Assembly (NCBI RefSeq): GCF_010211745.1
Contig: NZ_PDWQ01000003.1
Coordinates: 372,001-436,000, forward strand
Length of the DNA: 64,000 nucleotides
Source of the DNA: Pseudoxanthomonas kalamensis DSM 18571
GTDB lineage: Bacteria > Pseudomonadota > Gammaproteobacteria > Xanthomonadales > Xanthomonadaceae
Direction of reading: 5' to 3'
The notes under the pieces are model-generated. The model saw nothing but the letters and a program-made list of their open reading frames with translations. It was not told where the DNA came from and made no database searches. Shown here piece after piece: positions 1-64,000 of the stretch; the first letter of the stretch is position 1, and each line of letters opens with the position of its first letter. The translations under genes and the position numbers were made by a program.

Positions 1-1
1 G

Positions 2-1282
2 AAGTTCGCCTACGAGGGCGTGATCGACCAGTCGCGCAAGGTGATCGACGGTGCGCCGTTCTCGGCCGGCAAGGATACGGCGATCTGGGCCGACGCCCAG
101 GCCAAGGCCGATGCCCTGGTCGAGGCCGGCAAGATCGACGCCGCGCGTGCCGCGAAACTGAAGGCGCAGGCGCGTCAGGCCCTGCTGGAGCAGTTCGAGC
201 CGGCCTACGACCGCGTCATCGCCTGGTGCGAGGAAGACCTGCCGAACGCGGCCGAGAACGCCAGCGGCGTCGGCAGCACGCATCCGAACGGCAAGGCCTA
301 TTACGAGTATCAGCTGCGGCAGATGACCACCACCGACATGAGCGCCGACGAGATCCATGAGCTGGGTCTGAAAGAGGTCGAGCGGATCAAGGGCGAGATG
401 CTGGCGCTGAAGGACAAGGTCGGTTTCGACGGCGATCTGGAAGCGTTCTTCCACTTCATCGATACCGACCCGCAGTTCAAGTTTCCGAATACCGACGCCG
501 GCCGCCAGGCCTACATCGACGAGGCGACCCAGGTGATCGGCAACATCAAGCAGCACCTGCCGGAATACTTCGGCCTGCTGCCGAAGGCCGACCTGGTGGT
601 CAAGCGGGTGGAAGCGTTCCGCGAACAGGATGGCGCTGCCCAGCATTACTTCCCCGGCACCCCGGATGGTTCGCGTCCGGGCGTGTACTATGCCCATCTG
701 TCCGACATGAACGCGATGCCGAAGCCGGAGCTGGAAGTCATCGCCTATCACGAGGGTCTGCCCGGTCATCACATGCAGATCTCGATTGCGCAGGAGTTGA
801 CCGGGGTGCCGACCTTCCGCACCCAGGCCGGCTTCACCGCCTATGCCGAGGGCTGGGGCCTGTATGCCGAATGGCTGGCCAAGGAAATGCCCGGCACCTA
901 CCAGGATCCGTATTCGGAATTCGGCCGGTTGAGCTCGGAAATGTGGCGCGCGATCCGTCTGGTGGTGGATACCGGCCTGCACGCCAAGGGCTGGACCGAG
1001 CAGCAGGCGGTCGAGTATTTCGACGCCAACAGTGCGGTGCCGCTGACCGCGATCAAGTCGGAAGTGCAGCGCTATCTGATCATGCCGGGGCAGGCCACCG
1101 CCTACAAGATCGGCATGATCCGGATCCAGGAACTGCGCCGGAAGGCCGAGGCCGAGCTGGGCGAGAAGTTCGACATCAAGGGCTTCCACGACACCGTGCT
1201 CGGCGGCGGCGCGTTGCCGCTGACCCTGCTGGAGAAGCGCGTCGACCAGTGGATCGCCAGCGAGAAGACCAAACAGGGCTGA
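2..1282 (+). CDS. DUF885 family protein, putative zinc metallopeptidase (5' truncated)
   Basis: The reading frame is open from the first codon of the window, so the N-terminus is missing; the GTG at 20 is an internal valine codon. About 427 codons are visible of a family usually near 600 residues. The motif HEGLPGHHMQ (bases about 763-792) is an HExxxHH-type metal site typical of DUF885 proteins, followed by AYAEGWGLYAEWL, where the glutamate is a likely further ligand. The C-terminus (YLIMPGQATAYKIG) is also characteristic of the family. Substrates are not established for most members; a peptidase role is inferred. The gene ends just before a bidirectional hairpin shared with the convergent efflux operon. 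Confidence 0.85.
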   Translation, partial: KFAYEGVIDQSRKVIDGAPFSAGKDTAIWADAQAKADALVEAGKIDAARAAKLKAQARQALLEQFEPAYDRVIAWCEEDLPNAAENASGVGSTHPNGKAYYEYQLRQMTTTDMSADEIHELGLKEVERIKGEMLALKDKVGFDGDLEAFFHFIDTDPQFKFPNTDAGRQAYIDEATQVIGNIKQHLPEYFGLLPKADLVVKRVEAFREQDGAAQHYFPGTPDGSRPGVYYAHLSDMNAMPKPELEVIAYHEGLPGHHMQISIAQELTGVPTFRTQAGFTAYAEGWGLYAEWLAKEMPGTYQDPYSEFGRLSSEMWRAIRLVVDTGLHAKGWTEQQAVEYFDANSAVPLTAIKSEVQRYLIMPGQATAYKIGMIRIQELRRKAEAELGEKFDIKGFHDTVLGGGALPLTLLEKRVDQWIASEKTKQG

Positions 1283-1320
1283 GCCGGCCCGAAGTCGGAA
1301 GCAGACAATCGTTGACGCAA

Positions 1321-1350
1321 AAGAAACCCCGGCACTGCCGGGGTTTTCTT
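1321..1350. terminator. Bidirectional rho-independent terminator
   Basis: ACCCCGGC-ACT-GCCGGGGT forms a perfect 8-bp stem with a three-base loop, with an A-rich run on the left and TTTT on the right. It lies between two convergent genes (DUF885 protein and RND permease) and can terminate both. Confidence 0.85.
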
Positions 1351-1367
1351 TCCGATGTGAACAGGGA

Positions 1368-4300
1368 TCAGACGGCGCGTTGCTGCTGTTCCAGGTATTC
1401 CTTCGACGGCTCGTCCATCTTGTCGCCGAGCATGCGCCGGACCACGATGAAGAACACCGGGATCATCAGCAGGCCAAGGAAGGTGGCGAACAGCATGCCA
1501 CCGACCACGCCGGTGCCGATCGCATGGCGGGCGTTGGCGCCGGCGCCGGACGACAGCGCCATCGGCATCACGCCCATGATGAACGCGAACGAGGTCATCA
1601 GGATCGGGCGGAAGCGCAGGCGCGCGGCTTCCAGGGTCGATTCGCGCAGGGTCTTGCCGTGGCGACGCTGCTCGACTGCGAACTCCACGATCAGGATCGC
1701 GTTCTTCGCGGCCAAGCCGATGATGGTGATCAGACCGATCTGGAAGAAGATGTCGTTGGACAGGCCGCGCAGCATGCTCAGCACGACTGCGCCCAGTGCG
1801 CCCAGCGGCACCACCAGCAGCACCGCGACCGGGATCGACCAGCTCTCGTACAGCGCTGCCAGGCACAGGAACACCACCACGATCGACAGCGCCAGCAGCA
1901 GGGTCGCGGTGTTGCCGGCCAGGATTTCCTGGTAGGACATGCCACTCCAGTCATAGCCGAAGCCCTGTGGGAGGTCGTTGTTGACGATGTTCTCCATCGT
2001 CTGCATGGCCTGTCCGGAACTGGTGCCCGGTGCCGGAGAACCGTTGATGTTCACCGCCGAATAGCCGTTGTAGCGGGTCAGCGATGGCGAAGCGGTGGTC
2101 CATTCGGAATGCACCACGTTGCTCAGCGGAATCATCGAACGCTGACCGTCGGCGTCGGTGGTTGCGGCGCTGGGTGTGTAGAAGCGCGACAGCGCCTCCG
2201 GACCGCTGCGGTATGGCGCATCGGCACGGACGTTGACGCGCTTGATGCGGCCTTCCGAAAAATAGTCGTTGGCGTACACCGGCGCCAGCATCAGCTGCAC
2301 CGACGTGTAGATATCGCTCAGCGACAGCCCCATCGACTGCGCCTGCACCCGGTCCACGGTCAAGGACAGCTGCGGCGCGTTTTCCAGCGTGTTGGGACGC
2401 ACACCGAACAGGGTCGGGTCCTGCGCCGCCTTGCCCAGCAGCATGTTGCGCGCCTGTTCCAGCGCCTCGTGGCCGGCGCCGGTGCGGTCCTGCAGGTACA
2501 TGTCGAAGCCGCCGAACTGGCCCAGGCCCTGCACCGTCGGCAGGTTGACCACGAAGATCTGCGCTTCCTTGATCCCGAACAGGGCCATGTTGGCCTGCTG
2601 GATGAATTCCGGCGCGGTGTTCTTGCGATCCTTCCAGTCCTTCAGGCGGATGAACGCCATGCCGACGTTCTCGCCCTGGCCGACGAAGCTGAAGCCTGAA
2701 ACTTCCATGATGCCTTCGAAACCTTCGATCGAAGATAGTCTCTGCCGTATTTGCTCGAATACCGCCTGGGTACGATTGATCGAGGCGCCCGGCGGCAATT
2801 GCACGATGGCCATCGCGTAGCCCTGGTCCTCTTCCGGCAGGAAGCTGCGCGGCATGCGGGTGAACAGGAAGCCGCACAGCACGGTCAGCAGCGCGAACAC
2901 GATCATCCAGCGCGGCGCGTGGCGGATGGCGCTGGTGATGTGGCCAACGTAGGTCCCGGCAACCCGGTCGTAGTACTTGTTGAACAGTCGGAACACGAAG
3001 TTCTCGCGCTTGGGCGTATCCGGCGAATGCTGCTTCAGGAAGGTGCCGCACAGGGCCGGAGTGAAGCCAAGCGCCAGGAACGCCGAGAACGCCATCGAGA
3101 TGGCGATGGTCAGGGCGAACTGCTTGTAGATCTCGCCCGAGGCGCCGCCTTGCAGCGCGCTGGGGATGAACACCGCCGCCAGCACCACGGTGATGGCGAT
3201 CACCGCGCCGGTGATCTGGCCCATCGCCTTTTCGGTCGCTTCGCGTGGCGGCAGATGCTCCTCGGCCATGATCCGTTCGACGTTCTCGATCACCACGATG
3301 GCGTCGTCGACCACGATGCCGATCGCCAGCACCATCGCGAACATGGTGAGCTGGTTGATGGTGAAGCCGATCACGCTCATGCCGACGAAGGTGCCGAGCA
3401 GGGCGACCGGGATGACCAGGGTCGGGATGATGGTGGCGCGCACGTTCTGCAGGAACAGCAGCATCACCAGGAACACCAGGATGATGGCTTCGACCAGGGT
3501 CTTGACCACTTCCTCGATCGAGATCTTGACGAAGGTGGTGCTGTCGTACGGACTGAACCAGCTCACCCCGGACGGGAAGCTTCCCTGAAGCTCGTCCATC
3601 TTGGCGCGCACCGCCTCGGCCACGTTCAGCGCGTTGGCGCCGGGCAGCAGCTGCACGGCGAAGGCGCCGACCGGGGTGCCGCTGTACTGGGTGTCGAAGC
3701 CGTAGCCCTGCGGCCCGATCTCGATCCGAGCCACGTCTTTCATCCGTACGATGCTGCCGTTGCTGTCGGCGCGCAGGATGATGTTCTCGAACTGCTCGGG
3801 CGAGGTGAAACGGCCTTCGGCGGATACGGTGGCGGTGAAGGCCTGGCCCTCGGGCGCGGGGTCACTTCCGAGCGAGCCGGCGGCGAACTGCACGTTCTGC
3901 GCGCGCAGCGCGGCCAGCACTTCGCTGGCGGACAGGTGATAGCCCTGCAGTTTTTCCGGATTCAGCCACACGTTCATCGCGTACTCGGCGCCGAAGTGCT
4001 GAGTGCTGCCGACGCCCGGTACGCGCGAGATCTGGTCCAGCACGCGCGAAGCGATGATGTCGTTGAGCTGGTTGCGGTCGACGTCCGGATTGTCGGTGCG
4101 CAAGGCCGCGATCATCAGGAAGCCGGCATTGGCCTTGGCCACCACCACGCCCTGCTGGGTCACTTCGGACGGCAGCCGCGGGGTGGCCAGCGAGACCTTG
4201 TTCTGCACCTGAACCTGGGCGATGTCGGGGTCGGTGCCGGTCTGGAACGACAGGGTGATGGTGATCCGTCCGGACGAACTGGACGAGGAGCTGAAGTAGA

Positions 4301-4526
4301 GCAGGTTGTCGATGCCGGTCAGCTGCTGTTCGATGACCTGGGTCACCGAGCGTTCGGCGGTAGCGGCACTGGCGCCTGGGTATGTCGCCGTAACGGTGAC
4401 CTGTGGCGGTGCGATGTTGGGATACGACTCGACGCCGAGGCCGAGGATGGCGATCACCCCGGCGAGCGAGATCAGGATCGCCGTGACCCAGGCGAAGACC
4501 GGGTGGTTGATGAAAAACTTGGGCAT
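1368..4526 (-). CDS. RND multidrug efflux permease (HAE1 family, AcrB/MexB-like)
   Basis: The 1052-residue protein has the usual length of hydrophobe/amphiphile RND pumps, inner-membrane trimers that export drugs or solvents by proton exchange. It begins MPKFFINHPVFAWV, typical of HAE1 permeases, with 12 predicted membrane segments and two large periplasmic loops. The proton-relay aspartates are present in GIVVDDAIVVIENVER, the segment-4 signature. It follows the adaptor gene by 12 bases, so the two are one operon. No outer-membrane channel gene is adjacent, so the pump probably uses a TolC-type channel encoded elsewhere. Substrates cannot be told from sequence. Confidence 0.95.
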   Translation of the reverse strand: MPKFFINHPVFAWVTAILISLAGVIAILGLGVESYPNIAPPQVTVTATYPGASAATAERSVTQVIEQQLTGIDNLLYFSSSSSSSGRITITLSFQTGTDPDIAQVQVQNKVSLATPRLPSEVTQQGVVVAKANAGFLMIAALRTDNPDVDRNQLNDIIASRVLDQISRVPGVGSTQHFGAEYAMNVWLNPEKLQGYHLSASEVLAALRAQNVQFAAGSLGSDPAPEGQAFTATVSAEGRFTSPEQFENIILRADSNGSIVRMKDVARIEIGPQGYGFDTQYSGTPVGAFAVQLLPGANALNVAEAVRAKMDELQGSFPSGVSWFSPYDSTTFVKISIEEVVKTLVEAIILVFLVMLLFLQNVRATIIPTLVIPVALLGTFVGMSVIGFTINQLTMFAMVLAIGIVVDDAIVVIENVERIMAEEHLPPREATEKAMGQITGAVIAITVVLAAVFIPSALQGGASGEIYKQFALTIAISMAFSAFLALGFTPALCGTFLKQHSPDTPKRENFVFRLFNKYYDRVAGTYVGHITSAIRHAPRWMIVFALLTVLCGFLFTRMPRSFLPEEDQGYAMAIVQLPPGASINRTQAVFEQIRQRLSSIEGFEGIMEVSGFSFVGQGENVGMAFIRLKDWKDRKNTAPEFIQQANMALFGIKEAQIFVVNLPTVQGLGQFGGFDMYLQDRTGAGHEALEQARNMLLGKAAQDPTLFGVRPNTLENAPQLSLTVDRVQAQSMGLSLSDIYTSVQLMLAPVYANDYFSEGRIKRVNVRADAPYRSGPEALSRFYTPSAATTDADGQRSMIPLSNVVHSEWTTASPSLTRYNGYSAVNINGSPAPGTSSGQAMQTMENIVNNDLPQGFGYDWSGMSYQEILAGNTATLLLALSIVVVFLCLAALYESWSIPVAVLLVVPLGALGAVVLSMLRGLSNDIFFQIGLITIIGLAAKNAILIVEFAVEQRRHGKTLRESTLEAARLRFRPILMTSFAFIMGVMPMALSSGAGANARHAIGTGVVGGMLFATFLGLLMIPVFFIVVRRMLGDKMDEPSKEYLEQQQRAV

Positions 4527-4538
4527 GTCGCGGCTTCC

Positions 4539-5759
4539 TTATTCGGCCTTCGACCCGGTCTCGGCGTTTGCGGCCTTGTCCGGGGCGCCGTCTTCGGCAC
4601 CGGCGTCGGGTTGCGGCGGGCCGGGCTGGGCACCGGGCGCGGCCGGCGGCTGCCAGGGGGTCGGCTTGGCGACGGCGCCGTCCTGTACCTTCTGCACGCC
4701 GGAGACGATCACCTGGTCGCCGGCGGACAGGCCACTGGTAACCAGCCAGGTATCGCCCTTGGCGCCTTCCAGTTGCAGGTTGCGGCGGGCGACCTTGCCT
4801 TCATTGTCGATCACGTAGGCATAGGCGCTGGCGGCATCGCGCAGCACTCCGGTCTGCGGCACCTCGAACACGTTGTTGCGCTCGCCCAGGGTCGCCTTCA
4901 GGGTGACGAAGTTGCCGGGCAGCAGGGCATGGTCGGGATTGGGCAGCCTGGCGCGCATCGAGATCGCGCCGGTGGCGGGATCGACCACGGTGTCGGAGAA
5001 GTCCAGCGAACCCGGGTGCGCGTACAAGCGGCCATCGCCCAGAACCACGTCGACGGTGGCTTCGCCCTTGCCGGCCAGCGCCACGTTGCTGGCGTCGCGG
5101 AGCTGCTCGTACTCGTTGGCGGCCATCGAGAAGTTCACGTACAGCGGATCGAGCTGGTCGACCGTGGTCAGCAGGGTGGCTTCGCCCTGGCCGACCAGGG
5201 CACCTTCGGTGACCTGCTGTTTGCCGGCGCGGCCGGCGATCGGCGATGCGACCAAGGCATAGCCGAGGTTGATGCGGGCGCTGGTGACGCTGGCCTGGGC
5301 CTGCTGCACGGCAGCGGCGGCACTGCGCTCGGCGGCTTCGGCGTTGTCCAGGTCGGCCTTGGAGACGAAGCTCTGCGGCGCCAGCTGGCGCGCGCGCTGG
5401 GCGGCGACATGGGCATTGGTGTAGCTGGCCTGGGCCGAGGCCAGCGCCGCCTGGGCCGCGCTGAGCGAGGCCTGCAGCGGGGCGGGGTCGATCTGGAACA
5501 TCGGTTGCCCTTCGCGGACGTCGCTGCCCTCGGTGTACAGGCGCTTGAGCAGCACGCCGGAGACGCGGGCGCGCACGTCCGAGCTGCGGAACGGCGCCAG
5601 TCGGCCGACCAGGTCGCGCTGCAGCGGAATGGTCTTCGGGGCGACCTTGACCACGCCCACTTCCGGCGGCGGAGGGGCAGGCTGTTCCTGCGGCTTGCAG
5701 GCGGCCAGCGCCAGTGCGGCGACGCAACCCAGGGCAATCGTGCGGACAGGGGCATTCAT
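4539..5759 (-). CDS. RND efflux periplasmic adaptor subunit (lipoprotein)
   Basis: This 406-residue protein bridges the inner-membrane pump and the outer-membrane channel. The start at 5759 is chosen because it gives a clean lipoprotein signal peptide ending LALAAC (Cys21) and has a GGAG 8-11 bases upstream; the frame stays open for 67 more codons without signal-like sequence. The adaptor architecture is visible: a biotinyl-lipoyl-like half (VRARVSGVLLKRLYTEGSDV), an alanine-rich coiled-coil hairpin around residues 95-150, and a beta-barrel C-terminal half. The last 40 residues are Pro/Ala/Gln-rich and probably disordered. It is the first gene of the operon with the permease. Confidence 0.93.
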   Translation of the reverse strand: MNAPVRTIALGCVAALALAACKPQEQPAPPPPEVGVVKVAPKTIPLQRDLVGRLAPFRSSDVRARVSGVLLKRLYTEGSDVREGQPMFQIDPAPLQASLSAAQAALASAQASYTNAHVAAQRARQLAPQSFVSKADLDNAEAAERSAAAAVQQAQASVTSARINLGYALVASPIAGRAGKQQVTEGALVGQGEATLLTTVDQLDPLYVNFSMAANEYEQLRDASNVALAGKGEATVDVVLGDGRLYAHPGSLDFSDTVVDPATGAISMRARLPNPDHALLPGNFVTLKATLGERNNVFEVPQTGVLRDAASAYAYVIDNEGKVARRNLQLEGAKGDTWLVTSGLSAGDQVIVSGVQKVQDGAVAKPTPWQPPAAPGAQPGPPQPDAGAEDGAPDKAANAETGSKAE

Positions 5760-6226
5760 TCGGGGAAGCTCCATTCGTATTTTCTTGGTATTCGGTGTCG
5801 GCGGCCGGTCACCGTCGCCGGGGGTAGGGCATTGCGAGCGGCATTCGGGCCGAAGGTAGGCAAGTGGCGGGATGCGGGCTGCCGTGCTGACCATCATGTC
5901 GCGCCGCCGCGGAAGTGCCGCGTGCGAATCGTCATGCCGGGGGAGGCTATGGTGCCACATCGTTGCTGGCCCGGCTTACGCATTAACTGGCGTCGGCTGG
6001 ATGGGATGGGGGCGTACTATACCGTCCAGTTCAGTATTTGAATACCCCCGCATGGCGGCAGGGCTGCGAGTCGTTCCGGCGCCCGCTCGAAGCCGGGTCC
6101 CGTGCACGTCCGTACGGTTGCGGGGTGCCGCAACGAGGATGCGATTTTGCCGCCGCGCAACAAGGCTGTCATGCCTGTCGGGCTTACAATGGGACACTGA
6201 ATTTCACCCTTGAGCCTCGTGCGTCG
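5760..6226. other. 467-bp divergent intergenic region between efflux operon and gdhB
   Basis: No credible coding sequence is seen. It holds a candidate minus-strand promoter at 6016-6044, an inverted repeat GTTGCGG-GGTG-CCGCAAC at 6117-6134, and an isolated -10-like TACAAT at 6185-6190 on the gdhB side. The efflux side would have a leader of roughly 250 bases, long enough for regulation, but no regulator gene is adjacent. Confidence 0.5.
6016..6044 (-). promoter_or_regulatory. Candidate promoter for the efflux operon with overlapping palindromic operator
   Basis: On the minus strand TATTCA and TATAGT are separated by 17 bases. The spacer contains a dyad-like stretch (ATACTGAACTGGACGGTAT) of the kind bound by TetR-family efflux repressors. 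The -35 box is weak (3 of 6) and no repressor gene is nearby, so this is tentative. Confidence 0.3.
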
Positions 6227-9200
6227 ATGAACTCTTCCCGCAGTAGCAAGAAACCCGCCAAGAACAGCTCCAAACCCTCCACCAAGGCTGCTGCGCGCAC
6301 GCAGTCAAGCAAGCCGGCCCGTACTGCCGGCAATGCCAATCCCGGCTTCTCCCTCGACCCCATCTTCGACGCCGTCTGCAAGCGCCTGCCAGCGCCGCAG
6401 CAGGCCGACGGAAGGCAGTTCGCCGAAGGCTTCTACAAGCGGATGGAAGCAGACGAATATCCGCATCATTCGCCCGAGGTGTGGGCGGCGCTGGCCTGCG
6501 ACGTGTACCAATTCGCGCAGCGGCGCAAACCGGGCAAGCATGGCGTGCGGGCGTTCAACCCGACGCTGAAGCAGCACGGCTGGGAATCGCCGCACTCGGT
6601 GATCGAGATCGTCAACGACGACATGCCGTTCCTGGTCGATTCGGTCAGCATGGCGCTGGCCGAACTCGGCGTGGGCGTGCATGTGCTCGGCCACCCGGTG
6701 CTGCGGGTCAGCCGCGACAAGGCCGGCAAGCTGACCGAGGTGGGCGAAGGCAAGACCGAGTCGTTCATGCTGCTGGAGATCGATCGCCAGCCGGCCGCGC
6801 AACTGCCGGTCATCCAGGCGCGCCTGGACGAGGTGCTGGTCGACGTGCGCGCCATCGTCCAGGACTGGAGCGCGATGCGCGAGAAGATGCTGTCGCTGTC
6901 GGACGATCTGGCCACACGCCGGATGCCGGCCAGCGACGAGGGCCGGCGCGAGGCGCAGGAGTTCCTGCGCTGGGCCGCCACCGATCACTTCATCTATTTC
7001 GGCTACCGCGAATACCGGGTCGACAAGGTTAGCGGCATCCTGGCCGCGGTCGAAGACAGCGGACTGGGCCTGCTGCGTCGTGGCGACACCACCGCGCCGC
7101 GCAACGTCAAAGCGCTGGCGGTGCAGGCCGGCAGCACCGAGGCGCTGATCCTGACCAAGACCAACCGCCGCTCCAGCGTGCATCGGCCCGGCAACATGGA
7201 TTACATCGGCGTGCTGGAGTTCGACGCCAAGGGCAATCCGGTCGGCGAGCAGCGCTTCCTCGGCCTGTACACCTCCAGCGCCTACACCCGCCGTCCGTGG
7301 GAGATCCCGCTGGTGCGCGAGCGCCACGACCACGTGATGCAGCAGTCCGGACTGTCGCCGAACAGCCACAGCGGCAAGAGCCTGCGCCACATCCTGGAGA
7401 CGCTGCCGCGCGAGGAACTGTTCCAGTCCAGCAAGGAGGAACTGGCGCGCACCGCGATGGGCGTGCTCGGCATGCAGGAGCGCGTGCGCAGCCGCCTGTT
7501 CCTGCGCCGCGACCGTTACGGCCGCTTCTATTCGGCGCTGGTCTACATTCCGCGCGATCGCTTCGATACCGACGTGCGGCACCGGGTCGAAGCGATGCTG
7601 CGGCAGGCGCTGCACGGCGAATATGTCGATTCCAGCGTGCAGATGGGCGAATCGCCGCTGGCACAGGTGCACCTGATCGTGCGCCCGCATCCGGGCGAAC
7701 AGGTCGAGGTCGACATGGCCGCGCTGGAGGCGAAACTGGCCCACCTGCTGCGCAACTGGCAGGACGACCTGCGCGAGTTGCTGATCGCGCGGCATGGCGA
7801 AGAGAAGGGCCTGCGGCTGTTCGCCGATCACGGCCGCTCGCTGTCGGCCGGCTACATCGAGACGGTGACGCCGGAGGTGGCGGCGGCTGATGTCGCCAGG
7901 CTCTCCGCGCTGCGCGGCCCCGACGACCTGAACCTGCGTTTGTACCGTTCGCAGCGCCCGCGCGAGGCCTCCGGACACCTGCGTCTGAACCTGTACCGGC
8001 AGAACCAGGACATCCCGTTGTCCGATGCCTTGCCGATGATGGAGAACATGGGTCTGCGGGTGATCTCCGAGCACCCGTTCCGGCTCGAGAACGAGGACAA
8101 GGTCGCCTACATCCAGGAATTCGAGGTCGAATCGGTTGGCGGCGACTTCGACGTGGTCGCGCGCGGCGGAGATTTCGAACAGGCCTTCTTCCGTATCTGG
8201 AACGGCGACGCCGAAAACGACGGCTTCAACCGACTGGTGCTGCTGGCCGGGCTGGACTGGCGCCAGGTCGCCGTATTGCGCGGCTACTGCAAATACCTGC
8301 TGCAGACCGGCATGCCGTTCTCGCAGCGCTACGTGGTGGCGGCGGTATCGCGCTATCCGCTGCTGACGCGCCTGCTGCTGGAATTGTTCGAGGCGCGTTT
8401 CGATCCGGATGCGGGTCGCTCGGGCAAGAGCGGACGCCAGCCGGCGCAGCAGGCCTTCCTCGACCAGTTGCGCGCGTTGTCTGCCGGCGACAGTTCGCTG
8501 GATGGCCTGCTGGAATCACTGGCCGAGGCGCATGTCGGCACCCGCGAGGCGCGTGCGCAGGCCGTGCACGCGGCGGTAGTGAAGCTGCTCGACGGCGTGT
8601 CCAGCCTGGACGACGACCGCATCCTGCGCAGTTTCATGGGCGTGATCGAAGCCACCCTGCGCACCAGCTTCTACCAGACCGGTGCGCAGGGCGAACCGGC
8701 GCACACGATCAGCTTCAAGTTCGATTCGGCGGCGGTGCCCGACCTGCCCAAGCCGCGTCCGTACCGCGAGATCTTCGTCTATGGTCCGCGCGTCGAAGGC
8801 GTGCACCTGCGCTTCGGTCCGGTGGCGCGCGGCGGCCTGCGCTGGTCCGATCGCCGCGAGGATTTCCGCACTGAGGTGCTGGGACTGGTCAAGGCGCAGA
8901 TGGTCAAGAACACGGTAATCGTGCCGGTCGGCGCCAAGGGCGGCTTCTACGTCAAGCGTCCGCCGGTCGGCGGCGATCGCGAGGCGCTGATGGCCGAAGG
9001 CATCGCCTGCTACACGCTGTTCATTCAGGGGCTGCTGGACATCACCGACAACATCGTCGATGGCCGGATCGTGCCGCCGGTCAAGGTGGTCCGCCACGAT
9101 CCGGACGATCCCTACCTGGTCGTCGCCGCCGACAAGGGCACGGCGACCTTTTCCGACATCGCCAACGGCCTGGCCATCGCGCACGGGTTCTGGCTGGGCG

Positions 9201-11224
9201 ATGCTTTCGCTTCCGGTGGCTCGGTCGGCTACGACCACAAGGGCATGGGCATCACCGCGCGCGGCGCCTGGGAGTCGGTCAAGCGGCATTTTCGTGCGCT
9301 TGGCCACGACAGCCAGAGCCAGGACTTCACCTGCGCCGGCGTCGGCGACATGTCCGGCGACGTGTTCGGCAACGGCATGCTGCTGTCGAAGCATATCCGT
9401 TTGCTGGCCGCGTTCGACCATCGCCATATCTTCCTGGACCCGAATCCGGATGCGGCGGTGTCGTACAAGGAGCGTGCGCGGATGTTCAAGCTGCCGCGCT
9501 CCAGCTGGGCCGACTACAACGCCGGGCTGATTTCCAAGGGCGGTGGCGTGCATCCGCGCAGCGCCAAGTCGATCGAGATCACCCCGGAAGTCCGCCAGGC
9601 GCTGGGCATCGCCGACGGGGTCAAGGTGCTGGCGCCGAACGAACTGCTCAGCGCCATTCTGAAGGCGCCGGTCGACCTGCTGTGGAACGGCGGCATCGGC
9701 ACCTACGTCAAGGCGTCGTCGGAATCGCACGCCGATGTCGGCGACCGCGCCAACAACGGCCTGCGCGTCAACGGCGGCGACTTGCGCTGCAAGGTGGTGG
9801 GCGAGGGCGGCAACCTGGGCCTGACCCAGCTGGGCCGGATCGAGGCGGCCCAGCACGGTGTGCTGCTCAACACGGACTTCATCGACAACTCGGCCGGCGT
9901 GGATACCTCCGACCACGAGGTCAACATCAAGATCCTGCTCGATGGCGCGGTGCAGTCCGGCAAGCTGGCCGTGGCCGCGCGCAACAAGCTGTTGGCCGAA
10001 ATGACCGACGAGGTCGCCGAACTGGTCCTGTGGGACAACTACCGGCAGAACCAGGCGCTGAGCCTGATGGAGCGGATGAGCGTGTCGCGGCTGGGCTCCA
10101 AGCAGCACTTCATCCAGACGCTGGAGTCGAAGGGGCTGCTGGATCGGCAGATCGAATACCTGCCTTCGGACGCCGAACTGGCCGAACGCAAGGCGCGCGG
10201 GCAGGGCATGACCCGGCCGGAACTGTCGGTGCTGCTGTCCTACGCCAAGCTGGTCGCGTTCCAGCAGTTGCTGGAATCGGACATCCCCGAGGACCCGTAC
10301 CTGTCCAAGGAGTTGCAGCGCTACTTCCCCGGTCCGTTGCAGAAGAAGTACGCCGCGCTGATGGAGCAACACAGGCTGAAGCGCGAGATCATTGCGACTG
10401 CAGTGACCAACACCACCATCAACCGGATGGGCGCCACCTTCCTGTTGCGGATGCAGGAGGACACCGGGCGCAGCACCGCCGAGGTGGCCAAGGCTTTCAC
10501 CATCACCCGCGAGACGCTGGACATCCGCGCCCTGTGGGCGCAGATCGACGCGCTGGACGGCAAGGTGCCGGAAAGCGTGCAGGTCGATGCCTTGCAGGTG
10601 ATCTGGAAGCTGCAGCGCTCGTTCACCCGCTGGCTGCTGAATCGCCAGGGCGCCATTCCCGACATCACCACGGCGGTGGAGCGCTATCACGACGGCTTCC
10701 GCGACATCCGCGCCGCCGACGGCGTGCTGCCGGCGGCGCTGCGCCCGCCCTACGAGGCCAGCCTGGCCGATTGGAAGGGCAAGGGTGTGCCGGCGGAACT
10801 GGCCGGGCAACTGGCAGCGCTGCCGTACCTGGAGCCGTCGCCGGACATCATCGAGGTCGCACGGGCGCGCAAGCTCAATGCAGTGGACGTGTCCAAGGTC
10901 CATTACCGCTTGGGCGAGGCCCTGCACCTGCCGTGGCTGCTGCAGCAGATCGACGCGCTGCAGGTGGACGGGCGCTGGCACGCGGTCGCGCGCGGCGTGC
11001 TGCGCGACGAGCTGGCGACCCAGCAGCGGGCGTTGACGATGCAGGCGCTGTCGATGCCGGGCAATGGCGCCGACGCCAAGGTCCAGCACTGGCTGCAGCG
11101 CGATCATGCCGGCCTGCGCTTCACCCTGAGCATGCTCAACGAGCTGGCGGCGCAGAAGACGCTGGACTACCCGACCGCCTCGGTCGCCGTGCAGCGGTTG
11201 TCGCAGCTGGCGGCGCTGGCCTGA
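6227..11224 (+). CDS. gdhB: NAD-specific glutamate dehydrogenase, large (GDH-180/GdhB) type
   Basis: This enzyme converts glutamate to 2-oxoglutarate and ammonia with NAD+, a catabolic role. The 1665-residue length matches the giant GDH class (about 1600 residues) rather than the 50-kDa class. The central catalytic domain shows [17 protein letters not shown] and [14 protein letters not shown] (about residues 870-905), then [12 protein letters not shown] and the NAD-binding [13 protein letters not shown]. The ATG at 6227 is chosen because the frame upstream (open to about 6038) is not protein-like. The first 40 residues are Ser/Lys/Ala-rich and probably disordered. It is transcribed alone and followed by strong inverted repeats. 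Confidence 0.95.
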
Positions 11225-11236
11225 TCCGCGGATCAG
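11221..11236. repeat. 16-bp perfect palindrome overlapping the gdhB stop codon
   Basis: CTGATCCG-CGGATCAG is a perfect palindrome that includes the TGA stop of gdhB (11222-11224). It precedes a second, larger hairpin 21 bases downstream. Function is unknown; it may help 3'-end formation. Confidence 0.5.
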
Positions 11237-11257
11237 GCCGGGGCGCGGCCGGGCCAT

Positions 11258-11289
11258 GTCTGCCGCAAGCGTCTATGCTTGCGGCAGAC
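11258..11289. terminator. 13-bp perfect stem-loop between gdhB and nadK
   Basis: GTCTGCCGCAAGC and its exact complement are separated by the loop GTCTAT. The right arm ends 14 bases before the nadK ATG. There is no T-tract, so this is either a rho-assisted end for gdhB or a translational or attenuation element for nadK. Confidence 0.5.
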
Positions 11290-11303
11290 CCGGGAGCCTG
11301 CAG

Positions 11304-12074
11304 ATGAACCAGTCGTCACGCATCGCCTTTCTCGCCAGCCCCGCGCTGGAGGCGCAGCGTGCCCTGGCGGAGCTGCAGCGCGAGCATGGCGCGCACGCGC
11401 CGGAGCAGGCCGATATCCTGTGCCCGCTCGGCGGCGACGGGTTCATGCTGCAGACCCTGCATCGCTACGGCGGACTCGGCAAGCCGGTGTTCGGGATGAA
11501 GCTGGGTACGGTCGGCTTCCTGATGAACCATCACCGCAGCGAAGACTTGCTGGCGCGGATCGCGGCGGCCGAGCCGGCCAAGCTGCGCCCGCTGGAGATG
11601 CGGGTCACCAGTCGCAGCGGTGCGGTCGAGCAGTCGCTGGCCTACAACGAAGTTTCGCTGCTGCGTCAGACCCACCAGGCCGCGCACATCCGCATCGACC
11701 TCAACGGCCAGACCCGTCTGGACGAACTGGTCTGCGACGGGGTGATGGTGGCCACGCCGGCCGGCAGCACCGCCTACAACTATTCCGCGCACGGGCCGAT
11801 CCTGCCGCTGGGCTCGCATACCATCGCCCTGACCCCGCTCGCCCCGTTCCGTCCGCGTCGCTGGCGCGGCGCCATCCTCAAGGCCGATACCGAAGTGCGC
11901 TTCCAGGTGCTGGACCAGGACAAACGTCCGGTCAGCGTGACCGCCGACTCGCACGAGGTCCGGGATGTGCTGGAAGTGACGATCCGGGAGTCGTCCGAAC
12001 GCATGGTGACCCTGCTGTTCGACCCCGAGCACAACCTGGAAGAACGCATCCTCAGCGAGCAGTTCGTGGCCTGA
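11304..12074 (+). CDS. nadK: NAD kinase
   Basis: NAD kinase phosphorylates NAD+ to NADP+ using ATP or polyphosphate. The 256-residue protein has the catalytic GGDG motif at residues 43-46 ([10 protein letters not shown]), the conserved YNEVSLLR stretch, and the glycine-rich [20 protein letters not shown] segment that binds NAD. ATG at 11304 is preceded by GGGAGCC and by a large hairpin; the frame is open to 11256, but that extension encodes the hairpin itself and is unlikely to be translated. The gene stands between gdhB and a 5'-nucleotidase. Confidence 0.95.
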
Positions 12075-12129
12075 GCCGCGGCGGAAGCCGGTCTCGCACG
12101 ATGCGACGGCGATGGCGGATAATCCCGCC

Positions 12130-13044
12130 ATGGCAGACAACACTCCCCGCCTGTTGACCGTCGCGGTCACCTCGCGCGCCCTGTTCGACCTCGAGGAAAG
12201 CCACGCCCTGTACGAGCGCGAGGGCGTGCAGGTCTACAGCGATTACCAGCGCAGCCGCGAGGACGATGTGCTGGCGCCCGGGATCGCCTTCCCGGTGGTG
12301 CGCAAGCTGCTGGCGCTGAATGCCGGCGCGCCGGCCGAGGCGCCGCGGGTCGAGGTGATCCTGCTGTCGCGCAATTCGGCCGATACCGGCCTGCGCATCT
12401 TCAACTCGATCCAGCACCACGACCTGGGTATCGTCCGTGCGGTGTTCACCTCCGGAGAGCCGACCTGGCCGTACATCCGGCCGTTCGCGGCCAACCTGTT
12501 CCTGTCCGCCAATCCGGAGTCGGTGCGGCAGGCGCTGGAGCAGGGCATCGCCGCGGCGACGATCATTCCCGAAGCGGCGCAGGCCCCGCAGCAGCGTAGC
12601 GACCAGCTGCGGATCGCCTTCGACGGCGATGCGGTGATTTTCGGCGACGAGGGCGAACGCATCTCCCGCGAACAGGGAGTCGAGGCTTTCAGTCGCCATG
12701 AGCGCGATCGTGCGCGCGAACCGTTGTCCGGCGGTCCGTTTCGCGGCTTCCTGTCGGCGCTGCACGAACTGCAAGCGGCCTTCCCGGCCGGCGACGACGC
12801 GCCGATCCGCACCGCGCTGGTGACTGCGCGCTCCGCGCCGGCGCACGAGCGGGTGATCCGCACCCTGCGCGAATGGGGCGTGCGCCTGGACGAGGCGCTG
12901 TTCCTAGGCGGGCGCCACAAGGGCCCGTTCCTGGAAGCCTTCGGTGCCGACATTTTCTTCGACGATTCGCAGCACAACATCGACAGCGCCCGCCAGCACG
13001 TGGCTGCCGGACACGTGCCGCACGGCGTGGCCAATACGCGATGA
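12130..13044 (+). CDS. 5'-nucleotidase (cytosolic 5'-nucleotidase 1-type family)
   Basis: This 304-residue protein resembles bacterial homologues of cytosolic 5'-nucleotidase type 1, which dephosphorylate nucleoside monophosphates. Diagnostic stretches are VAVTSRALFDLEESHALYE at the N-terminus, AFDGDAVIFGDEGE in the middle and GGRHKGPFLEAFGADIFFDD near the C-terminus. Two ATG codons are possible (12112 and 12130), because the N-terminus repeats MADN; the second is preferred for its alignment with the conserved core, with moderate certainty. Its stop overlaps the next start (ATGA), which suggests translational coupling. Confidence 0.85.
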   Translation: MADNTPRLLTVAVTSRALFDLEESHALYEREGVQVYSDYQRSREDDVLAPGIAFPVVRKLLALNAGAPAEAPRVEVILLSRNSADTGLRIFNSIQHHDLGIVRAVFTSGEPTWPYIRPFAANLFLSANPESVRQALEQGIAAATIIPEAAQAPQQRSDQLRIAFDGDAVIFGDEGERISREQGVEAFSRHERDRAREPLSGGPFRGFLSALHELQAAFPAGDDAPIRTALVTARSAPAHERVIRTLREWGVRLDEALFLGGRHKGPFLEAFGADIFFDDSQHNIDSARQHVAAGHVPHGVANTR

Positions 13045-13769
13045 GTCGCAGCCGCCGCCGCCAGCCCGGCGGAGCGTATGTCAGCCGCAGCTGGCGCCAT
13101 ACCGCGCTGCAGTTCAAGGGCGAGGTGACCCAGAGCCGGATGCTGACCTGGTTCCCCGACTGGTTGCAGGTCGGGTACACGCGCAGCATGCTGGCAGCGT
13201 GGCTGCTGGCGCCGCAGACGAGACGGATCGGCATCGTCGGTCTCGGCGGCGGCTCGCAGGCAAAGTTCTGCCATCGCTACCTTCCGTGGACGGATATCGA
13301 AGCGATCGAGAGCGATGCCGGCGTGCTGGCGTTGCGCGACGAATTCCGCATTCCGCCCGACGGCGAGCGCTTCCGCGTGGTGCACGCCGATGCCGCACGC
13401 CTGCTGCGCCAGCGTCATGCCGCCTACGACCTGCTGCTGCTGGATGCCTACGATGAGCACGGCATTCCCGTAGCGTTGTCGACCCGTGACTTCTATCGCG
13501 ACTGCCATGCCAGCCTGACGGAAGGCGGAGCGATGGCCTGCAATCTGTACGCCAGCGACACGGCGGCGCATCTGGCGCACTTGCGCCACTGCTTCGACGG
13601 TCGGGTACTGGCGCTGGACGAGCCGGGCATGTCGAATACGGTTGCCTTTGCCTGGCGCGGCGAAGTCGGCGACACCGACCCGCAACCGTTGCTGCAACGC
13701 TTGCCGTGGCTCGCCCGACGCCAGCTGCGTCCCGGCATGCTGCGCCTGCAGACGGCGTTGCGCCGATAG
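13041..13769 (+). CDS. Spermidine synthase-like methyltransferase-fold protein
   Basis: The 242-residue protein has a Rossmann SAM-binding fold of the polyamine aminopropyltransferase type. The glycine loop is IGIVGLGGGSQAKF, followed by the acidic end of strand 2 (IEAIESDAG) and LLLLDAYDEHGIP, which occupies the place of the aminopropyltransferase active-site Asp motif. It is shorter than SpeE and lacks a clear N-terminal beta domain, so true spermidine synthesis is uncertain. It overlaps the 5'-nucleotidase stop by four bases (ATGA). Confidence 0.75.
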   Translation: MSRSRRRQPGGAYVSRSWRHTALQFKGEVTQSRMLTWFPDWLQVGYTRSMLAAWLLAPQTRRIGIVGLGGGSQAKFCHRYLPWTDIEAIESDAGVLALRDEFRIPPDGERFRVVHADAARLLRQRHAAYDLLLLDAYDEHGIPVALSTRDFYRDCHASLTEGGAMACNLYASDTAAHLAHLRHCFDGRVLALDEPGMSNTVAFAWRGEVGDTDPQPLLQRLPWLARRQLRPGMLRLQTALRR

Positions 13770-13883
13770 GCACGCCGCTGGCAAGGCTGCATCCGCATCG
13801 CGGCGATGGCAGAATGGAGTTGCATCGCCAGCCGCCAAGTCGTGGCAAGCCGCTTTCGCCCACGCATCCATGCTCCCCCGATT

Positions 13884-13890
13884 CAGGAGG
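13884..13890 (+). promoter_or_regulatory. Strong ribosome-binding site of the YceI gene
   Basis: CAGGAGG lies six bases upstream of the ATG at 13897. It decides the start among several upstream in-frame starts. Confidence 0.7.
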
Positions 13891-13896
13891 CACGCC

Positions 13897-14553
13897 ATGA
13901 TTCGCCGAATTTCCCTTTTCCGCCTGGTTCCCGCCATCGTGCTGTCGTCCTTGCTGGTCGCTTGTTCAGGAAGTGGAAGCGATGCGGCGTCCGCTCCGGC
14001 TACCGAAGCCGACGCCACGGTCGCCGCCGGCGACTGGAGCCTGGTTCCGGAGGCTTCCAGGCTCAGCTTCGTGTCGCTGAAGAACGACAGCATTGCTGAG
14101 GTGCATGCATTCGGCACACTGTCCGGCAACTTCTCCACCGCCGGCGACGGCACGTTGACCATCGCGCTGGCATCGGCACAGACCGGGATTCCCCTGCGCG
14201 ACGAGCGCATGCAGTCGATGTTGTTCGATGTCGTCAAATATCCCCAGGCGACCGCCACTTTGAAAGTGGACCGCGGCGAGATCGATGCATTGGCCGTGGG
14301 CGAGCACGCTATCGTGCAGACCGAGGTGACGCTGGATCTGCACGGGACGAGTGCGGTGTTGCCGGCCACGCTGCGGGTGACCCGTACTGCGCCGAAGGCC
14401 TGGCTTGTGGTCAGCGAACAGCCAATCGTCGTCGATGCCGGCGCCTTCGGGCTGCTCGACGGCATCGAGGCCCTGCGCGAGGTCGCAGGGCTGAAGGCCA
14501 TCGGCGGCGGCGTGCCGGTCTCGCTGGTACTGAGTTTCCGCCAGGACTCCTGA
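13897..14553 (+). CDS. YceI family lipoprotein
   Basis: YceI-family proteins are periplasmic lipocalin-like beta-barrels that bind long isoprenoid lipids. The 218-residue protein begins with a lipoprotein signal peptide ending SSLLVACSG. The YceI pattern follows: WSLVPEASRLSFVSLKNDSI, GTLSGNF, then MQSMLFDVVKYPQATATL, and a final ALREVAGLKAIGGGVPVSLVLSF. ATG at 13897 is fixed by an excellent ribosome site. Several family members are induced by base or osmotic stress; the specific ligand here is unknown. It converges with the DUF2939 gene 14 bases downstream. Confidence 0.9.
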   Translation: MIRRISLFRLVPAIVLSSLLVACSGSGSDAASAPATEADATVAAGDWSLVPEASRLSFVSLKNDSIAEVHAFGTLSGNFSTAGDGTLTIALASAQTGIPLRDERMQSMLFDVVKYPQATATLKVDRGEIDALAVGEHAIVQTEVTLDLHGTSAVLPATLRVTRTAPKAWLVVSEQPIVVDAGAFGLLDGIEALREVAGLKAIGGGVPVSLVLSFRQDS

Positions 14554-14567
14554 GTCCGTCGCCGCCG

Positions 14568-15110
14568 CTACAACAGCGGCAGGCGGATGTCGGTCAGTTT
14601 CCAGCGCAGGCCGCTGCGGGTGAACACGATCAGGACCGGGTCGCCGTCCTCGTCGTGCAGGGTGGCGGTGAAGCGTGAAAGCGATTCGTAGCGGGTATCG
14701 GCGTCCTTCAGCGGATCGGCCGGCGTTGGCGCGCTCCAGGAATCGCCGTCGACGGTCTGCCGGGTTGCCTGCTTCCACATCGACCGCCCCTGCAGTACGG
14801 CGGCGATTCCGGTCGGCGTGACCAGGGTGTCGACGCCGACGCCGGCGGCCTCGCCGGCCAGGAACAGCAGCACGTTGCCGATCGGATTGGCGCGCAAGCC
14901 GGGATCGGTTCGGCGCGCCAGATAATCCTCGGCCTGCGCACGCAGGCTGACCCGCAGGGCGGCGAAATCGACGTGGCGTTCCAGCTTGCCGACGTTCTGT
15001 TCGGCCAGCGCCTGGCGGATGCCATGCATGGCCAGATACGGCCCGGCGACGACGTAGCTGCCTAGCGCGAGAACCAGCAACAGCAGGGTGAGGGCGATCC
15101 ACTTCTTCAC
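14568..15110 (-). CDS. DUF2939 domain protein, membrane-anchored
   Basis: The 180-residue protein has one N-terminal hydrophobic segment (residues 5-25, ALTLLLLVLALGSYVVAG) that can act as a signal anchor, and a periplasmic or outer-facing domain. The stretch PYLAMHGIRQALAEQNVGKLERHVDFAALR matches DUF2939, a family of unknown function common in Proteobacteria. The C-terminus (VLIVFTRSGLRWKLTDIRLPLL) is the conserved end of the domain. It lies 16 bases downstream of the DUF2461 gene on the same strand, so the two are probably cotranscribed. Confidence 0.8.
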   Translation of the reverse strand: MKKWIALTLLLLVLALGSYVVAGPYLAMHGIRQALAEQNVGKLERHVDFAALRVSLRAQAEDYLARRTDPGLRANPIGNVLLFLAGEAAGVGVDTLVTPTGIAAVLQGRSMWKQATRQTVDGDSWSAPTPADPLKDADTRYESLSRFTATLHDEDGDPVLIVFTRSGLRWKLTDIRLPLL

Positions 15111-15126
15111 GGCGCGGTCCTCGTGC

Positions 15127-15813
15127 TCAGAATTCCAGGTCGAGTGCGGCGCACAGGTAATCCACGAACGGCCCCAACGCCACGAGGTCGGTGGCGAGAG
15201 TGGTGCGCAGGCGCGGACCGGTCATCACCGTGTCGTCGAGGTCGCGCCAGAACACGAAGTTCTTGTGCTTCAGGTCGTCGATGAACTCGAAATCCGCCGG
15301 AAATCCGCGAGGCGGTCGCGTCAGCACCTCGTCCGCCTCGAAGTCGAAGCGGCGGCGGAACTTGGCATCGTGCGCGGCCGCCTTCCAGCTGCCCGGATTG
15401 TCGAAGATGAACTGCCGCACTCGGCGCTGGGTATCCGGTTCGGGATGCCACAGGCCGGCGCCGACGAAGCAATGGCCCGGTTGCAGGTGCAGGTAGAACG
15501 AAGGCGCGGGTACCTGCTTGCGCCGTTCGTGGAACAGGCGCGCGCCCTGCCACGGCTTGTATGGCGATTTATCGCTGGAGAAGCGCGCATCGCGGTAAAT
15601 GCGGAACAGCGATCCGCCCACGGCGCGGGTGTCGGCCTGGAAATGCGGACTGACCGCGGCCAGATCCGGTTGCAGGTCGGTCAGCAGGCGCAGGAACGGC
15701 TGGCGGACGTATTCTTCGTATTCGTGCTTGTGTGCGGCGAACCAGGCCTTGTCGTTATGGCGGGCCAGACCGCGCAGGAACTTGAAGCTGTCTTTGCTGA
15801 AGTAGGTGCCCAT
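15127..15813 (-). CDS. DUF2461 / TIGR02453 family protein
   Basis: The 228-residue protein matches the TIGR02453 family of unknown function. The N-terminal signature MGTYFSKDSFKFLRGLARHN is followed by DKAWFAAHKHEYEEYVRQP, then RIYRDARFSSDKSPYK and a GAGLWHPE motif. The start at 15813 is preferred because the 56 codons upstream have no protein character. No signal peptide is present, so it is probably cytoplasmic. Its biochemical role is not established. Confidence 0.85.
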   Translation of the reverse strand: MGTYFSKDSFKFLRGLARHNDKAWFAAHKHEYEEYVRQPFLRLLTDLQPDLAAVSPHFQADTRAVGGSLFRIYRDARFSSDKSPYKPWQGARLFHERRKQVPAPSFYLHLQPGHCFVGAGLWHPEPDTQRRVRQFIFDNPGSWKAAAHDAKFRRRFDFEADEVLTRPPRGFPADFEFIDDLKHKNFVFWRDLDDTVMTGPRLRTTLATDLVALGPFVDYLCAALDLEF

Positions 15814-15993
15814 GGTCAGTGATTGTAGGCCGGTATGCCGTGCAGGGTTGCCGCAGACTGCGCCATTTGCGGCAGCTCGGGCAGAATACTGCACGTATCG
15901 GCTGGTTGCGGGTACCGTGGTGCCTGTTCCCGCAGGCCCGTAAACTTCGGCCGGGTCGGGGGAGATGTGCACCCCGGGCATGCGAGGGAAAAG

Positions 15994-16875
15994 GTGACGG
16001 ATTACCGACAGCAGGGCAGGGCAAGGCGGGTCGCCGCGGGGTCCCGCGTCGCGCGGACTGAAACGCGCAAGGGCGTACCGGTGGTGCTGAAGCTGCTCGG
16101 CGCTGCGGTGTGTCTGCTGGTTCTGGCCGCCTATATCGGGGGCCGCAAGTCGTCCGTTGGCACATCTGCATCCGAGCCGCTGCCGGCGTCGGCTTCCAGC
16201 ACCGGAGCGGCTGTGCCATCGGGTCCGGTCATCCTGAAACCACAGGGGGCGGACGGTTCCGCTTCCGTCCGTGTCGGTGATGCGAAATTTTCGGTCAGCC
16301 CGGATGGACGCACGCTGTTCGTCGAAGGCGGTATCGGCAGGCGTTTTTCAGCTGACCTCGAGCAGGCGCTGGCAGCCAATGCCTTCCTGCAACGGATCGT
16401 CATCACCAGTGGAGGCGGTTACGCCGGATCGGGACTCGATGCCGCCGGGTCGATCCGCCGTCGCAATCTCACGGTCAGGGTCAGATCGCATTGCGCGAGC
16501 ATGTGCGTCGGGTTGTGGGCGTCTGCAGCCGCCAGGGAAATGGAGCCGGATGCGGTCATCGGGTTGCACCAGTGGCGGGTTGCCTGCGATGTCCTGGCGG
16601 ATGCGGAACAGCGTCGCGAGTGCGAATACAGCGCGCAGTTCTGGACGGCGCACGAGAAATCCTACGAAGGCTGGCTGCGCAGTGCCGGATTCAACGACCG
16701 CTTGCTGCAGCTGCAAAAGCAGACCCCGGCCGACCAAGTGGCATTGCTCAACGTGCCCGCATTGCGGGAGAACGGGGTCGACTTCCGAGTGGTCGATCCC
16801 GATGGACATTATCTGAACCGCGAGCAGACGCGCCGTTTCCTGCTGAACAAATACGGCAGGCGCGGCGCGGACTGA
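15994..16875 (+). CDS. Exported ClpP/crotonase-fold-like protein (COG3904-like)
   Basis: The protein is about 293 residues if it starts at the GTG at 15994, which has GAGG about seven bases upstream; a GTG at 16081 is an alternative. A single membrane segment (VVLKLLGAAVCLLVLAAYIGG) anchors it. The rest resembles the ClpP/crotonase superfamily of periplasmic proteins: IVITSGGGYAGSGLDAAG is the oxyanion-type glycine loop, and SHCASMCVGLWASAAAREM holds the nucleophile-position Ser between two cysteines, followed by AVIGLHQW. Catalytic activity is inferred, not shown. It converges with sbcB. Confidence 0.7.
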   Translation: MTDYRQQGRARRVAAGSRVARTETRKGVPVVLKLLGAAVCLLVLAAYIGGRKSSVGTSASEPLPASASSTGAAVPSGPVILKPQGADGSASVRVGDAKFSVSPDGRTLFVEGGIGRRFSADLEQALAANAFLQRIVITSGGGYAGSGLDAAGSIRRRNLTVRVRSHCASMCVGLWASAAAREMEPDAVIGLHQWRVACDVLADAEQRRECEYSAQFWTAHEKSYEGWLRSAGFNDRLLQLQKQTPADQVALLNVPALRENGVDFRVVDPDGHYLNREQTRRFLLNKYGRRGAD

Positions 16876-16893
16876 CCGCGATATCGGTTGTCT

Positions 16894-18336
16894 CTACAGT
16901 CCAGCCTGAAGTCCATGCCCCCAGGCCGCGAGCTGGTCGAGCAGCACCTGCTTGCCGCCATCGTCGGCATATTGTCCGCGCAACTGCTGCAGGCGGGCCT
17001 GGAACTGTTCTATCGTCAGTTCGGACAGGCTGGAGTCCTCCAGCAGGCGATGACGACGGTACTCATCCCAGCGCTGGCGCTCGGTGTCGGACAGCGTGTC
17101 CGGCCAGTTGCGGGCGCGATAGCGGAACAGTAGTTCCGGCAGACGCAGGTCGCGGAAACCGAAATCGCGCTGTCCCAGCTGCGCCGGCGGGGTGATCCGC
17201 ACTTCGCGCAGGCGCTGGCGGTCGGCGTCGCCGAGGAAGCCGGCGTACAGCGAGGCATCGGCGTCGGGTGTCCCGTAGTCGCGCTCTTCGGCATAGATCC
17301 GGCGCACTTTTTCCGCGATCCGGGCCGAATCGGCGCGCAGCAGAGCAGCATTGGCTTCGATCTGTGCCAGATCGATGCCCAGTCGGTGGAAATCGTCCTC
17401 GCGCAGGTGCGACCACTCGACCAGGGCAGGGCAGCGGTTCAGATGCACTTCCTTCAGCGCCAGTCGCTGCACGCCTTCGGGCAGGTCGGCGTTTGGCGTG
17501 TACAGGCGATCGGCCAGTTCGTCCGCGTCCAGTTCCAGCAGCGGTTGCGCGTCCTGTGCGAGGTCGAACACTACGACGCGGTTGTCGATCCGCGGGTGCC
17601 GCGCCAGCGGCAGCACCGGCGCTGCGCACAGCCGGCTGGCAGGATAGCGTTGCGATATGTGCAGCAGGGGCAGTTGCGCGCCGAGATCGATCAGGGTGGC
17701 GACATGGCGCTTGTCGCGCAGGCGCAGGGCATAGTCCCACAGCCGTGGCTGCGAGGCGCGCATCAGTCGCGCCATCGACACGGTCGCGCGCACGTCCGAC
17801 AGCGCCTCGTGGGCGTCGCCTTCGCGCAGGTCGTTGGCCTCGGCCAGATGCTCCAGCCGGAACGAAGTCCCCTTGCCGTCCTCGCGCTGTGGCCAGACGA
17901 TGCCGTCCGGACGCAGGGCATGGAACAACCTGGCCACGTCCAGCAGGTCCCAGCGGCTGTTGCCGCCGCGCCATTCGCGTTCGTAAGGATCGTGGAAATT
18001 GCGGAACAGTCCATGACGGACGAATTCGTCGTCGAAGCGCAACGTGTTCCAGCCCAGCGTGCAGGTCTGCGGTTGCGACATTTCCTCGGCGATGCGGGCG
18101 AAGGCCTCGGCTTCGGCCACGCCGTCGTGCAAGGCCTGCTGCGGCGGCACGCCGGTGATCAGCACCGCATCCGGCGAGGGCAGCAGGTCGTCGGCCGGCT
18201 TGACGAAGAAGCTGATCGGCTCGTCCACCGGATTCAGTGCGGCATCGGTGCGGATCGCGGCGAATTGCGCGATCCGGGTGCGGCGCGGGTCGGTGCCGAA
18301 GGTTTCCAGGTCGTAGAAGAAGAAGCTTTCGCCCAT
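16894..18336 (-). CDS. sbcB: Exodeoxyribonuclease I
   Basis: ExoI degrades single-stranded DNA from 3' to 5' and works in recombination and mismatch repair. The 480-residue length matches E. coli ExoI (475). The DEDD exonuclease Exo I motif is FYDLETFGTDPRR near the N-terminus, with LGWNTLRFDDEFVRHGLFRN as Exo II and DAHEALSDVRATVSMARLM as Exo III; the C-terminal SH3-like and helical domains follow. The ATG at 18336 is preceded by AGGAGG nine bases upstream, a strong site. It is the last gene of the minus-strand run, 19 bases after kmo. Confidence 0.95.
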   Translation of the reverse strand: MGESFFFYDLETFGTDPRRTRIAQFAAIRTDAALNPVDEPISFFVKPADDLLPSPDAVLITGVPPQQALHDGVAEAEAFARIAEEMSQPQTCTLGWNTLRFDDEFVRHGLFRNFHDPYEREWRGGNSRWDLLDVARLFHALRPDGIVWPQREDGKGTSFRLEHLAEANDLREGDAHEALSDVRATVSMARLMRASQPRLWDYALRLRDKRHVATLIDLGAQLPLLHISQRYPASRLCAAPVLPLARHPRIDNRVVVFDLAQDAQPLLELDADELADRLYTPNADLPEGVQRLALKEVHLNRCPALVEWSHLREDDFHRLGIDLAQIEANAALLRADSARIAEKVRRIYAEERDYGTPDADASLYAGFLGDADRQRLREVRITPPAQLGQRDFGFRDLRLPELLFRYRARNWPDTLSDTERQRWDEYRRHRLLEDSSLSELTIEQFQARLQQLRGQYADDGGKQVLLDQLAAWGHGLQAGL

Positions 18337-18355
18337 GTTCCTGCCTCCTGACGGC

Positions 18356-19724
18356 TCAGCCGGCGCCTTCCAGCGGCGGCAGGCGTTCGTGCACGACGCG
18401 CTCCAGTGCCTGCCAGTCGAGGCCGTCAAGCGTGCTGCGCCCGGCGGTGGCCTCGACCAGGATTTCACGCTGCACCTCGCTGCGCTGCAGGGCGGTGGCG
18501 TACGGAGTCAGCATGAAGGTGACCATGGTGTAGTGCGGCACGAAGCGGGTCGGGTGGCGCTGCTGCAATTCCCGCTCCAGCTGCCGTTGCAGCAAGAAGT
18601 CGGGGTCGTCGACGCGATCGCGCATCTCGATGTAGTTCTCCAGCGCCATCTGCTGGATCGCCAGCGCGTCGGGCTTGCGCTCGGCCTCGAAGGCGGCGAA
18701 GGCGTCGGCCAGGTCGTCGTGCTTCTGCATCAGCCGCGCCAGCGCCACGCTGTCCTCGAACGCGCAGTTCATGCCCTGGCCGTGGAACGGCACCATCGCG
18801 TGCGCGGCGTCGCCGAGCAGCACCGCACGTCGGCTCAGGTGCCAGCGTTCCAGGTACAGGGTGCCGAGCAGGCCGGGTGGGTGTTCTTCCCAATCCTGTT
18901 TCAATCGCGGGATCAGCGGCAGCGCGTCGGGGAAGTCGCGCGCGAACAGCGCGTGCGCGTCCTTGCCGCTGTTGATGCTGGCGAAGCTGGGGGTGCCGTC
19001 GTCGCTGCTGTTGGGCAGGAACAGGGTGACGGTGAAGGTACCTTCGTCGTTCGGCAGGGCGATGCACATGTAGCGACCGCGCGGCCAGATGTGCAGTGCA
19101 TTCGGTTCGATCAGGAAGCCGCCGCCGGCTGCCGGCGGGATTTCCAGTTCCTTGTACGAATGATCGAGGAACTCGCTGGTCTCGCCGAACGGCGCGCGCC
19201 GCTGCATCGCCGCGCGCAGCGCCGAGCCAGCGCCATCGGCGCCGATCAGGCTGGAGAAGCGGATATCGTGCGGCTGGTCGTCGCGGTCGTCGATGAATCG
19301 CGCGTAGCCGGCATCGAAATCGACCGTATGCAGACGGCGGTAGAAATGGATCGCGGCGCCGGCGCGTTCGGCCAGGTCGAGCAGGATGATGTTGAGATCG
19401 GCGCGATGCACCGACCAGATCACCTCGCTGTCGTCGCGGCCATAGCGCTGCAGTTCCCGGCTGCCGTCGAGGGCATGGATCATCCGCCCACGCATCATCA
19501 CCGCCTTGGCCATCACCGCCGCTTCGGCATCGGCCGCGCGCAGTGCATTGCGCCCGCGTTCGGCCAGGGCCAGATTGATCGAGCGCCCGCGCTCGTAGCC
19601 CTTGATGCGTGGGTCGCCGCGACGTTCGTACAGGGTGACCTGCCAACCCTGACGCGACAGCAGGATCGCCAGCAGCGCGCCGGCCAGGCCGGCACCGACG
19701 ATGGTGACCTGCCTGCGGTCCCGC

Positions 19725-19735
<11 letters not shown>
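18356..19735 (-). CDS. kmo: Kynurenine 3-monooxygenase
   Basis: KMO is an FAD/NADPH aromatic hydroxylase that turns L-kynurenine into 3-hydroxykynurenine. The 459-residue protein shows the FAD dinucleotide fold (VTIVGAGLAGALLAILLSRQ), the family hallmark ERRGDPRIKGYERGRSINLA, and LLGDAAHAMVPFHGQGMNCA for the second FAD motif. A GTG start at 19735, with GAGG six bases upstream and an 11-base overlap with kynU, is preferred; an ATG at 19771 deeper inside kynU has no ribosome site. A C-terminal hydrophobic anchor like that of eukaryotic KMO is absent, so the enzyme is probably soluble. Confidence 0.93.
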
Positions 19736-20996
<1,261 letters not shown>

Positions 20997-21027
20997 CGTG
21001 CGGTGGAGCCCGTTTCGGAAGTCTGGA

Positions 21028-21558
21028 TCAGGTGTCGAGGAAACCGTAGCGCTCCGGCGCCGGGTTCAGGTGCCCGCACTGGCAGCAGGTCCGGTGCTCG
21101 CGCGAAGCATAGAAACGGTCGAACACCGGTGGAAAGTCGGTTTCGATGTTCCTTAGCTGGAAATATTCCTCGTACAGCAGGTGGTTGCAGCGTTCGCAAT
21201 ACCATTGCAGCCCGTCCTGCTCGTACGGAAGCCGCTTGCGTTCGATCACCAGACCGACCGAATCGGGCATGCGCTGCGGCGAATGCGGTACCCGCGGCGG
21301 CAGCAGGAAGATTTCGCCGGCGCGGATCGGAATGTCGCGCACCGCGCCGTCTTCCTGCACTTTCAGCACCATTTCGCCTTCGAGCTGGAAGAACCACTCC
21401 GGGCCCTCGTCGTAGTGGTAGTCGGTGCGCGCGTTCGGACCGCCGACGACCATGATGATGAAATCGTCCTGCTGGATGCACTTGTTGCCGACTGGCGGCT
21501 TGAGCAGATGGCGGTGTTCCTCGATCCAGGCCATCAGGTTGATCGGCATCGGCAGCAT
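21028..21558 (-). CDS. haaO: 3-Hydroxyanthranilate 3,4-dioxygenase
   Basis: This ring-cleaving Fe(II) cupin opens 3-hydroxyanthranilate to aminocarboxymuconate semialdehyde, which cyclises to quinolinate for NAD synthesis. The 176-residue protein has the cupin metal site [16 protein letters not shown] and a second, structural metal site made by the pairs CERC and CCQC at the C-terminus, as in bacterial homologues. ATG at 21558 is preceded by GGAGA. No aminocarboxymuconate semialdehyde decarboxylase is nearby, so the route more likely feeds NAD synthesis than full catabolism. Confidence 0.95.
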
Positions 21559-21575
21559 GCGGGCTTCTCCTGCGT

Positions 21576-22235
21576 TCAGCGCGGCGGACCGGGCGGGGTG
21601 GCGCGGATGCGGGCCAGCGCCTCGCTCACGCAGGGCGCCAGTTCGTTGCCGGCGGACACGTCCATGCCCAGTTCGGTGACCAGACCGTTGCGCAGGCTGT
21701 AGACCCAGCCATGCACGCTCAGCGCCTGTCCGCGCGCCCAGGCGTCGCGGACGATGGTGGTCTGGCACACGTTCTGCACCTGTTCGACCACGTTCAGTTC
21801 GCACAAACGGTCGTCGGGCACGTGCGCATGCTGCAGGCATTCGCCGTGGCGGTCGGCGACGTCGGCGACGTGACGCAGCCAGTTGTCGGCCAGGCCGACG
21901 CGCTGGCCATGCAACGCGGCTTGCACGCCGCCGCAGCCGTAGTGGCCGACCACCAGGATGCGGCGGACCTGCAGTACGTCGACCGCGAACTGGATTACCG
22001 ACAGGCAGTTCAGGTCGGTATGGACGACGACGTTGGCGATGTTGCGATGGACGAACACTTCGCCCGGCGCCATGTCGACAATCTGGTTGGCTGGCACGCG
22101 CGAGTCGGAGCAGCCGATCCACAGGTATTCGGGCCGCTGCTGCCGCGACAGCCGGGCGAAGAATTCCGGGTCTTCACGATGGATGCGCTCGGACCAGGCC
22201 TGGTTGTTGCGCAGCAGTTGCTTGTAGTCGCTCAT
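21576..22235 (-). CDS. can: Beta-class carbonic anhydrase
   Basis: The enzyme interconverts CO2 and bicarbonate. The 219-residue protein has the zinc ligands of beta-class enzymes: Cys and Asp-Arg in [13 protein letters not shown], and His and Cys in [14 protein letters not shown]. It resembles E. coli Can. It lies 17 bases upstream of haaO in the same run, an unusual partner for the kynurenine genes; supply of bicarbonate for carboxylation is a more general explanation. Confidence 0.93.
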
Positions 22236-22311
22236 CGTGTGGATCGGAACGCGGCGTGGCGGAACAGGGGGCGAGTGTGCATGAAGCAGGCGGCGGCGTC
22301 ACGGATCGCGT

Positions 22312-22629
22312 TCAGGCATTCGCACCGAGCGTCTGGATCATGCGCGCGCGCAGGGACTCGTCGTCCTTGCCCTGCGGTGAGGAAACCTCGCCCAGCGAAA
22401 AGCCGCGTTCCAGCGCGTCAGCTTCGTCGAGACCATCGAAGGCGACGAATTCGGCATCGAGCAGGGCGGCGCGTGCGCTGTCCTCGCTTTCGAACGGCTG
22501 GGTGCGGCCGTCGCTGTCCAGCACCTCGGCGGTGCCTGCCTCCAGCACCCGCAGCCGCGCCCAGATCAGGGTGCGGCCCAGGCTGGCCAGCCACCAGTGT
22601 TCGGATGCGGTTTGCGCGGTATCGGTCAT
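22312..22629 (-). CDS. Small acidic hypothetical protein
   Basis: This 105-residue protein of unknown function is acidic in its second half (VAFDGLDEADALERGFSLGEV) and has no signal or membrane segment. Codon use is like that of its neighbours and the gene fits between can and the small membrane-protein gene (22 bases), which supports a real gene. The N-terminal half, WWLASLGRTLIWARLRVLEAG followed by AEVLDSDGRTQPFES, suggests a small beta-rich fold. Confidence 0.65.
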   Translation of the reverse strand: MTDTAQTASEHWWLASLGRTLIWARLRVLEAGTAEVLDSDGRTQPFESEDSARAALLDAEFVAFDGLDEADALERGFSLGEVSSPQGKDDESLRARMIQTLGANA

Positions 22630-22651
22630 GGTGTTCTCCGGAGTTCTGCGG

Positions 22652-22966
22652 CTAGCCGCCGAGGGCGGGGACCAGCGAACCCAGCCACAGCAGGCCAGCC
22701 ATCAGCAGGCCGACGAAGATCGTCATCAGCGATAGCCAGGCCGGAGTGGCCAGGCCGGTCAGCGAAGGGTCGCCGGTCTCGCGGTAGCGGCGACTCAGCA
22801 GCCAGCCGAGCGCGTCCGGACTCATCCAGGCGCCGGCGCCGAAGCGCTCGGACAGCGCGGGATGACGGTCGCGCACATGCACCAAGGTCAGCGGCCAGAA
22901 GATCAGCAGGGCGCAGAATCCGGCCACGGCGATGGCCACGAACAGCAGTGCGAAGAACAGGATCAT
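22652..22966 (-). CDS. Small two-helix membrane protein, unknown function
   Basis: The 104-residue protein has an N-terminal membrane segment (residues 2-27) and a C-terminal one (about residues 77-97), joined by a roughly 45-residue soluble loop with charged residues. No known family is recognised. It begins six bases after the asnS stop, so it is very likely cotranslated with it. Confidence 0.65.
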   Translation of the reverse strand: MILFFALLFVAIAVAGFCALLIFWPLTLVHVRDRHPALSERFGAGAWMSPDALGWLLSRRYRETGDPSLTGLATPAWLSLMTIFVGLLMAGLLWLGSLVPALGG

Positions 22967-22972
22967 GACAAC

Positions 22973-24373
<1,401 letters not shown>

Positions 24374-24485
24374 TGCCTTGATTCCTTGCCTTGCCGACGC
24401 CACTGTGGAACGCGAAGTTTACCGTAGCGGCGGGACGAACCGGCGTGTTCCGGGGCTGGAACGCCGGCCGTTCACCGGCGCCGGC

Positions 24486-24504
24486 TATAATCGGCCCCGA
24501 GGAG
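24486..24504 (+). promoter_or_regulatory. Perfect -10 box and ribosome site of the IscA-like gene
   Basis: TATAAT at 24486-24491 is followed by GAGGAG at 24499-24504, eight bases before the ATG. No recognisable -35 hexamer lies 16-18 bases upstream, so an activator may be needed. The transcript leader would be only about 14 bases. Confidence 0.55.
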
Positions 24505-24511
24505 TTTTGCC

Positions 24512-24850
24512 ATGAGCGTTTCCCTGACCCCCGCCGCCCTGCAACGCGTGCGCCATTTCGTCGAGGCGTCGTCCGGCGTGCTCGGCCTGCGTTTCGGCGT
24601 CGCCAGGACCGGCTGCTCGGGCTGGGGCTACGTCACCGACCTGGCCCGCGAACAGCGCGAAGGCGATACCGTGTTCGAGCAGGACGGGGTGCGGATCTTC
24701 GTCGATGCCGACAGCCTGCCGATGGTGGAAGGCACCGAGATCGATTTCGGCAAGCAGGGGCTGTCCGAGATATTCAGCTTCCGCAACCCCAACGCTACTG
24801 CCGAATGCGGCTGCGGCGAAAGCTTCACCACCCGCGCCGACGCAGCCTGA
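24512..24850 (+). CDS. IscA/ErpA/HesB-type iron-sulfur cluster carrier
   Basis: A-type carriers pass Fe-S clusters to target proteins. The 112-residue protein has the three conserved cysteines: Cys35 in RTGCSGWGY, and Cys99 and Cys101 in the C-terminal CGCG motif. The fold pattern (LTPAALQRVRHFV, then DFGKQGLSEIFSFRNPNA) fits the family. It stands apart from any isc or suf cluster, so it cannot be assigned to IscA, SufA or ErpA. It is divergent from asnS and probably has its own promoter. Confidence 0.9.
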   Translation: MSVSLTPAALQRVRHFVEASSGVLGLRFGVARTGCSGWGYVTDLAREQREGDTVFEQDGVRIFVDADSLPMVEGTEIDFGKQGLSEIFSFRNPNATAECGCGESFTTRADAA

Positions 24851-24967
24851 TTCCAGTCGATTTGCCGCCAATTTGCAGTCTGACCCGCGGCCATCCGCGG
24901 CTGGCGTGAACGTTTTTCTACGGCGCCTGTGCGATGCTGGCGGCTCAGTCATAACGTAGGAAGCCTG

Positions 24968-25141
24968 GTGGCCACAGCCAACAAGAACAAGTCCTCCAAG
25001 TCGTTTTCCGGCGCCAAGGGCGGCAAGTCCGGCCCGACGGTCACCTCGGAACGGATCGAGCAGGACATCGCCGAGTTCGAGAAATCCGGCGGCAAGATCG
25101 AGAAACTGGGCAATACCAATACCTTCAAGAAGCTTCGCTGA
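24968..25141 (+). CDS. Small lysine-rich protein, unknown function
   Basis: This 57-residue protein starts at GTG 24968 with AGGA seven bases upstream. Its N-terminal 25 residues are Lys/Ser/Gly-rich and probably disordered (ATANKNKSSKSFSGAKGGK); the C-terminal half forms a likely helix and loop, RIEQDIAEFEKSGGKIEKLG. The pattern of a basic or flexible arm plus an F-x-x-x-GGK motif is loosely like RNA-polymerase-binding SutA proteins, but this is a weak impression only. It lies between an Fe-S carrier gene and rlmD, same strand. Confidence 0.6.
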   Translation: MATANKNKSSKSFSGAKGGKSGPTVTSERIEQDIAEFEKSGGKIEKLGNTNTFKKLR

Positions 25142-25223
25142 GCCCGCGCGAACACGGCGTCACGGGCGGGCGGCAGCAATCTGCGACAATCTGCGGCCCC
25201 GAACTGCCCGCAGCCCCCGCCAC

Positions 25224-26573
25224 GTGGCCCGCCATCGCGCTCCCCGCATCGACCGCACCCCTTTCGAAGCCGACATCCTCGACCTGAGCCACGACGGACG
25301 TGGCGTCGCCCGCCGCGAAGGCGAGGGCGGCAAGGTCACCTTCGTCTCCGGCGCCCTGCCCGGGGAGCGCGTGCTGGCCGAGCAGACGGCCAAAAGCCGG
25401 CATTTCGACCAGGCTAGGACGCTGCAAGTACTGCAGGCCTCGCCCGACCGGGTCGAGCCGCGTTGCGCACATTTCGGCACCTGCGGCGGCTGCGTGCTGC
25501 AGCACCTGGCCGAGGACCGCCAGATCGCCGCCAAGCAGCGCGTGCTGCTGGAGAATTTCGAGCGCATCGGCCATGTCGCCACGGAAACGGTGCTGCCGCC
25601 GCTGACCGCCGACAGCTGGGGCTACCGGCGCAAGGGCCGGTTCTCGGTGCGCCGGGTCGAGAAGAAGGGCAAGACCCTGGTTGGTTTCCGCGAGCAGGAC
25701 CCGCGATTCGTCGCCGAACTGTCGGTCTGCCATACGGTGATCCCGCAGATCGGCGAGCGCATCGGCGAGCTGGCGGCGCTGGTCGATGGCCTGCAGGCGC
25801 GCGCGGATATCCCGCAGATCGAATTCATCGCCGGCGATCCGGATGCCGAGTTCGACGGCGTGGCGCTGGTGTTCCGCCACTTGCAGCCCTTGTCCGACGA
25901 CGACCGGGCCGCGCTGACCGCGTTCGCGCAGGCGCATCGCTGGGCGATCTTCCTGCAGCCCGGCGGCATCGACAGCGTGCATCCGTTGTGGCCGCAGGCG
26001 CCGCAACTGGCGTTCCGGCTGACGCCGTGGGAGGTCGAACTGGTGTTCCGGCCACTGGATTTCATCCAGGTCAATGCGCGGCTCAACGAGAAGATGATCG
26101 CGCGTGCCTTCGAACTGCTGAACCCGCAGCCAAGTGACCGCATCCTCGACCTGTTCTGCGGGCTGGGCAATTTCACCCTGCCGCTGGCGCGGCGGGTGGC
26201 CGAGGCGGTCGGGGTGGAAGGCGATGCCAGGTTGGTGGCGCGGGCGCGCGAGAACGCGCAGCGTAACGGGCTGGGCAACGCCAGCTTCCATGCCGCCGAC
26301 CTGACCCAGGACCAGCGCGGGACGCCGTGGATGCGTCAGGGCTTCGACAAGCTGCTGCTGGACCCGCCGCGTTCGGGCGCGATCGAGGTGCTGCAGCAGC
26401 TGCCGCTGAAGCAGTTCGGCCGCATCGTTTACGTCAGCTGCCATCCGGGCTCGCTGGCGCGCGATGCCGGCTATCTGGTCAACGAATGCGGCTTCCGCCT
26501 GCGCCAGGCCGGGGTCATGGACATGTTTCCGCATACCGCGCACGTGGAATCGATTGCATTGTTCGAACGGTGA
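25224..26573 (+). CDS. rlmD: 23S rRNA (uracil-1939-C5)-methyltransferase RlmD
   Basis: RlmD methylates U1939 of 23S rRNA with SAM. The 449-residue protein has a TRAM domain (residues 10-70), then the 4Fe-4S cysteines Cys81, Cys87 and Cys90 (CAHFGTCGGC) with a fourth in ELSVCHTVIP. The methyltransferase domain follows, with ILDLFCGLGNFTLPLA for SAM and IVYVSCHPGSLARD carrying the catalytic Cys. The start is a GTG at 25224; no better start is seen. It ends before a strong palindrome at 26601. Confidence 0.95.
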   Translation: MARHRAPRIDRTPFEADILDLSHDGRGVARREGEGGKVTFVSGALPGERVLAEQTAKSRHFDQARTLQVLQASPDRVEPRCAHFGTCGGCVLQHLAEDRQIAAKQRVLLENFERIGHVATETVLPPLTADSWGYRRKGRFSVRRVEKKGKTLVGFREQDPRFVAELSVCHTVIPQIGERIGELAALVDGLQARADIPQIEFIAGDPDAEFDGVALVFRHLQPLSDDDRAALTAFAQAHRWAIFLQPGGIDSVHPLWPQAPQLAFRLTPWEVELVFRPLDFIQVNARLNEKMIARAFELLNPQPSDRILDLFCGLGNFTLPLARRVAEAVGVEGDARLVARARENAQRNGLGNASFHAADLTQDQRGTPWMRQGFDKLLLDPPRSGAIEVLQQLPLKQFGRIVYVSCHPGSLARDAGYLVNECGFRLRQAGVMDMFPHTAHVESIALFER

Positions 26574-26600
26574 TCCTGGTGTTTTTGCGGCACCCTCGAC

Positions 26601-26632
26601 ATCGTCATCCCGGTTTTCGCCGGGATGACGAT
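26601..26632. repeat. REP-like palindrome, likely 3' end of rlmD
   Basis: ATCGTCATCCCGG and its exact complement are separated by TTTTCG: 13-bp perfect arms. This CGTCATCCCGG-type hairpin is a dispersed element in many proteobacterial genomes. There is no T-tract downstream. It lies 20 bases ahead of the CYTH gene start. Confidence 0.7.
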
Positions 26633-26652
26633 CAAAAACAGAAGCGGAAATC

Positions 26653-27171
26653 ATGGGTATCGAGATCGAACGCAAGTTTCTGGTTGCCGGCGATGGCTGG
26701 CGCGCCGCAGCGCACGAGATGCGGCCGATGGCGCAGGGCTATCTGAACGACCTGTCGATGGTCGAGGGCGGGCAGCAGAAGGCCTCGGTGCGGGTGCGGA
26801 TCGAAGGCGATGCCGCTTTCCTCAACCTGAAGTCGCGCCAGCCGGGCACTACCCGACAGGAATTCGAATACCCGGTCCCGGTCGTCGATGCGCAGGCCTT
26901 GCTGCAGTTGTGCGTCGGCGGGCGGATCGAGAAGCGCCGCCACTACGTCGAGCACGCCGGCCATCTGTGGGAGGTGGACGAATTCCTCGGCGACAATGCC
27001 GGGCTGGTGGTCGCCGAGATCGAACTGGATTCCGCCGACGAGGCCTTCGCGCTGCCGGACTGGGCCGGGCGGCAGGTGACCGACGTGCTGCGCTATTACA
27101 ATCTGGCCCTGGCCTCGCGCCCGTACTCGCAATGGAGCGAGGACGAGCGCCTTGCTACCGACATTCCCTGA
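26653..27171 (+). CDS. CYTH domain protein (triphosphate tunnel metalloenzyme)
   Basis: CYTH proteins form an eight-strand tunnel that binds triphosphates; most bacterial ones hydrolyse inorganic triphosphate and some are class IV adenylyl cyclases. The 172-residue protein carries the ExExK signature at residues 4-8 (EIERKFLV), the paired basic/acidic strands VRVRIEG and LNLKSRQ, and VAEIELDSADEAF near the C-terminus. It is short with no CHAD domain, which fits a simple triphosphatase. It begins the operon with nagZ (17-base gap). Confidence 0.88.
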   Translation: MGIEIERKFLVAGDGWRAAAHEMRPMAQGYLNDLSMVEGGQQKASVRVRIEGDAAFLNLKSRQPGTTRQEFEYPVPVVDAQALLQLCVGGRIEKRRHYVEHAGHLWEVDEFLGDNAGLVVAEIELDSADEAFALPDWAGRQVTDVLRYYNLALASRPYSQWSEDERLATDIP

Positions 27172-27188
27172 ACCCTTAGGATTTCCCC

Positions 27189-28196
27189 ATGCTCGTGATC
27201 GGCGTCTCCGGACTGGAACTGACTGCGCAGGAGCGCGACTGGCTGCAACACGATGCGGTGGCCGGGGTGATCCTGTTCACCCGCAACTTCGCTTCGCGCC
27301 AGCAGGTGGCCGAACTGTCCGCCGCCATCCGCGAGGCCGCGCCGCGTCCGCAGCTGATCTGTGTCGACCAGGAAGGTGGCCGCGTGCAACGCTTCCGCGA
27401 AGGCTACAGCGCGCTGCCGCCGTTGCAGCAGTTCGAGGCGCAGTACGCGCAGGACCCGCAGCAGGCGCTGGCGATGGCCGAAGAGCACGCCTGGCTGATG
27501 GCCAGCGAGATTCGCGCCAGCGGCGTGGACCTGAGTTTCGCCCCGGTGGTGGATCTGGCGCGCGGCAATCGCGCCATCGGCGACCGCGCCTTTGCCGCCG
27601 ACCCGCAGGTGGTGGCCGAATTCACCCGCGCCTACGTGCGCGGCATGCATTCGGCGGAAATGGCGGCCACGCTGAAGCACTTCCCCGGCCACGGCAGCGT
27701 GCTGGAAGACACCCATTTCGACGATGCCGTCGATCCGCGCCCGCTGGAGGCGTTGCGCGCCGAGGATCTGGTGCCGTTCGTGGCCGGGATCGACGCCGGC
27801 GCCGATGCGATGATGATGGCGCACGTGGTCTATCCGGCCGTGGCGCCGGAACCGGCCGGGTATTCCCGGCGCTGGATCGAGGAGATCCTGCGCGGCGAGA
27901 TGGGTTTCCGCGGCGTGGTGTTCTCCGACGACATCGGCATGGCGGCGGCGTTCTCTGCCGGCGGGGTCAAGGCGCGCATCGACGACCACCTGGATGCCGG
28001 CTGCGACGTGGTGCTGGTGTGCGCGCCGAAGCTGGTCGAGGAATCGCTGCGCGCGGTCGAAGGTCGCATGCTCAACACTGCCGCGCTGCTGGGCCTGATC
28101 GGTCGCGGCGCGCTGGGTTGGGACGGGCTGCTGGCCGACGCCCGCTACGATGCGGCGCAATCGCGGCTGCCGGCCACGTCCGGGACGGTGGCCTGA
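27189..28196 (+). CDS. nagZ: Beta-N-acetylhexosaminidase
   Basis: NagZ removes N-acetylglucosamine from anhydro-muropeptides in cell-wall recycling, in the cytoplasm. The 335-residue glycoside hydrolase family 3 protein has ICVDQEGGRVQRFREG, the catalytic loop KHFPGHGSVLEDTH with its Asp-His pair, and the nucleophile in GVVFSDDIGMAAA. Length fits the single-domain Gram-negative enzymes. The stop TGA shares a base with the hpt start (TGATG). Muropeptides processed by NagZ often signal beta-lactamase induction, but no ampR or ampC is seen here. Confidence 0.95.
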   Translation: MLVIGVSGLELTAQERDWLQHDAVAGVILFTRNFASRQQVAELSAAIREAAPRPQLICVDQEGGRVQRFREGYSALPPLQQFEAQYAQDPQQALAMAEEHAWLMASEIRASGVDLSFAPVVDLARGNRAIGDRAFAADPQVVAEFTRAYVRGMHSAEMAATLKHFPGHGSVLEDTHFDDAVDPRPLEALRAEDLVPFVAGIDAGADAMMMAHVVYPAVAPEPAGYSRRWIEEILRGEMGFRGVVFSDDIGMAAAFSAGGVKARIDDHLDAGCDVVLVCAPKLVEESLRAVEGRMLNTAALLGLIGRGALGWDGLLADARYDAAQSRLPATSGTVA

Positions 28197-28759
28197 TGAG
28201 CACGGCGCCGAAACTGGCCGACGCGCTGGCCCAGGCCGAAGTGGTGGTGCCGCGCGCGCGGATCGACGCGGCCATCGCCGACATGGCCGAGGTCATCGCC
28301 CGCGACTACGCCGGCGAGGTGCCGGTGTACCTGAGCATCATGCACGGCGCGCTGCCGTTCGCCGGCCAGCTGGCGCTGGAGCTGGGCGCGCGCGGCATCG
28401 ACCTGACCTTCGATTACCTGCATGCCACCCGCTATCGCGGCGCGACCAGCGGCGGCGACCTGGTGTGGAAGCACCGGCCGGCCACCGCGCTGTACGGCCG
28501 CCGTGTGCTGCTGGTCGACGACATCCTCGACGAAGGCTATACGCTGGCGGCAGTCAGGCAGTGGTGTCTGGAGCAGGGCGCGACCGACGTGCGGATCGCG
28601 GCAATGACGGTCAAGGCGCACGACCGCGTGGTCGATGGCGTCAGCGCCGATTACGTCGGGCTGGAAGTGCCGGACCGCTATGTGTTCGGTTTCGGCATGG
28701 ACTTTCACGAGCAGGGCCGCAGCCTGCCCGACATCTACGCGCTGAAGGACGACGCGTGA
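28196..28759 (+). CDS. hpt: Hypoxanthine-guanine phosphoribosyltransferase
   Basis: The enzyme joins hypoxanthine or guanine to PRPP to make IMP or GMP. The 187-residue type I PRTase shows VYLSIMHGALPFAGQLA at the PPi loop and RVLLVDDILDEGYTLAA as the PRPP signature. The flexible-loop region is DYLHATRYRGATSGG. It overlaps nagZ by one base and mtiP by four, so all are cotranslated. Its neighbour MtiP releases hypoxanthine, the substrate of this enzyme. Confidence 0.93.
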   Translation: MSTAPKLADALAQAEVVVPRARIDAAIADMAEVIARDYAGEVPVYLSIMHGALPFAGQLALELGARGIDLTFDYLHATRYRGATSGGDLVWKHRPATALYGRRVLLVDDILDEGYTLAAVRQWCLEQGATDVRIAAMTVKAHDRVVDGVSADYVGLEVPDRYVFGFGMDFHEQGRSLPDIYALKDDA

Positions 28760-29502
28760 GCCGGATCGCGCTGGCGGTGATCGGCGGCACCGGGGTGTAC
28801 CGGCTAGCCGAACTGCAGGACGTCGACAGTCGCGAGTTCGACACGCCCTATGGCAAGCCTTCCGGCCCGGTCCGCATCGGTAGCCTGCTCGGCCAGCGCG
28901 TGGCCTTCCTGGCTCGCCACGGCGAAGGCCACTCGGTGCCGCCGCACCAGGTAAACTACCGTGCCAATCTCGCCGCGCTGAAGCAGGCCGGTGCGCAGCG
29001 GGTGCTGGCGCTGAACACCGTCGGCGGCATCGGCGAGGCCTACGGTCCGCGCGTGCTGGCCTGTCCGGACCAGCTGATCGACTACACCTGGGGCCGGGTC
29101 TCGACCCTGTGCGAGGAACCGGGCAGTGAGGTGCTGCACGTGGATTTCGGCGAGCCCTACACCCAGCAGCTGCGGCTCAAGCTGCTGGCGGCGGCGCGGG
29201 TGACCGGGGCCGCGGTGGTGGACGGCGGTTGCTACGGCGTTACCCAGGGGCCGCGACTGGAAACCCGTGCCGAGATCGCCCGCTTGCGCCGCGACGGCTG
29301 CGATCTGGTCGGCATGACCGGGATGCCGGAAGCCGGGCTGGCGCGCGAACTGGGGCTGGAATACGCCTGCCTGGCGATCGTCGCCAACTGGGCCGCTGGC
29401 TGCGGTGTCGGCGAGGAAATCACCCTGGCCGAGGTGCTGGCCAACGTCGAGGCGGCTTCGGCCGGCCTGCCCGAGTTGGTGGCGGAGCTGGCCAGGGGCT
29501 GA
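28756..29502 (+). CDS. mtiP: S-methyl-5'-thioinosine phosphorylase
   Basis: MtiP cleaves methylthioinosine, derived from polyamine synthesis by-product, to hypoxanthine and methylthioribose-1-phosphate. The 248-residue protein is a PNP/MTAP family member: [10 protein letters not shown] at the phosphate site, [21 protein letters not shown], and [16 protein letters not shown] for the ribose site. The purine-site segment reads VANWAAGCG, with Asn where adenosine-type MTAPs have Asp, in line with a 6-oxopurine substrate (inference). The GTG start at 28756 overlaps the hpt stop. Confidence 0.88.
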
Positions 29503-29512
29503 GCCGCACCGA

Positions 29513-29541
29513 TTGTCAAGCCGGTGGCGAATTTGCATACT
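29513..29541 (+). promoter_or_regulatory. Candidate promoter of the cold-shock gene
   Basis: TTGTCA (29513-29518) and CATACT (29536-29541) are separated by 17 bases. The transcript would have a leader near 60 bases. Confidence 0.45.
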
Positions 29542-29552
29542 CCGCCAGCATG

Positions 29553-29569
29553 CCTGTCTTTCCGACAGG
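29553..29569 (+). promoter_or_regulatory. Leader hairpin of the cold-shock gene
   Basis: CCTGTC-TTTCC-GACAGG forms a 6-bp stem in the 5' leader, upstream of the ribosome site CAGGAA. Cold-shock genes often carry structured leaders that change with temperature; no function is shown for this one. Confidence 0.4.
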
Positions 29570-29606
29570 TCTGCGTACCCCAAATCCACCCAGGAACATC
29601 AGTGCT

Positions 29607-29813
29607 ATGCCGTACGGTACCGTTAAATGGTTCAACGACGCGAAGGGCTTCGGCTTCATCACCCCGGAAGATGGCAGCGCGGACGTGTTTGCGCATTTTT
29701 CCGCGATCAACTCCAAGGGCTTCCGTTCGCTGCAGGAAGGCCAACGCGTCAGCTATGAAGTGACGCAAGGTCCGAAGGGCGCGCAGGCGTCCAACATCAC
29801 TCCGGTGGAGTGA
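29607..29813 (+). CDS. Cold-shock protein, CspA family
   Basis: CspA-family proteins bind single-stranded RNA and DNA and act as RNA chaperones. The 68-residue protein has both RNA-binding motifs, KGFGFI (RNP1) and VFAHF (RNP2), and the typical start [12 protein letters not shown]. It is monocistronic, with its own candidate promoter, a structured leader and a strong terminator 24 bases downstream. Whether it is cold-induced or constitutive cannot be told from sequence. Confidence 0.95.
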
Positions 29814-29837
29814 GCATTCGCTCCGGAATTTTCCGAA

Positions 29838-29859
29838 CCCCGCTTCGGCGGGGTTTTTT
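29838..29859 (+). terminator. Rho-independent terminator of the cold-shock gene
   Basis: CCCCGC-TTCG-GCGGGG forms a 6-bp stem with a stable TTCG tetraloop and is followed by six T residues. Confidence 0.9.
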
Positions 29860-29883
29860 GTGGGCGACGGCGGGGCGGCTTGC

Positions 29884-31134
29884 ATGAATACGGTCATGGA
29901 TATCGCCATCGTCGGCTACGGCACGGCGGGCCAGGCCGCGGCGGTGCTGCTGTCGCGCGATGGCCATCGCGTCCGGGTATTCGAACAGGCGCCACAGCCG
30001 GGCCCGGTCGGCGCCGGTTTCCTGCTGCAGCCCAGCGGCTTGCAGGTGCTGTGGCGGATGGGCCTGCTGGACGCGGTGCTGGCGCACGGTGCGCCGATCG
30101 CGCGTCTGTACGGGGAAACGCCGAAGGGTCGGTCGGTCATGGACATGCGCTACGCGGCGCTGGATGCGCGGCTGTTTGGCTTGGGCATGCAGCGCGGAGC
30201 CTTGTTTTCGCTGCTGGATGAAGCCTGGCGGGACCGCGCCGGCCTGCATGCCGGCTGCAGGATCGAAGCGGTCGATGCCGAGCATGGCCGCCTGCGCGAC
30301 GGCGAGGGCCGCTGGCACGGGCCGTTCGATCTGGTGATCGCCGCCGATGGGTCGGCGTCCGGTCTGCGTTCGGCGCTGCCGGGGCGGCGAGTCGAACGGC
30401 CATACCCGTGGGGCGCTCTATGGTGCCTGTTGCCGGCTCTGGATTGGCCATGCCGAAACGAACTCCGTCAGCGCTACGTGGCGGCGCGCAAGATGATCGG
30501 ACTGCTGCCGGTCGGCACCCGTCCCGGCGACGGCGTGCCGCGCCTGAGCTTCTTCTGGAGCCTGCCGTCCTGCGACTTCGAGGCCTGGGCTGCGGGCGAC
30601 CTGCAGGTCTGGAAGTCGGAAGTGGCCGCGATCTGGCCGCAGGCCGGCGAGTGGCTGGAACCGGTCACCCGGCATGTGGATCTGGCGCGCGCCGGTTACC
30701 GGGACATCGTCCTGCACGAAAATTGGCACAGCGGCCGCATGGTGCTGGTTGGAGACGCCGCGCACGGCATGAGTCCGCAACTCGGACAAGGCGTCAACAT
30801 GGCCTTGCAGGATGCCGAGGCGCTGCGCGACGCGTTGCGCGAATGCGCCGGCACCGGTGAAGCGCTGGCGCAGTACCAATTGCGCCGCCGCCGGCATGTG
30901 GCGATCTACCAGTTCTGGAGCCGCTGGCTGACGCCGCTGTTCCAGTCCGAACACGACACCTTTGCCCGCCTGCGCGATCTGTCGTTCCTGCCGCTGGGCC
31001 GTTTGCCGGGTGGTCGCGGCCACATGCTGCGGGTGCTCAGCGACACCCAGCGAGGCTGGTTCGGCCGGCTACCGCTGCAACCGGGCTTCATCGCAGCGAT
31101 GGCGCGGCATGCACCCGGCGATCCGAACGACTGA
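29884..31134 (+). CDS. FAD-dependent monooxygenase (PHBH/UbiH-type fold)
   Basis: The 416-residue protein is a group A flavin hydroxylase. It has the FAD dinucleotide fold IAIVGYGTAGQAAAVLL, the central DG segment LVIAADGSASGLRSALPG, and the C-terminal GDAAHGMSPQLGQGVNMALQDAEAL. The substrate is unknown: the residues between these motifs do not match ubiquinone hydroxylases clearly. ATG at 29884 is used; 29899 is an alternative. It follows the cold-shock terminator and has no obvious partner gene. Confidence 0.85.
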   Translation: MNTVMDIAIVGYGTAGQAAAVLLSRDGHRVRVFEQAPQPGPVGAGFLLQPSGLQVLWRMGLLDAVLAHGAPIARLYGETPKGRSVMDMRYAALDARLFGLGMQRGALFSLLDEAWRDRAGLHAGCRIEAVDAEHGRLRDGEGRWHGPFDLVIAADGSASGLRSALPGRRVERPYPWGALWCLLPALDWPCRNELRQRYVAARKMIGLLPVGTRPGDGVPRLSFFWSLPSCDFEAWAAGDLQVWKSEVAAIWPQAGEWLEPVTRHVDLARAGYRDIVLHENWHSGRMVLVGDAAHGMSPQLGQGVNMALQDAEALRDALRECAGTGEALAQYQLRRRRHVAIYQFWSRWLTPLFQSEHDTFARLRDLSFLPLGRLPGGRGHMLRVLSDTQRGWFGRLPLQPGFIAAMARHAPGDPND

Positions 31135-31218
31135 GCAGGTGGCGGCATCGGCCATCACCATGCGCTAAGGTATGGGCAGGATCGGTTGGCGGGCAGGAGC
31201 CGCCGCAGAGGAGGGCCG

Positions 31219-32871
31219 ATGTCCGTACCGCCGCAGACACGCAACGACAATGCGTTCGAAACCCACGTTGTCGACAACCAGCCGCCGGAGTTCGGGCCCC
31301 GTGACCTGTGGGCCGACGACATCGCCCTGCGCGAAGCCGTGCAACGCGAAGGTGCCGGCGATTTCGCGGCCGCACTGGCCGACTATGGCGCATTGGCCGG
31401 CGACGAGCTGTACCGGATCGGTTTCGACGCCAACCGCGACAAGCCGCGGCTGAAGACCCACGACCGTTTCGGTCACCGCATCGATACGGTGGAATTCCAT
31501 CCGGCCTACCACCGGTTGATGGACGCGGCGAAGACGCATGGCGTGGCCGGGCTGTCGTGGCAGGGGTCGCACGCCGGTGGCCATATGGCCCGCGCCGCGC
31601 TCAGCTACCTGCATCATCAGGCCGAAGCGGGCACCAGTTGCCCGTTGACGATGACCCATGCCGCGGTGCCGGTGCTGCGCCGCGAACCGGCGCTGCGCGA
31701 ATGGGCCGACAAGGCCGCCGCGCCGCATTACGACCCGCGCGACGTGCCGATCGCGGACAAGGTCGGCATCACCATCGGCATGGGCATGACCGAGAAGCAG
31801 GGCGGCTCGGACGTGCGCAGCAACGCCACCGAGGCCGTGCCGCTGGCCGCCGAGGGCGAATACCGGCTGGTCGGGCACAAGTGGTTCTTTTCCGCGCCGA
31901 TGTCGGACGGCTGGCTGGTGCTGGCGCAGGCGCCGGGCGGGCTGAGCTGCCTGCTGCTGCCGCGGCGCCTGCCGGATGGACGGAAGAATGCGTTCCGGGT
32001 GATGCGCTTGAAGGACAAGCTGGGCGACTGGGCCAATGCGTCGAGTGAGGTCGAGTTCACCGGTGCCTGGGCGCGACGGATCGGCGACGAGGGGCGCGGA
32101 GTGGCCACCATCATCGAGATGGTCATGCTGACCCGGCTGGACTGCATGCTCGGTTCGGCCGCGGAAATGCGCATGGCGCTGGCCCAGGCCGTGCACCACG
32201 CGCGGCATCGCCGCAGCTTCGGCAAGCGGTTGCTCGAACACGTGCTGATGCGCAACGTGCTGGCCGACCTGGCGCTGGAGTCGGAGGCCGCGCTGGCGCT
32301 GTCGCTGCGGGTGGCGAGGGCGGTGGATGCCGCGCCGCGCGATCCGCGCGAGGCGGCGCTGGCGCGGATCGCCACCGCGATCGGCAAGTACTGGATCTGC
32401 AAACGCGCGCCGGCCTTCGTCAACGAGGCGCAGGAATGCCTGGGCGGCGCCGGCTACGTGGAGGAATCGATCCTGCCGCGGCTGTACCGGCAGGCGCCGC
32501 TGAATTCGATCTGGGAGGGCAGCGGCAACATCCAGTGCCTGGACGTGCTGCGCGCATTATCGCGCGAACCGGACACGGCGGCGGCACTGCTGGCCGAACT
32601 ATTGGCCGGTTGCGGCCGCGAGCCGGTCTTCGACGTGCACATGGGGCGCCTGCGCGCGGCGCTGGAGAGCGGCAAGCTGCAGGAAGCCGGCGCCCGCAGC
32701 TGGACCGAAAAGCTGGCGCTGGCCCTGCAGGCTTCTGCGTTGCTGCAGGCCGGCAGTCCGATCGCCAGTGCCTTCGTCCGCAGCCGGTTGGACGGCGGGC
32801 ATGGTCTGGCGTTCGGCACCTTGCCCGACGACCTCGATTTCGACGGAATGATCGCTAGGGCGTTGCCCTGA
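31219..32871 (+). CDS. Acyl-CoA dehydrogenase, AidB-like
   Basis: The 550-residue flavoprotein resembles AidB, a DNA-binding acyl-CoA dehydrogenase homologue of the adaptive response to alkylation, more than short metabolic dehydrogenases. Evidence is the long N-terminal domain (THVVDNQPPEFGPRDLWADD), GMGMTEKQGGSDVRSNAT for FAD, GHKWFFSAPMSDGW, and the C-terminal extension. AidB's isovaleryl-CoA activity is weak and its cellular role is debated. The GAGGAGGG ribosome site at 31209-31215 sets the start. No ada or alkB gene is adjacent. Confidence 0.85.
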   Translation: MSVPPQTRNDNAFETHVVDNQPPEFGPRDLWADDIALREAVQREGAGDFAAALADYGALAGDELYRIGFDANRDKPRLKTHDRFGHRIDTVEFHPAYHRLMDAAKTHGVAGLSWQGSHAGGHMARAALSYLHHQAEAGTSCPLTMTHAAVPVLRREPALREWADKAAAPHYDPRDVPIADKVGITIGMGMTEKQGGSDVRSNATEAVPLAAEGEYRLVGHKWFFSAPMSDGWLVLAQAPGGLSCLLLPRRLPDGRKNAFRVMRLKDKLGDWANASSEVEFTGAWARRIGDEGRGVATIIEMVMLTRLDCMLGSAAEMRMALAQAVHHARHRRSFGKRLLEHVLMRNVLADLALESEAALALSLRVARAVDAAPRDPREAALARIATAIGKYWICKRAPAFVNEAQECLGGAGYVEESILPRLYRQAPLNSIWEGSGNIQCLDVLRALSREPDTAAALLAELLAGCGREPVFDVHMGRLRAALESGKLQEAGARSWTEKLALALQASALLQAGSPIASAFVRSRLDGGHGLAFGTLPDDLDFDGMIARALP

Positions 32872-34365
32872 TCAGCGTTCGCGCCGATACAGGGTGCGGT
32901 CGACCGGACCGCGCAGGCGGGAAGCGGGCAGCGGTCGCGAGAGCTGCGTATCGGTAAGCCTGGACGAAGAGCTTTCGCCAGTCCCAGTTGCGGCCGGCGA
33001 TGGCGTCGCCGAACTGCGCACGGCGGCGGCCGAGGCCGTCGGCGCCAGGTCGGTCCCCTGCACGATGCCCAGCGGGGCATAGCCGGCGTAGCCGGGGAAC
33101 AGGGTGGACAGATTGGGGTTGGCCATGCGCCGGATCATGATTTCGGAAAACACCCGGCGGTAATCGGTGGTGACCGGAATGTCGCCGAAGGTGGGCGACA
33201 GCACCACCGGGTCGAGCCCCGGCCAGCTGCCGTAGAAGCGCCGGCCGTTGACCGGTCCACCCAGCACCAGCAGCGGGTTGCCGTAGCCGTGGTCGGTGCC
33301 GCCGTTGGCGTTGGCACGCACGCGGCGGCCGAATTCCGATTGCACGACCAGGGTCACCCGCGACATCTGCCCGCCGGCCGCCAGTTCGGCGAAGAAGGCG
33401 CTCAGTCCCTGCGACAGCTCGGCGATCTTGTTCTGGTAGTAATGGTAGCCGCTGCCGGCGGTGCCCTGGCCTTCGTGGGTATCCCAGCCGCCCAGGTCGA
33501 GGGTGGCGAAGCGCAGGCCCAGGTTGAAGCGGATCGACTGCGCGATGGTCCACAGCTGCTGGGCGAAGGTGCCGGTCGGCCAGTTGCCCGGCAACGAGGC
33601 GAACGACTGCCGCTTGATGGTGTCCAGCGCGGCTTCGGCGCGCGCGCCGCTGATCTCGATGCCGGTGCGGCCAGCCCACATCTCGGCCAGGGTTTCGTTG
33701 TGACCCTTGAAGCCGGTGGGAGAGTCATCGCGCACCTGTTGCCAGGCCCAGGCGCCGGCGTTGAGCTGGAAATCGGTCGGGCTGCTCATCACCAGTGCAT
33801 CGCTGGCCCCGATCAGGTTGGCCGGCTGGGTGCCGGCCACGCCCAGCACCGGCATCGTCGCGGCCGGACTGCCCGGCAGGGTCTGCCAGGCGCGGGTCAT
33901 CCAGCCGGTAGGCGAACCGTATTTGCCCGGCGTGCCGAGGTCGATGTACAGCTGGGCGTCGAAATGGCTGCGGGTCACCGTGGTGGCCATGCCACAGGCA
34001 TGGACAATGGCCAGCTTGCCGTCGTTCCACAGGTCGCGCAGCCCGGTGGCCGAAGGATGCAGGCCGAAACCGGTGGCCGCACCGGAAGACAGGGTCAGCG
34101 GCAACGCGCCGTAGGTGCCGCTGGCGTCTATGGACAGGCTAGGGCGGGCCTCTTCGTAATGTGTGCGGTCGTTGCCGCTGACCGGGACCACCAGGTTCAG
34201 CCCGTCGAAGCCGCCGCGCAGGAACAGGTGTACCACGGTGTCGTAACTGTTGGCCGCGGCGACGGCATCGCCGGCGAATATGAGCGTGGAACCGGCGGCG
34301 CCGACCACGGCGGCTCCGCAGCAGCCCTTGACGAATTCGCGGCGCGTCAGCGTGTAATCGGTCAT
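32872..34365 (-). CDS. DUF1501 protein with Tat-type signal
   Basis: The 497-residue protein is related to the alkaline-phosphatase/sulfatase superfamily, but its function is unknown. A Tat-like signal is visible: TRREFVKGCCGAAVVGAAG, with the twin arginine at residues 8-9 and a cleavage region near residue 36. The domain shows VVHLFLRGGFDGLNLVVPV, TLDLGGWDTHEGQG and VTLVVQSEFGRRVRANAN, typical DUF1501. Its start lies seven bases after the DUF1800 stop; the two families are nearly always paired. Confidence 0.9.
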   Translation of the reverse strand: MTDYTLTRREFVKGCCGAAVVGAAGSTLIFAGDAVAAANSYDTVVHLFLRGGFDGLNLVVPVSGNDRTHYEEARPSLSIDASGTYGALPLTLSSGAATGFGLHPSATGLRDLWNDGKLAIVHACGMATTVTRSHFDAQLYIDLGTPGKYGSPTGWMTRAWQTLPGSPAATMPVLGVAGTQPANLIGASDALVMSSPTDFQLNAGAWAWQQVRDDSPTGFKGHNETLAEMWAGRTGIEISGARAEAALDTIKRQSFASLPGNWPTGTFAQQLWTIAQSIRFNLGLRFATLDLGGWDTHEGQGTAGSGYHYYQNKIAELSQGLSAFFAELAAGGQMSRVTLVVQSEFGRRVRANANGGTDHGYGNPLLVLGGPVNGRRFYGSWPGLDPVVLSPTFGDIPVTTDYRRVFSEIMIRRMANPNLSTLFPGYAGYAPLGIVQGTDLAPTASAAAVRSSATPSPAATGTGESSSSRLTDTQLSRPLPASRLRGPVDRTLYRRER

Positions 34366-34372
34366 GGCGGCC

Positions 34373-36229
34373 TCAGCGGGTGAAGAACTCGGGGGAGAGC
34401 AGGATCAGCGACACCATGCTGCGCAGGCGCTGCTGGTTGTAGTGGCGCTTCAGGTCGCTGGCCGCCCAGCTGTCGGTGTCGGTGATGACGTAGCTGGCCG
34501 GGTCGCCGTTCTGCGCCATGAACGCGGCCAGGCGCTGCCGCCGCGCCGCGCTGGGCAGGTAGCCCAGCAGCCGCCGGCACCAGAAATCGACCAGGTTGTT
34601 GGCGGTCCACTGGGCGACATTGCTGCGGGTGGTTGCCAGGATCGGGCTGATCGGCACGCTGTTGTCCTGGGTCTCGGTCATCCAGTTGACCAGCTTCCAG
34701 GTCATCGCCAGCGAATTGGAGCCGGCCCAGGCTTCGCCGACGTCCGGGTAACCGTTCGGCGCCGGCCAGGCGTAGGGCAGGTGACCGGTGAAGCCGGCCC
34801 GCCACATGAAGGTATTGCTGGTGTCGTGATCCAGACGCAGGGTCCAGTCCTGTCCCAGTGCACGCATCGCCGCCACCGTGGCTTCGAACGGGCGCCGGAT
34901 CTTCTGCCCCCAGGCGTTGTACATGTCGTCGGAATTGAGGATGTGCCGCAGCACCTTCTCGATCTGGTCGGGTTGCTGCCAGTTGGCGCGGAAGATCTCC
35001 GCCGCGCTGTCGATCAGCTGCTGCGAGGGTGTGTCGCTGATGAAGCGACGGATGATCTTCTTGCAGATGAACTTGGCCACCCGCGGATGGCTGGCCAGGC
35101 GATCGAGCACGTCGCGGCCGTCCTTCATCGCCGGCTGCTCGGGGTACAGCAGCATGCCGAGCAGGAACTTGGGGCCGGCGTCGTGCCAGGACTGGTGGTA
35201 GACGAAGGTGCCGTCGTCCTCGTCCGGGAACTGCCAATGGCCGTTCTTGGCCGACCAGCCGGTGAAGGCGGAGGCGGTTTCGTACACGTCGATGTCGGTG
35301 TAGCCGATCGGCAGGCTGGGGTCCTCGGGGCAAGGCGGGACCTGGAACGGGTCCATGAAACCCAGGTAGTTTTCCGCGCCGAAGGTGTGCAGTTCCAGCA
35401 GTTCGCGGGCCCAGTTCTCGTTGGGGCCGGAGCGCGAATTGTTGATGTTGTCCAGGTAGTACAGCATCGAAGTGCTCGTCGCCACCGCTTCCAGCATGGT
35501 GCGGAAGTTACCGAAGGCGTTGGCGCGGATCACGTCGCGGTCGTAGTGGACGAATACCGGGCCGGCACTGAAGTCGGTGCCCATCACGTTGAAGTGCGCA
35601 TGCCAGAAATTGACCATCACCTCGCGCAGCTGCCGCTTCGAATAGGTCGCGCGCACGTAGGAGGCGCGTTGCACTTCGTTGGCGGGGCGGATGCGCACCG
35701 AGTATTCGGGGTCCGAGGCCACGTGGTCGGTCCACAGCTGGGTCAGCGACTTGCCCAGGGTGGTGTAGCCGTTGCTGGTCAGCCGCTGCTCCAGTGCCGA
35801 GTCGTCGATCGTCTGCCAGTCCAGCTGCCAGTCGACCCAGTTGGCCAGCCGCTGCAGGTCGGAACTGCCCAGCGCGTTGAATTCGGCGATGCTGGCCGCG
35901 GTGGCGCCGTAGCTCAGGTTGTTGAGCATCTGCACGGCGAACGGCGGCTTGGCCAGGGTCAGCAGGCGCGCACGCGCCAGCCCGGCGCTGGCCTGGGCCT
36001 CCCCGGTGCCCGCAATGGCCGGATCGATCTCGCGCGTGGCCGGCATCTGCACTCCGCGATAGCCGTACAGTTCCCGATGGCGCTTGCGTACCCGCGCCTT
36101 CAGCACGGCTTGCGGGTCGATCCACGACAGCGAGGTGTCGTCCGCCAGCACGGAAGGCTCGCCGAAATTCAGGCTGTGCGGGCGGGAAACCGGGGAAAAC
36201 TGCCAGAGACGGGAGACGGGAGACGCCAT
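34373..36229 (-). CDS. DUF1800 protein
   Basis: The 618-residue protein belongs to DUF1800, a family of unknown function widely linked to DUF1501. Hallmarks are VMVNFWHAHFNV, SRSGPNENWARELLELHTFGAENYLG and the C-terminal LLSPEFFTR. The visible N-terminus (MASPVSRLWQFS) is not an obvious signal peptide, so export may depend on the partner protein or the true start may differ. It is the first gene of the pair, which form one operon. Confidence 0.9.
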   Translation of the reverse strand: MASPVSRLWQFSPVSRPHSLNFGEPSVLADDTSLSWIDPQAVLKARVRKRHRELYGYRGVQMPATREIDPAIAGTGEAQASAGLARARLLTLAKPPFAVQMLNNLSYGATAASIAEFNALGSSDLQRLANWVDWQLDWQTIDDSALEQRLTSNGYTTLGKSLTQLWTDHVASDPEYSVRIRPANEVQRASYVRATYSKRQLREVMVNFWHAHFNVMGTDFSAGPVFVHYDRDVIRANAFGNFRTMLEAVATSTSMLYYLDNINNSRSGPNENWARELLELHTFGAENYLGFMDPFQVPPCPEDPSLPIGYTDIDVYETASAFTGWSAKNGHWQFPDEDDGTFVYHQSWHDAGPKFLLGMLLYPEQPAMKDGRDVLDRLASHPRVAKFICKKIIRRFISDTPSQQLIDSAAEIFRANWQQPDQIEKVLRHILNSDDMYNAWGQKIRRPFEATVAAMRALGQDWTLRLDHDTSNTFMWRAGFTGHLPYAWPAPNGYPDVGEAWAGSNSLAMTWKLVNWMTETQDNSVPISPILATTRSNVAQWTANNLVDFWCRRLLGYLPSAARRQRLAAFMAQNGDPASYVITDTDSWAASDLKRHYNQQRLRSMVSLILLSPEFFTR

Positions 36230-36327
36230 GTGCCGGTTTCCGGATGGGGAGGCTCCCCGGAAAAATAGCAGGCATGTCGTGAAATCAATGCGACGGCGCG
36301 CACAACTTCACCCGCCCGCATTGGCGA

Positions 36328-37731
36328 TCAGACCAGTCCGGTGGCGTAGTACAGGCCGATGATGAAGAACACGGCGCTGGTCTTGATCACGGTGACCGCG
36401 AAAATATCCTTGTAGGACTGGCGGTGGCTGAGGCCGGTGACCGCCAGCAGGGTAATCACCGCGCCATTGTGGGGCAGGGTGTCCATGCCGCCGGAGGCCA
36501 TCGACGCGACCCGGTGCAGCACTTCCATCGGGATACCGGCGGCGTTGGCATTGGCGATGAAGCTGTCGGCCATCGCCGCCAGGGCGATGCTCATGCCGCC
36601 CGAGGCCGAACCGGTGATGCCGGCCAGCGAGGTGACCGTGATCGCCTCGTTGACCAGCGGATTGGGGATCGAGCCGAGTGCGTTGGCCACCACCAGGAAG
36701 CCCGGCAGGGCGGCGATCACCGCACCGAAACCGTACTCGGATGCCGTGTTCATCGAGGCCAGCAGGGCGCCGCCAATCGCGCTCTTGGTGCCTTCGGCAA
36801 AGCGGCCCAACACCGTGCGTCCGGCGAACGCCAGCACGGTCAGGATGCCGACCAGCAACGCGCCCTGCACGGCCCAGATCGCAGCGATCTTGGATACGTC
36901 CTGAACTACCGGCGCGGCTTTGCCGACCACCGAGGGAACGAATTCGTGGCTGCTGCCGTAGAACTGCGGAATATAGTGGGTGAACACGATGTTGCTGATT
37001 CCGACCAGCAGCAACGGCAGGATCGCGATCAGCGGATTGGCCAGCTTGCCGCCCTCGAAGGGCTCGGGTTCGTTGATCAGGCTGGCCGGGTCGCCATAGC
37101 CTTCGCCAGCGCGTCTGGCGCCGCGTCGGCGCCACTCCAGATAGCTCAGGCCCATGATCAGGATGAACACGCTGCCCAGCGTGCCGAGCATCGGCGCGGC
37201 CCAGGTATTGGTGCCGAAGAACGCGGTGGGGATGATGTTCTGGATCTGCGGGGTGCCGGGCAGGGCGTCCATGGTGAAGGTGAACGCGCCCAGCGCAATC
37301 GTGCCCGGGATCAGTCGCTTGGGAATGTCGCTCTGGCGGAACAGTTCGGCCGCGAACGGATACACCGCGAATACCACCACGAACAGCGACACCCCGCCGT
37401 AGGTCAGCAGCGCGCACACCAGGACGATGGCCAGCATCGCCCGTTGCGGGCCGACCAGGCGGATGGTGGCGGCGACGATCGATTTGGAGAAGCCCGACAA
37501 CTCGATGACCTTGCCGAACACCGCGCCGAGCAGGAACACCGGGAAATACAGCTTCAGGAAGCCGACCATCTTCTCCATGAACAGGCCGGTGAACATCGGC
37601 GCGACCAGCGACGGGTCGGTCAGCAGCACCGCGCCCAACGCCGCGATCGGCGCGAACAGGATGACGCTGTAGCCGCGGTAGGCCACGAACATCAGGAAGC
37701 ACAGTGCTGCCAGCACGATCAGGAACGACAT
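36328..37731 (-). CDS. GntP-family permease
   Basis: The 467-residue protein is an integral membrane symporter with about 12-14 hydrophobic segments. The family transports gluconate and other hydroxy acids, including D-3-hydroxybutyrate in known members. Typical stretches are LYFPVFLLGAVFGKVIELSG, TYGGVSLFVVVFAVYPFA, FTFTMDALPGTPQIQN and SGGMSIALAAMADSF. The gene is divergent from a TonB-dependent receptor, with 194 bases between their starts. Given the PHA genes nearby, hydroxybutyrate is a plausible substrate, but this is inference. Confidence 0.88.
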   Translation of the reverse strand: MSFLIVLAALCFLMFVAYRGYSVILFAPIAALGAVLLTDPSLVAPMFTGLFMEKMVGFLKLYFPVFLLGAVFGKVIELSGFSKSIVAATIRLVGPQRAMLAIVLVCALLTYGGVSLFVVVFAVYPFAAELFRQSDIPKRLIPGTIALGAFTFTMDALPGTPQIQNIIPTAFFGTNTWAAPMLGTLGSVFILIMGLSYLEWRRRGARRAGEGYGDPASLINEPEPFEGGKLANPLIAILPLLLVGISNIVFTHYIPQFYGSSHEFVPSVVGKAAPVVQDVSKIAAIWAVQGALLVGILTVLAFAGRTVLGRFAEGTKSAIGGALLASMNTASEYGFGAVIAALPGFLVVANALGSIPNPLVNEAITVTSLAGITGSASGGMSIALAAMADSFIANANAAGIPMEVLHRVASMASGGMDTLPHNGAVITLLAVTGLSHRQSYKDIFAVTVIKTSAVFFIIGLYYATGLV

Positions 37732-37820
37732 CGACAGACTCCTTTCCGGGCACGACCGAACTCATGGTCCGCCCATTGCAGGGTCGGCAGTATCGGTCCC
37801 GCCACTACGGGGCGTCCCCT

Positions 37821-37863
37821 GTACGAAGGTACAAGTGATGCGGTCGCGGCAAGTGCCTAGTCT
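37821..37863 (+). promoter_or_regulatory. GTAC-N4-GTAC motif and -10-like box in front of the TonB receptor
   Basis: GTACGAAGGTAC (37821-37832) is followed after 25 bases by TAGTCT (37858-37863). The same arrangement occurs at 45510-45551 in front of the 3-hydroxybutyrate-oligomer hydrolase. It looks like an activator site at class II distance; the motif also lies in the GntP upstream region. Confidence 0.5.
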
Positions 37864-37925
37864 TGCCGTCGAACCGGCGACCCCCCGTTGCCGCATCTGG
37901 TAGTACCCGGAGGAGGGGAAAACGA

Positions 37926-40142
37926 ATGAAGCGCAAGCACTTGAGCCTGGCGATTGCCGGCTTGTTGATGTCACCGGCGGCAGTCTGGGCGCAGGATGGC
38001 GCGAGCGCAGCGCCGGCCAGCGAGGCACGGACTCTGGACGCTGTCACCGTCACCGCCCGCAAGCGCGAGGAGACCCTGCAGGAAGTTCCGGTCGCGGTCA
38101 CCGCATTCACCCCGGAAGCCCTCGAGAAGCTCAACGTCGAGGACATCGGCGACCTCGACGCACAGGTCCCAAATCTGACCATCTACGCCGCCCGCGGCTC
38201 GACCAGTACGGTGACCGCGTACATTCGCGGTGTCGGTCAGGCCGATCCGCTGTGGGGCGTGGATCCGGGCGTCGGCATTTACCTGGACGATGTCTACATC
38301 GCCCGCCCGCAAGGTGCATTGCTGGACGTGTTCGACGTCGAGCGCATCGAGGTGCTGCGCGGCCCGCAGGGCACCCTGTATGGCAAGAACACCATCGGTG
38401 GCGCGATCAAGTACATCTCGCGCGGCCTGCCGAACGAGGTGGACGGCTTCGCTTCGATCACCGTGGGCAGTCATAACCAGCTGGACGCCAAGGCGGCCAT
38501 CGGCGGCCCCATCGGGGGCAAGGACAGCGGTCTGCGCGCCCGGGTCTCGGTGGCCAGCATGAACCGCGACGGCTACGGTGAGAACCTGTACAACGGCCAG
38601 GACGTCAGTGACAAGGAAATCAACGCCGCACGCTTCCAGCTCGGTGCCTACGCATCGGACGATTTCGACGTGCAGTTTGCCCTGGACTGGATGGACGACC
38701 AGTCCGGCGTTCGTGGCGGCAAGCTGCTGTCGGCCAATACCAGCCCGACTGCCAATTTCCTGTTCCCGGGTCTGGCGGCCTATACCCCGATGGATGATCG
38801 CTACGACATCTACAGTGCGATGGCCAACGTCAACGACACCACGATGAAGGGTGCCTCGGTCACTGCCACCTGGCGGCCGAACGACAACTGGGTGCTGAAG
38901 TACATCGGCGCCAAACGCGAGTCGGACACCGAGACCAATATCGACTTCGACATGACACCGTACCCGGTCGCCGATGTGCGTGCGTATTACAGCGACAACC
39001 AGGTCAGCAACGAGTTCCAGGCCAATTTCGACGCTGGCGGCCGCGCTCGCGGGGTGATGGGTGTGTACTTGTTCGACGGCGACGCCGGCGGCCAGGTGCT
39101 GAACAATTTCTTCGGCTTGAGCTTCGGCGACACTCAGGGTGTGGTCAACACCAAGAGCTTCTCGCTGTATACCGACTGGACCGTGGACCTGACCGAGAAA
39201 CTGAAGCTCGACGTGGGTGCGCGCTATACTGATGAGGACAAGCACGCAGTTGCCTACAACATCGGCTATACCGATGACACGTTCACCATTCCGAGCGGTG
39301 TGGTGGCGGCGAATTTCGACAAGACGATCAACTTTAAGAACGTTTCGCCGAAAGTCTCGCTTGACTATCAGATCACCCCGGACATCATGGTTTACGGTCT
39401 TGCCTCGCGTGGCTTCAAGTCCGGCGGCTACAACATCCGTGCCAATACGACCGCGGTACCGCGCTCGGGCGAGCCGTTCGACGACGAGAGCGTGGACAGC
39501 TACGAAATTGGCGCCAAGATGGGTCTGCTGGATCAGACGCTATTCCTGAACCTGTCCGCGTTCCACAACATTTACGAGGACATCCAGCTCTCGGTGTTCA
39601 CCCAGTACATCGACGGCAACGGCAATCCGCAGTTTTTCGGCGACTTCACCAACGCCGGCAAGGGCACGGTGGACGGCGTCGAGGTCGAATACCAGTGGCT
39701 GCCGACCGCGCACTGGCTAATCAGCGGCAACCTGGCCTGGCTGGACGCCAAGTACGACGAGTTCATCAGCGCCGGCGTCAACGTCGCCGATACGCAGAAG
39801 TTCACCAATGCGCCCGAGTTCTCCGGCGCGATCAACGTCGAGTACCGTACCGATCTGGCCAATGGCGGCAACCTGTCGGCACGGGTGGGCTATGTCTACC
39901 AGTCCGAGGTCTATCCGACCACCGACCTGAGCGAGGCGATCAAGCAACCGGGTTACGGCCTGCTCAACGCCGGTGTGATCTGGCGCTTGAACGATGCCTG
40001 GTCGTTCTCACTGCAGGGCAGCAACCTGACCGACGAGGAGTACCGTACCACCGGCTACAATCTGGAGTCAGCGCTGGGCATCCTCTCCGGTTTCTACGGG
40101 CCGCCGCGCGAATACTCGCTGACCGCCCGCTTCGACTTCTGA
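37926..40142 (+). CDS. TonB-dependent outer-membrane receptor
   Basis: The 738-residue protein has a signal peptide (residues 1-22, ending AVWA), a TonB-box region (TLDAVTVTARKREET), the plug domain with VYIARPQGALLDVFDVERIEVLRGPQGTLYGKNT, and a 22-strand barrel ending in aromatic F (SLTARFDF). GGAGG at 37911-37915 sets the start. It is of the type used for iron complexes and for diverse organic nutrients. Its divergent GntP partner and shared regulatory motif suggest uptake of an organic acid or oligomer rather than a siderophore. Confidence 0.93.
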   Translation: MKRKHLSLAIAGLLMSPAAVWAQDGASAAPASEARTLDAVTVTARKREETLQEVPVAVTAFTPEALEKLNVEDIGDLDAQVPNLTIYAARGSTSTVTAYIRGVGQADPLWGVDPGVGIYLDDVYIARPQGALLDVFDVERIEVLRGPQGTLYGKNTIGGAIKYISRGLPNEVDGFASITVGSHNQLDAKAAIGGPIGGKDSGLRARVSVASMNRDGYGENLYNGQDVSDKEINAARFQLGAYASDDFDVQFALDWMDDQSGVRGGKLLSANTSPTANFLFPGLAAYTPMDDRYDIYSAMANVNDTTMKGASVTATWRPNDNWVLKYIGAKRESDTETNIDFDMTPYPVADVRAYYSDNQVSNEFQANFDAGGRARGVMGVYLFDGDAGGQVLNNFFGLSFGDTQGVVNTKSFSLYTDWTVDLTEKLKLDVGARYTDEDKHAVAYNIGYTDDTFTIPSGVVAANFDKTINFKNVSPKVSLDYQITPDIMVYGLASRGFKSGGYNIRANTTAVPRSGEPFDDESVDSYEIGAKMGLLDQTLFLNLSAFHNIYEDIQLSVFTQYIDGNGNPQFFGDFTNAGKGTVDGVEVEYQWLPTAHWLISGNLAWLDAKYDEFISAGVNVADTQKFTNAPEFSGAINVEYRTDLANGGNLSARVGYVYQSEVYPTTDLSEAIKQPGYGLLNAGVIWRLNDAWSFSLQGSNLTDEEYRTTGYNLESALGILSGFYGPPREYSLTARFDF

Positions 40143-40168
40143 GTCGGACGCGCTTTCGGGCAATGAAA

Positions 40169-40201
40169 CGACGGCGGCAGGCGCAAGGCCTGCCGCCGTC
40201 G
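40169..40201 (+). terminator. 14-bp perfect hairpin after the TonB receptor gene
   Basis: CGACGGCGGCAGGC and its exact complement flank the loop GCAAG. No T-tract follows, so it is either a rho-assisted end or a messenger-stabilising element. Confidence 0.6.
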
Positions 40202-40269
40202 CGTTATGCTCGGCCGATGCCAGCACGTCGCGCCATTCCCCGTAACGACCTGACCCGCACGGGATCGGC

Positions 40270-43200
40270 ATGCTGAGCCTGGGCGTGGTCGTCATCGCCG
40301 CGTTGCTGTGGCTGGCCCTGCTGTTCGGCACCGCGCTCTACGCCGAACGACATGCCGGGGCGTTCGCCCGGCAATGGCGGCACGTGTACGCGCTGTCGCT
40401 GGCCGTGCACTGCACCTCGTGGACGTTCTACGGCACGGTGACCCAGGCGGTCCGCTATGGCTGGCCGTTGCCGCCGACCTTTGTCGGCGCGATCCTGTTC
40501 TACCTGCTGGCGGTGTTCTTCATGATCCGGCTGGTGCGGCTGGCGCGCGAGAGCAACGCCACCTCGCTGGCCGACCTGATCGCCACCCGGCTAGGCAAGG
40601 ACGCATGGTTGGCGGCCACGGTGACGTTGATCGCGGCGCTGGGACTGATTCCGTACATCGCGCTGCAGCTGCGTGCCGTCACCCAGAGCTTCGCGACCCT
40701 GACCGCCGGACTGTCCGCCGGCGACTATGGCATGCCGCCGCTGTGGCGCGACGGTTCGCTGTACTTGGCGCTGGCGATGGCCTTGTTCGCGATGTTGTTC
40801 GGGACCCGCCGGGCCAGTGCCATCGAGCACAACCGCGGCCTGGTGCTGGCGATCGCTTTCGAGTCGGTGTTCAAGCTGGTGGCGATGCTGGTGCTGGGCG
40901 CTTTCGTCTGGTTCGGCCTGACCGAGTTGCGCGAGGTCTCGTTGCCGGCACCGGTGCAGGCGCAGCCGGTCGGCGGATTCGTGCCTCTGGTGCTGCTGGG
41001 TGCGCTGGGCATGTTCATCATGCCGCACCAGTTTCATGTCGGCGTGGTCGAATGCCGAGACGATCGCGACATCCGCACCGCGCGCTGGCAGTTTCCGCTG
41101 TACCTGCTGCTGATCGCGATTCCCGGACTGCCATTGGCACGTGCTGGCGCAAGCATGCTGGGGGACCGCGTTTCTTCGGACATGTACGCGTTGGCGGTGC
41201 CGATGGCGCAGGGCTACGACGGAGTGGCCCTGCTGGTGTTCCTCGGCGGCCTGAGCGCGGCCACCGGCATGGTCATCGTCAGCACGCTGACGCTGAGCCT
41301 GATGATAGGTAACCACTGGTTCGCGCCGGGTCTGCTGCGCAGCACCTGGTCGCGCGGGCGCAGCGACGACCATCGCGGCGGCCTGCTGATGCTGCGCCGC
41401 GCCTGCATCGTGGCGATCATGCTGCTGGGCTGGAGCTACAACCGCCTGCTCGGAGGCAACGAGGCGCTGGCCGACGTCGGCGCGGTGTCGTTCTCGGCGC
41501 TGGCCACGCTGACTCCGGCGCTGGCGTTCGCGGTCTGGCGTCCGCAGACCCCGGCGCGCGCCGCGACCGCCGGGGTGCTGGCCGGCTTCCTGGTCTGGGC
41601 CTGGGTGATGCTGGTGCCGATGCTGGTGGCATCGTCGGGGGCTGCGGGCGAATGGCTGCGCGAGGGGCCGTGGGGGCTGGCCTGGCTGGCGCCGGACTCG
41701 ATGTTCGGCCTGACCGGCTGGAGCCGGTTGGCGCGCGCGGTGGGGACCAGCCTGTGCGTGGGCACCGCGGTCACGCTGCTGCTGGCCTCGCGCCGCAGTG
41801 CGCCGCACCGCAGCGAGGCGCGCGGCTCGGACCTGCAGACCCTGCGCAACGCCGGCCGCCGTTTCCTGCCGTCGCAACGGGTCGACGAACTGCTGCGCGG
41901 CGCGCCGGCCAGCGGCCCGGTGCCGGCGGCGATCGAGGCCGGGCTGGAGCGCGAACTGGCCGCAGTGCTCGGCAGCGCCTCGGCGCGGCTGCTGCTGGAC
42001 GCGGCGCGGCGCGAAGCCGGGCCGGACCTGGACACGGTGGCGGCGATCGTCGGCGAGGCCTCGCAGGACCTGCGCTTCAACCAGCGCCTGCTGCAGGCGG
42101 CGCTGGAGAACATGAGCCAGGGCATCAGCGTGGTCGACCGCGAACTGAAGCTGGTGGCCTGGAACCGCCGCTATGCGCAATTGTTCGGCTATCCGAAGGA
42201 GTTGCTGCGGATCGGCGTGCCGGTGGCCGACCTGGTCCACTACAACCTGCGCCGGCTCGGCGCTTCCGAGCAGCGCACGGCGCATGACGTCGGCAAGCGC
42301 CTGCAGCACATGCATGCCGGCACCCCGTACGTGGCCGAACGCCGATTCCCGGACGGTACCGTGGTCGAGATCCGCGGCAACCCGATGCCCAGCGGCGGCT
42401 TCGTCGCCACCTTCACCGACGTCACCGCGTTCCGCGATACCGAGGCCGAACTGAAGCGCAGCAACGAGACCCTGGAGCAGCGCGTGCAGGAACGCACGGC
42501 CAGCCTGGATCAGGCACGGCGCGAGGCCGAGCGCGCCAACGATGCCAAGAGCCGCTTCCTGGCCGCCGTGGGCCACGACCTGCTGCAGCCCTTGCATGCC
42601 GCACAGCTGTTCACCGATTCGCTGTCGCAGCAGTTGAGCGGGCCGCAGCGGACGTCGCTGGCGCAGGTGCGCGGCGCGCTGGATTCGACCAGCGACCTGC
42701 TGACCGGCCTGTTCGACATGTCGCGGCTGGAGGCGGGCGGACTGGTGCCGGAAGCGCGTGACTTTCCGCTGGCCGAGGTGCTGGAACCGCTGGCTTCGGA
42801 GTTCCGTGCGTTGTCTGCCGATCGCGGACTGCGCCTGCGCTACCTGCCCAGTGCCGGCTGGGTGCATGGCGACCCGCAACTGCTGCGGCGCGTGCTGCAG
42901 AATTTCCTCGCCAATGCGGTGCGCTACACCGCGCAAGGCAGCGTGCTGCTGGGCGTGCGCCGCGAAGGCGGGCGCTGGCGGATCGAGGTTCACGACACCG
43001 GTCCGGGCATTGCCGAGGCGCAGCAGGAACTGATCTTCGAGGAATTCCGACGCGGCGACGGCGTGGCCGGGCAGGGACTCGGGTTGGGTCTGGCGATCGC
43101 CGATCGCATCGCCCGGCTGATGCGGGCGCCGCTGCGGATGCGCAGCCGGCTGGGGCGGGGCACGGTGTTCTCGCTGTCGCTGCCGATGGCGACAGCCGCC

Positions 43201-43611
43201 GCGGGACAGGAGCCGGTCGTTGTCCGCGTCGGTCTGGATGGTATCCATGTGCTGCTGGTCGACAACGATCCGGCGGCGCTGGCGGCGCTGCGGCAACTGC
43301 TGCAGGGCTGGGGTTGTACGGTCGATGCGGTCGCCAACGGTGTTGCCGCCGAGCGCGTATTGCAGACGCATCAGCCCGCATTGTGGCTGTTCGATTACCA
43401 CCTGGACGATGGCGATACCGGCGTGGCGCTGTACCTGCGGCTGGCCGAACGGCATGGCGAGCGGCCGACGCTGATCCTCAGCGCCGACGATGGCGGCGAG
43501 GTGCGGCGGGCCGTGCTGGATACCGGCCTGTCGATGCTGCAGAAACCGGTGCGGCCGCTGGCGCTGAAATCGGTGCTCGACCGCATGCTTGCGCGACGCA
43601 TGCAGGCCTGA
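40270..43611 (+). CDS. Hybrid sensor kinase with SSS-type transporter domain, CrbS-like
   Basis: The 1113-residue protein has a membrane part of about 13 segments resembling sodium:solute symporters (residues 1-500), a PAS-like domain near 605-720 (MSQGISVVDRELKLVAWNRRYAQLFG), a coiled coil, HisKA with His769 in FLAAVGHDLLQPLHA, an ATPase domain (NFLANAVRYTAQG; GQGLGLGLAIADR) and a C-terminal receiver with Asp1042 in LWLFDYHLDDGD. This order is that of CrbS/MxtR, kinases that control acetate and related carbon use through a LuxR-type regulator. Its likely partner lies 1.2 kb downstream on the opposite strand. Confidence 0.9.
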   Translation: MLSLGVVVIAALLWLALLFGTALYAERHAGAFARQWRHVYALSLAVHCTSWTFYGTVTQAVRYGWPLPPTFVGAILFYLLAVFFMIRLVRLARESNATSLADLIATRLGKDAWLAATVTLIAALGLIPYIALQLRAVTQSFATLTAGLSAGDYGMPPLWRDGSLYLALAMALFAMLFGTRRASAIEHNRGLVLAIAFESVFKLVAMLVLGAFVWFGLTELREVSLPAPVQAQPVGGFVPLVLLGALGMFIMPHQFHVGVVECRDDRDIRTARWQFPLYLLLIAIPGLPLARAGASMLGDRVSSDMYALAVPMAQGYDGVALLVFLGGLSAATGMVIVSTLTLSLMIGNHWFAPGLLRSTWSRGRSDDHRGGLLMLRRACIVAIMLLGWSYNRLLGGNEALADVGAVSFSALATLTPALAFAVWRPQTPARAATAGVLAGFLVWAWVMLVPMLVASSGAAGEWLREGPWGLAWLAPDSMFGLTGWSRLARAVGTSLCVGTAVTLLLASRRSAPHRSEARGSDLQTLRNAGRRFLPSQRVDELLRGAPASGPVPAAIEAGLERELAAVLGSASARLLLDAARREAGPDLDTVAAIVGEASQDLRFNQRLLQAALENMSQGISVVDRELKLVAWNRRYAQLFGYPKELLRIGVPVADLVHYNLRRLGASEQRTAHDVGKRLQHMHAGTPYVAERRFPDGTVVEIRGNPMPSGGFVATFTDVTAFRDTEAELKRSNETLEQRVQERTASLDQARREAERANDAKSRFLAAVGHDLLQPLHAAQLFTDSLSQQLSGPQRTSLAQVRGALDSTSDLLTGLFDMSRLEAGGLVPEARDFPLAEVLEPLASEFRALSADRGLRLRYLPSAGWVHGDPQLLRRVLQNFLANAVRYTAQGSVLLGVRREGGRWRIEVHDTGPGIAEAQQELIFEEFRRGDGVAGQGLGLGLAIADRIARLMRAPLRMRSRLGRGTVFSLSLPMATAAAGQEPVVVRVGLDGIHVLLVDNDPAALAALRQLLQGWGCTVDAVANGVAAERVLQTHQPALWLFDYHLDDGDTGVALYLRLAERHGERPTLILSADDGGEVRRAVLDTGLSMLQKPVRPLALKSVLDRMLARRMQA

Positions 43612-43671
43612 GTCGGCGACCCCGGCGGGGTGGCGCTTACAATGCGCGTTTCCCGATTCCGGTCCTGCCGC

Positions 43672-44160
43672 ATGCCTTATACCCCGATCGTCGCCACCCT
43701 GGGCTATGTGCTCTCGTCCGACCGCCGCCAGGTGCTGATGATCCATCGCAACGCGCGCGCGGACGACCAGCATCTGGGCAAGTACAACGGCCTCGGCGGC
43801 AAGCTGGAGCCAGACGAGGATGTGGTCGCCGGCATGCGCCGCGAGATCCGCGAGGAGGCCGGGGTCGAATGCACCTCGCTGCAGCTGCGCGGCACCATCA
43901 GCTGGCCGGGCTTCGGCAAGCAGGGCGAGGACTGGCTGGGCTTCGTCTTCGTCATCGACGCCTTCGAGGGCACGCCGCTGACGCGCAATCCGGAAGGCAC
44001 GCTGGAATGGATTCCGGTGGACGCAATCATGGACCTGCCGATGTGGGAGGGCGACCGCGAGTTCCTGCCGCTGGTGTTCGACGCCGACCCGCGCGCCTTC
44101 CACGGGGTGATGCCGTACCGCAACGGGCGGATGCAGTCCTGGCGCTATTCGCGGATCTGA
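43672..44160 (+). CDS. Nudix hydrolase, 8-oxo-dGTP diphosphatase-like
   Basis: The 162-residue protein contains a complete Nudix box, GGKLEPDEDVVAGMRREIREEAGV, with the metal-binding REIREE core (written here as its two halves GGKLEPDEDV and REIREEAGV). The arrangement MIHRNARADDQHLGKYNGLGG before it fits MutT/MTH1-like enzymes that clean oxidised nucleotides. The substrate is not certain. It lies between the hybrid kinase and the convergent methyltransferase gene and has no visible link with the two-component system. Confidence 0.88.
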   Translation: MPYTPIVATLGYVLSSDRRQVLMIHRNARADDQHLGKYNGLGGKLEPDEDVVAGMRREIREEAGVECTSLQLRGTISWPGFGKQGEDWLGFVFVIDAFEGTPLTRNPEGTLEWIPVDAIMDLPMWEGDREFLPLVFDADPRAFHGVMPYRNGRMQSWRYSRI

Positions 44161-44173
44161 GGCGTTCCGGCGT

Positions 44174-44755
44174 TCACAGCAGGCCGGGGATCAGCGCGCG
44201 GGTGCGCTGCCGATAGCGAACGTAGTGTTCGCCGAACAGTTCCTGCAGCCAGCGTTCTTCCAGCTTCAGCTTGCGCCAGAACGAAACGAACACGATGGCG
44301 ACCGCCAGCAGGCCGCGCAGTTCGTCGATCATCAGCGCGGTGCCGATGAAGCCGAGCAATAGGCCGGTGTAGATCGGGTGGCGCAGGCGGCGGTACGGGC
44401 CGGATTCGATCAGCTCGTGGTCCTGCTTCAGCTGCACCACCGCGCTCCAGTTGCGGCCGAGTACGGCGCGCGACCAGATTGCCAAGGCAAAACCGGCGTA
44501 GGCCACGATCAGGCCGGCCCAAGCCAGGATGCTGGACTCGGGCAGGAAGTGGCGCTTCAGCCAGGGCAGTGATTCGAACCAGTGGCCGGGGCCGATCAGC
44601 ACGCAGGCCAGCCCCAGCGGCAACCAGTATTTCAGCCATTCCGCGCCGCGGCTTTGCGCACGGCTGGCGCGCTTGGCGCGCAGGCCGGAGACGGTCCAGT
44701 AGCCCAGCAGCACGGCCCAACCGGATTTCAGCGCAATCTCGAAGGGTGGCGTCAT
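44174..44755 (-). CDS. Isoprenylcysteine carboxyl methyltransferase-like membrane protein
   Basis: The 193-residue protein has four to five membrane segments and the C-terminal signature of the ICMT/PEMT-type family: ESGPYRRLRHPIYTGLLLG followed by LKLEERWLQELFGEHYVRYRQ. Bacteria lack prenylated proteins, so the substrate is unknown; a lipid or small isoprenoid is possible. ATG at 44755 is chosen; another ATG at 44791 directly follows the response-regulator stop and would add 12 residues. It is the gene after the regulator on the same strand. Confidence 0.75.
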   Translation of the reverse strand: MTPPFEIALKSGWAVLLGYWTVSGLRAKRASRAQSRGAEWLKYWLPLGLACVLIGPGHWFESLPWLKRHFLPESSILAWAGLIVAYAGFALAIWSRAVLGRNWSAVVQLKQDHELIESGPYRRLRHPIYTGLLLGFIGTALMIDELRGLLAVAIVFVSFWRKLKLEERWLQELFGEHYVRYRQRTRALIPGLL

Positions 44756-44791
44756 GCGGCAAGCGTACCCGGCTTGCGCCGGGTCGCGCAT

Positions 44792-45457
44792 TCAGGCTTC
44801 GACCTGGCGTGCCGGGTCGCTGAGTTCGAGTTCGCGCAGCACCACTCCAGCCTGGGTGCGGTTGCGCACGCCGAGGCGGTCGAAGATCGCCGACAGGTGC
44901 GCCTTGACCGTGCGTTCCTGCACGTCCAGGCGATCGGCGATCTGCTTGTTGAGCAGGCCCTGGGCCACGTAGGTCAGGACCCGGAACTGTTGCGGCGACA
45001 GGCTGGCCAGGCGCGCGGCCAGTTCGGTGTCGTGGCTGGACGACTGTGCGCGCGCCACCGCGCCACGCAGCGAGGGCGGCAGCCACTGCTCGCAGGCCAG
45101 TACGCTGCGGATCGCCTCGCGCAGTTCCTCCAGGCCGGAACTCTTGGGCAGGTAGCCGGCCGCGCCGTGGTCCAGCGCGCGGCGCACCACGCGCGGGTCG
45201 TCGTTGGCCGAGACCACGACCACGGCCACCGCCGGGAACTGCGCGCGGATCGCCGCCAGTCCCGCCAGACCGTGATTGCCGGGCATGTGCAGGTCGAGCA
45301 GGACCAGGTCGATGTCGGGATGGGATTCCAGCGCGGCCAGCACGCCGTCCAGCGATTCCGCTTCCAGCACCGCCATCTGCGCCACGGCGTCGGCAGCGGC
45401 GCCACGCAGGGCGGCGCGGAACAGCGGGTGGTCGTCGGCGATCAGCAGCTTGGGCAT
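44792..45457 (-). CDS. NarL/FixJ (LuxR-type) response regulator, CrbR-like
   Basis: The 221-residue protein has a receiver domain with the acidic pair in LLIADDHPLF, the phosphorylated Asp55 in LVLLDLHMPGN, and Lys in AAGYLPKSSGLEEL. The LuxR-type helix-turn-helix is at the C-terminus (LSPQQFRVLTYVAQGLLNKQIADRL and VKAHLSAIFDRLGV). It is the best partner for the CrbS-like kinase. It is transcribed away from the 3-hydroxybutyrate-oligomer hydrolase, whose promoter region (52 bases from the regulator start) holds the GTAC-N4-GTAC motif. Confidence 0.9.
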   Translation of the reverse strand: MPKLLIADDHPLFRAALRGAAADAVAQMAVLEAESLDGVLAALESHPDIDLVLLDLHMPGNHGLAGLAAIRAQFPAVAVVVVSANDDPRVVRRALDHGAAGYLPKSSGLEELREAIRSVLACEQWLPPSLRGAVARAQSSSHDTELAARLASLSPQQFRVLTYVAQGLLNKQIADRLDVQERTVKAHLSAIFDRLGVRNRTQAGVVLRELELSDPARQVEA

Positions 45458-45509
45458 GGAAGAACGTCCTGTGCCATTCACCGTAGCAGGAATGCTCGCC
45501 TGCTGCGTG

Positions 45510-45551
45510 GTACCAAAGTACGATGCCGGTCCTGCCGCGGACGACTACCCT
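45510..45551 (+). promoter_or_regulatory. GTAC-N4-GTAC motif and -10-like box of the 3HB-oligomer hydrolase gene
   Basis: GTACCAAAGTAC (45510-45521) is followed after 24 bases by TACCCT (45546-45551), seven bases from the ATG. The layout matches that in front of the TonB receptor at 37821. The start of transcription would fall close to the ATG, so the message may be nearly leaderless. Confidence 0.5.
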
Positions 45552-45557
45552 GCAGCC

Positions 45558-47405
45558 ATGAATATCCATACCTTCCCCGTAATGCGTGCTGCCGGCGCGC
45601 TGATGCTCGGACTGCTGGCGGCCTGCGGCACCCCTTCACCGCGCCAGCAGGCAACCGCGGAGGCCCGCATGATTTCGCCACAGCGCATCACCGAATACCG
45701 CGGCAGCGACGACCTGCTGACCGCTGGCCTGGGCATCGACGGGTTGCGTGCGATGACGCCGCCGGCCTTCGCCGATGCCGAACATCCGACCGCGGCCGAA
45801 CTGCGCCGGCGCGCCATCTGGAGCAACTGGCGCGGGATCGCCGACCTGTCGCCGACCGGCGGCTACGGCCAGCTGTACGGCAGCACCGCCAGCGTGCCGG
45901 GGCGCGAATACGCGGCCTTCGCACGGCTGCCGGGGGCGAAGCAGCCGCATCGGGTGCTGGTGCAGGTGCCGGACGCATTCGATACCGGCAAGCGCTGCGT
46001 GCTGGTCGCGCCGGCATCCGGGTCGCGCGGCGTGTATGGCGCGATCGCCGTGGCCGGCGCCTGGGGGCTGCCGAAGGGCTGCGCGGTGGCCTATACCGAC
46101 AAGGGCGCGGGCAGCGACTATGTCGATCTCGACAGCGGGCAAGGTGCGCGTTTGGACGGCACCCTGGCTGCGGCCGATGCCGGCGATGAACTGGGTTTCG
46201 CACCCGATGCGCCGGCAGGTGCGAGCGGGGTGGCGTTCAAGCACGCACATTCGCAGGACAATCCGGAGGCCGACTGGGGCCGGCACGTGAAGCAGGCGGC
46301 CGAGTTCGCGCTGGCGGCGCTGGACGAAGCCCTGCCGCAGGCGGCGCCGTTCACCTTCGACAACACCCGGATCGTCGCCGTCGGCATTTCCAACGGCGGC
46401 GGCGCGGTGCTGCGCGCCGCCGAACTGGATGGCGACTGGCTGGATGCGGTGGTCGCCGGCGAGCCGAACATCTACGTGGACAGCCACGGCGGACGTCCGC
46501 TGTACGACTTCTCGACCGAGGCCGCGTTGCTGATGCCGTGCGCATTGCTGCACCTGCCAGCCGACAGCCTGCCGCAGCCACCGCTTCGGGCGCAGGTCGA
46601 GCCGCTGTGGCAGGCGCGTTGTGCCGCGCTGCAGGCGGCCGGCCTGGTGCAGGGCGCGGACGTCGCCGCGCAGGCGCGTTCGGCCTATGAACAGTTGCAC
46701 GACCGTGGCTGGGCCGATGAGACATTGCATACCGGCGTGCTCAGCGTCGGCTTCGACCTGTGGCGGGCGGTGGCGGTGACCTACGCCTCGGCCTATGGCC
46801 GTTACGGCGTCGGCGAGCATCCCTGCGGTTACGCGTTCTCGGCACAGAACCCGGATTTCAGTCCACGTGCGGCCACCGCGGCCGAACGCGCGGCCTGGTG
46901 GCCGGATGCGGCCGGCATCCCGCCGGGCAACGGGGTCGGCATCGTCGATACCCGGTTGGCGCCGCCGGATTTCACCCTGCCGGGCCTGCAATGCCTGCGC
47001 GACCTGTACGTCGGGCAGGGCGAAGCGGCAGACCGTGTCCGTGAAGGCATCGCCGCCACCCGCGCCGGCATGCCGCGCAAGGGGCTGCCGGTGGTGGTCG
47101 TGCACGGTACCGACGACGGTCTGGTGCCGCCGGCCTTCACCAGCGCGCCCTACGTGGCCGCGGCGCAGGCGGCCGGGCGCGACGTGCGTTACTGGCAGGT
47201 CCGCAACGGCGAGCATTTCGATGCCTTCCTCGCGCTGCCGGCCTACGGTGCGCGCTACGCGCCGATGCTGCCCTACGTGTACGCCGGACTGGATCAGGTC
47301 GACGCCCTGCTGAATGGTACGGGCGACATGCCGGCCGATGCGGTGATCCCGGCCCGCGGCCGTGGTGCCGGTGCGGTGGAGGCGGCGCAACTGCCGGTAC
47401 CGTAG
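45558..47405 (+). CDS. D-(-)-3-hydroxybutyrate oligomer hydrolase (lipoprotein)
   Basis: The enzyme splits soluble 3-hydroxybutyrate oligomers, products of PHB depolymerisation, into monomers. The 615-residue protein fits the 3HBOH family: GLRAMTPPAFADAEHPTAAELRRRAIWSNWRG near the N-terminus (residue stretches GLRAMTPPAFA and RAIWSNWRG are the clearest), VLVAPASGSRGVYGAI, and the nucleophile Ser278 in VGISNGGGA. A lipoprotein signal ends GLLAAC at Cys23, so it is exported and may face the surface. This fits scavenging of external PHB rather than recycling of internal granules. Confidence 0.88.
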   Translation: MNIHTFPVMRAAGALMLGLLAACGTPSPRQQATAEARMISPQRITEYRGSDDLLTAGLGIDGLRAMTPPAFADAEHPTAAELRRRAIWSNWRGIADLSPTGGYGQLYGSTASVPGREYAAFARLPGAKQPHRVLVQVPDAFDTGKRCVLVAPASGSRGVYGAIAVAGAWGLPKGCAVAYTDKGAGSDYVDLDSGQGARLDGTLAAADAGDELGFAPDAPAGASGVAFKHAHSQDNPEADWGRHVKQAAEFALAALDEALPQAAPFTFDNTRIVAVGISNGGGAVLRAAELDGDWLDAVVAGEPNIYVDSHGGRPLYDFSTEAALLMPCALLHLPADSLPQPPLRAQVEPLWQARCAALQAAGLVQGADVAAQARSAYEQLHDRGWADETLHTGVLSVGFDLWRAVAVTYASAYGRYGVGEHPCGYAFSAQNPDFSPRAATAAERAAWWPDAAGIPPGNGVGIVDTRLAPPDFTLPGLQCLRDLYVGQGEAADRVREGIAATRAGMPRKGLPVVVVHGTDDGLVPPAFTSAPYVAAAQAAGRDVRYWQVRNGEHFDAFLALPAYGARYAPMLPYVYAGLDQVDALLNGTGDMPADAVIPARGRGAGAVEAAQLPVP

Positions 47406-47482
47406 CCGGTTGCGGGATCCCGCGCGACCAAGGTCGAACGCGATGTCTCGGGGCCAAGGCTTCATCGTCGCCCTGTGGTTGC

Positions 47483-47488
47483 TATGAT
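47483..47488 (+). promoter_or_regulatory. Candidate -10 box of phaE-phaC
   Basis: TATGAT at 47483-47488 lies 17 bases after a weak CTTCAT. GGAGG at 47502-47506 is the ribosome site for phaE. A related but degenerate motif (GACCAAGGTC) lies near 47428-47437. Confidence 0.4.
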
Positions 47489-47514
47489 GAAGCCGTCCTC
47501 CGGGAGGGTCGGTG

Positions 47515-48993
47515 ATGTTCGGATTTGGAACGGGTCAATCAGGTGATTTCGAGTCGCTGGCGCGGCAGTACTGGAGCGCCTGGGGCGATGCCCTGAGGCA
47601 GGGAGGCGCATCCGGCTTCGCTTCCGCGCAGCCGAACTGGCAGCAGGCCATGCAGTGGTGGTCGCAACTGGTGCCCGGCAGCGGTGCCGGTGTCGACGCG
47701 ATGGGTGCGATCCATCGCTTCAACCAGCAGGCCAGCGACTGGTACGGGCAGATGCAGCAGATCGCTGCCCAGTTCGCCGGCACCGACAGCAGTGCAGACC
47801 AGATCGGCCATGCTTGGCGCGAGGCGATCGGCGCCAACGCCGCCAATGGCAACCCGTTCGCCGACCTGTTCAGGATGATGCAGGGGCAGGGACAGCGCAG
47901 CCTGCAGGGCTGGCTGGATCAGCTGGCGCCGGTCATCAACGGCATGCTGGAAAGCGCGGGCCAGCAGGGCGCGCAATGGCTGCATCTGCCGGCTTTCGGC
48001 CCGGCGCGCGAGCACGAGGAGCGCTGGCAGGCGCTGGCGCTGGCGCAGGAGGAGTACCAGAAGATCAGCGCCGAATACAACGCGGCGTTGTTGCGGGTAA
48101 TGGAGCACGCGCTGCAGCGCTTCGAGGACAAGCTGGCCGAGCACGAATCGCCGGGACTGCAGCTGGCCAGCGCACGAGCGCTGTTCGACCTGTGGATCGA
48201 CGCCGCCGAGGAAGCCTATGCCGAAGCCGCGCTGTCGGACGAATTCCGCCATTTGTACGGTGCGCTGAGCAATGCGCAGATGCGTCTGCTGGCTTCGGTG
48301 CAGGGCGAGGTCGAGCGTTTCTGCAGTCTGCTCGGCATGCCGAGTCGTACCGAAGTCGACGCCGCGCACCGCAAGATCAACGCGCTGGAACGGGCCATGC
48401 GCAAGGCTGCCCGGCAACCGGTCGCCGAACGGCGTGCGCGCCCGCAGGCGGAAACACGGCAGGACGCGCCGGCACCGGCCGAAGCGAAAACCGCACCACC
48501 GGCACGTCGGCGTGCGCCGCGCAAGACCAAGCCCGCGGCCACTGCCAAACGCTCGGCCCGCAAGCCGGCCAGGGTTGCCGCGCCGGCGAAGAAGCGGGCG
48601 ATCGCCAAACAGGCGCCCAAGCCGACACGGACGGCGGAGCTTGCGAGTCGGCCGGCACCGAAGAAGACCGCACGGAAAACCGCCGCGAAGAAGCCGGCGA
48701 CAAAGAAATCCGTGGCGGCAACGAAGCGCGTTGCGGTCAAGAAGCCCGCCATCGCCAAGGCGAAGCCGACGACCGCGACCCGGCCGACGCCAAGGAAGCC
48801 TGCGAAGAAGAAGGTGTCCGCGCGTCCGGCTACGGCGAAGAAGTCCGCGGTTGCCCGCAAGCCAGCGGCAGCGAAAGCCGCCCCCGGTAACGTGGTGTCG
48901 ATGAAGGACTGGGTGGCGCGCTACGTCGCCGCCGGCGAGCCGGCATCCGCCAAGGCGGCATCGCGTAACCGCAAGCAGGGAGGCCGGCGATGA
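47515..48993 (+). CDS. phaE: Class III PHA synthase subunit PhaE with histone-H1-like tail
   Basis: PhaE is the non-catalytic subunit that activates PhaC in class III synthases. The 492-residue protein has the PhaE-type N-terminal part (ARQYWSAWGDALRQGG; then a helical core to about residue 300 with EEYQKISAEYNAAL and LFDLWIDAAEEAYAE). Residues about 302-465 are a Lys/Ala/Pro/Arg-rich repeat tract like histone H1 and like the C-terminus of the phasin PhaF. The chain ends in NVVSMKDWVARYVAAGEP. PhaE of Allochromatium is only about 360 residues, so the tail accounts for the excess. The stop overlaps phaC (ATGA). Confidence 0.9.
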   Translation: MFGFGTGQSGDFESLARQYWSAWGDALRQGGASGFASAQPNWQQAMQWWSQLVPGSGAGVDAMGAIHRFNQQASDWYGQMQQIAAQFAGTDSSADQIGHAWREAIGANAANGNPFADLFRMMQGQGQRSLQGWLDQLAPVINGMLESAGQQGAQWLHLPAFGPAREHEERWQALALAQEEYQKISAEYNAALLRVMEHALQRFEDKLAEHESPGLQLASARALFDLWIDAAEEAYAEAALSDEFRHLYGALSNAQMRLLASVQGEVERFCSLLGMPSRTEVDAAHRKINALERAMRKAARQPVAERRARPQAETRQDAPAPAEAKTAPPARRRAPRKTKPAATAKRSARKPARVAAPAKKRAIAKQAPKPTRTAELASRPAPKKTARKTAAKKPATKKSVAATKRVAVKKPAIAKAKPTTATRPTPRKPAKKKVSARPATAKKSAVARKPAAAKAAPGNVVSMKDWVARYVAAGEPASAKAASRNRKQGGRR

Positions 48994-50060
48994 ACGGTCC
49001 GCTCAACTTCACTCCCTTCACCCTGGCGCAGGAAGCGCTGAACATGCAGCAGAAGCTGGCCGCCGGCCTGCGCGTGCTGCCGCAGGTGGAGGATGTGCAC
49101 TACGGCGCCACCGAGAAGCAGGAAGTCTGGCGCGACGGCAAGGTCGTGCTGTACCGCTTCGTCGGCGAGCGTGAACCTACCGCCAAGGTGCCGCTGCTGA
49201 TCGCCTATGCGCTGGTCAACCGGCCGTACATGGTCGACCTGCAATCCGACCGTTCGCTTGTCAAAGGGCTGCTGGCGCAGGGCGAGGATGTCTACATCAT
49301 CGACTGGGGCTACCCGGATCGCTCCGACCGCTACCTGGAGCTGGGCGACTACATCAACCGCTTCATCGACGGCGCCATCGACCACCTGCGCCAGAGCAGC
49401 GGGCAGGACGCGGTCAACCTGCTGGGCATCTGCCAGGGCGGGGCGTTCTCGCTGTGCTACGCGGCGCTGCACCCGGAAAAGGTCCGCAATCTGATCACCA
49501 TGGTCACGCCGGTGGATTTCCACACCGCCGACAACATGCTGTCCAACTGGACGCAGGAAATGGACGTGGACTTGTTCGTCGACACGCTGGGCAACGTGCC
49601 GGCCGACCTGATGAACGCCAGCTACCTGATGCTGAAACCGTTCCGGTTGAACCTGCAGAAGTACGTCGGCCTGATGGACATTCTCGACGACACGCATGCG
49701 GTCGAGGATTTCCTGCGCATGGAGAAGTGGATCTTCGATTCGCCCGACCTGGCCGGCGAGGCCTTCCGCCAGTTCATCAAGCAGTTCTACCAGGCCAACG
49801 GTTTCGTCAACGGCTGCATCCGCATCGACGACGAGGCCGTGGATCTGGGTTTCGTCGACATGCCGGTGCTGAACATCTTCGCCGAGCAGGATCATCTGGT
49901 GCCGCCGGACGCCTCGCGGGCGATGCAGAAGCTGGTCGGCACCCGCGACTACACCGAACTGAGCTTCCGCGGCGGGCACATCGGCATCTACGTCTCCAGC
50001 CGCGCCCAGCGCGAAGTGCCGACGGCGATCCACGACTGGCTGGCCAAGCGTTCGCGCTGA
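48990..50060 (+). CDS. phaC: Class III PHA synthase catalytic subunit PhaC
   Basis: PhaC polymerises (R)-3-hydroxyacyl-CoA into polyhydroxyalkanoate at the granule surface. The 356-residue length is that of class III enzymes (about 355), shorter than class I. The lipase-like box is GICQGG with nucleophile Cys148; the triad is completed by Asp in NIFAEQDHLVPP and His in FRGGHIGIYVS, in the positions known for the Allochromatium enzyme. Class III enzymes favour short-chain monomers such as 3-hydroxybutyrate. It overlaps phaE by four bases. Confidence 0.96.
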   Translation: MNGPLNFTPFTLAQEALNMQQKLAAGLRVLPQVEDVHYGATEKQEVWRDGKVVLYRFVGEREPTAKVPLLIAYALVNRPYMVDLQSDRSLVKGLLAQGEDVYIIDWGYPDRSDRYLELGDYINRFIDGAIDHLRQSSGQDAVNLLGICQGGAFSLCYAALHPEKVRNLITMVTPVDFHTADNMLSNWTQEMDVDLFVDTLGNVPADLMNASYLMLKPFRLNLQKYVGLMDILDDTHAVEDFLRMEKWIFDSPDLAGEAFRQFIKQFYQANGFVNGCIRIDDEAVDLGFVDMPVLNIFAEQDHLVPPDASRAMQKLVGTRDYTELSFRGGHIGIYVSSRAQREVPTAIHDWLAKRSR

Positions 50061-50111
50061 CCCGGGCGCCGCGCGCTAGACTTGCCGGCGAGCCAGCAGG
50101 AGGGCCATGCC

Positions 50112-50321
50112 ATGTCCGCATCCCCCGAGTCCCGCCCGTTCACGCGCTCGCTGAATGATCGGATGATCGCCGGCGTCATGGGCGGTATCGCCCGCCGCTT
50201 CGGCTGGAGCAGCACGCTGCTGCGGATCGTGTTCGTGCTGGTGTCGATCCTGTCGGCGGCGTTCCCCGGCATCCTGGTCTATCTGATCCTGTGGCTGCTG
50301 ATGCCGATGCAGACGGACTGA
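50112..50321 (+). CDS. PspC-domain membrane protein
   Basis: The 69-residue protein has a PspC domain: RSLNDRMIAGVMGGIARRFGW, then a membrane helix (STLLRIVFVLVSILSAAFPGILVYLILWLLMP, written here in full only as its boundaries: residues about 35-64). It is a stand-alone PspC-like protein without the Psp operon. ATG at 50112 has AGGAGG eight bases upstream. It is followed after five bases by an unknown membrane-protein gene. Confidence 0.85.
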   Translation: MSASPESRPFTRSLNDRMIAGVMGGIARRFGWSSTLLRIVFVLVSILSAAFPGILVYLILWLLMPMQTD

Positions 50322-50326
50322 GGCCG

Positions 50327-50782
50327 ATGCCCCGTGCCGTGGTCGTGTTGCAGCGCCTGCTGGGCGCGGCGTGGACCTTGCCCAACACCCTGATCGGATT
50401 GCTGGCCGGCGCGGCCGGGTTGCCGTTCGGCGCCCGGGTGGCGTGGCGTGGCGCGGAACTGGCGCTGGTGTTCCGACGCTGGCCGTGGGGGCCGGGCGGG
50501 GCGATCACCTTCGGCAACGTCATCCTGCACACCGGCCATGATCTGGATGTGGCGTGTTCCACCTACGAACACCGCGCCGGCCGTTGCGAACATCCGCTAG
50601 TGCGGCTGGGCGACCACGAACGCGCGCATGTGTACCAGTACATGCTGCTGGGGCCACTGTTCCTGCCGGTGTACCTGCTGTGCGGTGGAGTCAGCGTGCG
50701 CAACCCGTTCGAACGGGCCGCCGACCGTTATGCCCTGACCGGGCGCGGCTGGTGGCCGGGCATCGGCGCGCCGGGCGAATGA
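50327..50782 (+). CDS. Membrane protein with HExxH motif, unknown function
   Basis: This 151-residue protein has hydrophobic segments near residues 10-35 (TLPNTLIGLLAGAAGLPFGA) and 105-125 (MLLGPLFLPVYLLCGG). Between them lies ITFGNVILHTGH and LGDHERAHVYQY, which contains the HExxH metalloprotease pattern (HERAH). A protease role is a guess; the motif may be incidental. It starts five bases after pspC. A 278-bp internal part (50361-50638) is repeated at 50874. Confidence 0.7.
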   Translation: MPRAVVVLQRLLGAAWTLPNTLIGLLAGAAGLPFGARVAWRGAELALVFRRWPWGPGGAITFGNVILHTGHDLDVACSTYEHRAGRCEHPLVRLGDHERAHVYQYMLLGPLFLPVYLLCGGVSVRNPFERAADRYALTGRGWWPGIGAPGE

Positions 50783-50792
50783 ACCCACGTGC

Positions 50793-50810
50793 GGTGGGCC
50801 AGGGCCCACC
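50793..50810. repeat. Palindromic element (GGTGGGCC type)
   Basis: GGTGGGCC-AG-GGCCCACC is a perfect 8-bp inverted repeat, followed by CTACGCGG. It is a REP-like element related in design to the two 40-bp repeats next to it. Confidence 0.6.
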
Positions 50811-50834
50811 CTACGCGGATCAAAGGATGACGGC

Positions 50835-50874
50835 AGGTTCCGTAGGGCGGGCTCAAGCCCGCCTTACGCGGGTT
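50835..50874 (+). repeat. 40-bp palindromic direct repeat, copy 1
   Basis: It is identical to 51150-51189. The core is GGCGGGCT-CA-AGCCCGCC flanked by GTA and TAC, a REP-like hairpin. It immediately precedes the duplicated gene fragment. Confidence 0.85.
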
Positions 50875-51151
50875 GGGCGTGGCGTGGACCTTGCCCAACA
50901 CCCTGATCGGATTGCTGGCTGGCGTGGCCGGGTTGCCGTTCGGCGCCCGGGTGGCGTGGCGCGGCGCGGAACTGGCGCTGGTGTTCCGACGCTGGCCGTG
51001 GGGGCCGGGCGGGGCGATCACCTTCGGCAACGTCATCCTGCACACCGGCCATGATCTGGATGTGGCGTGTTCCACCTACGAACACCGTGCCGGCCGTTGC
51101 GAACATCCGCTAGTGCGGCTGGGCGACCACGAACGCGCGCATGTGTACCAG
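50874..51151 (+). pseudogene. Duplicated internal fragment of the HExxH membrane protein gene
   Basis: The 278 bp match 50361-50638 with about five base differences (offset 513). The fragment encodes the protein from AWTLPNTLIGLL to DHERAHVYQ, lacks the first 11 and last 48 residues, and is cut exactly where the second 40-bp repeat begins. It could be read from an upstream start as about 95 residues (50873-51160), but it has no C-terminal membrane segment and is probably a remnant. Confidence 0.85.
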
Positions 51152-51189
51152 GTTCCGTAGGGCGGGCTCAAGCCCGCCTTACGCGGGTT
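51150..51189 (+). repeat. 40-bp palindromic direct repeat, copy 2
   Basis: It is identical to 50835-50874 and closes the duplicated gene fragment, giving a 315-bp unit (40-bp repeat plus fragment). Confidence 0.85.
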
Positions 51190-51310
51190 ACGGGACGCAG
51201 CGGATCACATGGGCTACCAACCTGGAGATTCGACTTCCTGATCACCAAGACGCTCGCGCTTCTCTCCGGTAGCGCGAACTAGTCCGGGGTTGTGGCCGGG
51301 CGGAGGCGGG

Positions 51311-51350
51311 GTCGGCACCTTTTCGGCGGGGTGTCGGCCCGACTTTTTTA
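51311..51350 (+). terminator. Terminator-like hairpin with T-tract
   Basis: GTCGG-CACC pairs with GGTG and CCGAC across a 5-base bulge, followed by TTTTTT. It would end transcripts from the pspC region. Confidence 0.55.
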
Positions 51351-51353
51351 TGC

Positions 51354-51371
51354 GAAGCGATACATCGCTTC
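51354..51371. repeat. 18-bp perfect palindrome near a DnaA box
   Basis: GAAGCGAT-AC-ATCGCTTC has 8-bp perfect arms. It lies 13 bases before a consensus DnaA box and an AT-rich run, so it may be a protein-binding site of an origin or promoter. Confidence 0.5.
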
Positions 51372-51384
51372 ATCGGCATGAAAG

Positions 51385-51393
51385 TTATCCACA
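51385..51393 (+). promoter_or_regulatory. DnaA box
   Basis: TTATCCACA is the strict consensus DnaA box, followed by the AT-rich stretch GAATATCAACAAAAATAGAA. A single box is not enough for a chromosomal origin; it may be part of a mobile-element origin or a DnaA-regulated promoter. Confidence 0.45.
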
Positions 51394-51610
51394 GAATATC
51401 AACAAAAATAGAACAACGGTCTTGACCCGCTTTCCGTAGCGTTCCGTAGGTATCCCCCTAAGTCCTTGACACAATGTTGCATCTCACAAGCTGAGACACG
51501 GGGTACCACAATATATGGGGGTGAATATTTTTTTCCGCCACTATTTTCGGTGTCGCTCCGCCGTGTTAACATTTGTTCGCAAATGGAACACTGCGTGTGA
51601 CGTTCATCCA

Positions 51611-51640
51611 AGAAAAAACCCTCGCTTGCAGACGAGGGTT
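51611..51640 (-). terminator. Minus-strand rho-independent terminator
   Basis: Read on the minus strand, AACCCTCG-TCTGCAAG-CGAGGGTT is followed by a run of T residues. It implies a minus-strand transcript from the 51.65-51.9 kb region, although no gene is recognised on that strand. Upstream of it on that strand is CACCTCCTTA. Confidence 0.75.
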
Positions 51641-51897
51641 CGTTCCAAAACTGCTGACCGCGTAAGGAGGTGCCACAACCCGAAACCTGAACGAACTGTC
51701 CAACAGGGCGGATCGCGACAAGACAACGCAGGCAGCCTTGGCAGGCTCGGAATTATAGGCGTTTTCGCCGTTTCCGTAAACGTCTACGAAGTCTTCGAGT
51801 GACTCCGGCCATATCGGCAATCTACGACCCCTTCGATGGGAGCGGCGGTTTCCTGTTGGGTAGTTGCAATGACCCCTCAACTACGGAAATACCGATC

Positions 51898-52566
51898 ATG
51901 ACCGCACTACCGAAGTTCGACCCGGCTAAGCCGGTTGTTGTCAAACCGCGTTTGTCCGTGCGCAGTGCTGCAAAGTTCGTGCAGTTGCCTGCCACGGAAC
52001 AGATGCGTCTGCTTCACGACCAGAAGTTTCCGAAGCAAACGCCGCAGGTGTTCATGCAGCCCTATTACGCTCCGCCGATCAACGGCATCAGAGGTTTCCT
52101 AGAGCGCGGTGTGGCTGCGTTGCCTGATGCTCGTGCGCAGCTGCAATCCATCAAGATTGCTTCAAGACGAATGCACTGCACTCGTGTGCTGGAGTCTTTC
52201 GTGCAGTCGGAGCACGCCAAGCGTGACTTGAAGCCGCAACCCACACCGCGCTACTACATTGACTTGAACGGGTTGGAGTTGCGCTTGGCACCTGATCTCG
52301 TTGCGCTCGATGGCGACGAGCTGCGATACATCTACTTTAACGCGAATGCTCACGAGCAGGATCCGAAAACTGCGCGGTTGCAACTGGAGTTCGCGTACTG
52401 GCTTCTGCGAGAGAGCGGGGTTGATGTGTTGCCGCGTCAGGTCGAACTCATCGACCTGTTTTCTGGGAAGTTGTTCCTCGGCAAGAAGCCACGCAAGGCG
52501 AGCCTGCGCGACCTTGCAGACAATGCGCGGATCATCGTCACGCTGTGGGAGACGATTGAGCCGTAA
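51898..52566 (+). CDS. Unknown protein in a lower-GC segment, probably acquired
   Basis: The 222-residue protein matches no family I recognise. It has a basic, Pro-containing N-terminus (MTALPKFDPAKPVVVKPRLS) and no signal or membrane segment. The second half alternates strands and helices: YYIDLNGLELRLAPDLVALDG, ELRYIYFN, then a long helix and VELIDLFSGKLFLGKKPRK. The strand-Asp-strand layout is loosely like PD-(D/E)XK nuclease-fold proteins, but the catalytic lysine is not evident. Codons are less GC-biased than those of its neighbours. The start is uncertain (51799 GTG is possible). A strong terminator follows. Confidence 0.7.
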   Translation: MTALPKFDPAKPVVVKPRLSVRSAAKFVQLPATEQMRLLHDQKFPKQTPQVFMQPYYAPPINGIRGFLERGVAALPDARAQLQSIKIASRRMHCTRVLESFVQSEHAKRDLKPQPTPRYYIDLNGLELRLAPDLVALDGDELRYIYFNANAHEQDPKTARLQLEFAYWLLRESGVDVLPRQVELIDLFSGKLFLGKKPRKASLRDLADNARIIVTLWETIEP

Positions 52567-52588
52567 CCCGTGAAATGGTGCGTCGTAA

Positions 52589-52622
52589 CGCCGCCGGGGT
52601 TTTATTACCCGGCGGCGTTTTC
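52589..52622 (+). terminator. Rho-independent terminator of the acquired gene
   Basis: CGCCGCCGGG and CCCGGCGGCG form a perfect 10-bp stem around a nine-base loop, followed by TTTTC. It lies 23 bases after the stop codon. Confidence 0.85.
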
Positions 52623-52729
52623 ATGTCAGCAGCCCAACGCCTATTGTGGACACTATCGTCCGTGGGCAGCGCGGGTAGTAGGAACGCGCCGCATGCGTGT
52701 GTAGGGCAACGCCGCGCCCACCTGCGCCC

Positions 52730-52751
52730 CAGCCTTACACCAGCCTTACAC
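52730..52751 (+). repeat. Tandem 11-bp repeat, two copies
   Basis: CAGCCTTACAC occurs twice head to tail. No function is apparent; it lies in the non-coding stretch before tRNA-Leu. Confidence 0.5.
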
Positions 52752-52772
52752 AGCAGCTAGCGCCCCAAATGG

Positions 52773-52807
52773 CAAGGGCCTAGCCTTTCGGCTAAGCCCT
52801 TGTTTTT
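52773..52807 (+). terminator. Hairpin with T-tract next to tRNA-Leu
   Basis: CAAGGGC-C-TAGCC and GGCTA-A-GCCCTTG form a 12-bp stem with one mismatch and a TTTC loop, followed by TTTTT on the plus strand. On the minus strand it lies just beyond the tRNA 3' end and may also serve as its processing or end signal. Confidence 0.7.
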
Positions 52808-52809
52808 AT

Positions 52810-52895
52810 TGGTGCCGAAGGTGGGACTCGAACCCACACGCTTTTAAGGGCGGCGGATTTTGAGTCCGCTGCGTCTACCATTCCGCCACTTCGGC
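52810..52895 (-). tRNA. tRNA-Leu (anticodon CAA)
   Basis: On the minus strand the acceptor stem GCCGAAG pairs with CTTCGGC. The anticodon arm GCGGA-CTCAAAA-TCCGC gives anticodon CAA, there is a long variable arm (CGCCCTTAAAAGCG region) typical of class II tRNAs, and the T-arm GTGGG-TTCGAGT-CCCAC is complete. CCA is encoded at 52812-52810. No second copy of its 3' end was seen in the window, so an integration junction is not shown. Confidence 0.95.
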
Positions 52896-52932
52896 GCGGC
52901 CGGCGATTATAGCCGAGTCGGGGGCCGCAGGA

Positions 52933-53226
52933 TCAGGCCGATAGTGCCTTGAGGACATGCTCCGGATCGTTGTGGATGGCCTTCAGCAGGGCCTTGGCCG
53001 GTCCGGTGGGGGAGCGCCGGCCCTGTTCCCAGTTGCGCAACGTGCCAATCTGCACATCGATGACCTGCGCGAACCTGGCCTGCGACAGCCCGGTCGCGGC
53101 ACGGATGTCCTTGACCTTCAACGCATCCACGTGGAACTCGCGCGAAGGCGTGCGCTCTCCGCGGGTGATTTCGCCCATCTGCTCCAGGCTTTCGGCCAGT
53201 TGTTCGAAAAGCTGCTTGTCCATCAT
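52933..53226 (-). CDS. Antitoxin, NadS-like XRE-family regulator
   Basis: The 97-residue protein has a helix-turn-helix of the XRE type: IRAATGLSQARFAQVIDVQIGTLRNWEQGRR. With the N-terminal DKQLFEQLAESLEQMGEITRGE and C-terminal AKALLKAIHNDPEHVLKALS it matches NadS/HigA antitoxins of RelE-type toxins. The ATG at 53226 has AGGTGG upstream and overlaps the toxin's end by four bases. As in related pairs it should bind the operators upstream of the toxin gene. The toxin precedes the antitoxin, the HigBA order. Confidence 0.85.
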   Translation of the reverse strand: MMDKQLFEQLAESLEQMGEITRGERTPSREFHVDALKVKDIRAATGLSQARFAQVIDVQIGTLRNWEQGRRSPTGPAKALLKAIHNDPEHVLKALSA

Positions 53227-53527
53227 GCCCACCTGTCTTTGATCTGGCGCAGCGTCCGTTTCTGCTGTGGTGTCAGGTCGTCCTGGATGCCTTTCCGGTA
53301 GATCAGCAACAGCCTGATCTGCTCCGCTTCATCCACGTAGTAATAGATCACCTGCACTCCACCGCGCTTGCCCTTGCCGCCGGCGGACCAACGCACTTTG
53401 CGCAGCCCGCCGGTGTCCTGGATGACGTCGCCCGCCAATGGGTTGACGATGAGGAACCGCTGGAACAGCGCGTATTCCTCGTCGGTCAGCAACAGGCCGT
53501 GAAGATCGGCGTCTCGACGAAGATCAT
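53223..53527 (-). pseudogene. RelE/HigB-type toxin gene with frameshifted N-terminus
   Basis: The main frame (53223-53492) encodes LLTDEEYALFQRFLIVNPLAG, GGLRKVRWSAGGKGKRGGVQ, VIYYYVDEAEQIRLLLIYRKG, a RelE-like ribosome-dependent RNase core, but it has only a TTG start at 53492. In another frame an ATG at 53527 begins MIFVETPIFTAC, the normal N-terminus of this toxin family, and stops two codons later. A small net deletion near 53490-53500 explains both. The toxin is therefore probably disabled, or starts weakly at TTG without its first strand. Confidence 0.75.
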
Positions 53528-53537
53528 GGAGGGATAC

Positions 53538-53569
53538 TACGCCAATGGCGTATATACGTCAACGGCGTA
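53538..53569. promoter_or_regulatory. Two 15-bp palindromic operators of the toxin-antitoxin pair
   Basis: TACGCCAATGGCGTA (53538-53552, perfect arms) and TACGTCAACGGCGTA (53555-53569, two mismatches) lie side by side with centres 17 bp apart, 11 bases upstream of the ancestral toxin ATG on the minus strand. This is the standard position for antitoxin autoregulation. Confidence 0.75.
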
Positions 53570-53577
53570 GTCACTAC

Positions 53578-54171
53578 TCAGTGGCTGTTCGCCTCGTCCG
53601 TGCCCAGCTTGCGTTCCTCGCGGTGCTGCCACGGGCCGTCGGCTTCGGGCACGAATACGCCGCAGCACAGCATGGAGCGCTGGTAAACGTGCAGCGACAC
53701 CGCCACCGAGTCGGCGCTGGGGTTGCGGATGGTGTGGTACTCGTGCGGCGGGATCAGGCTGCCGCAGGAGCCGGCGCCGGCCTCGATGGTGCCGACCGGG
53801 ATGAAGCGGAAGCGGTCGGCGTCGGCGATGTCGCGTTCGGCCAGTTCGTACTGGGTGATTTCCAGCCGCCCGTGCCACACGCCCTCGACGCACCACATGC
53901 CGGAATGGTCGTGGATCTTGGTGCCTTGGCCCGGCCCCCAGGTCATGGCGATGACGCTGTAGCCGTGCTCGGGGCTGGTGTACAGCTCGCGGCGGGCGTA
54001 GTGGTCGGCGATCGGCTGGAACACGCAGTCGGGCAGGGCGACGCCGTCGTCGCGGATCAGGCCGCCGATGCCGCGGCGCAGGGCGTCGGTGACTGCCTGG
54101 TCGTCGCCCAGCGCCACCGCGGCGTCCAGGGTGGCGATCAGCTTGTCGGCGCCGGGGAAGTGCAGGGACAT
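53578..54171 (-). CDS. Cysteine dioxygenase
   Basis: The enzyme oxidises cysteine to cysteine sulfinate with Fe(II) and O2. The 197-residue cupin has two metal His in KIHDHSGMWCVEGVWHG and a third in PPHEYHTIRNPS. Length and motifs fit bacterial type I cysteine dioxygenases. The third coordination and the Cys-Tyr crosslink position cannot be judged by eye. It lies close to a MetX-family acyltransferase on the same strand, linking it with sulfur amino-acid metabolism. Confidence 0.9.
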   Translation of the reverse strand: MSLHFPGADKLIATLDAAVALGDDQAVTDALRRGIGGLIRDDGVALPDCVFQPIADHYARRELYTSPEHGYSVIAMTWGPGQGTKIHDHSGMWCVEGVWHGRLEITQYELAERDIADADRFRFIPVGTIEAGAGSCGSLIPPHEYHTIRNPSADSVAVSLHVYQRSMLCCGVFVPEADGPWQHREERKLGTDEANSH

Positions 54172-54269
54172 GGCACGGGTCCGTGGAAAGAAGGTGGACC
54201 CATTCTAGCCACGGCCGGCGCCGGCCGCAGACGCCGCCTGTCGCGCGGGCCGCAAGACCGGGCGGCGGT

Positions 54270-55394
54270 TCAGATCGAATCGAGGAAGTCGCCGATGGCC
54301 GGGCCGAAGCGCTCCATGTCGACCAGGAAGGCATCGTGGCCCTGCGGCGAGTCCAGGCCGAGGAATTCGGCGTCGTTGCCGCCCAGTCGCAGGCCTTCAG
54401 CGATCTGCTCCTGCTGCTGCAGCGGGAACAGGATGTCGGTGGTGGCGCCGATCGCCAGCGCCTTGTCGATGCGGATGTGGGCCAGGCCGCGCAGCACGCA
54501 CAGGTGGGCGTCGTCGCTGACATGTTCGGCCAGGTCGAACCAGTCCATCGAACGGCTGAGGTACAGGTAGCAGTTGGGGTCGAAGCGGCGCACGAAGCGG
54601 CGGGCGTGGCCTTCCAGATAGCTTTCGACCTCGAATTCCATGCCGAACGGGTCGTCGTCGCGCAGATCGGTGTCCAGCCGCACGCGGCCGAAGCGGCCGT
54701 GCCATTCCAGCGCCGAGCGGTAGGTGATGACGCCCAGCTTGCGTGCCATGCGCATGCCCGACTCGGGGTAACTGTCTTCGCTGTAGTGGCCGTTGTTCCA
54801 GGCCGGGTCCAGCCGGATCGCCTCGCGCTGCAGCGAACGGATCGCAATCGAGAACGGCAGGGCCTGGGCGCTGCCGGAGACGTTGATGTGGGTACGCGCC
54901 AGTCCAGGGTGGCGCAGCAGCAGCGACAGCGCGGTCATGCCGCCCATCGAGTTGCCGATCAGGCAGGCCAGTTGCTCGATCCCCAGTCCGCGCACGACTT
55001 CGGCCGCGGCGTCGGCCACGTCCTCGATGGACAGCGCGGGAAAGTCCAGCCGGTAGAGCTGGCCGGTGGCGGGATCGACCGAGGCCGGGCCGGTCGAGCC
55101 CTTGCAGCTGCCCAGCGAATTGACGCAGACCACGAACCAGCGATCGGTGTCGATCGGCTTGCCGGGGCCGAGCATGCGTTCCCACCAGCCTGGCTCCGGG
55201 TTGTCGGCATGGCTGGCGGCGTGCGCGTCCGGCGACAGACCGGTAACGATCAGGATGGCGTTGCCGCGCTTGGCGTCCAGCCGGCCCCAGGTCTCGTAGG
55301 CGACCCGCGCGCCGTGCAGCTCGCCGCCGCGATGCATCGGAAACGGCGAGGGCAAGGCATGGAAACGGGTGCCGGGCGGGATGAATTCGGTCAT
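54270..55394 (-). CDS. MetX-family O-acyltransferase, probably serine O-succinyltransferase
   Basis: This 374-residue alpha/beta-hydrolase acylates homoserine or serine before sulfhydrylation. It has VAYETWGRLDAKRGNAIL, VNSLGSCKGSTGPAS, the nucleophile elbow LIGNSMGGMTALSLL and the catalytic His in SPQGHDAFLVDME. In Xanthomonas the close homologue acts as a serine O-succinyltransferase in cysteine synthesis; homoserine O-acetyl- or succinyltransferase is the alternative, and the sequence by eye does not decide. Cysteine dioxygenase follows 98 bases downstream. Confidence 0.88.
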   Translation of the reverse strand: MTEFIPPGTRFHALPSPFPMHRGGELHGARVAYETWGRLDAKRGNAILIVTGLSPDAHAASHADNPEPGWWERMLGPGKPIDTDRWFVVCVNSLGSCKGSTGPASVDPATGQLYRLDFPALSIEDVADAAAEVVRGLGIEQLACLIGNSMGGMTALSLLLRHPGLARTHINVSGSAQALPFSIAIRSLQREAIRLDPAWNNGHYSEDSYPESGMRMARKLGVITYRSALEWHGRFGRVRLDTDLRDDDPFGMEFEVESYLEGHARRFVRRFDPNCYLYLSRSMDWFDLAEHVSDDAHLCVLRGLAHIRIDKALAIGATTDILFPLQQQEQIAEGLRLGGNDAEFLGLDSPQGHDAFLVDMERFGPAIGDFLDSI

Positions 55395-55452
55395 CGCGCA
55401 AGTTTACCGGGCATGGCCGCAACGGCTGGCGGATTCGCCGGAAAACAGCATT

Positions 55453-55469
55453 GCAGGCTCAAGGCCTGC
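55453..55469. terminator. Hairpin after ccmI
   Basis: GCAGGC-TCAAG-GCCTGC forms a 6-bp stem directly beyond the ccmI stop codon. There is no T-tract. Confidence 0.4.
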
Positions 55470-56513
55470 TCAGGGCGATGGGGCGCCGATGATCAGTTCC
55501 ACCGGTTCACTGCTCGGCAGTTTGACCCGCACCGGCGTCGATTCGACATCGCCCTCCTGCCGCATCGCGCTGCCGCTGGCCGACAGGCGGGCGAACACTT
55601 CCACCTCGTCCAGCATCGACAGCTTCTGCGTCGGCATCGGGCTGTCGCCGTCACCCAGGGTCAGCGACAGCGGCAGATCGGTCAGCGGGTGGCGTTGCAC
55701 GGCCACCGGCATCGGCGGTCCGCCGGGGATGCGGGCGATGACGAACACGCTGGCCCCGCCGTGCGCTTCGCGTGCGGCCAGCTCCGGGTCCAGCGAGACG
55801 CGCACGGCGATGGCGTGCGGACCGGCGGTGTCCGCAGCAGGTGCCGGGGCTTCGGCCGGCGTCAGCGGCGGCAGGCCGGCTTCGGTGCGGGCTTCGTCGA
55901 TCTGCTGGCGCAAGGCCGCAGCGGCCTGCGGATCGACCTGGGCCAGCAGCGGTTCCCAGGTGGCGGCGGCATCGGCCGGACGACCGTCCTGGCGTTGCCA
56001 GACGCCGAGGAACCAGGTGGCGCGCTGGTGCATGGGGTCGATCTTCAGCGCGCGCTGCAGCAACTCGACGGCAGTGGCGTCGAAGCGTTTCTGCGGATCG
56101 GCCATGCTGCGCGCCTGCGCGGTTTCGGTCAGCGCCTCCGGGTCGTCGGGCAGCAGCGCCAATACGCGTTCGTATGCCTGCAGGGCTTCGGCATGGCGGC
56201 CCTGGCTGGACTGCGAGCGCGCCAGCAGGCGCCAGCCCTCGGGCTGGTTGGGGTCGCGCTGCAGTTCTTCCTGCAGGCGGGCGATGGCTTCGTCCAGCGA
56301 GGCCGGCATCTGCGCGGTATGGTTGGTCTCGACCTGCAGCGCGGCCGGGGTGCCGAGCACGGCGTACAGCGCCACCGCGCACAGGGTCATCACCGCGACC
56401 GCAACCAGCATCGGCTTGCGCGCGTGCCGGCGCAGCGGCCACAGCACGGCACCGAAGGCGAGCAGGGCGGCGCAGGTGGCGACGATGGCGAACAGGGCGT
56501 TCTTCGGGTCCAT
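55470..56513 (-). CDS. ccmI: c-type cytochrome biogenesis protein CcmI (TPR)
   Basis: CcmI presents apocytochrome c to the heme lyase. The 347-residue protein has two N-terminal membrane segments (residues 8-28 and 36-54) and a periplasmic TPR domain (about residues 75-200, with LDEAIARLQEELQRDPNQPEGWRLLARS-like repeats: QPEGWRLLARSQSSQGRHAE is one). A C-terminal beta domain (PHAIAVRVSLDPEL) corresponds to the second half of E. coli CcmH. Its ATG shares a base with the ccmH stop (TGATG). It is the last gene of the ccm run. Confidence 0.9.
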   Translation of the reverse strand: MDPKNALFAIVATCAALLAFGAVLWPLRRHARKPMLVAVAVMTLCAVALYAVLGTPAALQVETNHTAQMPASLDEAIARLQEELQRDPNQPEGWRLLARSQSSQGRHAEALQAYERVLALLPDDPEALTETAQARSMADPQKRFDATAVELLQRALKIDPMHQRATWFLGVWQRQDGRPADAAATWEPLLAQVDPQAAAALRQQIDEARTEAGLPPLTPAEAPAPAADTAGPHAIAVRVSLDPELAAREAHGGASVFVIARIPGGPPMPVAVQRHPLTDLPLSLTLGDGDSPMPTQKLSMLDEVEVFARLSASGSAMRQEGDVESTPVRVKLPSSEPVELIIGAPSP

Positions 56514-56950
56514 CACCACTCCTGTTCGTCCTGGTCGGCGACCGTCGGCAGCGCGCCACGGCGGCGGGCCAGCACCCGCCAGACGATGACGGCGCCAAGC
56601 AGCAGCAGCAGTGCCGGGCCGAACCACAGCAGCCAGGTGCCGGTTTCCAGCGGCGGGCGGTACAGCACGAACTCGCCGTAGCGCTGGACCAGGTAGTCCT
56701 TGATCTCGGCGTCGCTCTTGCCCTGCTGCATCAGTGTCAGCACTTCGCGGCGCAGGTCGTGGGCGATCTGCGCGTTGGAGTCGGCCAGCGACTGGTTCTG
56801 GCACATCACGCAGCGCAGTTCGTGGGTCAGCGTCTGGAAGCGGGTCTCCTCGGCGGTGTCGCGGAACTGCAGCGGCGCGGGGTCGCTGGTCTGGGCCAGG
56901 GCGGACAACGGGGCCAGCAGCAGGCATGCCAGCAGGATCCAGCGACTCAT
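56513..56950 (-). CDS. ccmH: Cytochrome c maturation thioreductase CcmH
   Basis: CcmH reduces the CxxCH cysteines of apocytochromes together with CcmG. The 145-residue protein has a signal peptide (residues 1-20), the redox motif Cys47-Val-Met-Cys50 in LTHELRCVMCQNQS, and a C-terminal membrane anchor (TWLLWFGPALLLLLGAVIVW). It is the short form without TPR domain, since CcmI is separate. The start overlaps the ccmG stop (ATGA). Confidence 0.93.
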   Translation of the reverse strand: MSRWILLACLLLAPLSALAQTSDPAPLQFRDTAEETRFQTLTHELRCVMCQNQSLADSNAQIAHDLRREVLTLMQQGKSDAEIKDYLVQRYGEFVLYRPPLETGTWLLWFGPALLLLLGAVIVWRVLARRRGALPTVADQDEQEW

Positions 56951-57528
56951 GGCGTGCCCTCCAGCGTGTCCAGCAGCGGCAGCAACTGGTCGTGGATGAT
57001 ATCGTCGTCCAGCGCGCCGACATGCTTCCAGCGCACGATGCCTTCGGCGTCGACTAGGAAGGTTTCCGGTGCGCCGTAGATGCCCCAGTCGAGCGCGGCG
57101 CGGCCGTCTTCGTCGGTAATCACCACCGTGTACGGGTTGTCGTACTGCTCCAGCCAGCGCAGCGCGTCCTCGCGGGTGTCCTTCAGGTTGTAGCCGACTA
57201 CGATCACCCGCTTGGTATAGGCGAAGCGGGCGATCACCGGATGCTCGACCCGGCATTCCGGGCACCAGCTGCCCCAGACGTTCATCAGGAACGGCTTGCC
57301 GCGGAAATCGGCCAGGGTCAGGCGCTTGTCCGGCGCGTGCAGGACCGGCAGCTCAAAGGCCGGTGCCGGCTTGCCGATCAGGGCCGAGGGCAGGACGTCG
57401 CGGTCGGGATCGCCGGAGCGCTTGACTCCGTAGGCCAGCAAGGCGAGCAGGCCCAGGAAGACGACGGCGCCGGCGACGATGCCGAGCTTGCGCGCATTGC
57501 CGGAGGCGGGCGGGAGCGGGGCGCTCAA
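56947..57528 (-). CDS. ccmG: Thiol:disulfide interchange protein CcmG/DsbE
   Basis: The 193-residue membrane-anchored thioredoxin-like protein has an anchor at residues 14-34 and the active site WGSWCPEC (Cys89 and Cys92). The characteristic GCC-specific VNVWGSWCPECRVEHPV context and a cis-proline in YGAPETFLVD are present. It keeps apocytochrome cysteines reduced in the periplasm. The start overlaps the ccmF stop (four bases). Confidence 0.95.
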   Translation of the reverse strand: MSAPLPPASGNARKLGIVAGAVVFLGLLALLAYGVKRSGDPDRDVLPSALIGKPAPAFELPVLHAPDKRLTLADFRGKPFLMNVWGSWCPECRVEHPVIARFAYTKRVIVVGYNLKDTREDALRWLEQYDNPYTVVITDEDGRAALDWGIYGAPETFLVDAEGIVRWKHVGALDDDIIHDQLLPLLDTLEGTP

Positions 57529-59468
57529 GGTGAAGCCTCCTGCGCGGCCGTGTTGCGTTCGGCCGGACTGCGGCGGAAGCGGCGGTCGGCGGCGGTGACG
57601 AAGCCGCCCAGCGCCATCAGCAGCGCGCCGAACCAGATCCAGCGCACGAACGGCTTGACGTGCACGCGTATCGCCCAGCTGCCGTCGCCCAGAGGTTCGC
57701 CAAGCGCGACATAGACATCGCCGAACACGCCGGGACGGATGCCGGCCTCGGTCATGACCTGACCACCGCTGGCGTAGGCGCGCTTTTCCGGATGCAGGGT
57801 GGTCAGCGGCTTGCCGTCGCGCAGCAGCTGCACGTGGCCGCGGTCGGACAGGTAGTTGGGTCCCTGGGTTTCGTCGACGCTTTCGAAGTGGAAGGCATAG
57901 CGCCCCACTTCGACCGTCTGCCCGGGCTGCAGGGCCAGTTCACGCTGCACATTCAATGCTTCCACCAGCAGGGCGCCGATCAGGAACACGGCGATGCCGA
58001 AGTGGGCCAGCGTCATGCCCCACATTTCCAGCGTCAGCCGGCCACTGTTGCGCAGCCGCGTCCACACGAAATACCCGGTGCCGGCGGCCACCCACAGCGC
58101 GCCGAGGATGCCGGTGGCGGTTTTCCACGCACCCTGCGGCGCCAGGAACCAGACAATGGCGGCGCCGACAATGGCCAGCCCGGCCCATGGCGCCAGCAGT
58201 GCCAGCACGCGGCGGGGCTGTTCGCGTTGCCAGCGTACCAGCGGGCCGAACGGCAGCAGGGCGACCATCGGCGCCATCAGCACGAAGAACAGCAGGCCGA
58301 AGTACGGCGGGCCGACCGAGATCTTGCCCAGGCCCAGCGCGTCGGCCAGCAGCGGGTACAGCGTGCCGAGCAGGACCATGCCGCAGGCCGAGGCCAGCAG
58401 CACGTTGTTGGCCAGCAGCAGGGTCTCGCGCGAAGCCGGCGCGAACGGCGCACCGGCGGCGAAACGCCCGGCCCGCAGCGCGTACAGCAGCAGCGAGCCG
58501 CCGACCACCAGCGCCAGGAACACCAGCACGAACAGGCCGCGGGTCGGGTCGGCGGCAAAGGCGTGGACGCTGGTCAGCACCCCGGAACGGACCAGGAAGG
58601 TGCCCAGCAGCGACAGCGAGAACGCGGTGATCGCCAGCAACAGGGTCCAGCCCTGGAAGCTGCCGCGTTTCTCGGTGACCGCCTGCGAATGGATCAGTGC
58701 CGCACCGGCCAGCCAAGGCATGAAGCTGGCGTTTTCGACCGGATCCCAGAACCACCAGCCGCCCCAGCCCAGCTCGTAGTACGCCCACCAGCTGCCCAGC
58801 GCGATACCCAGGGTCAGCAGGCCCCAGGCCACGTTGGTCCACGGCCGGGTCCAGCGCAGCCAGCGTGCATCCAGCCGACCTTCCAGCAGGGCAGCGATGG
58901 CGAAGGCGAACGGTACCGCGAAGCCGACGTAGCCGGTATACAGCAGCGGGGGATGGACGATCATCCCCGGGTCCTGCAGCAACGGGTTCAGGTCGCGGCC
59001 TTCGGCCGCCGCCGGCAGCAGGCGTTCGAACGGGTTGGAGGTGAACACCAGGAAGGCGAGGAAGCCGACCGCGACGATCCCCATCACCCCCAGCACGCGC
59101 GCGACCACCGGCTGCGGCAACTTGCGCGAGAACTCGGCCACCGCCGCCGTCCACAGCGCCAACACCAGCGCCCACAGCAGCAGCGAGCCTTCGTGCGAGC
59201 CCCAGACCGCCGTGTAGCGGTAGACCAGCGGCAGCAGCGAGTTGGAGTTCTCGGCCACGTAACGCACCGAGAAGTCCTGGGTGACGAAGGCGACGGTCAG
59301 GATGACGAAGGCGGCCAGCACCAAGGTCAGTTGCACGACGGCGGCCGGGCGCGCCACGGCCATCCACTCGGCGCGCCCCAGCTGGGCGCCGGCCAGCGGC
59401 AGCAGCGCCTGCAGGCAGGCGACCAGCAGGGCGAGGATCAGGGCGACTTGGCCGAGTTCGGGAAGCAT
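57525..59468 (-). CDS. ccmF: Heme lyase CcmF
   Basis: CcmF joins heme to apocytochrome c. The 647-residue protein has about 15 membrane segments and the WWD heme-handling region GWGGWWFWDPVENASFMPWL, with flanking His in WGSHEGSLLLWALVL. Length is normal. It follows ccmE by 59 bases, the only sizeable gap in the ccm run; no terminator is seen there. Confidence 0.95.
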   Translation of the reverse strand: MLPELGQVALILALLVACLQALLPLAGAQLGRAEWMAVARPAAVVQLTLVLAAFVILTVAFVTQDFSVRYVAENSNSLLPLVYRYTAVWGSHEGSLLLWALVLALWTAAVAEFSRKLPQPVVARVLGVMGIVAVGFLAFLVFTSNPFERLLPAAAEGRDLNPLLQDPGMIVHPPLLYTGYVGFAVPFAFAIAALLEGRLDARWLRWTRPWTNVAWGLLTLGIALGSWWAYYELGWGGWWFWDPVENASFMPWLAGAALIHSQAVTEKRGSFQGWTLLLAITAFSLSLLGTFLVRSGVLTSVHAFAADPTRGLFVLVFLALVVGGSLLLYALRAGRFAAGAPFAPASRETLLLANNVLLASACGMVLLGTLYPLLADALGLGKISVGPPYFGLLFFVLMAPMVALLPFGPLVRWQREQPRRVLALLAPWAGLAIVGAAIVWFLAPQGAWKTATGILGALWVAAGTGYFVWTRLRNSGRLTLEMWGMTLAHFGIAVFLIGALLVEALNVQRELALQPGQTVEVGRYAFHFESVDETQGPNYLSDRGHVQLLRDGKPLTTLHPEKRAYASGGQVMTEAGIRPGVFGDVYVALGEPLGDGSWAIRVHVKPFVRWIWFGALLMALGGFVTAADRRFRRSPAERNTAAQEASP

Positions 59469-59527
59469 GGGGTCAGGTCAGGTAGAGACGGCGGACTGGC
59501 CGCGGGCGAGAAGGAACACAGGACCGG

Positions 59528-59995
59528 TCAATTCGCCGGCTCCGCGGGCGCGGCGGTCTGCACGTCGTGCTTCTGGTGCGCCATGCCCATCTTGTCGGCC
59601 ACTTCCTTGGGCATGTAGGTCTCGTCGTGCTTGGCCAGCACGTCCTCGGCCACGAACACGCCGTCGCGCATGCTGCCGGTGGCGACCACCGCCTGACCTT
59701 CGCGGAACAGGTCGGGCAGGATGCGGTCATAGCTGACCTGCAGTTGCGCATCGCCGTCGGTGACGCGGAAACGCGCCTCCAGCGAGCCCGGCTCGCGCCG
59801 GAACGAGCCTTTCTCGACCATGCCGCCCAGGCGGAAGCGGGTCTGCTGGCCGGGGTCGCCGCGCAGCACTTCTGCTGGCGTGTACAGATAGGTGATGTTG
59901 CGGCGGATCGCCAGCGTGACCAGGGTGGTGGCCACGGCGGCGGCGACCAGCAGGGCCAGCACCCACAACAGGCGGCGGCGGCGGGTCGGGTTCAT
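59528..59995 (-). CDS. ccmE: Heme chaperone CcmE
   Basis: CcmE binds heme covalently through a histidine and carries it to CcmF. The 155-residue protein has an N-terminal membrane anchor (residues 9-29), a beta-barrel domain and the heme-binding His123 in [14 protein letters not shown], including the Tyr four residues later. The ATG overlaps the ccmD stop (ATGA). Confidence 0.95.
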
Positions 59996-60159
59996 CGGTG
60001 CAACTCCACGCTGCCGTCGCGTCGGCCCTGTTCGCGCTGCACGCGCATGCGCACGCTGCGCAGCACGCGCCGAATCTGCAATTTCGGCGAGAGCCAGTCC
60101 CACAGCAGCACCACGGCGAACACGGCGTAGGCGCCGATCACGTAGGACAGGTAGTTCAT
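59992..60159 (-). CDS. ccmD: Cytochrome c maturation protein CcmD
   Basis: This 55-residue single-span protein ([20 protein letters not shown]) helps release CcmE-heme from the CcmABC complex. The C-terminal half is basic. It overlaps ccmC upstream and ccmE downstream by four bases each. Confidence 0.88.
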
Positions 60160-60905
60160 CGGTCCGCCCCGGCCAGTTTCGCCACCCAATCCTTGCCGGA
60201 TTCGCGGCGCAGGTTGTCGGCGCGCGCGCGCGCCAGCAGCGAACCGGCAAACCAGAATTTGGTCGCCAGCACCATGATCCACAACGGCGCCATCATGCTC
60301 GAGTCCATGCTGGACTCGCCGAACACGCGGATGGTCTGGCCCTGGTGCAGCGAATTCCACCACACCACCGAATAGCGGATCACCGGCAGCAGGGCAAGCC
60401 CCACGATCGACAACAGGCCGGCGGCGCGCGCGGCGGCGCGGCGGTCATCAATGGCGTTGTACAGGCCCATGACGCCAAGATACAGGAACAGCAGGATCAG
60501 CTCGCTGGTCAGGCGCGGGTCCCAGTCCCACCAGGTTCCCCACATCGGCTTGCCCCAGATGCTGCCGGTGGCCAGGGTGATCACGGTGAAAGCGGCGCCG
60601 ATCGGGGCGCAGGCCATGGCCAGGATTTCGCACAGTTTGATCCGCCAGATCAGGGCGATGGCGGCATACACGGCCATCAGCCCGAACACGAACAGGCTCA
60701 TCCAGGCGCTGGGCACATGGATGTAGAGGATGCGGAAACTGTCGCCCTGCTGATAGTCGGCGGGCACCCCGAACAAGGCTCGCCAGATGCCCAGGCCAAG
60801 CAGTACCAAAGCCGCCAGATAGCACCATGGTGCCCAGCGTGCGGCGAAGCGGTCGAAGTACGGAGGCGAACCCAGTTGATGGAACCAGCGAATCACCGGA
60901 TTCAT
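60156..60905 (-). CDS. ccmC: Heme exporter/handling protein CcmC
   Basis: CcmC loads heme onto CcmE. The 249-residue protein has six membrane segments and the WWD motif [17 protein letters not shown] with flanking histidines ([11 protein letters not shown] and [13 protein letters not shown]). It is the first gene of the ccm run. The ABC transporter genes ccmA and ccmB, which usually precede it, are not present upstream; azurin is there instead. Confidence 0.95.
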
Positions 60906-61052
60906 GTCGAACCTTGTCCAGACTGACGGAGAGCGGGCATCGATTCCGGGGCAACCCCGATCAGGCTCGACGCCGGATATGCGTAACCCGGCCATTTTTC
61001 CAGACTCTGCCCGGCACGCCAAGCCGGCGGCCGGACAGGTGTGGGTCCACGG

Positions 61053-61499
61053 TTACGGCTTCAGGGTCAGCGTGCCCTTCATCATCGCGTAATGGCCGGG
61101 GAAACTGCAGAAGAACGAATACGGGCCGGCAGTGAGTTTGGCGACGGGAATCTTCACCGATGTGGTTTCCCCGCCTCCGATCAACGTGCTGTGGGCGACC
61201 ACGCGGGGATCACCGGCCTTGACATAGTCGGCGGCAATGCCGGCCTTGATGCCGTCGGAGGCGATTGCGGCAATGTCGGCGGTCTTGGAGATGACCACGT
61301 TGTGGCCCATTGCGGCCTTCGGCAATTTGCCGGTGTGCTTGAGGTTGATGGTGAACTCGGCGCAACTCTTGCTGACATCGATGTTGGCCAGGTTGAACTT
61401 CATCGCGTCGTTGCCCTCCAGGTCGACCGAACAGGTGGCAGCCATGGCCAGTGGGGTGGCAGAGCACAGGGCGACGGCGAGGAAGAGCTTGCGAATCAT
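61053..61499 (-). CDS. azu: Azurin
   Basis: Azurin is a periplasmic blue-copper electron carrier. The 148-residue precursor has a signal peptide (residues 1-20, ending LAMA). Copper ligands are visible: His in MGHNVVISK, and Cys, His and Met in [16 protein letters not shown]. The disulfide cysteines (TCSVD and KSCAEF) are also present. The mature size fits azurin (about 128). GGAG seven bases upstream sets the start. It lies on the same strand between a cytochrome c gene and ccmC. Confidence 0.97.
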
Positions 61500-61645
61500 G
61501 CGGTTCTCCAGTGGGTTGAATGGGGGAGCGTTTTCCGAGCACGTGTCGATTTTTCCAACTTTGAAGTTTCGACAACCCGGAAGTGGAAGAAGTTCAACTT
61601 GTGCATGGCGCTGTTATTGCCAGGCATGCGGGCTGCGTGCGTGGT
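61500..61645. other. 146-bp region between cytochrome c and azurin genes
   Basis: It should hold the azurin promoter. Two short dyads with the same half-sites, AACTT-TG-AAGTT (61557-61568) and AAGTT-C-AACTT (61590-61600), lie 90-65 bases upstream of the azurin start; they may be an operator pair, but the arms are only five bases. No terminator is seen, so azurin may also be read from upstream. Confidence 0.35.
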
Positions 61646-62425
61646 TCAGGGCGGCAGACTCGACAGCCAGGTGGACAGGGCTTGTATGCTTTCCGCATCA
61701 AGGCGTTGGCCGACGCTGGTCATGACGGCGTCGTTGCTCGAATAGTGCATCTTGCCCTCATGGAACGCATCCAAGCGCGACTGCAGGTAAACAACATGCT
61801 GACTGCGCAAGGCTGGGTAGATTGCGTAGGGCGTATTGCCGCTGCGGTCGGTTTGGTCGGCCAGCGCGTGCCCGCGTGCGTCGGAGCCATGGCAACCTTG
61901 GCAAGGGGGTATGCCTTTGTCCGGGTCGCCGTGCAGGTATAGCGCTTCACCGCGTGCCAGCAGTGTCGGATCGGGGGATGGAACACTGTCGTCGTGCGGC
62001 TGTGCCTCGGGTTTCTGCGTGGCGTAGAAGCTGGCTAGGTCACGGATGTCCTCTTCGCTGACCTCGGCAGTCAATACCGTCATCGGAGAGTCCGGTAGTG
62101 TGCCGCGCTTGTATTCCATCAATTCCCAGTAGAGGTAGCTGGCGCTTTGCCCAGCCAAGGTGGGAATCATTGGTGCAACCGAAACTGCACCGGTGGGACC
62201 GTGGCAGGTGGCGCAGAGCTCGGCCTTCCGGCGGCCGGCCTCGATATCCCCCGGCGGTGCGCCACGGTGGCGAAGGTCGTACCAGTCGTGTGTTACCGCC
62301 GCGGAGGCTTCGTCTGGAAGCGCGCCGGCGGTTGCAGTTTCGTCGCTGGCAGTCGATTGTGCGAAGACAGCCGCGTTGACGGCCAGTGCGACGACGAAGC
62401 CCAAGGAGAAACGGATTCGGCTCAT
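61646..62425 (-). CDS. Diheme cytochrome c (c4-like)
   Basis: The 259-residue protein has a signal peptide (residues 1-22) and two heme-binding motifs, CATCH at 71-75 and CQGCH at 175-179, in two similar domains. Candidate Met ligands lie in SPMTVLTAEVSEED and DAVMTSVGQRLDAE. It resembles cytochrome c4, a periplasmic two-electron shuttle. The start overlaps the stop of the upstream MtrB-like gene (ATGA), so the two are cotranslated, pointing to joint function. Confidence 0.92.
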   Translation of the reverse strand: MSRIRFSLGFVVALAVNAAVFAQSTASDETATAGALPDEASAAVTHDWYDLRHRGAPPGDIEAGRRKAELCATCHGPTGAVSVAPMIPTLAGQSASYLYWELMEYKRGTLPDSPMTVLTAEVSEEDIRDLASFYATQKPEAQPHDDSVPSPDPTLLARGEALYLHGDPDKGIPPCQGCHGSDARGHALADQTDRSGNTPYAIYPALRSQHVVYLQSRLDAFHEGKMHYSSNDAVMTSVGQRLDAESIQALSTWLSSLPP

Positions 62426-64000
62426 AGCTGGATCTCCAGCAGTACGCCCAGCAGGTTGACGCTGTAGTTCTCGGGGCCACCATCGGTGTAGACGCGGTGA
62501 TCCAAGACCTGGCCGTCGGCAAAGCCGAGATAGTGCCAGTCGGACATCACTGCTTTCTCATACGTGTCGAACAGGCGCACGCCGATCCGTGAACTGAGTG
62601 GTAGCAATAGGCTCAACGTGTACGAGTTCGAGCGATAGACCATTGGCGGGTAGCCGCCAGTCAGAAGCGGAGCTAACGCCGGATCGGTCAGCGCCGCCGG
62701 TGAAGCGAAACGGTAACCGGTGATGCCGCGCGAGTACGTCCAATTCCAGGAACCATCGAGAGTAGCGCGACCGATTCGCTGAGACCAGCTTGCACCGGCG
62801 TAGTGATTGCGTTGCTTGTCGTCGAGCCACCAGCGGTTTTCCTCAGGATAGTTCTCACCGCCGAGGCTGGGGTTGTCCGTCAGTGCGCCAGTATCGTTGA
62901 CGTTGGCAAACGCCAGTTTCGATCGATCATGGCCGTACCAAAGTCCGGCCACGGTGCCAGGGTTCGGTTGCCACTCCCATTGCAGGCTGGCGCCGAGGGT
63001 GTCGTACTTCTGCCGACCGAGTTCGGCGTCGTAGTCGTTCCAGTCGCCGCGCACCGAGGCGTAGACCGTCATCGCGTGCGGCAGAACGAAGGTTGCCATC
63101 ACGTCAAGTTTGTTCTGATCGCGACTGGAAACATCGTACTTGCGCAATTCCTCGACCGTATGCGCCATCGTGCCGCCAACTGGCTCGACGTAACCGGGCA
63201 AGTCGCTGGAGAAGGTGAACTCGTAGGGGTCGTATTCGTATTCGCTGCCACTGCGCTTCAGCCAGGTGTAGTTGACCCGAAGTGTCAGCCAGTCGAACGA
63301 GCGATTGGTCCAGTTCAGCTTGATGCTGTTGTCGTCGGTGGCCTCGACTTCGCGGTGGGATCGCTCGGTGCGGCTGAAAGTGAAGGAGGCGCCGACGGTA
63401 TTGCTCGTCCCCAGTCTCCAATCAGCGCCAGTCGAGGCCTCATGGATTTCCTTGTCGAGCGGCAGGTTGCGTACCCGGGTCAGCACCGAAGCGTTGCCAT
63501 AAGGATCCCAGACCCCCATTTCACCAGGGACCACGCTGCCTTGAGCGCCGTTTTCACTAATGTAGCCGTATTGCCCGGTCAACGGGTTGTATGCCCAGTA
63601 GGTACCGTCGTAATCGTCGCGCTGGAAGCGGACACTGGCGCGCCACGTCAGATTGCCAGTTGGTTGCAGTACCACGCGTGCATCAAGTAGCTGGCTGTTG
63701 ATGGCCAGATCGGCCTTGGTGCGCGATAGCGCCGCAGTGGTGTTCCAATCTGCGCAGTCGTACAGGAATCCAGGAAGCGGGATGCCGAATTGGCCCTGGC
63801 AAGGCATCGGTGCTACCAAGTCATCGTTCTGGCTGCTGCGGGTCAGCGAGGTGGTCAGTGAGAAATCGCCGTTCCAAGCGATCTTGCGGCTGAAGCTGGC
63901 GCGCAGTTGGTGGTAGTCGTTGTCGGGTTCGTAGGAGAACTCGCCCAGTCCGAGCTGTGGGGTCGACACTGGTACAACGGGATAGGTGCCCAGTGGTACT
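62422..64000 (-). CDS. MtrB/PioB-family outer-membrane porin (N-terminus beyond window)
   Basis: The frame is open to the window edge, so about 526 C-terminal residues are seen; a GTG at 63969 is internal. The sequence is almost all amphipathic beta strands with periodic aromatic residues (LTLRVNYTWLKRSGSEYEYD, WSQRIGRATLDGSWNWTYSR), typical of MtrB/PioB, 26-28 strand porins that sheath a decaheme cytochrome and pass electrons across the outer membrane. MtrB proteins are about 700 residues. The CxxC of some MtrB N-termini cannot be checked. The MtrA/PioA partner would be expected beyond position 64000. Confidence 0.85.
   Translation of the reverse strand, partial: VPLGTYPVVPVSTPQLGLGEFSYEPDNDYHQLRASFSRKIAWNGDFSLTTSLTRSSQNDDLVAPMPCQGQFGIPLPGFLYDCADWNTTAALSRTKADLAINSQLLDARVVLQPTGNLTWRASVRFQRDDYDGTYWAYNPLTGQYGYISENGAQGSVVPGEMGVWDPYGNASVLTRVRNLPLDKEIHEASTGADWRLGTSNTVGASFTFSRTERSHREVEATDDNSIKLNWTNRSFDWLTLRVNYTWLKRSGSEYEYDPYEFTFSSDLPGYVEPVGGTMAHTVEELRKYDVSSRDQNKLDVMATFVLPHAMTVYASVRGDWNDYDAELGRQKYDTLGASLQWEWQPNPGTVAGLWYGHDRSKLAFANVNDTGALTDNPSLGGENYPEENRWWLDDKQRNHYAGASWSQRIGRATLDGSWNWTYSRGITGYRFASPAALTDPALAPLLTGGYPPMVYRSNSYTLSLLLPLSSRIGVRLFDTYEKAVMSDWHYLGFADGQVLDHRVYTDGGPENYSVNLLGVLLEIQL

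Follow-up and report, generated by a model that had tools for sequence, protein, structure and literature searches.

Can an ordinary, organics-respiring member of the Xanthomonadaceae carry electrons across its outer membrane, and if so, in which direction? The question arises at the end of a 64,000-nucleotide stretch of the Pseudoxanthomonas kalamensis DSM 18571 genome (the window: contig NZ_PDWQ01000003.1, positions 372,001 to 436,000). Three consecutive minus-strand genes there were predicted to encode an MtrB/PioB-family porin, a c4-like diheme cytochrome and azurin, together a likely extracellular electron-transfer module. Open reading frames and family matches confirm all three. Judged by its sequence, the block encodes a probable conduit of the MtrAB/PioAB/MtoAB kind with c4 and azurin as likely carriers, and is situated inside the ccm cluster.

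The window edge cuts the porin gene (62422..64000 in the window, minus strand), and we read the remaining ORF on in the same genome (G000:C94) to position 65004. The full protein of 860 amino acids matches Pfam PF11854 (MtrB_PioB) at 310.1 bits against a cut-off of 23, but scores 215.1 bits with NCBIfam TIGR03509, under the cut-off of 240.05. Its structural model, with 26 long strands by our own count and a mean pLDDT of just 69.6, aligns with 6r2q_B, the MtrB of the solved Mtr complex, at Z 24.2 (rmsd 2.8, 639/649 residues); the next-best chain follows at Z 15.2. The Foldseek and VIA rows under 6r2q_B are mostly TonB-dependent transporters, which we did not take as relatives. The predicted MtrB/PioB identity thus stands for Pfam family and fold, which rule out an unrelated barrel family, and the protein falls outside NCBIfam subfamily TIGR03509.

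A decaheme partner had been expected past position 64000, and one is present. A 351-amino-acid ORF with ten CxxCH motifs (64964-66019 in the same numbering, minus strand) overlaps the porin ORF (62422-65004), which rules out the absence of an upstream multiheme gene. It scores 260.8 bits with TIGR03508 (cut-off 192.2), matches PDB 6r2q_A (9e-58) and contains both PF22113 matches of the P. kalamensis genome. MtrA and MtrB would form a complex in P. kalamensis, with the ten-heme MtrA threading the 26-strand MtrB barrel in the outer membrane.

The diheme cytochrome gene (61646..62425, minus strand, 259 amino acids) shares 4 bases with the porin ORF, which ends at 62422, in line with the predicted overlap of its start with the porin stop. 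Its best PDB match is the cytochrome c4 6q2u (3.4e-26); it also matches the cytochrome c4 1etp (1.2e-24) and 1h1o (2.8e-15), the last of which we take to be the c4 of Acidithiobacillus. The protein has the two CxxCH domains and the Met residues of the cytochrome c4 class. Both CxxCH motifs, M115 and M235 are unchanged in 9/9 aligned sequences, and the two methionines are predicted heme-binding residues. The match to the PdsA model is weak (33.9 bits, cut-off 330); this score and the c4 matches in the PDB rule out a plain PdsA, MtoD or PioC system. The last gene of the block (61053..61499, minus strand, 148 amino acids) is indeed an azurin, a type-1 copper protein that scores 186.6 bits with TIGR02695 (cut-off 105.1) and is the only match to that model in the genome. 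Two matches to multicopper oxidase PF00394 also occur in the genome, both on another contig.

The placement of these genes differs from what was predicted. Rather than directly upstream of the ccm cluster, the block lies between ccmB and ccmC, with CcmB (TIGR01190, ORF from 67055) and CcmA (TIGR01189, 67735-68364, minus strand) on the far side, beyond the window. The order is ccmA-ccmB-(tetR-mtrA-mtrB-c4-azurin)-ccmC-E-F-G-H. Next downstream of azurin is ccmC (60156..60905, minus strand, starting at the methionine of MNPVIRW), which has a single match per genome in 38/38 Pseudoxanthomonas genomes, P. kalamensis included. It is followed on the same strand by the ORFs of ccmE (about 59528-59995) and ccmF (57525-59468), by ccmG of the DsbE family (56947..57528; TIGR00385, 168.7 bits, cut-off 123.15), and by two ORFs with untrimmed starts (55470..57265). 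One is an NrfF-like ccmH (TIGR03147, 122.5 bits, below the cut-off of 159.2); the other encodes a TPR protein and occupies the place of ccmI. The names ccmC, ccmE, ccmF, ccmH and ccmI are those we presume to apply. The location may help to co-supply the twelve hemes of MtrA and c4, and PMC8805035 reports ccm adjoining mtrCAB in several bacteria.

Comparison across relatives, as the original prediction suggested, reveals that mtrA-mtrB-c4 is conserved in Lysobacterales. Among 60 loci of the MtrA group, 57 have c4 as the next gene after mtrB, and the contigs of the other three stop inside mtrB (the count leaves out L066, whose porin is cut by a contig end). The module occurs in Pseudoxanthomonas, Luteimonas, Stenotrophomonas, Dokdonella, Tahibacter, Dyella, Frateuria and Rhodanobacter. 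The underlying MtrA tree was made by a quick method, leaves out 9 loci that duplicate others, and has some rows, none of them in the present group, that are flagged for long branches. Genome-level counts refer to 24 module genomes, 4 of which do not reach the standard of 90% completeness / 5% contamination; a second MtrAB type in the family (12 genomes, L032-L043) was set aside. A one-clade origin of the Pseudoxanthomonas modules is rejected (p-AU 2.3e-7), but the genus does not form one group in the ccm tree (quick method) either, so no transfers were counted.

The module seems to carry its own switch. Immediately upstream is a TetR-family gene (66154-66840, minus strand), and at the mtrA promoter is a palindrome (66069-66082), one base off GTAAY-N4-RTTAC, that may be its operator; both lie beyond the window. 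The palindrome occurs in 17/17 loci with tetR and in 1/42 without, across 59 loci numbered below L112 that leave out 7 of the 9 duplicates and L066-L068, two of the 42 having <50 upstream bases. L072 keeps the palindrome without tetR, and L196, which has only tetR, has no palindrome between tetR and ccmC. The palindrome is absent from a further 35 loci (L112-L146), among them L134, which belongs to the same MtrA group. TetR probably represses mtrA from this site.

Does azurin belong to the module? It is likely a partner of MtrAB, but a looser one than c4: some relatives have an azurin gene by itself at the ccmB-ccmC site. This arrangement, without MtrAB, is found in 6/38 Pseudoxanthomonas genomes, and Luteimonas panaciterrae has a lone azurin at ccmB-ccmC while its module is at another site and has no azurin linked to it. 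No azurin match was found in the Rhodanobacteraceae loci fetched. These cases give some weight to a functional module of mtrA-mtrB-c4 only, in which azurin would belong to the ccm locus, serve other pathways and be a neighbor by shared location. We regard this as a serious but somewhat doubtful proposition. Against it, azurin lies beside the module in L052, L053 (where just 0.8 kb follow azurin), L056 and L057, none of which has a ccm match close by, and 1.2 kb from the module in L048. The azurins of the first four fall in the module/ccm cluster, in which the P. kalamensis protein is joined by 17 further azurins from modules and 7 from ccm loci that lack a module (support 87/95), while that of L048 falls outside. 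Azurin is also present in 23/24 module genomes, yet in 3/12 of those with only the second MtrAB type; these counts, like that of 244/371, were read by eye, and Fisher values on them ignore relatedness.

Several characterized systems resemble the P. kalamensis block in part. PioABC of Rhodopseudomonas palustris TIE-1, which serves phototrophic Fe(II) oxidation, likewise combines a decaheme with an MtrB/PioB porin and a small periplasmic carrier encoded alongside, and takes up electrons with no apparent extracellular decaheme (PMC6831781). However, the heme-free N-terminal region of PioA (residues 1-270, PMC10654088) is absent from the 351-amino-acid P. kalamensis MtrA. The carrier there is the HiPIP PioC, of which there is none in the P. 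kalamensis operon (its neighborhood consists of c4, azurin, TetR and ccm genes), and the sink is a photosynthetic reaction center rather than the oxidase proposed here. MtoAB(D) with CymA/ImoA, from Sideroxydans lithotrophicus ES-1, shares MtrAB homologues and a dedicated periplasmic cytochrome in the cluster. It uses the monoheme MtoD and a quinone-side cytochrome, whereas the operon cytochrome of P. kalamensis is a diheme, accompanied by azurin, in a genome without PF03264. Also similar are MtrAB-c4-c4 clusters of Thauera, Azonexus, Thiocapsa, Rubrivivax and Rhodocyclus, with MtrA about 51-56% identical and diheme c4-like genes after MtrB, but with two such genes and a separate MtrA group. 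A [DE]xR signature N-terminal of the first heme, carried by the P. kalamensis c4, also separates them, being present in 59/59 c4 proteins of the module's own group and 2/41 c4-like proteins of the other; this wider motif was picked after viewing the sequences, the first, narrow motif [DE]LR[RHKQL] having given 34/59 and 0/41.

The metal-reducing MtrCAB/CymA/PdsA pathway is similar in that MtrA and MtrB match 6r2q and PdsA is also a periplasmic diheme, but P. kalamensis lacks MtrC, CymA and the MtrB CxxC. Wee et al. reportedly described this N-terminal CxxC in MtrCAB metal reduction in 2014. The motif, also named for MtrB in PMC12175506, occurs in 0/20 module MtrBs.

So, which way do the electrons flow? 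Our best reading, to which we give a probability of roughly 55%, is an inward MtrAB conduit that supplies c4/azurin and a terminal oxidase of heterotrophic hosts. With no MtrC outside, the electrons most likely come from a source beyond the cell, be it dissolved Fe(II), reduced minerals, humics or a cathode. From MtrA, electrons would pass to the diheme c4 and, in Xanthomonadaceae, to azurin, and from these to a cbb3 or aa3-like oxidase, bypassing the quinone pool. MtrC (TIGR03507) is over cut-off in 0/24 module genomes, and its seven weak matches all fall in MtrA by position. No quinol dehydrogenase of the CymA/NapC type (PF03264) is present in P. kalamensis, and a separate gene of this kind is missing in 21/24 module genomes. 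The genome has ccoN, ccoO and ccoP over cut-off, for a cbb3 oxidase, and a 442-amino-acid piece of a CtaD-like (aa3-like) oxidase at 638.1, below the cut-off of 670.75. These absences, the two carriers and the oxidases support the inward direction that the original prediction found plausible, and that we too infer. Cytochromes c4 and azurins are usually of high potential, and we assume from their classes that those of P. kalamensis would be as well. P. kalamensis has no RuBisCO, which rules out autotrophy by that route; therefore, autotrophic Fe(II) oxidation is unsupported. For Mto, the authors of PMC13390432 propose a terminal oxidase, not the quinone-side ImoA, as the recipient of electrons from the +155 mV carrier MtoD.

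On the other side, the same paper reports no MtoD-MtoA interaction by NMR, and indicates that MtoD could accept electrons from CymA and hand them to MtrA in Shewanella, so a high-potential carrier leaves room for outward flow. Respiratory electrons would then be dumped on Fe(III), Mn(IV) or humics at low oxygen, passing from bc1 or NapC through c4/azurin to MtrA. Baker et al. (PMC8805035) find that MtrAB-based systems work in both directions, with no function-specific MtrA/MtrB clades and a net direction that is not inferable for most organisms. Separate PF03264 genes, NapC-like, do occur in 3/24 module genomes (G016, G091, G392), and Thauera L131 has NapC-like and NapB-like genes just upstream of its conduit. 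Nevertheless, the MtrC and PF03264 counts, the MtrBs without CxxC and carriers of usually high potential make an outward conduit unlikely. We give still less credence to a protective or scavenging role, in which toxic reductants outside the cell, Fe(II) for example, would lose their electrons to the conduit with no real gain in energy. The module's hosts are heterotrophs by reputation, the P. kalamensis genome is without RuBisCO, and a dedicated regulator suggests conditional use; yet electrons from c4 could yield usable energy at the cbb3 and aa3-like oxidases, and sequence cannot separate scavenging from energy gain. A DmsEF-type conduit serving an extracellular molybdopterin reductase (DMSO, iodate) is highly improbable even though MtrA passes the TIGR03508 'DmsE family' model, as that model presumably includes MtrA proper too, and the neighbors identified at the locus are tetR and ccm genes, with dmsAB not seen there.

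The inward reading can be extended by comparison with the rus chain of Acidithiobacillus ferrooxidans (Cyc2, rusticyanin, c4 Cyc1, aa3). As outlined in PMC10654088, that chain similarly joins an outer-membrane entry, a cupredoxin, a c4 and a terminal oxidase, although its entry is Cyc2 rather than MtrAB and its cupredoxin is rusticyanin rather than azurin. Tentatively, and at somewhat less than even odds, the module may be a neutrophilic counterpart of this acidophile chain, in which MtrAB, c4, azurin and a cbb3/aa3 oxidase would provide quinone-free electron uptake, controlled by a TetR switch of its own and widespread among ordinary organics-respiring Lysobacterales.

Metal reducers, phototrophs and iron oxidizers are the hosts of the MtrAB systems described in our sources, whereas the compact, apparently regulated module here occurs in bacteria reputed to be heterotrophs. 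Such conduits are scarcely described in ordinary heterotrophs of this group, although supplementary strain lists could name some of the module genomes. Several hosts are culture-collection strains, and Pseudoxanthomonas spadix DSM 18855 and Luteimonas mephitis DSM 12574 are cultured carriers of the module. Gene deletion in cultured aerobes could thus test the direction and purpose of a conduit that lacks MtrC and, in most genomes, CymA. The candidate operator-regulator pair offers another approach, as its inducer may reveal the natural donor. Should the parallel with the rus chain be true, aerobic heterotrophs would draw on extracellular electrons mixotrophically far more often than assumed, and ccm clusters would be repeated landing sites for such modules.

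The azurin, diheme c4-type cytochrome (c4) and MtrB/PioB-family porin that the original prediction had cast as a likely electron-transfer module were all found in the window (G000:C94:372001-436000 of a 3.03 Mb draft genome). The contig continues beyond the window end and supplies further genes there, all on the minus strand and given here in window numbering: ccmA (67735-68364), ccmB (ORF read from 67055), tetR (66154-66840) and an mtrA-like gene (64964-66019). The mtrB-like gene (62422-65004, minus) straddles the window end and overlaps the mtrA ORF by 41 bases and c4 (61646-62425, minus) by 4 bases. After a gap of 146 bases comes azurin (61053-61499, minus), followed on the same strand by what we take to be ccmC, ccmE and ccmF, then ccmG and a presumed ccmH.

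The MtrA-like protein has ten CxxCH motifs, scores above the TIGR03508 cut-off and matches 6r2q_A of the solved Mtr complex at 9e-58. The MtrB-like protein matches PF11854 (310.1 bits) and, in sequence, 6r2q_B (2.4e-17); its TIGR03509 score of 215.1 bits is below the cut-off of 240.05. Its structure, predicted from a 20-row alignment, reaches a mean pLDDT of 69.6 and shows, by our count, 26 long strands. The best structural match of this model is again 6r2q_B (TM 0.87 on the target, Z 24.2, rmsd 2.8, 639 of 649 residues), with the next chain at Z 15.2; confidence is low at the N-terminus (1-98) and in loops including 397-428, 469-514, 595-619 and 705-720. The best PDB matches of c4 are cytochromes c4, and two Met and both CxxCH are invariant in nine aligned sequences. 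Azurin was identified by its TIGR02695 match.

PF11854 occurs above cut-off in 48 of 395 genomes of the family. By our sorting, 24 carry this module type (23 with full porins, and G282, ended by its contig), 12 hold only another MtrAB type with neither c4 nor azurin linked to it, and the remainder are partial or weak matches. Loci of the second type (L032-L043) mostly have an MtrB of ~700-800 aa and no linked c4, azurin or ccm matches; in several of them a gene for a monoheme or tetraheme cytochrome lies close by. The named genomes scanned contain at least 80 loci. An MtrA tree of 109 rows (quick method) unites 61 of them, most with a Lysobacterales label, in one group (SH-aLRT 100); its neighbouring group includes Thauera, Azonexus, Thiocapsa and Rubrivivax. 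Outside the 61-row group fall the family's other MtrAB type and a few further rows that carry the Lysobacterales label (L114, L139). Directly 3' of mtrB lies c4 in 57 of 60 Lysobacterales-group loci, the other three contigs ending inside mtrB. The motif [DE]xR, adopted after a narrower pattern matched 34/59, precedes the first heme by 15-25 residues in 59/59 group c4 proteins versus 2/41 c4-like proteins of the sister group. In a Rhodanobacter MAG (L093), mtrA-mtrB-c4 is duplicated in tandem. MAGs labelled Burkholderiaceae (L072) and Pseudomonadales (L069) have modules of Lysobacterales type; L072 and L066 share an identical azurin, which makes the labels or bins look mistaken.

Azurin occurs in 267 of the 395 genomes, so its bare presence tells little (counted by eye, 23/24 module genomes versus 244/371 others, and 3/12 with only the other MtrAB type). 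In a 49-row tree, 18 of 20 module azurins and all seven ccm-only azurins form one cluster (support 87/95, without the program's star), separate from 22 sampled azurins located elsewhere; the exceptions are L048 and the upstream copy of L050. Azurin also adjoins modules with no nearby ccm match (L052, L056, L057 and, with a short flank, L053), and at L048, again with no ccm match nearby, it lies 1.2 kb away. We take azurin as a probable partner of the module, not a fixed part. At L050 (4534-10958, G249), the module lying between ccmB and ccmC has a different azurin on either side, and the upstream copy groups with azurins located elsewhere. In a Verrucomicrobia MAG (L127), a cupredoxin ~35% identical to azurin adjoins MtrAB, perhaps an independent pairing.

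A putative operator, the palindrome GTAAY-N4-RTTAC, lies shortly after a TTGA-type -35-like box in all 17 tetR-mtrA intergenic regions and is exact in 16; the P. kalamensis copy, GTAATTGTGGTTAT, is one base off. Among 42 loci without this tetR it occurs once (L072, where the upstream DNA is different). Box plus palindrome is found once each in 10 of 16 tetR-bearing genomes, just upstream of mtrA, and is absent from the other six, P. kalamensis included, where box or palindrome varies; a reversed control pattern occurs once across all 16. This distribution points to the TetR-family protein as a local regulator dedicated to the module, and we infer that it represses mtrA.

Is electron flow inward or outward? 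None of the 24 module genomes has an MtrC-family match above cut-off, and seven weak matches in six of them are MtrA by position. PF03264 has no match in P. kalamensis and matches in 5/24 module genomes (three separate genes in 200-aa frames, two inside MtrA); both P. kalamensis PF22113 matches fall in MtrA. CxxC is absent from all 20 MtrB sequences. The genome encodes ccoNOP and a CtaD-like oxidase, and no RuBisCO was found. The lack of MtrC, of CxxC and, in most module genomes, of a CymA-type gene, the oxidases, and c4 and azurin as carriers of usually high potential together favour electron uptake toward an oxidase. The Mto study (PMC13390432) proposes an oxidase route for its high-potential carrier MtoD, reports no observed MtoD-MtoA interaction, and describes CymA to MtoD to MtrA electron transfer in Shewanella; the latter two results argue against inferring direction from potential.

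All 38 Pseudoxanthomonas genomes have a single CcmC match. Between ccmB and ccmC, six hold the module (P. kalamensis, G016, G091, G392 and, without tetR, G364 and G368), six azurin alone, one tetR alone (G335) and 25 no module-gene matches, one of these (G318) having the module elsewhere. A ccm tree (quick method) pairs G335 with G016/G091/G392 (support 85) and G376, which has azurin alone, with the module-bearing G364 (support 100); these sister placements fit piecemeal loss, but parts may instead have been gained. The P. kalamensis copy may be a recent arrival, given its G+C of 60.4% against 66-68% in its surroundings; in four relatives the difference is about one point. Elsewhere the module lies between ccmE and ccmF (L076, L079, L080), after ccmE (L077, L081), after ccmI (L. 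mephitis), before ccmA (L131, L133, L136) or divergent from ccmA (L137, L141); around most loci outside Xanthomonadaceae, ccm matches are absent within the available flanking DNA. The Thauera and Pseudothauera loci (L131, L133, L136) read MtrA-MtrB-c4-c4 then ccmA-B-C-E-F, and their upstream 2-heme and 4-heme genes (NapB-like and NapC-like in L131) suggest a link to nitrate respiration.

Within the open-licence literature searched, no title or abstract start concerned an MtrAB-c4-azurin locus or MtrAB in Xanthomonadaceae. The main texts of Baker 2022 (PMC8805035), PMC9732548 and PMC7005843 mention no Xanthomonad, Luteimonas, Rhodanobacter, Lysobacter or azurin, and that of PMC10734462 no azurin, cytochrome c4 or Xanthomonad. 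PMC10654088 describes MtoAB/PioAB-pathway homologues as common in Proteobacteria, including Gammaproteobacteria, so some of these module proteins may already be in its networks. The main text of Baker et al. (PMC8805035) already reports ccm adjoining mtrCAB; what is new here is a module that lacks MtrC and is nested within ccm.
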